Translations under genes and position numbers: made by a program | NCBI GenBank assembly: GCA_015056385.1 | Contig: SVGI01000014.1 | Coordinates: 1 to 33,837 of the forward strand | Direction: 5' to 3' | DNA from: Clostridiales bacterium | GTDB taxonomy: Bacteria > Bacillota > Clostridia > HGM11327 | Length of the DNA stretch: 33,837 nucleotides | The notes under the pieces: generated by a model | Database searches by the model: none | Told to the model about the DNA's origin: nothing | What the model saw: the letters and a program-made list of their open reading frames with translations, nothing else | Part shown: positions 1-33,837 of the stretch, piece after piece | Layout: every line of letters begins with the position of its first letter | How positions within the stretch are numbered: position 1 is the first letter of the stretch

Positions 1-120
1 GGAAAGCCTTCCTTTCTTGGGGAATTGGGGCTGGTTTTGCGTCGCCAAATCGCCACGGCGACCGTGGCGAAAGCCACAAAACCCGCGTGAAAAAGTATTT
101 TTCACGCTAGCCTCCCTTTA
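1..120. other. GC-rich palindrome-dense non-coding edge element
   Basis: This stretch lies beyond the 3-prime end of ribF and is visibly richer in G and C than the rest of the window. It holds several inverted repeats: a 9-bp stem at 50-58/62-70 with loop CGA; a competing hairpin GTGGC-GAAA-GCCAC at 64-77 with a GNRA tetraloop; a pairing of TCGCCA 42-47 with TGGCGA 65-70; an enclosing GGTTTT 33-38 with AAAACC 78-83; and a 10-bp stem at 85-94/98-107. GGCT 29-32 could pair with AGCC 109-112. This suggests a structured RNA or a dispersed palindromic element cut by the window edge. I do not recognise a family. An open frame crosses it but has no protein-like features. Confidence 0.4.
85..107 (-). 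terminator. Hairpin downstream of ribF, possible operon terminator
   Basis: A perfect 10-bp inverted repeat (GCGTGAAAAA, loop GTA, TTTTTCACGC) lies 13 bp past the ribF stop codon. Read on the minus strand it is followed by GGGTTTTG, which is a poor U-tract. It could end the ribF operon or belong to the larger structured edge element. Confidence 0.4.
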
Positions 121-1038
121 TCAAAGCGCACATGCTTTTCGGGCGAAATCAACGTCTTTTCTTATTTGTTCTGAAAGCTGTGTAAAGGATTCGAATTTGA
201 TTTCTTCCCTGATTTTACATACGAATTCAAATTCTACTGTGTTTCCGTAAATATTTTCATTAAAATCGATAATAAATACTTCAACCGATCTTTTTTTATT
301 GTTAAATGTTGGGTTATTACCGATGTTGGCAACGGAAACGTGCTTTTTGCCGTTTACATAGGTATATCCGGCAAAAACACCGTTGGGAACAATTTTTTTG
401 GGTGAAACATCAATGTTTGCAGTAGGAAAACCAAGCAAGTTTCCCCCTCTTGCATATCCGGAAACAACATTGCCGGATAATTTGTAATTCCTGCCAAGCA
501 TTTCGTTGGCTTTGGTGATATTGCCTGCTTCTATGGTGTTTCGTATTATGGTGCTGCTTACAGTCTCGATACCGTTAAGCTTAAATTCATCCACTATTTC
601 CGTTTTAACTCCATAGGCAGAAAGCAAATTTTTAAGGTCCTTCGCGTCGGCAGATGCATGCTTGGCGAATCTGTAATTATACCCAACAACAACAGCTTCT
701 ACATTTGGAAAATGCACCATAAACCACTCGACATACTGAATTGGAGACATCCCCATTATAGCTTCATCAAAATAGCAGCCGGCAACACAGCACACATCAT
801 TCTCAGAAAAGAGATTCATTCTTTCATCAAAAAGAGATAAAAGATAATTTTGTTTTTTTTCGCCGGATAATACCTCGCTTGTATGATTAACGAATGTTAG
901 AACGGTAATGTTTTCGTGAAACTTCTTGGCTGTACGCAGTAATTCCCTGTGGCCAAGATGAACTCCGTCAAAATTGCCCATTACAACAACCTTGCTTTCG
1001 GTATCAACAGTATCAACTAAAACTGAAAAATATTTCAT
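121..1038 (-). CDS. ribF: Bifunctional riboflavin kinase/FAD synthetase
   Basis: RibF phosphorylates riboflavin to FMN and adenylates FMN to FAD in the cytoplasm. The 305-residue protein has the usual family length. The N-terminal nucleotidyltransferase carries GNFDGVHLGH at residues 21-30, the HIGH-like ATP-binding signature, and a second conserved block near VVVGYNYRFAKHASAD around residues 115-130. The C-terminal riboflavin kinase domain starts near residue 180 and shows GGNLLGFPTANI, the flavokinase PTAN motif. The gene starts 8 bp after the truB stop codon and is the last visible gene of the rimP-nusA-infB operon, its common position in Firmicutes. rpsO, often next, is not present before the window edge. 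No FMN riboswitch is seen, as expected for an operon-internal gene. Confidence 0.95.
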   Translation of the reverse strand: MKYFSVLVDTVDTESKVVVMGNFDGVHLGHRELLRTAKKFHENITVLTFVNHTSEVLSGEKKQNYLLSLFDERMNLFSENDVCCVAGCYFDEAIMGMSPIQYVEWFMVHFPNVEAVVVGYNYRFAKHASADAKDLKNLLSAYGVKTEIVDEFKLNGIETVSSTIIRNTIEAGNITKANEMLGRNYKLSGNVVSGYARGGNLLGFPTANIDVSPKKIVPNGVFAGYTYVNGKKHVSVANIGNNPTFNNKKRSVEVFIIDFNENIYGNTVEFEFVCKIREEIKFESFTQLSEQIRKDVDFARKACAL

Positions 1039-1046
1039 AATATCTT

Positions 1047-1946
1047 TTATACCAATACTTTTACGGGTTGTATATACTTTTTATCTTCTCGCTCAACAAT
1101 CCTTGCTATTGCCATAGGCTTTGTACAGCAGTACAGTATGTAATTATCGTTTTCATCTGATGCTATATGGCTTTTTTCGGCTTTTTCCAATAAAACAGCA
1201 TTACCAACCGATATTTTATCGTAATAATTCTCAGAAAAATAAACCTCGTTCATGGAGGGTAACACATCTCTTATTGAGCAGGAAAGCGCTTCAAGACAGC
1301 CTTGTTGAACAGCGTCATTTATTTCCTGAAAAGTATGACCGCTTGAAATATCAAACACTCCGCTTCTTGTACGTACAAGAGAGGATAAGTATGCATAGCA
1401 GCCTAATTTTCTTCCTAAATCTCTTGCTATTGAGCGTATATATGTACCTTTCGAACAAGTGATAGAGAACGTAATTTTGTTTTTATATAAATGATTTACC
1501 GTGAATTTTGAAACATTTACTTTTCTTTCAGGAATCGATACTTCGATATCCTTTCGTGCGTACTCATAGGCATTCATTCCATGAATTTTTATGGCTGAAA
1601 ACATAGGAGGAATCTGTGTGATATCGCCTGTAAATGATTTTATAGCTGATTTTATATCCTCATAACTGGGTGTAATATTTGACGAAGCTATTATTTTACC
1701 CTCGCTATCGCATGTATCGGTTTCAAAACCTAAGGTTATTTCACCGGAATATTCCTTTTCATCACATAAAAGGTATTCCGCCAGCTTTGTAGTCTTCCCT
1801 ATACATACGGGGAGTACACCGGCAGCATTAGGGTCAAGAGTACCTGTATGGCCTATATGTGATTCTCCTGTCATCTTCTTTAAGTAGTAAAGAGCTTTGT
1901 TCGAGGAAATTCCAGGCGGTTTTATAAGGTTTATTATACAATTCAT
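1047..1946 (-). CDS. truB: tRNA pseudouridine(55) synthase TruB
   Basis: TruB makes the pseudouridine at position 55 in the T-loop of almost all tRNAs. The 299-residue protein has the family core: LIKPPGISS at residues 7-15 and GHTGTLDPNAAGVLP from residue 32, where Asp38 matches the catalytic aspartate of the GHTGxLDP motif. KGTYIRSIARDLG, near residue 165, is the second conserved block. The C-terminal part (about residues 235-299) looks like the small TruB C-terminal RNA-binding domain. The start codon is one base past the nrnA stop, so the two are almost certainly translationally coupled, and ribF follows after 8 bp. Nothing is missing or unusual. Confidence 0.96.
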   Translation of the reverse strand: MNCIINLIKPPGISSNKALYYLKKMTGESHIGHTGTLDPNAAGVLPVCIGKTTKLAEYLLCDEKEYSGEITLGFETDTCDSEGKIIASSNITPSYEDIKSAIKSFTGDITQIPPMFSAIKIHGMNAYEYARKDIEVSIPERKVNVSKFTVNHLYKNKITFSITCSKGTYIRSIARDLGRKLGCYAYLSSLVRTRSGVFDISSGHTFQEINDAVQQGCLEALSCSIRDVLPSMNEVYFSENYYDKISVGNAVLLEKAEKSHIASDENDNYILYCCTKPMAIARIVEREDKKYIQPVKVLV

Positions 1947-1947
1947 T

Positions 1948-2913
1948 TTATAATAATTCAGAAAGTTCCTTAACTATTAATTCTTCACCCTGTAATAAAG
2001 GCATTTTAAGATTACATCCTGCCGCGTTTGTATGCCCGCCGCCACCGTGTGATAATGCAACAGCCGCTACATCCACGTCATTTGAGCGCATACTTACCTT
2101 AAGTACACCGACCTCAGCAGTTTCACGTACCAAAACAGCAGCCTTTACTCCGTATATATCACGGCAGTAATTTATAAGCTCGTCAGTATCGTCATAAGTA
2201 CAGCCTGTTTTTTCAAGCATATCGTTGGAAACCGTCATAGATGATATTTTGCCGTCGTAATGAAGCTTTATCGTTAATATTGCCGAGGCAATAAGGTTAA
2301 GCTTGTTTATTGATTTATCCTTAAACAAGCATTTCGTAAGTCCGGCTACATCTATACCGCTTTCAACGCATATACCCGCAACGTTATATGCTCTTCTATC
2401 TGCATTTGAATAAGTAAAATTACCCGTATCCGTGCTGATCGCAGCATAAATCAGCTCGGCCTGTTCCCTGCTCATTTTGTGGTTAACGCTTTGAAAAAAA
2501 TCAAAAACAATGACACCCGTTGCCGCGGCCGTTTCATCAATTATATTGATGTCGGCATAGCCGACGTTTGTTTTATGATGATCTATTACTGCGGTTCTGT
2601 TTTTTTTGTTAAAAATAACACTGTATTTTCCTGTTCTTAACGCATCGGCACAGTCAACGGCAATAAACGCATCGTATTTGTTTTCATCAATATCATCAGT
2701 AGAATACGCTGTACTGTCTATCAAAAAAAAGTATGAATAAGGGCACTTATCCTCACAAAAAAGGTCAGCCCTTACACCAAGGCTATCAATAAACAGCTTT
2801 AGTGCGTATGAGGAAGCCAGAGTATCTCCGTCCGGTGATACATGAGAAATTATAGCTACGGATTTGGAGCTTTTTATAAGTGAATATAATTGAGAAAATA
2901 ACTCAGTTTTCAT
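1948..2913 (-). CDS. nrnA: DHH/DHHA1 phosphoesterase, NrnA-type
   Basis: NrnA-type proteins are Mn-dependent phosphoesterases that degrade short oligoribonucleotides, and many also hydrolyse pAp or linear dinucleotides made from c-di-AMP. The 321-residue protein carries the DHH signatures: SHVSPDGDT at residues 23-31, AVDCADALRTG near residue 88, VIDHHKTN near residue 110, and the DHHA1 motif GGGGHTNAAGC near residue 290. The start ATG overlaps the last 11 bases of rbfA, and truB begins one base after its stop, so it sits inside the operon at the usual rbfA-nrnA-truB position. The 7TM-HD gene at 11128 is of a type that makes pApA from c-di-AMP, which enzymes of this family can finish degrading; that link is inference. 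The exact substrate cannot be told from sequence. Confidence 0.9.
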   Translation of the reverse strand: MKTELFSQLYSLIKSSKSVAIISHVSPDGDTLASSYALKLFIDSLGVRADLFCEDKCPYSYFFLIDSTAYSTDDIDENKYDAFIAVDCADALRTGKYSVIFNKKNRTAVIDHHKTNVGYADINIIDETAAATGVIVFDFFQSVNHKMSREQAELIYAAISTDTGNFTYSNADRRAYNVAGICVESGIDVAGLTKCLFKDKSINKLNLIASAILTIKLHYDGKISSMTVSNDMLEKTGCTYDDTDELINYCRDIYGVKAAVLVRETAEVGVLKVSMRSNDVDVAAVALSHGGGGHTNAAGCNLKMPLLQGEELIVKELSELL

Positions 2914-3286
2914 TGTTGCTGTTTCCCATTACTTCCCTGATCTTTTCGCTGATATATGCGGCATATTCTATTGACGTGTCGTTTACGAAGGTTAATTCGG
3001 GCACTGTATGCGTATCCACAGCCGATGCAAGACGGCTTCTGATATACCCCTTTGCTTTTTCCAGGCCGCGAATAGTTTCCTCACGCTCTTCATCTGTACC
3101 CATAACAGTTACAAAAACCTTGGCATAACGCAAATCCTTAGTTACATTCACCCTTAAAACGCTTGCCAAGGGAGAAACAGAAGGATCCTTAAGCTCATTT
3201 TGTATAATGAGGCTTATTACCTCTGTCATTCTGCTTTGAATACGCTCGATTCTTATCTGAGATGAGGTTCTGCTTTTTTTTCTCAT
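2903..3286 (-). CDS. rbfA: Ribosome-binding factor A
   Basis: RbfA binds the 30S subunit near the 5-prime helix of 16S rRNA and is needed for its late maturation, especially in the cold. The 127-residue protein is a single type-II KH-like domain. Family features include RIERIQSRMTEVISLIIQNELKDP near the start, the central LRYAKVFVTVMG strand, and IRSRLASAV leading to VPELTFVNDTSIEYAAYI. The first codons are Lys/Arg/Ser-rich. The ATG at 3286 has only a weak ribosome binding site. The leader from infB is 91 bp and contains two hairpins, described separately, so this gene may be controlled differently from infB. Its 3-prime end overlaps nrnA by 11 bp. Confidence 0.94.
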   Translation of the reverse strand: MRKKSRTSSQIRIERIQSRMTEVISLIIQNELKDPSVSPLASVLRVNVTKDLRYAKVFVTVMGTDEEREETIRGLEKAKGYIRSRLASAVDTHTVPELTFVNDTSIEYAAYISEKIREVMGNSNNEN

Positions 3287-3302
3287 ATTACGTCTTAACA
3301 GT

Positions 3303-3319
3303 AAGGCGTTTTACACCTT
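3303..3319 (-). promoter_or_regulatory. Small hairpin just upstream of rbfA
   Basis: On the minus-strand RNA, AAGGUG (3319-3314) can pair with CGCCUU (3308-3303), including one U-G wobble, around a UAAAA loop. It ends 16 bases before the rbfA ATG and could affect ribosome access. No U-tract follows, so it is not a terminator. Confidence 0.35.
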
Positions 3320-3343
3320 TTTGTTTTACCTTTCAATTAAATA

Positions 3344-3375
3344 TAATGGGAACGACGTAATTATCGTTCCCATTA
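3344..3375 (-). promoter_or_regulatory. 12-bp intergenic hairpin between infB and rbfA
   Basis: A perfect 12-bp stem (TAATGGGAACGA at 3344-3355, TCGTTCCCATTA at 3364-3375) with an 8-base loop begins 2 bp past the infB stop codon. On the minus strand it is followed by TATTTAATTG, a weak U-tract. It could be a leaky terminator or an mRNA processing or stabilising element separating infB from rbfA levels. Confidence 0.55.
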
Positions 3376-3377
3376 CG

Positions 3378-6224
3378 TTACTGTTTTATTTCTTCCATTA
3401 TATAGGCTTCAATAATGTCGCCTTCTTTGATGTCGTTAAAATTCTTAATGCCGATACCGCATTCGTAGCCTTCTGCAACCTCTTTAACGTCATCCTTGAA
3501 ACGCCTTAATGATTCAATAGCGCCCTCTGTAATTACAATGCCATCACGTACAACACGTACACTTGCGTTTCTTGTGATCTTACCCTTAAGCACGTAACTG
3601 CCTGCGATAGCACCAACGCCCGAAACCTTAAATACCTGTCTTGCTTCAGCCTGACCAAGGGCAACCTCCTTGAATTTAGGATCAAGCATACCCTTCATAG
3701 CGGCCTCTATATCCTCAATAGCGCTATAAATGATTCTGTAAAGCCTTACGTCAACGCCTGCTCTGTGAGCAGCCTCATCAACACCGTTACCTGTTCTGAC
3801 GTTAAAGCCTATTACGATAGCGTTTGATGCGTGCGCAAGTGTAATATCAGCCTCGGAAACTGCGCCAACGCCGCCGTGAATTACCTTAACCTTAACCTCG
3901 TCGTTACTGAGCTTTTCAAGAGATTGCTTAACAGCCTCAACAGAGCCCTGAACGTCAGCCTTAACGATGAGGTTGAGCTCCTTCATTTCGCCCTGCTTGA
4001 TCTGGTTGAACAAATCATCCAGATTAACGGATTTAACCTGAGTATTAAGTATTTCTCTCTGCTTGGAAAGACGTTCCTCAACAATGCTTCTGATAAGCTT
4101 ACTATCATCTGAAGCAACTATAACGTCACCTGCGCTGGGAACCTCATTAAGACCTGTTATCTCTACAGGTATTGAAGGACCTGCCTTTTTAATTTTTTTA
4201 CCGTTGTGGTCAAACATTGCTCTTACGTTACCGTGTGTTGTACCTGCAATGATTATATCACCCTCACGGAGAGTACCTGTCTGAACAAGAACTGTAGCAA
4301 CAGGGCCCTTACCCTTATCAAGCCTTGCTTCAATAATTGTACCTCTTGCATGTGTTTCGGCAGGCGCCTTAAGCTCAAGCATATCTGAAACGAGAAGAAT
4401 CATTTCAAGCAACTCATCTACGCCCTGACGTGTCTTTGCTGAAACAGGAACGCAGGGTATCTCACCGCCCCAGTCATCAACAAGAATACTGTTTTCAGCA
4501 AGCTGCTGCTTAACCCTGTTGATATCAACACCGGGAACGTCTATCTTATTTATTGCTATAATGATTGATGTCTGAGCTGCAACAGCATGGTTGTATGCTT
4601 CAAGAGTCTGAGGCATAACACCGTCGTTAGCGGCAACAACTATAACGGCAACGTCTGTAACCTTGGCACCGCGTGCTCTCATTGTTGTAAACGCTTCATG
4701 TCCGGGTGTATCAATAAAACAAATCTTGTTTCCCTTGTGATTTACAGTGTAAGCACCGATATGCTGTGTAATACCACCGGCTTCTGACGTTGTTACGTTG
4801 CTGTTTCTGATACAGTCAAGCAATGATGTTTTACCGTGGTCAACGTGGCCCATAACTGTTACAACAGGGGGGCGCTTTGTGGATTTGGAAACATCCTCGT
4901 TGTCAAGCTTGAAAAGCTCCTCAAACTTTGTTTCTGCTGATTTTGTATTTCTCTTCTCGATAACAATATCAAATTCATCGGCCAAAAGCTGGGCAGTATC
5001 AAAGTCTATCTCCTGGTTGATTGTTGCCATAACGCCCAATGTCATCAGTTTTTTTACTATTTGAGTTACTGCAACACCGATTGTTTCGGAAAGGTCCTTA
5101 ACACTTACCGTATCGCCAATTGTAATTGCCTTTTTTCTCTCGACAGTTACCTGTGCAACCTCCTCTTTAACCTTGTTCTTTTCTTTATAATGACCGGATT
5201 TCTTGATTTCTACCTTGCCGTCATCCCAAAAATCCTCGCGGAGATTCTTGAATTTTTCCTTATCCTTTTCCTTTGAAGCGTAGCTCTTGTTTTCGTTGGG
5301 CTTCAAGAGAACTGAAGAAGCCTTTTCCATGCCGTCAAAGCTCTTCTTCTGCCCCTGGAAGGACTTTCTGGGCCTGGATTCAGAGGAGTCAGAATCCTTA
5401 TCTTTATTGAAAATATCGCGGGAATTAAAGCGGTTATCCTGCTTAAAATTACCGTTCTTTCTATCGTTAAATCCCTGCGGCTGGCCCTGTGATTTGAAGC
5501 CGCTGTTATTACCGGGCTTGGAATCTATTCTGTGATACTGCTGATATTTGCTATTGAAAAGATTATCGGTGTTAAAGCCGTACTTTTCGTTTCGCTTTGC
5601 TTCATTTTGAGTTGCTTCGGCACGTGCCTTTGCAGCGCGTTCCTGAGCCTCGGCGTCTGCCTTCTTTCGAAGCTCTGCAATACGCAAACGCTCCTGTTCA
5701 GCGGCTCTCTGTCTTGCGGCTTCAATAGCAGCATTTCTGTCTGCCACTGCATTTGTGGGAGCAGCCTTGGGTTGAGACTGTTTAGCGGGCTTTTCATGCT
5801 TGGGCTCGGATTTATGTGCGATTTCAGGTGTTGCTTTTTCTTTTACAGGTTTTTCTTCAGCCTTTTTAACAGCAGGCTCTTCCTTTACTTCGGGTACATT
5901 TACCTCTGCAACATTTTCAACAACCTTTTCTTCCTTTATAGGCTCTGCTTTTGTTTCTATTTTAACCTCTTCAGGGGTAACGGTTTCTGCAACTTTGGTT
6001 TCTGAAGCTTCAGCATTGTTGATTTTTGCCTGCTCTTCTTCCAGACGGGCACGCTCAGCCCTTGCAATACGTTCTTCCTGATTTTTTTCTAATATAACCT
6101 TTTTTCTTGAAACATCACGCTCTATCTGAGAAACAATCTTTTCAAGCCTGTCATAGCCCTGAAGTATTCCTTCTATATTCTGTGTAAGCTCCATTGCTTT
6201 TTTGGTTAAACTGACCTTTGCCAA
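3378..6224 (-). CDS. infB: Translation initiation factor IF-2
   Basis: IF-2 is the GTPase that brings fMet-tRNA to the 30S subunit and promotes 50S joining. The 948-residue protein has the bacterial layout: an N-terminal helical segment (1-60), a long low-complexity linker rich in Glu/Lys/Ala/Pro then Asn/Gly/Ser/Arg (about 60-350), an IF2-N subdomain, the G domain, and C-terminal beta-barrels with the fMet-tRNA-binding domain. GTPase motifs are GHVDHGKTS at about 458, DTPGHEAF at about 505 and NKID at about 558. The first codon is TTG (6224-6222), eight bases behind a strong GGAGGT ribosome binding site; no in-frame ATG is better placed. The gene follows ylxR by 48 bp. The ylxQ (L7Ae-like) gene often found in between is absent. 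Confidence 0.97.
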
Positions 6225-6272
6225 ACTATATACCTCCGGTTAATCTACTAAAACCAAATTTAACTATAAAAA

Positions 6273-6569
6273 TTATGCCTTATCGGAATTATTGATGCTT
6301 TTTTCTATCTCGCTGATACGTTCTACAAGGGCTGCCTTTATTTCTTCGCTTGGAATTACCTCAAGATTACGCTCAATAGCTTTTATTTTCAAGGCTTTTT
6401 CCATACAGCTTCTGCAAGGGCAAATGTAAGCACCGCGACCTGACGCCTTTCCCTTTTCATCAAGCATAAGACTTCCATCAGGTGCTTTTACAATCCTTAT
6501 GAGTTCCTTTTTAAGCTTCTTTTCTCGGCATCCGATGCACATACGGATTGCAGGAGTTTTATTTTTCAT
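6273..6569 (-). CDS. ylxR: YlxR/RnpM family RNA-binding protein (DUF448)
   Basis: YlxR proteins are small RNA-binding proteins of the nusA-infB operon; the B. subtilis member has been reported to interact with RNase P and renamed RnpM. The 98-residue protein has the family signature: RMCIGCREKK with a Cys-X2-Cys pair at residues 11-14, and GRGAYICPCRSCMEKALK in the middle, followed by a basic helix. The ATG at 6569 shares its first base with the nusA TAA stop, so translation is coupled to nusA. The last 20 residues are charged and probably disordered. The identification is secure; the molecular role in this organism is transferred from the family. Confidence 0.92.
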   Translation of the reverse strand: MKNKTPAIRMCIGCREKKLKKELIRIVKAPDGSLMLDEKGKASGRGAYICPCRSCMEKALKIKAIERNLEVIPSEEIKAALVERISEIEKSINNSDKA

Positions 6570-7777
6570 TATATTTCAACTTCCTCGTTGTTACCGTTAT
6601 TGTTATACATTTCAAGAAGGTCGCCCATCTCGTCAAGATCGATATAAGACGTATCCAAATCTATATCATCCTCTGCTTTGCCGTATGACTTTGCATACTC
6701 AAGCTCCTTCTGTGCGTCTATTTCGGATTTTGTACGGATATCGATTTTAATACCTGTAAGCTTTGCGGCAAGGCGGGCGTTTATACCCTCTTTACCGATT
6801 GCAACTGAAAGGTCGTTATCCGGAACAACTGCAATAGCCTGCTTACCGGCGCTGTTCATAATAACATCCTCAATATGTGCAGGTGAAAGAGCTCTTTCAA
6901 TAAACTTTCTCTCATCCTTATCCCAAGCTATAATATCAATTTTTTCACCGTGAAGATCGTTGATAACCTGCATTATTCTCATACCGTGATTACCTATGCA
7001 GGTACCTACGGGGTCAACATTTTCAAGTCTTGAGTAAACTGCAATTTTTGTACGTACACCTGCTTCACGTGCGATTGCCTTAACGATTATGGAGCCATCT
7101 GCAAGCTCGGGGATTTCCTTTTCAAGTAATCTTAACACAAGACTGGGGTGTGAGCGTGAAACGTTTACTCTGGGTCCCTTAGGTGTATTCTCAACTGCGT
7201 ATACATATACAGGCAATCGAGCGTTGTTTTTATATCTTTCGGATTTGATCTGATCCTTTTCGTACATAACAGAATCTGTCTTTCCGAGGTTTACAAAAAC
7301 AGTTCTTTTCATTTCATGTGTAGTTTTGTCTTCCTTGAATTCTACGCGCTGTACTGTTCCCATTATAATTTCATCAAGCTTGGCATAAAATTCGTTATAT
7401 ACGCTATCTCGCTCTGCCTCCTTCAGCTTTTGCTCGATAACCTGCCTTGCGTTCTGAACGGCCATACGGCCAAAATCACTGGGTGTAACGTCTCTCTTAA
7501 TTACATCACCGATAACGGCAGCAGGCTCGAATTTAACAGCATCTGTAAGAGAAATCTGAAAATCCTCGTTTTCGACCTCCTCAACAACGTCGCGAACAGA
7601 GTAAACGCTGTAAGAACCGTCTAATTCATTAACAGTTACCTCAACATTTTCGTTTGTGTTGTATTTACGTTTATATGCTGTTACAAGCGCATGCTTGATT
7701 GTGTCGATAAGCATATCCTTATCAATACCCTTTTCTGCACAAAGGACAGATATCAATTCCATAAATTCTGATGCCAT
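6569..7777 (-). CDS. nusA: Transcription termination/antitermination protein NusA
   Basis: NusA binds RNA polymerase and nascent RNA, controlling pausing, intrinsic termination and rRNA antitermination. The 402-residue protein has an N-terminal polymerase-binding domain (about 1-130), an S1 domain (about 135-200, VQRVEFKEDKT to RLPVYVYAV), a first KH domain with GTCIGNHGMRI, and a second KH domain with AIGKEGINARLAAKLTG. It ends in an acidic tail (about 365-402) without the extra acidic repeats of proteobacterial NusA, normal for Firmicutes. The start ATG at 7777 is 5 bp past the rimP stop, with an AAAGGAG ribosome binding site inside the end of rimP. ylxR overlaps its stop by one base. Confidence 0.97.
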   Translation of the reverse strand: MASEFMELISVLCAEKGIDKDMLIDTIKHALVTAYKRKYNTNENVEVTVNELDGSYSVYSVRDVVEEVENEDFQISLTDAVKFEPAAVIGDVIKRDVTPSDFGRMAVQNARQVIEQKLKEAERDSVYNEFYAKLDEIIMGTVQRVEFKEDKTTHEMKRTVFVNLGKTDSVMYEKDQIKSERYKNNARLPVYVYAVENTPKGPRVNVSRSHPSLVLRLLEKEIPELADGSIIVKAIAREAGVRTKIAVYSRLENVDPVGTCIGNHGMRIMQVINDLHGEKIDIIAWDKDERKFIERALSPAHIEDVIMNSAGKQAIAVVPDNDLSVAIGKEGINARLAAKLTGIKIDIRTKSEIDAQKELEYAKSYGKAEDDIDLDTSYIDLDEMGDLLEMYNNNGNNEEVEI

Positions 7778-7782
7778 TTCAG

Positions 7783-8259
7783 TTACTCCTTTTCATTAAA
7801 ATCAAAGCACACCTTAGCTGCCGAGATTTCGTTATATTCAAAATTAAATGTTTCTCCATTAACCTCAAGGTTAATTCCTGTATCCTCTACCGAAGCAATA
7901 TTTCCTGTAAAGCTTTTTGCGCCGTATTTATTGGAGAAAAGCTTTATTTCGATTTTCTTCCCCTGCGCCCAGATATAATGTTGCTTTGTTCTTAATCTGC
8001 GTTCAATACCCGGAGATGAAATAGACAGGCAATAGCTGTTTGTAATAGGATCTGCCTCGTCAAGTATGTCGGAATACCTTTGGCAGAAATCATTACAGTC
8101 GTTGATGTTGACGCCGCCTTCTTTATCGATGTAGACTGTTAATCTCCAATCGGATCCGTCCTTTTTGTATTCCAGGTCGTAAATATACAGGCCCAATTCA
8201 TCGGCTAGCGGTTGAGCTAATTTCAAAGCAATTTCTTCTGTTTTACCCACAAAAAACAT
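7783..8259 (-). CDS. rimP: Ribosome maturation factor RimP
   Basis: RimP assists assembly of the 30S subunit. The 158-residue protein matches the family in length and pattern: LAQPLADELGLYIYDLEYKKDG in the N-terminal alpha/beta domain, WRLTVYIDKEGGVNINDC, then ISSPGIERRL, which precedes the C-terminal SH3-like domain. Two starts are possible. ATG 8259 lies only two bases after AAGGAAGG, whereas the GTG three codons on, at 8250, has more normal spacing; the difference is three residues. This is the first gene of the operon. Its promoter is at 8317-8345 and nearly the whole leader is an 18-bp hairpin, so the ribosome binding site follows directly after a stable structure. Confidence 0.93.
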   Translation of the reverse strand: MFFVGKTEEIALKLAQPLADELGLYIYDLEYKKDGSDWRLTVYIDKEGGVNINDCNDFCQRYSDILDEADPITNSYCLSISSPGIERRLRTKQHYIWAQGKKIEIKLFSNKYGAKSFTGNIASVEDTGINLEVNGETFNFEYNEISAAKVCFDFNEKE

Positions 8260-8272
8260 TTCCTTCCTTTAT

Positions 8273-8312
8273 CATGCAACGAAGAGTGGGTTTCCCCACT
8301 CTTCGTTGCATG
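8273..8312 (-). promoter_or_regulatory. 18-bp perfect hairpin at the predicted 5-prime end of the rimP operon mRNA
   Basis: The arms 8273-8290 and 8295-8312 are perfectly complementary over 18 bp. On the minus strand the loop is GAAA, a stable GNRA tetraloop. The predicted transcription start from the promoter at 8317-8345 is near 8310, inside the outer end of the stem, so the RNA would begin double-stranded. The downstream bases ATAAAGGAAGG are not a U-tract, so it is a poor intrinsic terminator for the gene at 8383. A role in mRNA stability or leader control is inferred. Confidence 0.75.
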
Positions 8313-8316
8313 TAAT

Positions 8317-8345
8317 ATTCTATCATAATATTAAAAATAAATCAA
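8317..8345 (-). promoter_or_regulatory. SigmaA promoter of the rimP-nusA-infB operon
   Basis: TTGATT (8345-8340), a 17-base spacer and TAGAAT (8322-8317) on the minus strand make a near-consensus housekeeping promoter. The predicted start is near 8310, about 50 bases before rimP. Confidence 0.8.
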
Positions 8346-8382
8346 GGCTTTTTGCTCAAAAAAATGCAAAATACTGACGTTT

Positions 8383-9888
8383 TTAACGTTTATATCGGCT
8401 GTAAGCGGACATTTTTATCTTTTTAGACTTGAATTTACGGTTATCTGAGTATTTCTTTCTGATTTTCCTCCTGTTTCTTACACCTGAGGTAAGTTTGAAC
8501 ATCAGCGCAATTATAAATCCCAGCAATATTAAACACATCGCAGATAAAACAACGACAGCATAATTCAACGTCTGATACCATTTCGGAACCAGTATATCGG
8601 GAACCGCCTCGTATTTGTCTACGGTCTTCCCTGCAATAATCTCCACCTCACCAAGGACCCTGTTTTGAAGCATATAAACAATTTTACCGATACGGGTACC
8701 CTTAAGTATTGGTGCTTCATAGTATTCCTCGTCCTCGCGGACGTTATCAATAGTAGGACGCTTAAATGCAGGATCTATCGCAACGTATGTGGTAATTCGG
8801 GGAATATCGGTAACCTTTATAAAGAAACGCGGAGTGGATACACACATTAACGGCAAATACTCCATAGACGCATCCGATGGGTTTTCTACATGTTTATAAG
8901 CGATAATATCTCCTGCAAAGGAGGGTTTATACAAAACATAGAGCGAATATACGTATTCGGCAACATTCTTTATAGCGTTGTATGATGAATTTTTCTTCGG
9001 GGACTTCAGGGTAACAATAATAACGGAATATCCGTTTCTCGTTACAACGCTGGCAAGACATTCGCCTGCATTCTTTGAATACCCGTACTTAATACCTGCA
9101 AAATCAGCATCGTAATATGAGCTATTTTCAACAACCAGCCCGTTTGTATTCACCCAATCTCTGTACTGTGTTTTACCATTCTTTGATGAGCTCCAATCAG
9201 GATATTCCATTGCGACGATCATAGAAACCTTATTCAAAAAGCTGTAAGCAAAGTACTCGCGGCATATAAGAGCGTAGTCGTAAGCCGTAATATAATGGGT
9301 TTGGGCATAGCCTGAATGAGGGTGAGAAAAATTTGTACCGGTAGTGCCGTATGTTCTTACCTCGTCGTTCATCATTTTAACGAAAAAATCAATAGCTTCT
9401 TTATCATAAGAGTATTTACTGTCTGCAATACCGCCAAGCTCTTTTCTTCCGATATACACAGCAAGCGTCATTGCCGCATCACTTCCGTTGCCTATAAGCA
9501 GCGCATAAAAAAGATCCTTTACAGATATTTCCTCACCTATGTCAAGACCTGCTACATTAAGTCCGGCGGGAACCTGCCTTATTTCTTTTCCGACCTTTAC
9601 AATTTCATTTGAATACGGAACGCCGTTGCTATCTTTATTTAGATTTTTGAAGGCAACAAGTGCAGTAACTATTAACGTTAATTCAGCAGGATATAATTTT
9701 TCGTCTTCATTTTTACCGAAAAGCAGCTGTGAATTATCTAATTTAATTGCGGCAACAGCACCGCAACTTAACCCAGGGACCTTTGGAGCTTCAAAAAGAT
9801 CATCATACGAAGCTGCACCTGCAACAGTAAACGAATTGCAGGTGAACAAAATAATTAAAGCACAAAAAAGAGCCGTAAATTTCTTCAT
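8383..9888 (-). CDS. Membrane-anchored D-alanyl-D-alanine carboxypeptidase homologue (S11), probably inactive
   Basis: This 501-residue protein has the shape of DacF/PBP5 carboxypeptidases, which trim the terminal D-Ala of peptidoglycan stem peptides. It has a signal peptide (about 1-26), an S11 domain (about 36-300), a beta-rich C-terminal region, one membrane helix (about 440-462) and a very basic cytoplasmic tail. The family catalytic motifs are all altered. SxxK (normally AS-L-T-K) reads PAELTL at 67-72, with Glu69 and Leu72 replacing Ser and Lys. SGN reads NGS at 134-136. KTG reads KYG at 267-269. The frame is intact and the fold-defining context is kept, so a binding or scaffold role is more likely than decay; that is inference. 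I chose ATG 9888 because it starts the signal peptide and follows GGAGAAAAG; an upstream ATG at 9927 lies before the predicted transcription start. Confidence 0.85.
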   Translation of the reverse strand: MKKFTALFCALIILFTCNSFTVAGAASYDDLFEAPKVPGLSCGAVAAIKLDNSQLLFGKNEDEKLYPAELTLIVTALVAFKNLNKDSNGVPYSNEIVKVGKEIRQVPAGLNVAGLDIGEEISVKDLFYALLIGNGSDAAMTLAVYIGRKELGGIADSKYSYDKEAIDFFVKMMNDEVRTYGTTGTNFSHPHSGYAQTHYITAYDYALICREYFAYSFLNKVSMIVAMEYPDWSSSKNGKTQYRDWVNTNGLVVENSSYYDADFAGIKYGYSKNAGECLASVVTRNGYSVIIVTLKSPKKNSSYNAIKNVAEYVYSLYVLYKPSFAGDIIAYKHVENPSDASMEYLPLMCVSTPRFFIKVTDIPRITTYVAIDPAFKRPTIDNVREDEEYYEAPILKGTRIGKIVYMLQNRVLGEVEIIAGKTVDKYEAVPDILVPKWYQTLNYAVVVLSAMCLILLGFIIALMFKLTSGVRNRRKIRKKYSDNRKFKSKKIKMSAYSRYKR

Positions 9889-9910
9889 AATGATACTTTT
9901 CTCCGATATG

Positions 9911-9928
9911 AGTGATAAAAACATCACT
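9911..9928 (-). promoter_or_regulatory. Hairpin at the predicted 5-prime end of the carboxypeptidase-homologue mRNA
   Basis: AGTGAT and ATCACT flank a 6-base loop. The promoter at 9931-9959 predicts a start near 9924, within this hairpin, so the transcript could open with this short structure, as the rimP transcript does with its longer one. Confidence 0.45.
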
Positions 9929-9930
9929 AA

Positions 9931-9959
9931 ATTATACCGCTAACCAATGTGAATTTCAA
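9931..9959 (-). promoter_or_regulatory. SigmaA promoter of the S11 carboxypeptidase homologue
   Basis: TTGAAA (9959-9954), a 17-base spacer and TATAAT (9936-9931) on the minus strand form a strong promoter between the pseudouridine synthase and the S11 gene. The S11 gene therefore need not depend on read-through. Confidence 0.8.
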
Positions 9960-9983
9960 TGTAAAGCAGATAAGCCCAAGCGT

Positions 9984-10952
9984 TTATTTGATCTTTGTAA
10001 GAAAGCCGAATTCTTCCACAAAATCAACCTTCTTAACGCAGAAGGATTTACCTCTTAAATATTCCAGATGCTCAGCAGATTCAGAAAAATCAAACTTTAG
10101 TTTATAGGAATACAGCGCCTGATAGCTTCTTCCTGCGTTTTCACCTCTGTCTCGTCTACCATATTTTGAATCACCCACAAGAGGATGTCCTACAAACGCA
10201 AACTGAGCTCTTATCTGATGAGTGCGGCCGGTTATAAGCTTTGCCTCAACAAGGCTGTATCCGTTAAGGGTTTCAAGAAGCCTGTATTCTGTTTTAGCCT
10301 CAAGAGATCCGGGCACTCTGTAATTATATACCTTTACCTTATTGGTATCCTCATCCTTAAGAATATAGTTTTTCAGTATTCCGCTTGTTCTTTCAAGCTC
10401 TCCGCAGCAAATGCAAAGGTAATACTTTGAAAAAGCACGAGATTTTATAAGAGAGTTCACAACCCTTAATGTGGGAGCGTTTTTTGCTACGATAACAATC
10501 CCTCCCGTATTTCTGTCTATTCTGTTACACAAAGCGGGCGAAAATGTATTTTCCTTGGAGGGATCATATTTACCAGTTTGAAACAGGTAGGCCTTAACAT
10601 CATCAATAAGAGTGTTTGTTTTTGCTCCTTCCGATTCATGCACTACAATACCCGGGCGTTTATCACACAGGAGTATATTTTCATCCTCATATACCACGGT
10701 GATATTTACCTTCCGGGTCAAATCCGTATCGTCGCTTTTTCTGGCAGAAAGATCCTCTTCCCTGATATAAAGCTGAACAATATCCCCTTCAACAAGCCTT
10801 GTATCGTTTTTGGGCCGTTTCCTGTTAATCTTAACGTGGTTTGTCCTGATATATTTATAAATTTGCGACAACGAAAGCTCGGGCATCGCCTTACGTATAA
10901 ATCTGTCTATTCTTTGCCCTGCATCGTTGGAATTAATTCTAAACTCTCTCAT
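9984..10952 (-). CDS. RluA-family 23S rRNA/tRNA pseudouridine synthase
   Basis: Enzymes of this family isomerise uridine to pseudouridine in structured RNA. The 322-residue protein has an N-terminal S4 RNA-binding domain (about 1-65) and a catalytic domain carrying NRIDRNTGGIVIVAKN, where the Asp of RIDRNTGG matches the catalytic Asp of the usual RLDxxTSG motif. GRTHQIRAQFAFVGHPLVGDSKYG near residues 240-265 is the second signature. It lies alone between the S11 gene and the divergent 7TM-HD gene, with its own promoter at 10985-11013. It is distinct from the RluD-like paralogue at 27491. The target site cannot be deduced from sequence. Confidence 0.92.
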   Translation of the reverse strand: MREFRINSNDAGQRIDRFIRKAMPELSLSQIYKYIRTNHVKINRKRPKNDTRLVEGDIVQLYIREEDLSARKSDDTDLTRKVNITVVYEDENILLCDKRPGIVVHESEGAKTNTLIDDVKAYLFQTGKYDPSKENTFSPALCNRIDRNTGGIVIVAKNAPTLRVVNSLIKSRAFSKYYLCICCGELERTSGILKNYILKDEDTNKVKVYNYRVPGSLEAKTEYRLLETLNGYSLVEAKLITGRTHQIRAQFAFVGHPLVGDSKYGRRDRGENAGRSYQALYSYKLKFDFSESAEHLEYLRGKSFCVKKVDFVEEFGFLTKIK

Positions 10953-10984
10953 AGTTGTACCTGAGTATTATTTTCATAAATTAT

Positions 10985-11013
10985 ATAATAACACGAAACC
11001 TAAAAAAACGCAA
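10985..11013 (-). promoter_or_regulatory. SigmaA promoter of the RluA-family gene
   Basis: TTGCGT (11013-11008), 17 bases and TATTAT (10990-10985) on the minus strand. The predicted start is near 10978, about 26 bases before the ATG at 10952. Confidence 0.6.
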
Positions 11014-11059
11014 TTCAGAGTTTTGTGAAAATAATATAGTAATTAATTATAAAATATAG

Positions 11060-11065
11060 TATAAT
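11060..11065 (+). promoter_or_regulatory. Probable -10 element for the 7TM-HD/ybeY/era/recO operon
   Basis: A perfect TATAAT lies about 60 bases before the probable start of the 7TM-HD gene. The position 17 bases upstream holds only TAGTAA, a poor -35. It is the best plus-strand candidate in this divergent intergenic region. Confidence 0.45.
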
Positions 11066-11127
11066 ATAGGGAAATGTAGCTTGTTTTGAAAGGAGAGGGC
11101 GTTTTATTTTCGTCCGTTACTTTGGAA

Positions 11128-13371
11128 ATGAAGAAAAATAAAAAAGAAAAAATAACTGTAAAAAAAAGCTCCTCTGAATTCTATAATATTCTTATTCACG
11201 GAATAATCACGGTAATACTTTGTGCGGTTTTAGTGTGTGGTGCATTTGTCGCCCTTCCCACAAAGCAGTACACTATTTCGGTAGGCGATATTTCATCTGA
11301 AACAATCAAGGCAACTCACGATATAAGCATTGAGGATGTTGCTGCAACGTTAAAAGCGAAGCAGGATGCAAGGGATAAGGTCCCCTTCGTTTACTCCCTC
11401 GACGAGTCAATAGCAACAAACGTTGTTGCGGAGCTTAATACAATGCTTTCCGGGATTGATAGCATCCGCAGTGCTGCCAAAAGCCACTTTAATGAATGGG
11501 TTGCAGAAAGAAAGCTTGAAGACCCGGATAACGCTCTAATCTATGATATGTACACCATTTCCGATAAAATAGGTGATCCGATCGTATTTAATAATTATTT
11601 TTGGGACACCGTCCTTTCCGGTGTAAACAACCGTTTTTCACAGGCAGAGGCTAAGGACCTTATAGTTGTATCCAGCATCTACATTGAAGAGCTTCGAAGC
11701 GGCTTAACACGCATTGTAACAGATACAATGTCCCAAAGCATAACCCAGGAGGATCTCTACCCTACAAAAGAGAGTGTTACCCAAAAAATAAACAAGCTTG
11801 TTTTACCATCCGACCTTAAAATTATAGCAATCGATACGTGTAATGATATTATTACATACAACATAATATTCGATGCCGAGGCAACCGAAGCAAATAAGCT
11901 TGTGGCAGAAAACGCCGTTGAACCCGTTATGATTACGTATAAAAAGGGGCAGAACATCTGCGAGGAGGGTCAGCCTGTTACCCAAATGCAATACGATATA
12001 ATTAAGGACCTTGGCCTTTTGAAAGAAACAGGTATAAACTTCTCATATTATCTTGGTATTTCCCTTATGGTCGTTTCGATCTGCGTGGTGCATTTTATTG
12101 CTCTCACCTTTTTCAATGCCAAGGCAATTTCTAGCATAAAGAATCAGATTCTTGTTGCTCTTATTGTTCTTATATCGTCAATGGCATACGTTCTTACACT
12201 GAAGCTGAGTATGTATTTCATAACCTCCTTCCTGTGCGCAATGCTTATATCATTGACCGTTGATAACAGAACAGCATTTACCGCATCGATGACTGTATCT
12301 GCTATTACAGGTATATATGCTGACTGTAATTTCTCCGTATTTATTGCATCTCTTTTAGGTACCGTAATATGTATTACCTGTCTTAAGAGAACAACACAGC
12401 GCAGAGTAGTTATTGTTTCCGGCCTGGCTGGAGGCCTGGGAACCACGGTAATGCTTATGGTTTTACAGTATTATCAAACTGCAGCAATTTCACAGTGGCA
12501 TCTTATACTTCTTTACGTTCTTCTTGGTGCGTTCTCATCATGTATGCTTTCAATCGGACTACTTCCTATTCTTGAAAACGCCTTCAGAATAATTACACCT
12601 ATAAGAATGCTTGAGCTTTCCAACCCTAATCAGGCAGTGCTTAAGCGAATGCTGCTTGAGGCGCCCGGAACGTATTATCACAGTATGGTAGTAGGCAACA
12701 TGGCAGAAATAGCCGCTAATGCCGTTGGTGCAAACGGCCTTCTTGCAAGAATAGGCGCACTGTACCACGACGTAGGAAAACTTATGCGTCCGTATATGTT
12801 TAAGGAAAACCAAAATGACGATGTAAATCCTCATGATGATATTCCTCCTGAAACAAGTGCAAAAATAATCACCTCTCACGTAAAGGACGGCCTTCATATC
12901 GCAAAAAAATACAAGGTATCCGAGCTTGCTTACGATTTTATTTTAGAGCATCACGGCACAACAACGGCCTCGTTTTTCTATCATAAGGCTGTTGAAAGCT
13001 ACGGCTTTGAAAATGTAAACATAGAAGATTACAAGTATTCCGGACGTATACCTTCATCCCCTGAAAGCGCTATTGTAATGATGGCAGACACCTGTGAGGC
13101 CGCTGTACGCGCGCAGAAAAAGGCCGACCCAAATGCAATACGTGAGCTTATAAATAAACTTATTGATGCAAAAATAAACGATAGGCAGCTTGATGACTGC
13201 AAGCTTACCCTTTCTCAAATCAAGGTGATAAAGGAAACATTCTTTACGGTTCTTTCCGGTTCACTTCATCAGCGTATCGAATACCCCGATATGAAGAAGA
13301 TAGACTCTGAATTCGGAAACAAGGCAGTAGAGGCAGTTACAGCAACAAAGGAAGCTCAAACAAACATGTAA
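11128..13371 (+). CDS. pgpH: 7TM-HD family cyclic-dinucleotide phosphodiesterase, PgpH-type
   Basis: PgpH-type proteins hydrolyse c-di-AMP, a second messenger of osmotic and cell-wall balance, to pApA at the cytoplasmic face of the membrane. The protein has one N-terminal membrane helix (about 25-45), an extracellular 7TMR-HDED domain of about 250 residues, a cluster of about seven membrane helices, and a C-terminal HD domain with HSMVVGNMAE, GALYHDVGK and EHHGTT metal-binding motifs. The start is uncertain. An AAAGGAGAGG element at 11089-11098 has no standard start at normal distance; TTG 11086 precedes it, and ATG 11128, chosen here, gives a typical MKKNKK opening. ybeY follows after 12 bp, as in B. 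subtilis yqfF-yqfG. Nucleotide specificity is inferred from family and context. Confidence 0.9.
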   Translation: MKKNKKEKITVKKSSSEFYNILIHGIITVILCAVLVCGAFVALPTKQYTISVGDISSETIKATHDISIEDVAATLKAKQDARDKVPFVYSLDESIATNVVAELNTMLSGIDSIRSAAKSHFNEWVAERKLEDPDNALIYDMYTISDKIGDPIVFNNYFWDTVLSGVNNRFSQAEAKDLIVVSSIYIEELRSGLTRIVTDTMSQSITQEDLYPTKESVTQKINKLVLPSDLKIIAIDTCNDIITYNIIFDAEATEANKLVAENAVEPVMITYKKGQNICEEGQPVTQMQYDIIKDLGLLKETGINFSYYLGISLMVVSICVVHFIALTFFNAKAISSIKNQILVALIVLISSMAYVLTLKLSMYFITSFLCAMLISLTVDNRTAFTASMTVSAITGIYADCNFSVFIASLLGTVICITCLKRTTQRRVVIVSGLAGGLGTTVMLMVLQYYQTAAISQWHLILLYVLLGAFSSCMLSIGLLPILENAFRIITPIRMLELSNPNQAVLKRMLLEAPGTYYHSMVVGNMAEIAANAVGANGLLARIGALYHDVGKLMRPYMFKENQNDDVNPHDDIPPETSAKIITSHVKDGLHIAKKYKVSELAYDFILEHHGTTTASFFYHKAVESYGFENVNIEDYKYSGRIPSSPESAIVMMADTCEAAVRAQKKADPNAIRELINKLIDAKINDRQLDDCKLTLSQIKVIKETFFTVLSGSLHQRIEYPDMKKIDSEFGNKAVEAVTATKEAQTNM

Positions 13372-13383
13372 AGGAGCGATAAA

Positions 13384-13902
13384 ATGAAAAAAAGCATTAT
13401 AACGTTTGAAAACAACCAGTCTGATATTAAGATAAAGAAATTTCAAATCAGAAAGGCTCTAAAAAACGCGCTTAAGGCTGTTGTAGAGACCGAGGGCGTG
13501 CCCTTCCCTGTTTTAGTTGAAACTGTTTGGGTATCCAAGGATGAAATTGCTCAAACTAACAATTCCTTCAGGCAGATAGACAGACCCACAGACGTGCTTT
13601 CATTCCCCTTACAAAGCTTTAACCCGTCGGATGCCGAAAGATTTTCAAGCGTTCCCGACTGGGAATTTGAAGCATCAGACAAATTAACGCTTGGCAGTAT
13701 AATCCTTTGCCCTGAAATTGCCATAGAACAGGCGGCGCAGTACGGCCATCCCTTTGAGCGCGAATACATTTATCTGACAGTACACGGTCTTCTCCATTTA
13801 TTGGGTTACGACCATGAGGTTGAGTGCGACAAGGTTATTATGCGAAAAAAAGAAGAAATTATAATGGATAAGCTTGGTCTGTCAGAGAAGCTTTATAAAT
13901 AA
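13384..13902 (+). CDS. ybeY: Endoribonuclease YbeY (rRNA maturation factor)
   Basis: YbeY is a zinc-dependent RNase involved in 16S rRNA 3-prime end maturation and ribosome quality control. The 172-residue protein has the defining motif HGLLHLLGYDH at residues 134-144, whose three histidines bind zinc, preceded by the conserved RPTDVLSFPL block near residues 65-74. An AAAGGAG site lies just before the ATG and 12 bp separate it from the 7TM-HD gene. The era ATG begins 13 bp after its stop. dgkA and cdd, which lie between ybeY and era in Bacillus, are absent here. Confidence 0.95.
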   Translation: MKKSIITFENNQSDIKIKKFQIRKALKNALKAVVETEGVPFPVLVETVWVSKDEIAQTNNSFRQIDRPTDVLSFPLQSFNPSDAERFSSVPDWEFEASDKLTLGSIILCPEIAIEQAAQYGHPFEREYIYLTVHGLLHLLGYDHEVECDKVIMRKKEEIIMDKLGLSEKLYK

Positions 13903-13915
13903 TTGGCGAAATTAT

Positions 13916-14836
13916 ATGACTAACAATGTAAATGAATTCAAATCAGGCTTTGTTTCTGTCGTGGGCAGACCCAATGCAGGTAAATCAACCCTTATCAATA
14001 AGCTTATGGGTGAAAAAATAAGTATAGTATCCCCCAAGCCGCAAACCACACGAAACAGTATTAACTGTATTCTTACGGGAGATAATTATCAGGTTGTACT
14101 TGTGGATACCCCCGGTATTCACGCTCCTAAAAACAAGCTTGGGGAGTTTATGGTAAAATCCAGCGTAGACACTATGTCTGCGGTTGACGCAATACTCTAT
14201 CTTATTGATATTAACGCAGGCTTTACCAAAGAGGATGAAATGATTCTTGAAAACCTCAAGAAAATTAAACGCATCCCGATTTTGCTTCTGCTCAACAAAT
14301 GTGATAAGGCTAAAAATTTAGGCGGTTACGAGGAAAAGCTTCAGCTTATTAAAAGCAGCGTCAGGAAATACATTAATCCTAAGGGTACAATAACAATTTC
14401 TGCAGCAAGCGGTGAAAATTTATCAAAGCTGATGCGCACCATAACATCGCTTATGCCCTGCGGTGAGCCGTATTACTCTGACGAATATCTTACAGACAAG
14501 CCGGAAAGATTTGTAATATCCGAAATGATACGTGAAAAGGCTATGCTTGCTCTTTCAGATGAAATCCCTTACGGAATAGGTGTTCAGATAGTTACTATGT
14601 CTGAAAGAAGCGATAAGCCTCTTATAGATATCGAGGCAAACATTTATTGTGAAAGAAGCTCGCACAAGGGTATTGTTATAGGCAAAAACGGTATGATGCT
14701 CAAAAAAATCGGCACAAATGCACGGGCCGAAATCGAGGCTCTTTTAGGAATAAACGTAAATCTCAAATTGTGGGTTAAGGTAAAGAACGATTGGCGTGAT
14801 GACAGCAACGCTATGAAAAACTTAGGGTATAAATAA
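13916..14836 (+). CDS. era: GTPase Era
   Basis: Era is an essential GTPase that binds the 3-prime end of 16S rRNA during 30S assembly and couples ribosome maturation to growth. From ATG 13916 the protein is 306 residues. The G domain shows GRPNAGKST at 17-25, the PQTTRN switch, DTPGIHAPKNKLGEFM, NKCD and SAASGEN. The C-terminal KH domain shows HKGIVIGKNGMMLKKIGTNAR. The frame extends upstream to a TTG at 13874 inside ybeY, but that extension is not conserved and ATG 13916 falls just after the ybeY stop, so I prefer it. The recO ATG follows the stop immediately. Confidence 0.96.
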   Translation: MTNNVNEFKSGFVSVVGRPNAGKSTLINKLMGEKISIVSPKPQTTRNSINCILTGDNYQVVLVDTPGIHAPKNKLGEFMVKSSVDTMSAVDAILYLIDINAGFTKEDEMILENLKKIKRIPILLLLNKCDKAKNLGGYEEKLQLIKSSVRKYINPKGTITISAASGENLSKLMRTITSLMPCGEPYYSDEYLTDKPERFVISEMIREKAMLALSDEIPYGIGVQIVTMSERSDKPLIDIEANIYCERSSHKGIVIGKNGMMLKKIGTNARAEIEALLGINVNLKLWVKVKNDWRDDSNAMKNLGYK

Positions 14837-15469
14837 ATGTATTCGGATAAAGAAAGCATACAGGCTTTGATTTTACGTTCTGTACAAAGCGGTGAAATAA
14901 GTAAAAAAATTAAAGTAATTTCACCCTCTGTTGGCATTGTGCGTATTTACGTGCCGGGCGCTTCAAAGCTTAACAGCTCTATGCTTTCCCTTACCATCCC
15001 CTTAACAATAGCTGATATGGATGTAAAGCAAACGTCATCCGGCTATATTCTTACAGGTGGAGAACAAAAAATATCATTTTCAAGTATAAACAGCTCCTAT
15101 GAGGTTTTACTTATAACCACGCATCTTATTCGTTTTACGGAAAAGCTTGAAAACATATTTGAGGACTGGCGCGGCATATATTCACAATTATATATTACGC
15201 TTTATTATCTCAATGAGGCGGCAAGCTCTGGCGATATTGCCGCTGCAAAAAAATATATAGTTATACACTATCTTAATATGCTCTTGCTTTTCAATTCCGG
15301 TTTAAGGCGTACAAAGTATGATAAGCTTACTCAATGGCTTAATGATTATCAGGAGCTTGACGTTAAATCAAGAATTGAACTTGATATCCCAAATGAATTG
15401 GTTAACACCCTCCAGGGGTATATTTTTAATGAGTTTTGCGTTCTTTTTAATATAAAAATCGTTTTTTAA
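14837..15469 (+). CDS. recO: DNA repair protein RecO (divergent, short)
   Basis: RecO helps load RecA at gaps through RecF/RecR and anneals single strands. The assignment rests on an N-terminal OB-fold pattern (ALILRSVQSGEISKKIKVISPSVG, then PGASKLNSS) followed by a helical domain, and on position directly after era, a common RecO location. The 210-residue protein is shorter than the usual 240-250, and the Cys-rich zinc site present in many RecO proteins is missing; the only clear cysteine is near the C-terminus. The ATG abuts the era TAA, so translation is probably coupled. It is the last gene before a strong terminator at 15492-15533. Homology is likely but more diverged than its neighbours. 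Confidence 0.75.
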   Translation: MYSDKESIQALILRSVQSGEISKKIKVISPSVGIVRIYVPGASKLNSSMLSLTIPLTIADMDVKQTSSGYILTGGEQKISFSSINSSYEVLLITTHLIRFTEKLENIFEDWRGIYSQLYITLYYLNEAASSGDIAAAKKYIVIHYLNMLLLFNSGLRRTKYDKLTQWLNDYQELDVKSRIELDIPNELVNTLQGYIFNEFCVLFNIKIVF

Positions 15470-15491
15470 TACGTGAATCCAGTATAAAAAT

Positions 15492-15533
15492 AAAAAGGAT
15501 TATCCGCCGACAAGGACAGGATAATCCTTTTTT
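15492..15533. terminator. Bidirectional intrinsic terminator between recO and the DUF3592-like gene
   Basis: A 9-bp GGATTATCC/GGATAATCC stem (15497-15505, 15519-15527) is flanked by five A on the left and six T on the right, giving a U-tract on both strands. It serves the two converging transcription units. Confidence 0.88.
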
Positions 15534-15544
15534 GCAATTATATT

Positions 15545-16075
15545 TTATGAAATTTTAAGCTTATATGATAAAATCTGTACACCGACAATTGCAAGACTTA
15601 TAACACACATCCATACGCCTAACGACGGGCGTTCATCATTAAGATCGGTAACGCAGTTTATCATGCTTAATTTTTCGTAATACCTTACCTGTACGGACTG
15701 CCCTTCCTCGGGAATAACAACGTTTTCCTTATCCTTTACCTTAAAGGTTACCGTGTAGTTACCTGTTTTTTCGCCATCACGTGTAGTAAAGGTGTATACA
15801 ACGGCGAAACGCTCTTTTTTTTCGTTACGCATTTCTACTTGCTTTACCTGTGAAACTGTACCTGTAACATTTACACCGATGTGGGGCAACAGAGCATTCA
15901 TCAAACCAATAGCAAAAATCAAAGCGGCAAAGGCTATCATAAAAATACCCTTGAAATTAAAGAATTTAACCTGCTTTTCTTCCCTTGATTTTTTTATTTC
16001 CTCATCATATTGCTTTTGAGCCTCTTCAAGCTCGTTCAATATCATCTGTTTTTTCTTTTGTGCGTTATCAGACAT
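15545..16075 (-). CDS. DUF3592-like two-helix membrane protein
   Basis: I do not recognise a defined function. The 176-residue protein opens with a charged, probably coiled helix (1-35), has a membrane segment at about 46-68, an extracytoplasmic beta-rich stretch of about 75 residues (GTVSQVKQVEMRNEK, YTVTFKVKDK, GQSVQVRYYEKL) and a second membrane segment at about 150-170. This plan, with a V/YTF-x-G core between two helices and a G-x-x-VxVxYdp-like end, resembles DUF3592 proteins. It has its own promoter with a consensus -35 and stands alone, convergent with recO and downstream of the symporter terminator. Ribosome binding site AGAGGATAG precedes the ATG. Confidence 0.7.
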   Translation of the reverse strand: MSDNAQKKKQMILNELEEAQKQYDEEIKKSREEKQVKFFNFKGIFMIAFAALIFAIGLMNALLPHIGVNVTGTVSQVKQVEMRNEKKERFAVVYTFTTRDGEKTGNYTVTFKVKDKENVVIPEEGQSVQVRYYEKLSMINCVTDLNDERPSLGVWMCVISLAIVGVQILSYKLKIS

Positions 16076-16106
16076 TATTTCTATCCTCTTTATTTCCTTT
16101 TATGAT

Positions 16107-16136
16107 ACAATACCACATCCGTATCTGTTATGTCAA
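16107..16136 (-). promoter_or_regulatory. SigmaA promoter of the DUF3592-like gene
   Basis: TTGACA (16136-16131), an 18-base spacer and TATTGT (16112-16107) on the minus strand, with TGG immediately before the -10 giving an extended -10. The leader is about 25 bases. Confidence 0.72.
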
Positions 16137-16138
16137 TA

Positions 16139-16167
16139 TAAAAAAGGCTACCTGTAAAGGTAGCCTT
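16139..16167 (-). terminator. Intrinsic terminator of the symporter gene
   Basis: AAGGCTACC and GGTAGCCTT (16167-16159, 16152-16144 on the minus strand) form a 9-bp stem with a 6-base loop, followed by a run of T. It starts 12 bp past the symporter stop codon. Confidence 0.88.
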
Positions 16168-16179
16168 CATAAGTAATCC

Positions 16180-18099
16180 TTAAATGCTTTCTGCCGACGT
16201 TTCAGCTTCAGGCATCAAATATTCCTCCTCTGTAATACCAAGATTTGATATTTTGTTGATATCACTCTGTATAATGGAATATGAGATGAAGTGAAGGAAT
16301 AAAGCTGAAAGAATCATACATACAACGCTCTTGTCCTTTGTCTGTACGTTTAACTCATCACTCTTTGCCTTTATAAACTTACATGTTTTGTATGACCAGT
16401 AAACAGAATAGAAGGGAATAAACGTATTGAGCAACCAAATGCCCCATCCGCCTTTTTTCATCTTAAGCTTATTTACATTGTTAATTATAACCTTGTTCCA
16501 AATAAATCCGAAAATAGTACCTGAAAGAACATACAACGCCAAATTAACAATAACACTGTCGTTATCTACAATAAGCTTCTTTTCCTCGTTGAGCAATTCG
16601 GGGTGCTTTTCAAGCTCTTTCTCCAGGCCGAGCGCCTTTGCAACACTACGGGGATTATAATCCTTAAGCATAGTGAATGCAAGTAAAAATCCGAAAATGC
16701 AGAACACGCTTACGATTATAGGAACAAGTAAGGTGCCTAAGTTATAGACGTCAAGCCTGTCAACTCCGAATAATTTTGCAGCCTCTTCAAAGTTGTTTGC
16801 AGAAATTACTCCTGATACAGATTTGGATATATACAATCTCTTTATATACTCGTAGACCAACGAGCCTGCAATAGCGCCAACAACAGACGTTGTAATTGCC
16901 TGACCTGCAAAATACATAGCGGAATGGTTTTTACCTGTAAGTTTTTCTTCAACAGATGATATCTGTGCAGGTATCATATAAGGCATCATAAAGAATGAGC
17001 CTATTGCCCATGAACCGATTACACCACCTGTACATCCGATTATATACTGCAGTGTAACGTTATTATAGCCTAAAACATATACGCTTGCAAAATCAAAAGA
17101 AAGTATACATACGGCAAAGCTTAAAAGACATGTTTGATACGCAAAGCGAATACCCTTTTTAGCCTTAAGCTTTCTGAATAAATAAAGCATTATAGGAACA
17201 GGAGCAAATGCACATGTATTAAGCACCGCCATCTGGGTTTCATTAAAAGCCATTCCCCCGTTTATCAGTGAGTTCATAGAAACAAGGAACATCTGCAGAC
17301 CAAAGAATGAGCAGCAGTTTACTACGCACCACCTGATAAAGATTTTGTTGGTGAACGTAAGCTTAATACTCTCCCATATACCTACCTTAGGCTCATCGGC
17401 AAGAGGAGTAAATTTTATACCCTTCTCGCGAAGCATTGCCTCGTATTTATCTCCCTCCTTTATCATAAAGAGAGGAATTATCATAGTTGCCATAAGGGGT
17501 AACAGATACATTACAAGCTCGTTTATATGAATCTTAAATGCACCGAGAAGTACAGGTACAAGAGCATACGTTAAGCAGTATGAAATAGTATCAAAAAAAG
17601 ATTTGAAGCTTGAAACGGTAAGCCTCTGGTCTTCATTTTCGCATACTGTCGAAAGGGAGCCATAGAATGCAATAAGGCACATTGTATAAGTTGTAAAGAA
17701 AACAAAAGCCCATGAAACTATCCAAATGGTATTCCCTAACTGATTTTCAGGGCCAAATACAGGCCACCAGCACATAGCATATGAAACAACCATAGGAATA
17801 AAGCATACTGCAATAGGCGGACGCCTTCTTCCCCATTTTGTTTTAAGTGTATCTGTTAATGCAGCAAGAGGAATATCAATTATACCGTCGAATATTTTTG
17901 CGAGCATCCACAATACAGGAAATACAAGGGGCAAAATGAAGCATGTACCTGAAAGTATAGCCTGATACGAGCCCTCCTGAAGCGCTGCAGGGTTAATTGC
18001 GTCTGTAAAATACGCACCCAAAATAACCATAAGCAAATTAGGGCCAAGACCCGACATTGAATACAGTATCTCTTTCCATTTTTTATCCAGGGTTTTCAT
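16180..18099 (-). CDS. GPH-family sugar:cation symporter with extra C-terminal DUF4234-like membrane domain
   Basis: Members of the glycoside-pentoside-hexuronide:cation family import sugars or glycosides with Na+ or H+. The first 470 or so residues have 12 likely membrane helices and the family motif AKIFDGIIDIPLAALTDTLKTKWGRRRP between helices 2 and 3. A cytoplasmic linker (about 480-515) leads to an added module of about 110 residues (535-625) with GGWGIWLLNTFIPFYSVYWSYKTCKFIK and a second helix, resembling DUF4234-type small membrane domains. The total of 639 residues is longer than the usual 450-500. ATG 18099 follows AGGAGA at good distance; an in-frame TTG at 18129 is less likely. It is a single-gene unit with promoter, tandem repeat and terminator, and substrate is unknown. 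Confidence 0.85.
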   Translation of the reverse strand: MKTLDKKWKEILYSMSGLGPNLLMVILGAYFTDAINPAALQEGSYQAILSGTCFILPLVFPVLWMLAKIFDGIIDIPLAALTDTLKTKWGRRRPPIAVCFIPMVVSYAMCWWPVFGPENQLGNTIWIVSWAFVFFTTYTMCLIAFYGSLSTVCENEDQRLTVSSFKSFFDTISYCLTYALVPVLLGAFKIHINELVMYLLPLMATMIIPLFMIKEGDKYEAMLREKGIKFTPLADEPKVGIWESIKLTFTNKIFIRWCVVNCCSFFGLQMFLVSMNSLINGGMAFNETQMAVLNTCAFAPVPIMLYLFRKLKAKKGIRFAYQTCLLSFAVCILSFDFASVYVLGYNNVTLQYIIGCTGGVIGSWAIGSFFMMPYMIPAQISSVEEKLTGKNHSAMYFAGQAITTSVVGAIAGSLVYEYIKRLYISKSVSGVISANNFEEAAKLFGVDRLDVYNLGTLLVPIIVSVFCIFGFLLAFTMLKDYNPRSVAKALGLEKELEKHPELLNEEKKLIVDNDSVIVNLALYVLSGTIFGFIWNKVIINNVNKLKMKKGGWGIWLLNTFIPFYSVYWSYKTCKFIKAKSDELNVQTKDKSVVCMILSALFLHFISYSIIQSDINKISNLGITEEEYLMPEAETSAESI

Positions 18100-18118
18100 A
18101 TTTTTCTCCTGAGATGAT

Positions 18119-18137
18119 ATTATCGACAATTATCGAC
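18119..18137. repeat. Tandem 10-bp repeat in the symporter leader, possible operator
   Basis: ATTATCGAC occurs at 18119-18127 and again at 18129-18137, exactly one helical turn apart, immediately downstream of the symporter -10. The overlap also forms an imperfect palindrome around AATT. This is where a repressor site would be expected; no regulator is encoded nearby. Confidence 0.45.
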
Positions 18138-18143
18138 GCGCTT

Positions 18144-18173
18144 ATTATAACACTATATCTTTAATTTTTTCAA
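18144..18173 (-). promoter_or_regulatory. SigmaA promoter of the symporter gene
   Basis: TTGAAA (18173-18168), 18 bases and TATAAT (18149-18144) on the minus strand, with TGT just before the -10 (extended -10). Start near 18137, at the edge of the tandem repeat. Confidence 0.75.
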
Positions 18174-18238
18174 TATATTTTTCAAATAAATTTCTAATGA
18201 CCGCCGTTTACCGCCTGAATGCCTATATAATTTTTTTA

Positions 18239-18267
18239 TTGTTATAAAAAATATATTATGGTATAAT
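18239..18267 (+). promoter_or_regulatory. SigmaA promoter of rplI-dnaB(-rhaA)
   Basis: TTGTTA (18239-18244), 17 bases and TATAAT (18262-18267), with TGG before the -10. The predicted leader before the rplI ATG is about 25 bases, too short for a riboswitch. Confidence 0.78.
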
Positions 18268-18298
18268 AGAAAAAATAAATCAGAAGGATATTTTTGTT

Positions 18299-18751
18299 AT
18301 GAAAGTTATTCTTTTACAAGACGTAAAATCACTTGGTAAAAAAGATGATGTTATTGAAGTAAATGACGGCTATGCTCGCAATTTTCTTCTTCCCCGCAAG
18401 GTTGCCATTGCCGCAACAAAGGAATCTATCGCATTGGTAAACGATAAAAAAACATCTATGGCAATAAAGCAGCAAAAGGAAAAGGAAAAGGCCGAGGCAT
18501 TATCCAAGGAGCTTGAAGGAAAATCAGTAACAATATACCAGACAGTTGGTGATGGCGGAAAACTTTTTGGCTCCGTAACAGGCAAGGAAATTGCAGATGC
18601 AATAAAAAAGCAGTATGGATATGATGTAGATAAGAAGAAAATCAATATTCCCGATGCTATAAAGCAATTAGGAGAATACAACTGTACAGTAAAAATTTCT
18701 GCTGACTACTCATCAACAATTAAAATCAACGTTTTAGAAAAAAGTAAATAA
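18299..18751 (+). CDS. rplI: 50S ribosomal protein bL9
   Basis: bL9 binds 23S rRNA near the L1 stalk and helps keep reading frame. The 150-residue protein has the standard two-lobed form: an N-terminal lobe with [36 protein letters not shown], a long charged connecting helix (about 45-75) and the C-terminal lobe with [20 protein letters not shown]. An AGAAGGA ribosome binding site is 10 bases before the ATG. It is the first gene of a unit with dnaB, a frequent arrangement in Firmicutes. Confidence 0.97.
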
Positions 18752-18777
18752 TTCCGCTATATTATAAGGAAGAAAAA

Positions 18778-20103
18778 ATGTCAACAAAACAATTACCTCA
18801 AAGCTTGGAAACAGAGCAGGCTCTTTTAGGCACAATACTCATGGATCCCTCCATCCTGGATAGGGTTACGGAAAAAATAAATGCAGACGCATTTTATAAT
18901 GCTTCAAATAAAGAAATTTTTTCCGTAATAATGTCCCTTTCTGCCGATAACCATCCTATTGATATGATAACCGTTATGAATAAGCTTAATTCAAAGGGTT
19001 CTCTTGAGGCTGTGGGCGGTCTTGAATATATAACCAAGCTTACGGATCTTGCAACAACGCCTGGTACTGCCGATTATTATATTGACATACTTCAGGAAAA
19101 AGCGACGTTGAGGGCATTAATACTTTCCTCTCAAAGCATTGCGGATAAGGCATATAGCGGCGAGGTATCTGCCACAGAGCTTGTAGACGCCGCAGAAAAA
19201 AGTATTTTCAATATTTCATTACAGCGTTCAAAAAAGGATTATCTTACCTTTGACGATGTTATGGTTCAGACATATCTGGATATTGAAAGGGCTGCACAGC
19301 AATCCGGCGAAATGACAGGTATTCCCAGCGGCTTCACAGATATAGACGCAAAAACAGCAGGCTTCCAGCGCCAGGATCTTATACTCTTGGCCTGCCGTCC
19401 TTCAATGGGTAAAACAAGCCTTGCTTTGTCTATGACTATTAATATGGCAATTGGAAAGAAAATTCCGGTAGGCTTTTTCAGCCTTGAAATGTCTGCAAAG
19501 CAGATTATGCAGCGTATTATAAGTATGCAGTCTATGATCCCCCTTCAAAAAATCAGGATGGGCAGCTTTTCAAACGAGGCAGAATGGCAGGAGCTTAACA
19601 ACGCCATAGCCGTTATGGACGGTACTCCGCTTTATATTGATGAAACCGCAGCTCTTACAATGACAGAGCTTCGTTCCAAGGCACGTAAGATGAAAATAGA
19701 GCACGATATACAGGTTATATTCGTTGACTATTTGGGTTATATTGCCGGAAGCGGAAACGAAGACAACCGTCAGCTTGAGGTTGCACAGATTTCAAGAGAT
19801 CTTAAAAACCTTGCCAAGGAGCTTGACATTCCCGTTATTGCCTGTGCACAGCTTTCCCGTGCACCTGAAACGAGAAAAACCAGCGACCATAGGCCTATGC
19901 TCAGCGACTTGAGGGATTCAGGTTCTATCGAGCAGGACGCAGACCTTGTAATGTTTATTTACAGAGATGAATATTACAACCGCGACAGTGAGGACAAGGG
20001 TATTGCGGAAATAATTATAGCCAAGCACCGCAACGGTGCCACCGGCACTGTAAAGCTTGCATGGCTTGCAGAATACGCTAAATTCGCTAATCTAAAAAAA
20101 TAA
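18778..20103 (+). CDS. dnaB: Replicative DNA helicase DnaB
   Basis: DnaB (called DnaC in B. subtilis) is the hexameric helicase that unwinds the replication fork and recruits primase. The 441-residue protein has an N-terminal domain starting LPQSLETEQALLGTILMDPS and a RecA-like ATPase domain with Walker A RPSMGKTS at about 205-212, GFFSLEMSA, Walker B IFVDYLG, and the motif LRDSGSIEQDADLVMFIYRDEYYN near the end. In most DnaB proteins Walker B continues DYLQ; here Gln is Gly. No intein is present. It lies 26 bp after rplI and 20 bp before the L-rhamnose isomerase gene, with no terminator between them. Confidence 0.96.
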   Translation: MSTKQLPQSLETEQALLGTILMDPSILDRVTEKINADAFYNASNKEIFSVIMSLSADNHPIDMITVMNKLNSKGSLEAVGGLEYITKLTDLATTPGTADYYIDILQEKATLRALILSSQSIADKAYSGEVSATELVDAAEKSIFNISLQRSKKDYLTFDDVMVQTYLDIERAAQQSGEMTGIPSGFTDIDAKTAGFQRQDLILLACRPSMGKTSLALSMTINMAIGKKIPVGFFSLEMSAKQIMQRIISMQSMIPLQKIRMGSFSNEAEWQELNNAIAVMDGTPLYIDETAALTMTELRSKARKMKIEHDIQVIFVDYLGYIAGSGNEDNRQLEVAQISRDLKNLAKELDIPVIACAQLSRAPETRKTSDHRPMLSDLRDSGSIEQDADLVMFIYRDEYYNRDSEDKGIAEIIIAKHRNGATGTVKLAWLAEYAKFANLKK

Positions 20104-20123
20104 TATATTCTTAGGAGAAACAT

Positions 20124-21410
20124 ATGCAGGAGTATAAAATCAAGAAAAGAAGTGAGCAGGATATAATCAAGGCTTACGAATACGCCCGTGAAAAATATGC
20201 TGCAATCGGTATTGATACAGACGCAGCCATGGAAAAGCTTTCAAAAAATTCGATTTCCATTCACTGCTGGCAGGGTGATGACGTTATAGGCTTTGAAAAT
20301 CCCACAGGTTCTCTTTCCGGCGGCATACAAACAACAGGTAATTATCCCGGCAATGCCCGCACTATTGACGAGCTTAAAAAGGACTTTGAAAAGGCTCTCT
20401 CCCTTATTCCCGGTAAGCACAGAATAAGTCTTCATGCAATTTACGGAGATTTTTCATCCGGCAAAGCTGACAGAGATGCTATACGTCCCGAGCATTTTAC
20501 AACTTGGATGGAATGGGCAAAGGAGCTTGGTATCGGCGTTGATTTCAACCCCACGTGTTTCTCGCACCCCCTCTCCGAGGATGGCTTTACATTGAGTAAT
20601 AAAAATTCAAAAATCCGTGATTTCTGGGTTGAGCACTGCATTCGTTGCCGTGAGATCGGTGAGTATTTCGGAAAAAATCTTAACACCACCTGTACCAACA
20701 ACATTTGGGTACCCGACGGATGTAAGGATGCTCCCGCAGATATGCTCGCTCCCCGTATGAGGCTCGAGGAAAGCCTTAACAGAATTCTTGAAAAGCCCAT
20801 AAGCAAGGAATACAATCTTGATTCTGTTGAAAGTAAGCTTTTCGGTATCGGATCAGAAAGCTATGTAGTCGGTTCACACGAGTTCTATATGGGTTACGCT
20901 GTGAAAAATAATATCGCACTCACCCTTGATAGCGGTCATTTCCATCCCACAGAGGTTATTTCAAACAAAATTTCATCCGTTTTACTTTTCCTCAATGAGA
21001 TACTTCTCCATGTAAGCCGCCCTGTTCGCTGGGATAGTGACCACGTAGTAGCCCTTGACGATGAGCTCAGAGCTATTGCGCAGCAGCTTGTAAGAAATGA
21101 TCTTATCTCCAGAACACATATCGGTTTGGATTACTTTGACGCAAGTAAAAACAGGCTTGTTTGCTGGGTAACAGGTACACGCAATATGCTTAAGGCTCTT
21201 CTTGCAGCATATCTTGAGCCGTACGCAGCTTTCCAGGCTCTTGAAAACGCTGATGATACAACAACGTTCTTCGCACTTTCTGAGGAGCTTAAAACATATC
21301 CCTTGGGTGCAGTTTGGGATTACTACTGCATGACAAAGGGTGTTCCCGCAGCCTCTGATTGGGTAAGCGACGTTAAAAATTACGAGGATACTGTTTTAAG
21401 CAACAGATAA
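20124..21410 (+). CDS. rhaA: L-rhamnose isomerase
   Basis: RhaA converts L-rhamnose to L-rhamnulose in the cytoplasm, the first step of rhamnose catabolism, using divalent metal. The 428-residue protein is full length and matches the family throughout: IHCWQGDDVIGFE near residue 46, GGIQTTGNYPG near 66, SLHAIYGDF near 101, DSGHFHPTEVI near 269 and RPVRWDSDHV near 299, which include the metal-binding Asp and His residues. An AGGAGAAAC site precedes the ATG. No rhaB, rhaD, rhamnose transporter or regulator is in the window. The gene follows dnaB by 20 bp and is closed by the hairpin at 21430, so it looks co-transcribed with rplI-dnaB unless a promoter is hidden inside dnaB. Confidence 0.95.
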   Translation: MQEYKIKKRSEQDIIKAYEYAREKYAAIGIDTDAAMEKLSKNSISIHCWQGDDVIGFENPTGSLSGGIQTTGNYPGNARTIDELKKDFEKALSLIPGKHRISLHAIYGDFSSGKADRDAIRPEHFTTWMEWAKELGIGVDFNPTCFSHPLSEDGFTLSNKNSKIRDFWVEHCIRCREIGEYFGKNLNTTCTNNIWVPDGCKDAPADMLAPRMRLEESLNRILEKPISKEYNLDSVESKLFGIGSESYVVGSHEFYMGYAVKNNIALTLDSGHFHPTEVISNKISSVLLFLNEILLHVSRPVRWDSDHVVALDDELRAIAQQLVRNDLISRTHIGLDYFDASKNRLVCWVTGTRNMLKALLAAYLEPYAAFQALENADDTTTFFALSEELKTYPLGAVWDYYCMTKGVPAASDWVSDVKNYEDTVLSNR

Positions 21411-21429
21411 TATTATTCATTCGTCTTAT

Positions 21430-21464
21430 AGCATGTCGGGTTTTATACCCGGCATGCTTATAAA
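21430..21464 (+). terminator. Intrinsic terminator after rhaA
   Basis: A 12-bp stem with one G-U wobble (AGCATGTCGGGT, loop TTTAT-like, ACCCGGCATGCT) at 21430-21458 is followed by TATAAATTTT. It separates the rplI-dnaB-rhaA unit from the glycosyltransferase pair. Confidence 0.7.
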
Positions 21465-21511
21465 TTTTATACAGCAAAAACAACAAATTCCCACATAGAA
21501 AGACAATATAT

Positions 21512-23578
21512 ATGAAGAAAACAAATACTTTCATATTTGTATTTGCATTTTTATTTGTATTTTTCATTTTTTCTTCCTCATTTGCTTGCCTTGGGGCCGC
21601 TGAATCCTTAACTGTAAACGGAGATTTCGAAGAGGAAGATATTTTTTGGACGCAATCCATATACGTTAAAGACGTTTCTGATTTTTCTATAAGCAATAAA
21701 TATGCACACACAGGAAGCTATTCCTTTGAAATATCAAGCTCACAGGCTAACGATGCAAGAATCACACAGGAGCTTGAGCTTTACCCTTATACATTTTACG
21801 AGGCGAAGGTATACGTCAGGTCCGAGAACATTCAAAACGGTATTGGCGCCAATATATCCTTTATAAATTGTGTAAAAACCTCTGCATGTGTTACAGGCAC
21901 AACTGATGAATGGAAGGAAATTTCTGTAATTTTTTATTCGTCAGGTATAACAAATGCAACAATTTCCCTGGGTCTTGGCGGATATAGCAATATGTCCAGC
22001 GGTACAGTCTGGTTTGATGACTTTACCGTTACAGAATGCCCAGATGAAAACTATGAAAAGTTTATTGACCTTGCAAATGATATAGTATCAACAGATAATC
22101 AAGGTTCATCATCAGATAATAATGTAATTTATAAAACAGGAGCCAAGGATATTATGTGGATGCTTATCCCCTTGGCAGCGTTTTTTTGCGTATATGGCAT
22201 TATGATATCCAAGGCTTCATTTAATGAGCTTACGGAAGATAAAAATCGATCAAAAAAAATAATACTGTTCCTTATTATAATTGCATTCCTTTACAGAATT
22301 GTACTTTCATTGTTTGAATTCGGTTATTCGTATGATATAAACACATTCAAATCATGGGCGTCATGGGCATCCTTCGACCTTTTTGGAATGTATATGCAGG
22401 ATTTCTTCCTGGATTATCCTCCCTTATATCTCTATATTCTTTCACCTATCGGTTGGATAATTTCTCTTACACGGACGTCTGTAATATCATCGGTTATCAT
22501 CCGTTTACCTGCAATTATTGCAGATATTGTAACGGCGTATATTCTTTATAATTTCTTATCAAGAAAAATCAACAGAAATTGGGCAACGGCCATAACGTTT
22601 TCATACCTTTTTAACCCTGCAATATGGATTAACTCCGCAGCATGGGGACAGGTAGATTCCGTATATACGATGTTCCTTATGGTAATGATTATTGCTCTTG
22701 TAGATAAAAGATACGTACGCGCTACGCTTTGGTATACGTTAGGCGTGCTTTTGAAGCCGCATATGATAATCTTCACCCCTGTAATAGGAATGGCATTGCT
22801 TGTTGTTTTATTCGTCGACAAAGGATATAAGACAATCTTCAAGTGCGCCCTTACGTTTGTATTAACAGGTGTAACCGTATTGCTTCCCTTTGCTATAAGA
22901 ATGAATGCCCTGGCACCGTCAAAATGGGATTGGATAATTGAATTGTATTCAGGAACCTTAGGCAACTACTCCTACGCTACAATGAACGGATTTAATTTTT
23001 GGGCAATGTTAGGCAAAAATCTTACACCCTCCACCTCATATTTCGGTATATTAAATTATGAAATGTGGGGCAAGCTTGCTATTGTACTTGTATGTGTTAC
23101 GGTTGCCGCATTGTATATTTACGCAAGCAGAAGAAAAAGCACCGTAAAGGATGCCCTGCCTGTTTTAACAGCTCTTCTAACGATTGTTTGGATATTTACG
23201 TTTGCTCACAAAATGCACGAAAGATACCTGTTCCCTGCTATCGCCTTGGCTATTGTTGCATTTGCTGTTACAAAGGATAAGCGTCTGCTTATTTCAGAGC
23301 TGTTATTTTCAGTAAACATATTCTTTAATACGTTTTATATACTTCAGCTTTCACTGTGGTTTTCATACCCGCACCCTGCAAATGACGATATTCTCGTAAT
23401 GTTTTTTGGCGGATTTGAGTTTGTTACTTTCCTGTTTGTGCTTGTAACAGTTATAAGCATACTTATTTCCGGGAAAACATACAAAATGCCGGGATGTAAC
23501 AGGGAGATTACAGAAGCAGACATTATTCCGGATATTACAGATAATAACGATTCAGATTTTGAAATAATAGAAAAATAA
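21512..23578 (+). CDS. GT-C membrane glycosyltransferase with N-terminal carbohydrate-binding-like domain
   Basis: This 688-residue protein has a hydrophobic signal segment (about 7-30), then an extracytoplasmic domain (about 33-185) shaped like CBM_4_9/galactose-binding jelly rolls (VNGDFEEEDIFWTQ, SYSFEISSS, GTVWFDDFTVTE). A short linker leads to a polytopic region from residue 212 with about 11 helices. That region carries SYDINTFKSWA near 275, FLDYPPLYLYIL near 299 and HKMHERYLFPA near 566, which fit GT-C enzymes of the Gpi18/DUF2029 type that use lipid-linked sugars outside the membrane. The loop Asp in YDINT is the likely catalytic acid. The next GT-C gene begins 21 bp later. Acceptor and sugar are unknown. 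A weak ribosome binding site GAAAGAC precedes the ATG. Confidence 0.8.
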   Translation: MKKTNTFIFVFAFLFVFFIFSSSFACLGAAESLTVNGDFEEEDIFWTQSIYVKDVSDFSISNKYAHTGSYSFEISSSQANDARITQELELYPYTFYEAKVYVRSENIQNGIGANISFINCVKTSACVTGTTDEWKEISVIFYSSGITNATISLGLGGYSNMSSGTVWFDDFTVTECPDENYEKFIDLANDIVSTDNQGSSSDNNVIYKTGAKDIMWMLIPLAAFFCVYGIMISKASFNELTEDKNRSKKIILFLIIIAFLYRIVLSLFEFGYSYDINTFKSWASWASFDLFGMYMQDFFLDYPPLYLYILSPIGWIISLTRTSVISSVIIRLPAIIADIVTAYILYNFLSRKINRNWATAITFSYLFNPAIWINSAAWGQVDSVYTMFLMVMIIALVDKRYVRATLWYTLGVLLKPHMIIFTPVIGMALLVVLFVDKGYKTIFKCALTFVLTGVTVLLPFAIRMNALAPSKWDWIIELYSGTLGNYSYATMNGFNFWAMLGKNLTPSTSYFGILNYEMWGKLAIVLVCVTVAALYIYASRRKSTVKDALPVLTALLTIVWIFTFAHKMHERYLFPAIALAIVAFAVTKDKRLLISELLFSVNIFFNTFYILQLSLWFSYPHPANDDILVMFFGGFEFVTFLFVLVTVISILISGKTYKMPGCNREITEADIIPDITDNNDSDFEIIEK

Positions 23579-23599
23579 CGATATAGAGGGAGAATATTT

Positions 23600-25405
23600 A
23601 TGGCACAAAAATTCACCATGCGCCGTCTTGACGATGTACAAAACGCTAAAGCGTCGTATATTTCAATGTCAAGAAAGGATTGGCTTATCGTCGCAATAAT
23701 GTTTATTGTTTACTGTGTGATGACGTTTGTTAATTTGGGCACATTCAAAACTCCGAAAACGTATTTTACAAGTGTTAAATTAAATGATTATTTCATTATT
23801 GACCTTGGTGCTGAATACGATCTTGAGCGTATAACCTATTTTACAGGCGTAGAACAGGGGGCTACACAGCTTCGTTTTGAAAATGAAAACGGAGTTTGGG
23901 TATCTCTTGCAAAATTAGACAATACAGAAATGAACTTCTTCAAGCATCACTATATTGACGTTGATGTTACAGCTCGGTACATTAAGTTCATTACAACCGA
24001 TTCAGGCTCACAGCTGTACGAGGTAAGCTTCTTCCCTAAAGGAAGCACTGATGCAATAAGCGGTATTTCTGTAATTGAAAGTACAGTAAATACAACTGCC
24101 AAATCAGGGGATCCGTCTAATCTCTTCGATGAAAGTCATAATGCCGTATACAAACCCACATACTTTAACAGTACGTATTTCGACGAGGTATATCACGGCA
24201 GAACAGCCTATGAAATGCTTCATAAGATGAATTATTACGAGTGGACTCATCCTCAATTAGGTAAAATACTTATTGCAATAGGTATGTGGATATTCGGAGA
24301 AAATATGTTTGGCATCAGATTTATGGGTGCACTTTTCGGCGCTCTTCTGATTCCCCTTATGTATCTCTTTGGCAAGAAAATATTCAAAAACAGAATAGGT
24401 GCATTTTCATCTGCGTTTCTTATGATGTTTGATTTTATGCACTTTACTCACTCACGCTTTTCTACGATAGACGTATATGTTGTTACCTTCGTTTTGCTGA
24501 TGTACTACTTTATGTATGATTACTATGTAAACAAGGCATACACTATGGGAATGAAAAAATCCATTATCACTCTGTTTTTAAGCGGTCTGTTTATGGGTAT
24601 GTCCATTTCAGTAAAATGGAATGCAGCATACGGCGCCGTAGGTCTTGCAATTCTCTTCTTTACAACCCTTATTCAGGAGCGTAGAGACCTTAACATAATT
24701 GAGAGAGCCGGTCTTCAGAGTCAATACGAATGGACGTCAAAATACGTATCTCATTACGTCTTAAGAACAGGGCTTTACTGTTGCCTTGCTTTTATAATTA
24801 TACCCGCTGCTATTTACTTCGGATCATACTTCCCCTATTTTACAATCGAAGGCGCAGATTATAATTTCAGAGATATAATGAATCTTCAGGGGCAAATGTT
24901 TGATTACCATTCAGGGCTTACCGCAACACATCCATATCAGTCTCCCTGGTATTCCTGGCCGTTTATCGGCAGACCATTGTATATGTACGCTTCTCCCGAT
25001 GCTGCCGAGGGTATGCGCGGAAGCATAGTAACATTGGGCAATCCTGCAATATGGTGGGTAGGCATAATCTGCTTTATATCATCAATATCAACTGCTATAC
25101 TCAAAAAGGATAAGCGTATGGTGCCTGTATTCGTGGCCATTTTAACGTTATATCTTCCCTGGGTGTTTGTATCACGTTGCACGTTTATATATCATTTCTT
25201 CCCCATTTTGCCCTTTATGATATTCTGTATATCATACGTGATATCTAATGTTTACGAGCGTTACAAAAATGCAAAATACTTTATATTTGCTTATTTTGCT
25301 GTTGTTGTGCTTTTATTTATACTGTATTACCCTGTTCTTTCCGGTATAGAGGTTTCGGGAACATATATTAACGCACTTCGCTTATTCCCTTCCTGGGGCT
25401 TCTAA
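23600..25405 (+). CDS. GT39/PMT-type phospholipid-carrier glycosyltransferase with discoidin-like loop domain
   Basis: PMT-type enzymes transfer mannose or another sugar from a polyprenyl-phosphate carrier to protein or glycan outside the membrane. The 601-residue protein has a first membrane helix at about 28-46, then an inserted domain at about 50-152 with the feel of an F5/8C or discoidin fold (DYFIIDLGAEYDLERITYF, ARYIKFITTDSGSQLYEVSFF). The catalytic segment YFDEVYHGRTAYEML, with the DE pair of GT39 near residue 195, is followed by EWTHPQLGKILIAIG near 214. Roughly ten further helices follow, and RCTFIYHFFPILPF lies near 527. A GAGGGAG site lies before the ATG, 21 bp after the other GT-C gene, so the two form an operon ended by the hairpin at 25436. 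Confidence 0.87.
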   Translation: MAQKFTMRRLDDVQNAKASYISMSRKDWLIVAIMFIVYCVMTFVNLGTFKTPKTYFTSVKLNDYFIIDLGAEYDLERITYFTGVEQGATQLRFENENGVWVSLAKLDNTEMNFFKHHYIDVDVTARYIKFITTDSGSQLYEVSFFPKGSTDAISGISVIESTVNTTAKSGDPSNLFDESHNAVYKPTYFNSTYFDEVYHGRTAYEMLHKMNYYEWTHPQLGKILIAIGMWIFGENMFGIRFMGALFGALLIPLMYLFGKKIFKNRIGAFSSAFLMMFDFMHFTHSRFSTIDVYVVTFVLLMYYFMYDYYVNKAYTMGMKKSIITLFLSGLFMGMSISVKWNAAYGAVGLAILFFTTLIQERRDLNIIERAGLQSQYEWTSKYVSHYVLRTGLYCCLAFIIIPAAIYFGSYFPYFTIEGADYNFRDIMNLQGQMFDYHSGLTATHPYQSPWYSWPFIGRPLYMYASPDAAEGMRGSIVTLGNPAIWWVGIICFISSISTAILKKDKRMVPVFVAILTLYLPWVFVSRCTFIYHFFPILPFMIFCISYVISNVYERYKNAKYFIFAYFAVVVLLFILYYPVLSGIEVSGTYINALRLFPSWGF

Positions 25406-25435
25406 AAAGTACGTTAACATTTCAATACAAAGTAA

Positions 25436-25467
25436 AAAGGCGGTATATTTATACCGCCTTTATTTTT
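25436..25467. terminator. Bidirectional intrinsic terminator between GT39 and GH36 genes
   Basis: AAAGGCGGTATA (25436-25447) and TATACCGCCTTT (25450-25461) form a stem followed by ATTTTT on the right and, on the other strand, a T-rich run. It ends both converging units. Confidence 0.88.
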
Positions 25468-25485
25468 GGTTAGTCAGATTTATAA

Positions 25486-27480
25486 TCAAATCTTATTATA
25501 GAACCATAAAACGCCTGAACGCTTTTCAAGCGAAATCTTAAGACCATGAATAAGATCTCTGCCAGACATAATGATTTCTCTATCGTTAATAAGATCCTGA
25601 AGCCTGTAATTTGCATTTTCGTCAAGGTCAACAAGCTTTGCAACAAAGCTTTCATCAGGAGAAAGTGTATTTCGTACTGCATGGAGATAACCAATATCCT
25701 CCTCGGGGCAGTTGAACTGCCATACACACCAATCCTCAGGAGATTTACGTATTTCTGTCATAAGGTAGAAATCACTTTTAAGCATAATTTCTGCAGCCTT
25801 TCGCCAGATAGGCGCCATCTTGATATCAAAATCAATATCAGCCTTGTTAGTGCAATTACAGCTCCTGTAATTTGTTGTCGCAGGACCCATACCCACGTGA
25901 TATGCGTATTCATCTATTTCCCTGTTTACCGTAGGCTCGTAGGTTCCCTCATCGTTATCCCACGAGGTAAGCATTGCTCTAAAATACGGAATCCATTCAT
26001 AATGAATTCTATACTGCGCTTGCTTCATTGGATGAATACCGTAACCGTAATCTGTATAATGAAGAGGAACAGCACGGCGCATTGTTTCAAGGTCGTTTCT
26101 TCTACCGCCTGAGGCACAGGAATCTATCCAAAGTCCTGGATTTCTTTCTGTAAGGGCATCCCAATATCTAAGATAGCCCTGAATGTATTTGTTTTCTATT
26201 GCGCCCTTTCTTCCCTCTTCTTCATTATATCTCCAAAAATCAAGAGGTCCAAAGTTATAATCCTGCCTGAATACCTTTACGTTGTATTTCTGAATAATTG
26301 AGCATATATGGTCTATAAGCCAGTCTGTTGCTTCTTTATTAGAAAGATCAAACATACCTGAATATCCTTTTAAGAATTTATCTTTCTCCATGCTTAAAAG
26401 TACCCATTCAGGATGCTGCTCATAAATATAAGAACCGTTTACTACTCGTTCAGGCTCAAACCAAAGCAAAAATGACATTCCGTTTTCTTCTGCCGCTTTA
26501 CCGATAGGATAAAGCCCGTTGGGAAATCTTTTCTCATCTGCCTCCCATTTTTTTACCTCCCACCATGAGCCTTCAACATCAAGGGCATTGGGATACCAGC
26601 CCGCATCTATCCACCACACGTCAGGGCGATAACCGTTATCAATATATTTTTGCATACCCTGAAGCTGCTGTTCTTCTGTGGCAAAGCACCACTCAGGCCC
26701 CTTTTCAGGTGTAGCATGTATACAATATTTAGGCTCGAGAGGCACTCCCTCAGGACAGATCAGAACATGGTCAAAATACCATCTTCTCCACATATTTATA
26801 CCGCGAGTTTCATCACCCTCGAAAAGCATAACTGTCATTCTCGGAGTTCTGAATGTTTCGCCGGGCATAATAAATGCATCAAGCACCTTTTGCTTTGCTG
26901 TATATTTTACTCCCGCTTCACATTTTGTAGCGTTAGCCTCCCATTCACCGGGCCAGCCTATTGCAATATTGTAGCCAAAGTCATCAAAAAGGAGACGCAT
27001 GTAAGGAAATGCACCATCGCAGGCTCTGCCGTTAAGTGGCGAAAGAGTTACAGGCTCATTCAGATCACTCTTTAAGGCTTCATAGTCATTAGGCGTACAG
27101 TTATCCCCTGTGGAATAGGATAACACAGGGTTATTACCTTCAAGCAAAGCATCGAATGCAAGAAGATCGCTTATCCTTAAACAGGTTGAATCGCCATTAT
27201 TTGTAAAAAACACAGTCCATTCAACAACGGGATAATCTCTGTACTCGTAATATTCTACGTTTACCTCTAACCCATCCTCATTTATACCGCGAATATTATA
27301 CATATTGATTCTTGAATCAACTATTTTCCTGGTTACTTTAGGATTAAAGCTTTCAGGCATTCCGTTATACTGTACTCCGTTGATCTTAAATGAAACAGGT
27401 AAATTATTTGGGTTCGCAAAATTTAATTTTTCTCTTGCCATTAAAATTTCAGATTTCTGACATGCATTTTTTGATCTCAT
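25486..27480 (-). CDS. GH36-type alpha-galactosidase
   Basis: GH36 enzymes release terminal alpha-galactose from raffinose-family sugars and galactomannans. The 664-residue protein has an N-terminal beta-sandwich (about 1-260) and a TIM barrel with YRPDVWWIDAGWYP near 290, FLLWFEPERVV near 345, VFRQDYNF with likely nucleophile Asp407, DSCASGGRRND near 453, and HYTDYGYG with likely acid/base Asp477, a spacing of 70 as expected for GH36. No signal peptide is seen, so it is cytoplasmic. It is somewhat shorter than the common 700-750. The ATG at 27480 has an AGAGGTG site and lies 10 bp after the rluD stop, so it appears to be the last gene of the yggS-sepF-divIVA-lspA-rluD operon. Activity on other alpha-linked sugars is possible. 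Confidence 0.88.
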   Translation of the reverse strand: MRSKNACQKSEILMAREKLNFANPNNLPVSFKINGVQYNGMPESFNPKVTRKIVDSRINMYNIRGINEDGLEVNVEYYEYRDYPVVEWTVFFTNNGDSTCLRISDLLAFDALLEGNNPVLSYSTGDNCTPNDYEALKSDLNEPVTLSPLNGRACDGAFPYMRLLFDDFGYNIAIGWPGEWEANATKCEAGVKYTAKQKVLDAFIMPGETFRTPRMTVMLFEGDETRGINMWRRWYFDHVLICPEGVPLEPKYCIHATPEKGPEWCFATEEQQLQGMQKYIDNGYRPDVWWIDAGWYPNALDVEGSWWEVKKWEADEKRFPNGLYPIGKAAEENGMSFLLWFEPERVVNGSYIYEQHPEWVLLSMEKDKFLKGYSGMFDLSNKEATDWLIDHICSIIQKYNVKVFRQDYNFGPLDFWRYNEEEGRKGAIENKYIQGYLRYWDALTERNPGLWIDSCASGGRRNDLETMRRAVPLHYTDYGYGIHPMKQAQYRIHYEWIPYFRAMLTSWDNDEGTYEPTVNREIDEYAYHVGMGPATTNYRSCNCTNKADIDFDIKMAPIWRKAAEIMLKSDFYLMTEIRKSPEDWCVWQFNCPEEDIGYLHAVRNTLSPDESFVAKLVDLDENANYRLQDLINDREIIMSGRDLIHGLKISLEKRSGVLWFYNKI

Positions 27481-27490
27481 AATACACCTC

Positions 27491-28441
27491 TTATTTTCGT
27501 TTGTTGCGAAGCTTATCTAAAAGCTCCTCAAAATAACCCGGTATAGGCGCCGTAAATTTCATTCTTTCTCCCGTAACAGGATGATTTAATTCCAGTATTC
27601 CTGCATGCAGGAACTGTCCGTTGCCTTTTTCTCTTGTTTTATTGCTTCCGTATGTTCTATCTCCGTATATTGGATGACCGTAATGGGACATATGAACACG
27701 GATCTGGTGTGTTCTGCCCGTATAAAGCTTTAATCTTACATAGGTGAATTCTCCAAACCTTTCAAGCACGGTATATTCCGTTTTTGCATATCTTCCCGTA
27801 CCTGCAGGAAGCACAGCCATTTTTAATCTGTCCGAAGGATTACGCCCTATCTGAGTTTCTATAACACCGCTATCTGACGTAAAATTATTTTCTACAACTG
27901 CAAAATATATTCTTGATGCTGATTTAGTAGATATTTGCTCTGATAACGATAAATGAGCTGTATCAGTTTTTGCAACAACAAGTAATCCCGACGTATCTTT
28001 GTCCAGCCTATGTACAATACCGGGGCGCATAACACCGTTTATACCCGAAAGGCAATCCTTACAATGATGCATAAGAGCATTAACAAGTGTACCGCTCATA
28101 TTCCCTACGGCAGGATGCGTAACCATTCCCTGTGGCTTGTTAATAACTATCATGTGCTCGTCCTCAAACACAACATTGAGAGGGATATCCTCTGCTTCAA
28201 CCGAAAGCTCTACGGGCTTCGGAACATCCACCTCAATTACATCTGAAGCCTTTGTCTTATATGATTCCTTCTGCTGAACCCTACCATTAACTATTACATC
28301 ACCGTTTTCAATTAGCTTTTGTACAAAAGAACGCGAAAATCCACCCAAGTGCTCGGACAAAAATTTATCCAATCGCACTCCGGTGGATTCCTGGCTGATT
28401 TCAAAGCGATAAATATCGCCGTTTATTTGTTCATTCATCAT
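27491..28441 (-). CDS. rluD: RluD-like 23S rRNA pseudouridine synthase
   Basis: RluD-type enzymes make pseudouridines in helix 69 of 23S rRNA. The 316-residue protein has an N-terminal S4 domain (LDKFLSEHLGGFSRSFVQKLIENGDVIVNG) and a catalytic domain with GIVHRLDKDTSGLLVVAKT, the Asp of RLDKDTSG being catalytic, and LYTGRTHQIRVHMSHYGHPIYGD. It follows lspA, a very common arrangement in Firmicutes (ylyB in B. subtilis). Two adjacent starts exist, ATG 28441 and 28438, both overlapping the lspA stop by 8-11 bp. It is closer to the RluD norm than the paralogue at 9984. Confidence 0.93.
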   Translation of the reverse strand: MMNEQINGDIYRFEISQESTGVRLDKFLSEHLGGFSRSFVQKLIENGDVIVNGRVQQKESYKTKASDVIEVDVPKPVELSVEAEDIPLNVVFEDEHMIVINKPQGMVTHPAVGNMSGTLVNALMHHCKDCLSGINGVMRPGIVHRLDKDTSGLLVVAKTDTAHLSLSEQISTKSASRIYFAVVENNFTSDSGVIETQIGRNPSDRLKMAVLPAGTGRYAKTEYTVLERFGEFTYVRLKLYTGRTHQIRVHMSHYGHPIYGDRTYGSNKTREKGNGQFLHAGILELNHPVTGERMKFTAPIPGYFEELLDKLRNKRK

Positions 28442-29033
28442 TTTTATGCTGAATATCCGGTGAAATTATCTCTGTATCTTTCTCCTGTACAGTAAAAGCC
28501 TCAACAGGAATTTCCTCTTCTGAAGCATTTGCGGCATCAGCTACCGTTTCCTTTTTCTTTGATACAAATATACTTTTATCAAAGAATAAAATGTACAGAG
28601 CAAACAATGCAGTACCTATAACAACCATATTGTCTGCAAGATTAAATACAGGATACTCGATAAAGGTAACCTCTATCATATCTATTACGTAACCGTAGGT
28701 GATTCTATCGAACAAATTACCTATGGCACCTGCAAGAACCAATGCAAGCCCCCACCTCATAGTGAGTCCTGCTTTTTTTCTGTTTTTTATCAGGAAGAAT
28801 AACAAAAAACCGCAAACGATTATTGTTACCGGAATAAAAAACCATACCTGCCCCTGCAGAATACCGTGAGCGGCACCTCTGTTTTCTACATAAGTAAAGC
28901 TCAATATTCCCGGGATGACCTCAACACTTGTTCCCACGCCCGTAGGCTGCAAATATATCATAGTGAGTATTTTCGCAGCTCTATCCAGCAGTAACCCCGC
29001 TAAAAAAACAATTATTTCCAACAAAGCAATCAC
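28431..29033 (-). CDS. lspA: Lipoprotein signal peptidase (signal peptidase II)
   Basis: LspA is the membrane aspartyl protease that cleaves the signal peptide of diacylglyceryl-modified prolipoproteins. Four membrane helices are visible within residues 1-155. Conserved blocks are YVENRGAAHG near 48-57, GNLFDR at 105-110, VID with catalytic Asp118 and FNLAD with catalytic Asp134. The 200-residue length exceeds the usual 150-170 because of an acidic, probably disordered tail from about residue 157 (rich in Glu, Asp and Ala), which should face the cytoplasm. It lies between divIVA and rluD in the same operon, 21 bp after divIVA and overlapping rluD. Confidence 0.94.
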   Translation of the reverse strand: MIALLEIIVFLAGLLLDRAAKILTMIYLQPTGVGTSVEVIPGILSFTYVENRGAAHGILQGQVWFFIPVTIIVCGFLLFFLIKNRKKAGLTMRWGLALVLAGAIGNLFDRITYGYVIDMIEVTFIEYPVFNLADNMVVIGTALFALYILFFDKSIFVSKKKETVADAANASEEEIPVEAFTVQEKDTEIISPDIQHKNDE

Positions 29034-29054
29034 CTTGCAAGCGTTATGCTAAGA

Positions 29055-29624
29055 TTATTCTGCAGCTTCTTCTGTATTTTCCTCTGTAGGTACATCTACA
29101 GCTGCTTCATATTCTTCCTCAACAGCACATTCACAAGCCCTTGCTGCATTGATTCTTTCTTCCCAGTTAGAATCTATCTTTGCAGCAGACTCCCTGAAAA
29201 ACCTCACATGTGATTCAAGAACGGCCTCAAGCTCTGCCTGAAGCTTATAATAATCTGCTTTTGCCTTTTCTGCACATTCCATGTAATAGTCCTTCTTTTC
29301 GGACAACTGTTTACATACCTCCTCGCAATCACGCTCAGCTGTAGTAACAATGCTTGCTGCACGGGCATTAGCCTCGTTTATAATCTCGTCGGAGCGTGTC
29401 TGAGCAAACTGCATAAGTTCAACAACAACGCCCTCTTTTTCTTTGTAGCTTTTAAGCTGACCGTACATCATTGAAAGCTTTTCTTTAAGTGCATTGAGCT
29501 CATTTTCATAAGCAGCAAACTGGTCTGTTATTTCATCGAGAAAAACGTCAACCTCGTACTTGTCATATCCGCGGCTTTTTATAGAAAACTGTTTATTCTG
29601 AATATCTTCCTGAGTAATAGCCAT
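29055..29624 (-). CDS. divIVA: Cell-division/septum-site protein DivIVA
   Basis: DivIVA binds negatively curved membrane at poles and septa and recruits partner proteins. The 189-residue protein has the conserved N-terminal lipid-binding domain, with QNKQFSIKSRGYDKYEVDVFLDEI at about residues 9-32, then a long coiled coil (about 35-165) and an acidic tail ending in repeated Glu/Ala. The sepF-divIVA adjacency is typical of Gram-positive bacteria; ylmG and ylmH, which lie between them in Bacillus, are absent. The ATG is 22 bp past the sepF stop. Confidence 0.93.
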   Translation of the reverse strand: MAITQEDIQNKQFSIKSRGYDKYEVDVFLDEITDQFAAYENELNALKEKLSMMYGQLKSYKEKEGVVVELMQFAQTRSDEIINEANARAASIVTTAERDCEEVCKQLSEKKDYYMECAEKAKADYYKLQAELEAVLESHVRFFRESAAKIDSNWEERINAARACECAVEEEYEAAVDVPTEENTEEAAE

Positions 29625-29646
29625 TATAATTACCTCTCAATCCAAA

Positions 29647-30177
29647 TCAATATTCGCCTGATTCATCTTCAGATTCATCTTCGGAAAGGCTCTGTGCTGC
29701 AATTTCAGAAAGATTTGCATCGCTGCCTGTAACGATATATACGCGGGGACCAACCTCTTTAATCTTGCCCTCCAATGCATATGTTCCGCCATATACGAAA
29801 TCCAGTATACGCATTGCAAGCTCTTCATCTGTGATCAGTTCGAGGCTGAATACTATTATTGCGCCTGTTTTAAGCTTTTCAATGATCTTATGGGCATCGC
29901 TGTACATAGCAGGCTTGATAGTTTCAATATTGCTTCTGTATCTGTATGAGCTTTCCATGGGGCGCTTCTGTGCTACATTTTTGTTTGCAGCTATCTGTGT
30001 AACATTTCTGCTTGTAACGATTGTATCGTCATACTTGTTGTTCACGTTTGTTTCCTCCGCGATATCTTCATTTTCGTCTTCGATGTTTTCTACTTCTTCA
30101 TATTCATCAGAATATTCTTCGTTTTCGTCTTCCTCGGAACCAATGCCAAGAACGTTTAATAAATTCTTAAATCCCAT
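29647..30177 (-). CDS. sepF: Cell division protein SepF
   Basis: SepF anchors and bundles FtsZ at the division site. From ATG 30177 the protein is 176 residues: a short membrane-targeting amphipathic start (MGFKNLLNVLGIG), a long acidic Glu/Asp linker (about 14-65) and the SepF core (about 80-160) with SDAHKIIEKLKTGAIIVFSLELITDEELAMRILDFVYGG, where the DF and GG positions match the dimer core. The start was chosen because AAAGGAG lies five bases upstream; an in-frame codon at 30204 gives an unlikely extension. The gene overlaps the end of yggS by 11 bp, indicating coupled translation. Confidence 0.92.
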   Translation of the reverse strand: MGFKNLLNVLGIGSEEDENEEYSDEYEEVENIEDENEDIAEETNVNNKYDDTIVTSRNVTQIAANKNVAQKRPMESSYRYRSNIETIKPAMYSDAHKIIEKLKTGAIIVFSLELITDEELAMRILDFVYGGTYALEGKIKEVGPRVYIVTGSDANLSEIAAQSLSEDESEDESGEY

Positions 30178-30913
30178 TTTTTCTCCTTTCGCCAAATATG
30201 GCACTACCTACTCTTACAATAGTTGCTCCGTAAGCAACTGCTATTTCAAAATCAGATGACATACCCATAGATAACTCATTAAATCCCGTACATCCACAGT
30301 TATATGCCTTCTCCTTCATATGAAGGAATAATTTTTGCATGTATGAAAATTGTTCTTCCTTTACACGTATATCCTCGGAGGGTGAGCCGATTGTCATTAA
30401 TCCGCGAACATCAATACCTTTAATATCCTTAACAGAATCAAAGAGAAAATCAATATTTTCAGGAGGAACGCCTGATTTTGATTGTTCCCCCGAAATATTC
30501 ACCTGCAATAAAACGGGTACCGTGATACCTCTGTTCAAGGCATATTTTCCTATTTCTGCGGCTATTGATTCATCACACACAGACTCTACAAAAACATTCT
30601 CCCTTGCAACATACTTCACCTTGTTGCGTTGGAGCGGCCCGATCATATGCCAGCGTATATTATCAGGAAGAAGAGGAATTTTATCCCTCAGTTCCTGGGC
30701 ATAATTCTCACCAAAGCACATCTGGCCTGCGTTGTATGCATCCTTAATCAGTGAAACGTCCATAAACTTTGAAACAGCAACCAGAGATATATCGTCCGGG
30801 TTTCTGCCTGCATTTATCGCAGCTTCCCTGATGCGATTCCTGATGCTCAACACGTTGATACCAACACGTGATTCACTGTTTCCCGTAGCTAACAAACCAA
30901 TCACCAACCCCAA
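30167..30913 (-). CDS. yggS: YggS/PROSC family PLP-binding protein
   Basis: YggS proteins bind pyridoxal phosphate and buffer vitamin B6 and amino-acid metabolism; B. subtilis YlmE sits beside sepF in the same way. The protein has SLVAVSKF, whose Lys holds PLP, FGENYAQEL, WHMIGPLQRNK, LLQVNISGEQSKSG and GLMTIGS, and ends FELSMGMSSDFEIAVAYGATIVRVGSAIFG, all diagnostic. The start is uncertain: no ribosome binding site is evident, and TTG 30913, GTG 30904 and GTG 30853 are all in frame. Family alignment suggests a start before residue 15 of the longest form. The promoter at 30960-30988 makes it the first gene of the sepF-divIVA-lspA operon. Confidence 0.92.
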   Translation of the reverse strand: MGLVIGLLATGNSESRVGINVLSIRNRIREAAINAGRNPDDISLVAVSKFMDVSLIKDAYNAGQMCFGENYAQELRDKIPLLPDNIRWHMIGPLQRNKVKYVARENVFVESVCDESIAAEIGKYALNRGITVPVLLQVNISGEQSKSGVPPENIDFLFDSVKDIKGIDVRGLMTIGSPSEDIRVKEEQFSYMQKLFLHMKEKAYNCGCTGFNELSMGMSSDFEIAVAYGATIVRVGSAIFGERRKNGI

Positions 30914-30959
30914 AAAACGTACAAAAAATGCGTGAATATATTTTATATATTATATATGA

Positions 30960-30988
30960 ATTTTAACCTTTTTTCAATGCTATGTCAA
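30960..30988 (-). promoter_or_regulatory. SigmaA promoter of the yggS-sepF-divIVA operon
   Basis: TTGACA (30988-30983), 17 bases and TAAAAT (30965-30960) on the minus strand. The start would be near 30953, leaving a leader of about 40-100 bases depending on the yggS start codon. Confidence 0.75.
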
Positions 30989-31015
30989 GAAATATTTGTC
31001 TTTTGAAGTATTCAT

Positions 31016-31044
31016 TTGACATTTTATTTGGATAAGCATATAAT
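31016..31044 (+). promoter_or_regulatory. Consensus sigmaA promoter of the MATE exporter gene
   Basis: TTGACA (31016-31021), a 17-base spacer and TATAAT (31039-31044) match the consensus perfectly. The start is near 31051, which supports ATG 31081 rather than the GTG at 31054 as the initiation codon. Confidence 0.88.
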
Positions 31045-31080
31045 TGCCCTTGTGTGATTTTTAGAGAGAGATATATCCTT

Positions 31081-32433
31081 ATGACAAGATTTTCAAAGAA
31101 CAAAAGCTTTTACAAGATATTTTTTACATTAACAGCAAGTATTGCCTTACAAAACTTCATTATATACGCCGTAAATCTTGCCGACAACGTTATGCTTGGT
31201 GCATACAGCCAGACAGCGCTTTCCGGTGTTGCCCTCGTAAACCAATTCCAATTTCTTCTTCAGATGCTTATTACAGGTGTTTCAGAAGGTATAATTGTTC
31301 TCGCATCACAGTACTGGGGGCAAAAAAACATATCAGCCATGAAAAAAATTTCCTCCGTTGGAATGCTTATGGGCTTAATCATAAGCATAGGAATGATGGT
31401 TGTTACGTTTACTCTTCCTGAGCAGTGCCTTTACTTACTCACAAATGATGCCGCTGTTGTAGCAGAAGGCGCAAAATATCTGCGTATTGTTTGCTTTACA
31501 TACCCTATATTCGCTATAACAAACGTTTTGATTTGTACGTTAAGAAGTGCTCAAACAGTAAAAATCGGCTTTATAGTATCAGCCTCAGCCCTTGTTTTTA
31601 ATATCATACTGAACTACGTATTAATTTACGGAAAGCTTTTCTTCCCCGCTATGGGTGTAAGGGGCGCCGCAGTTGCTACGCTTATTTCAAGAATAATCGA
31701 AATCATTGTACTTCTTTTTTACATAATAAAAATCGATAAAAAGCTTAATCTCAAGCTTAAGGACTACCTCAGTTTAGACAAATCCTTTTTCAGAGATTAC
31801 GTTAAAACGGCTGTACCCGTAATACTTTCAAGTGCGGTATGGGGCGTTGCTATGGGTGTACAAACAGCTATTCTTGGACATATGGGCGATAACACTATTG
31901 CTGCAAACAGTATTGCAACAACTATATTCCAGATTGTTACAGTTGTAACGTATGGCTCTGCAAATGCCGCAGGCGTTATTATCGGAAAAACTATTGGACA
32001 GGGCGACATTCCCCTGGCAAAGCAATACTCACGCACAATGCAGCTTTTATTCCTTGGTATAGGTATTACAACGGGACTTGTGCTTTTCGCAGTAACAGAG
32101 CCTGTGTTACATTTATATAAGGTTACAGCTGAAGCTCTTATTTTATCACGCCACTTCTGCCATATACTTTCCATTACAGTTGTAGGTACAGCATACCAGA
32201 TGGCTGTGCATACAGGTATAGTAAGAGGCGGCGGAGATACACGCTTTGTATTAATAGTTGACTCTATATTTATGTGGCTTATTGTTCTCCCTATATCAGC
32301 AATTGCTGCATTTAAGTTCAACTTATCCCCTGTAATCGTATTTATATGCTTGAAAAGCGACCAGATATTAAAATGTGCCGTTGCTGTAGTTAAGGTAAAC
32401 AGATATACCTGGATTAAAAAGCTTACACGCTGA
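31081..32433 (+). CDS. MATE family efflux transporter
   Basis: MATE proteins export drugs or metabolites in exchange for Na+ or H+. From ATG 31081 the protein is 450 residues with about 12 membrane helices in two similar halves. Family features include ADNVMLGAYSQTALSGVALVNQFQFLL in helix 1-2 of the first half, NYVLIYGKLFFPAMGVRGAAVATLISR at the end of the first half, and IGKTIGQGD in the second half. A purine-rich AGAGAGAG about 11 bases upstream acts as ribosome binding site. The gene has its own consensus promoter, which predicts strong constitutive expression, and a weak hairpin-T7 element follows it. The substrate cannot be told. Confidence 0.92.
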   Translation: MTRFSKNKSFYKIFFTLTASIALQNFIIYAVNLADNVMLGAYSQTALSGVALVNQFQFLLQMLITGVSEGIIVLASQYWGQKNISAMKKISSVGMLMGLIISIGMMVVTFTLPEQCLYLLTNDAAVVAEGAKYLRIVCFTYPIFAITNVLICTLRSAQTVKIGFIVSASALVFNIILNYVLIYGKLFFPAMGVRGAAVATLISRIIEIIVLLFYIIKIDKKLNLKLKDYLSLDKSFFRDYVKTAVPVILSSAVWGVAMGVQTAILGHMGDNTIAANSIATTIFQIVTVVTYGSANAAGVIIGKTIGQGDIPLAKQYSRTMQLLFLGIGITTGLVLFAVTEPVLHLYKVTAEALILSRHFCHILSITVVGTAYQMAVHTGIVRGGGDTRFVLIVDSIFMWLIVLPISAIAAFKFNLSPVIVFICLKSDQILKCAVAVVKVNRYTWIKKLTR

Positions 32434-32447
32434 TTCGGATTATAGAT

Positions 32448-32469
32448 GTTGATTATCAACCGTTTTTTT
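32448..32469 (+). terminator. Weak intrinsic terminator after the MATE gene
   Basis: GTTGA-TTA-TCAAC (32448-32460) is followed by CG and seven T. The stem is only 5 bp, so termination may be partial. The element physically overlaps the next promoter. Confidence 0.45.
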
Positions 32470-32477
32470 AGTATAAT
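32449..32477 (+). promoter_or_regulatory. SigmaA promoter of the divIC-like/ppx unit
   Basis: TTGATT (32449-32454), 17 bases and TATAAT (32472-32477) form a near-consensus promoter whose spacer contains the preceding gene's terminator T-run. The start is near 32484, about 22 bases before the GTG start codon. Confidence 0.72.
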
Positions 32478-32505
32478 ACCCGTATAAAATATTTGAGGTA
32501 ATATT

Positions 32506-32778
32506 GTGCGTCCCATTATAAATAAATTCCTTATCGTTTTGTTTGTTGTTGCTATCATAGGCTTATCGTTTACCTATGTCGCGCAGGAGCGCAGTATTGC
32601 TGATCAAAACGAAAAAATAGATTCCCTCACCTCCAGGCTTGAATCATTGGAATATACTGTAGAGGAATACATTCTTTTACGCGACAGTGAAGGAACACAG
32701 GATTTTATTATAAAATGCGCACGAGAGCTTTTAGGATGGGTATTCGACGGAGAGGTTGTTTATAAAACTGAAAAATGA
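32506..32778 (+). CDS. DivIC/FtsB-like septum formation initiator protein
   Basis: Proteins of this family join FtsL and DivIB/FtsQ in the divisome, linking the division ring to septal wall synthesis. The 90-residue protein is a bitopic membrane protein: a short cytoplasmic start, a membrane helix at about 7-26, a coiled coil at about 30-60 (QNEKIDSLTSRLESLEYTVEEY) and a C-terminal stretch with RELLGWVFDGEVVYKTE, resembling the family ending where a glycine-containing helix precedes a short strand. The start codon is GTG, with GAGGTAA upstream. The ATG of the phosphatase gene overlaps its TGA (ATGA). DivIC next to a Ppx/GppA gene is a known Firmicutes arrangement. Confidence 0.82.
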   Translation: MRPIINKFLIVLFVVAIIGLSFTYVAQERSIADQNEKIDSLTSRLESLEYTVEEYILLRDSEGTQDFIIKCARELLGWVFDGEVVYKTEK

Positions 32779-33698
32779 CAGGTACACCAATAAATAATAC
32801 GGAAAGATTCGGCATAATAGATATCGGAACAAATTCAGTCCGATTACTTATTGCCGATTTTTTTTACAGAGAAAAATCATTTAACGTTATAAAAACAGAC
32901 AGAGCAGTTACAAGGCTGGGAGAAGGTCTTTACGATGATTTTATTATCAAGGAAAAAGCTATTGTAAGCACATTACAGGCTATCAAGGTCTTTGTTGATA
33001 TAATTTCAAGCGAAAATTGTGATAACATATACTGCTTTGCCACAAGTGCCGTAAGAGATTCCAGAAACAGTAACGAGCTTATTTCACGTGTAAAAAATGA
33101 AACAGGAGTGGATATAAACGTTATTTCCGGAGAAAAAGAGGCCTTATTCAGCGCCTTAGGTGCTTCAATAGGTATTAGCGAACGCAACCTTAACATTGTG
33201 GACATTGGCGGCGGAAGTACAGAAATAATTTTTATGGAGCCCGGTAATTTAAGCAAGGTAAGCCTTAATATAGGCTGTGTGAGGCTGAAGGAGCTTTTCC
33301 ATTCGTCAAACGATGCAGCAGAATATGTCCGAAATATACTAAGCTCCTGCAAAATCCCATTAAATAAAGACGCTATTACCGTATTTACAGGTGGAACGGC
33401 GGATAATCTTTCTGATATTGTTGCATATAATACAGAGCTTTTTGATTATAACAAGACTCTTGTAAGTATTGACGATATTAAACAACTCTACGAAAAAGTA
33501 TACCCCCTATCCATTCAGGAGCGTAAGGCTTTTCTTTTACGGCTTGACCCAACCAGAGCAGATATTATAGACTACGGGCTGCTTATTATTATTGAGCTTG
33601 CGGAAAAATTCAAATTTAACAGTATTTTGCTTAAAAAATCAAGTAACCTTGAGGGTGCGCTTATACATATCGCATCTCAAAAAAACACAAACAGATAA
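32775..33698 (+). CDS. Ppx/GppA family phosphatase (exopolyphosphatase or pppGpp hydrolase)
   Basis: Members of this ASKHA-fold family remove terminal phosphates from polyphosphate or convert pppGpp to ppGpp. The 307-residue protein covers the two-lobed core: FGIIDIGTNSVRLLIADF at about 12-29 (phosphate-binding loop 1), FATSAVRDSRNSNELI near 90, and NIVDIGGGSTEIIF near 140 (phosphate loop 2). The C-terminal helical domain of the 500-residue enterobacterial proteins is absent, which is normal for short Firmicutes forms. It overlaps the DivIC-like gene by four bases, so translation is coupled. Which substrate is used cannot be decided from sequence. Confidence 0.92.
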   Translation: MTGTPINNTERFGIIDIGTNSVRLLIADFFYREKSFNVIKTDRAVTRLGEGLYDDFIIKEKAIVSTLQAIKVFVDIISSENCDNIYCFATSAVRDSRNSNELISRVKNETGVDINVISGEKEALFSALGASIGISERNLNIVDIGGGSTEIIFMEPGNLSKVSLNIGCVRLKELFHSSNDAAEYVRNILSSCKIPLNKDAITVFTGGTADNLSDIVAYNTELFDYNKTLVSIDDIKQLYEKVYPLSIQERKAFLLRLDPTRADIIDYGLLIIIELAEKFKFNSILLKKSSNLEGALIHIASQKNTNR

Positions 33699-33751
33699 TT
33701 CTAACATATGTTATATAATAAAAAAGCAAGAACGTATTGTTGAAATGATAT

Positions 33752-33790
33752 AATGATGGTAGACACAAAAAAGTCTACCATCATTATTTT
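33752..33790 (+). terminator. Strong intrinsic terminator after the Ppx/GppA gene
   Basis: A perfect 13-bp stem (AATGATGGTAGAC at 33752-33764, GTCTACCATCATT at 33773-33785) with an 8-base A-rich loop is followed by ATTTTT. A TATAAT overlaps the left arm but has no matching -35. The remaining bases to the window edge show no supportable gene. Confidence 0.87.
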
Positions 33791-33837
33791 TATGACAGAA
33801 AAGTTTGGAAAGAACGTATTTTGAGTTATTCTTCATA

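Follow-up and report, generated by a model that had tools for sequence, protein, structure and literature searches.

Introduction

S11 peptidases are a textbook penicillin-binding family, and an active member is expected to carry SxxK, which supplies the nucleophilic Ser and the general-base Lys, together with SxN and KTG. SxxK enzymes without Ser69 and Lys72 (numbered as in the protein described here) can neither hydrolyse peptides nor be acylated by penicillin through the family mechanism. Peptidase folds that lack catalysis, or pseudopeptidases, frequently serve as regulators of active relatives or as scaffolds for complexes, according to a review on metallopeptidases (PMC11266112). A search of the open literature found no described S11 pseudoenzyme, a result that is not proof of absence. 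The protein presented here belongs to the S11 family and has lost most of its catalytic residues.

Results

Architecture and catalytic motifs

We analysed a 33,837-nucleotide stretch of DNA (the window), contig 29 in a genome bin of 1.45 Mb and 84.6% completeness. An open reading frame on the minus strand (8383-9888) encodes 501 residues from an ATG at 9888; starting instead at an in-frame GTG (9927) would lengthen the product by 13 residues, but the MKKF... signal peptide begins at the ATG. The product matches Pfam Peptidase_S11 (PF00768) over residues 38-296 with 94.2 bits, against a cut-off of 27.6, and PBP5_C (PF07943) with 24 bits. With phmmer it matched B. subtilis DacB and the Pseudomonas and E. 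coli PBP5 structures. Signal peptide, S11 domain, PBP5_C and C-terminal membrane anchor make up a complete DacF/PBP5-type architecture, with the following parts.

9931..9959, minus strand: promoter-like site of sigma-70 type (TTGAAA-17-TATAAT, matching at 11/12 positions), within the 95-bp gap that follows the rluD-like gene
8383..9888, minus strand: S11 D,D-carboxypeptidase homologue (pseudoenzyme), 501 aa, from the open reading frame, Pfam and fold
9808..9888, minus strand: predicted signal peptide, residues 1 to about 27 (MKKFTALFCALIILFTCNSFTVAGAAS), from sequence and a model helix at 2-18; its end is approximate
9001..9777, minus strand: Peptidase_S11 domain, residues 38-296 (PF00768)
9673..9684, minus strand: SxxK position, E69-L70-T71-L72, from alignment and codons
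9481..9489, minus strand: SxN position, N134-G135-S136, from alignment and codons
9403..9480, minus strand: residues 137-162 (DAA...YIGRKxLGGxxD...YD), candidate new interface, with the top conservation among the four members of the order
9082..9090, minus strand: KTG position, K267-Y268-G269, from alignment and codons
8614..8727, minus strand: end of the PBP5_C domain, residues 388-425 (PF07943)
8497..8565, minus strand: C-terminal transmembrane helix, residues 442-464 approximately, from sequence and a model helix at 437-481
8386..8496, minus strand: basic cytoplasmic tail, residues 465-501 approximately (about 37 residues), from sequence; active relatives have similar tails

A preliminary description of this locus, made from the sequence alone, held that all three catalytic motifs are altered. 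The SxxK position reads GAA TTA ACG TTA (E69 L T L72), leaving neither the nucleophilic Ser nor the general-base Lys, and the SxN position reads AAC GGA AGT (N134 G S136), which is not an SxN motif. At the KTG position, AAG TAC GGG (K267 Y G269), the Lys is kept and the Thr replaced. The claim stands for SxxK and SxN, and for KTG only in part. Every one of 52 comparison homologues has S69, K72, S134, N136 and K267 unchanged, and T268 is the least strict motif position among them (94%). Single sequencing errors do not account for the changes, because Ser-to-GAA and Lys-to-TTA each take at least two base changes. Sequencing or assembly error as the general cause was also rejected, since several two-base changes lie within an intact frame and independent orthologues are degenerate too.

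Predicted fold

An AlphaFold2 model built on a 56-sequence alignment has a mean pLDDT of 89, with the S11 domain mostly at 94-99 and a dip to 71 at residues 151-160, and contains one C-terminal membrane helix. The closest solved folds found with Foldseek are PBP5, PBP6, B. subtilis DacB (3mfd_A, target TM-score 0.81) and Streptomyces K15 (0.89). In the predicted structure E69 falls at the beginning of helix 68-81, residues 134-136 right before helix 136-151, and residues 267-269 in strand 263-271. The altered motifs are thus placed at the family positions for SxxK, SxN and KTG, and the catalytic groups are not merely displaced in the alignment. The preliminary description had named Ser and Lys supplied by other residues as an outcome that would overturn it; we rejected this candidate, as the secondary structure of the model and the alignment both put E69, N134 and K267 at family sites. 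The status of the protein as a pseudoenzyme is well supported.

Orthologues and a new active site

Four genomes of the order to which the window belongs were compared, all from one family; the other three (G001-G003) form a single sister genus and are bins of uncultured Clostridia, one from water-deer rectum. The S11 orthologue is present in all four, and each copy retains an open frame together with its signal peptide, its membrane anchor and its basic tail. In a maximum-likelihood tree the four members form one clade (100/99), which nests in a subclade whose remaining S11 proteins are membrane-tailed, keep their motifs intact and come from other clostridial families. Scoring the motifs across relatives, as had been proposed, showed that the three other orthologues are degenerate (SITK/NAD/IAG in G001, SMAK/DAD/MAS in G002 and TVAK/DAD/IAG in G003), against 52 intact comparison homologues. 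Since SxN and the Thr of KTG are changed in all four, their loss may be ancestral. Loss of both the Ser and the Lys of SxxK is confined to the window lineage, G003 having Thr in place of Ser.

These alignments bear on the idea that the protein is still an enzyme, with E69, S136 and K267 as a new catalytic set acting on another bond. All three residues sit at old pocket positions, and two of the S11 domains fused to PBPs in the sister genus likewise have an acidic residue in place of the nucleophile (see below). None of the three, however, is common to the orthologues of the order, where conservation would be expected. We consider an alternative active site very improbable for this reason.

Constraint and relocated conservation

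Substitution rates were compared with those of ribF and the S11 paralogues. For the pseudoenzyme, dS is saturated and dN ranges from 0.42 to 0.52 inside the sister genus and from 0.81 to 0.85 between sister genus and window; the corresponding values are 0.43-0.51 and 0.60-0.66 for ribF, and 0.19-0.45 and 0.46-0.65 for the S11 paralogues. Branch lengths follow the same pattern: the window tip measures 1.13, versus 0.91 and 0.47 in the paralogues, and the stem of the three sister-genus orthologues 1.36, versus 0.35 and 0.53. By these estimates the gene is under constraint, yet evolves faster than ribF and the S11 paralogues, and partial relaxation is possible because of this faster rate.

The distribution of invariant positions differs from that of active homologues. 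The four pseudoenzymes share 4 of 13 positions around SxxK, none of 7 at SxN, 1 of 10 at KTG, and 14 of the 26 in residues 137-162; over the same windows, four sets of active homologues have 10-12, 3-5, 7-9 and 4-7 invariant positions. In these alignments the peak of conservation is relocated from the catalytic motifs to residues 137-162, the reverse of all four active reference sets. Enrichment of invariant positions in residues 137-174 of the pseudoenzyme core gave p = 5e-7 in a Fisher test, a value to be read with the region having been chosen after the data were seen and with n = 4, three of them congeners.

A shift of this kind would be expected from repurposing, but not from simple decay. 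If decay were under way, paralogues would have made catalysis dispensable, and the gene would be drifting under folding and membrane-safety constraint alone. The pseudoenzyme does evolve faster than paralogues and neighbours, and its motif residues vary among the four members, as they would under drift. Against this, all four frames are open over more than one amino-acid change per site, dN is far below saturated dS, the promoter-like site, signal peptide and anchor are retained, and a new peak of conservation has arisen at 137-162. Slow decay is in our judgement unlikely. The maintained pseudo-enzyme of the preliminary description is borne out by an order-wide clade, four open frames, intact paralogues and the relocated peak, and two outcomes bearing on the checks it had named, dN well below a saturated dS across the four orthologues and open frames in the three sister-genus relatives, are consistent with it. 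At the level of the order, across four genomes, a clade whose genes remain intact and constrained has lost catalytic residues.

Paralogues and fused S11 domains

An active paralogue had been anticipated elsewhere in the genome, and the window genome has two further S11 genes, with ASITK/SAN/KTG and ASTTK/SGN/KIG. Both paralogue clades were found in all four genomes of the order, with the S, K, S, N and K residues intact. The KIG paralogue (L002:1108-2262, minus strand) carries KIG for KTG, with SxxK and SxN intact.

In the sister genus, class A PBPs of 1555-1660 aa carry a C-terminal S11 domain after the transpeptidase:

L076:961-5940, plus strand: class A PBP with C-terminal S11 domain
L077:5462-10126, minus strand: class A PBP with C-terminal S11 domain
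L078:5645-10474, minus strand: class A PBP with C-terminal S11 domain

The motifs of the fused domains are degenerate to varying degrees (SMTK/SGA/KTG in G001, DMTT/SGA/KTA in G002 and ELTN/SAA/VTG in G003). No other open frames of such fusion length appeared among the best rows from 391 genomes of the class, and an S11 fusion domain was looked for and not found in the class A PBP of the window genome itself. A separate origin of the fused domains is likely, because their best outside matches are other S11 proteins. They resemble the window protein in being degenerate S11 domains of the same order, and two of the three swap Ser for Asp or Glu and lose the Lys, as the window protein does; they differ in being fused to a glycosyltransferase-transpeptidase and in lacking the YIGRKxLGG block. 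The earlier suggestion of an allosteric partner of a real PBP is plausible, with a single line of indirect support, the degenerate S11 domain carried by the class A PBPs of the sister genus. A broader reading, possible if rather doubtful, is that this order has seen at least two independent conversions of S11 domains into modules that regulate peptidoglycan synthases without hydrolysis, one giving the free membrane protein of the window and the other a C-terminal domain of class A PBPs, with an acidic residue for Ser in members of both.

The sensor hypothesis and the basic tail

The preliminary description had also proposed a peptidoglycan or antibiotic sensor and drawn attention to the basic tail as a possible site of partner binding. 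Because Ser69 is missing, the window copy should not undergo the usual beta-lactam acylation, and an acidic residue occupies the nucleophile position. A non-covalent sensor could still hold a stem peptide or beta-lactam uncleaved in the old cleft and signal through the membrane helix and basic tail. Retention of the fold and of K267 is in keeping with such a role, and the sister-genus copies, which keep SxxK or TxxK, might be acylated without turnover. The cleft, however, is the least conserved part of the protein across the order, and the acidic residue replaces Ser69. Arg/Lys/Tyr-rich tails are also found on catalytically intact S11 relatives across the class, so the pseudoenzyme is not unusual in having one. 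Pfam gave no signalling domain for the protein, and neither a kinase nor a regulator was found next to the gene. The sensor idea is weak for the window copy, and non-covalent sensing in general seems to us distinctly unlikely; the earlier stress on sensor and tail is probably wrong.

Genomic context

The window gene lies between an rluD-like gene and a rimP-nusA-ylxR-infB-rbfA-nrnA-truB-ribF cluster, in which ylxR is named by position and size only. The promoter of its own that had been ascribed to it corresponds to the TTGAAA-17-TATAAT site (11/12) at 9959-9931, which is promoter-like by sequence; across the whole region, such sites are not overrepresented. The gene is upstream of rimP in the window and downstream of ribF in the sister genus, where small genes lie between ribF and the S11 orthologue. 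Conserved synteny in the order was rejected, being only partial, and the intact S11 relative in G006 is located elsewhere. As gene position varies, neighbours give little functional information.

Several further features were observed in these regions. The small genes of the sister genus are two on the opposite strand (L006:591-854, minus strand, and neighbours in L007 and L008), one matching Coat_F (PF07875) and the other without a Pfam match. A perfect 18-bp hairpin with a GAAA loop (window 8273-8312, minus strand) lies between a promoter-like site at 8345-8317 and the rimP start, with a predicted RNA fold of -35.1 kcal/mol (z = -10). It is not followed by a T run and gave no Rfam match, and no such perfect hairpin occurs in the G001 stretch around rimP. 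Perfect inverted repeats are also present at 3344-3375, in the infB-rbfA gap, and at 33750-33787, near the contig end (12-bp and 15-bp stems).

Discussion

We favour, as the probable explanation, a retained pseudoenzyme that acts in wall synthesis as a binding module without catalytic activity, with partner and ligand inferred. The ancestor would have been an exported D,D-carboxypeptidase of the DacF/PBP5-like S11 family, anchored at the outer face of the membrane. SxN and the KTG Thr were probably lost first, before the lineages of this small clostridial order split, and the window lineage would then have lost the Ser and Lys of SxxK as well. With the residues now encoded, D-Ala-D-Ala hydrolysis and penicillin acylation should no longer be possible by the family mechanism. 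The fold appears to have been retained while constraint moved to the helix and loop after SxN (137-162, YIGRKxLGGxxD), the likely working surface. Such a module may dock onto a wall-synthesis protein or peptidoglycan and position or tune real PBPs, and trimming of stem peptides would be left to the two S11 paralogues with catalytic residues. Export, an outer-face S11 fold, a membrane anchor and a conserved, probably exposed loop are all in keeping with a module that binds at the wall-synthesis machinery.

The results suggest that a small order of uncultured gut Clostridia keeps a repurposed wall-enzyme relative, shifted from cutting to partner binding. A retained non-catalytic S11 clade amounts to a natural separation-of-function experiment on which parts of a D,D-carboxypeptidase matter without cutting, and it flags residues 137-162 as a possible docking surface. 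The class A PBP link, if true, would suggest that carboxypeptidase folds regulate wall synthesis without catalysis.

Compared with known systems, the window protein shares with DacF, DacB and PBP5 (PF00768 plus PF07943) the fold, the order of S11 and PBP5_C, the signal peptide and the C-terminal membrane anchor. It differs from them in having replacements at the nucleophilic Ser and general-base Lys of SxxK, at the Ser and Asn of SxN and at the Thr of KTG, and in that conservation has ceased to centre on the cleft. Closer relatives are the S11 proteins of clostridial families f4, f41, f49 and f61 (L005, L056-L068), with about 30-36% identity in search alignments, which belong to the same subclade and have the same anchor and Arg/Lys-rich tail; unlike the window protein, all keep SxxK, SxN and KTG. 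The pseudopeptidases reviewed in PMC11266112 are metallopeptidases, whereas the window protein is an S11 homologue, and both keep a peptidase fold without catalysis. The order-level retained S11 protein is thus a new form of a known family, confirmed as a pseudoenzyme and with a putative binding role.
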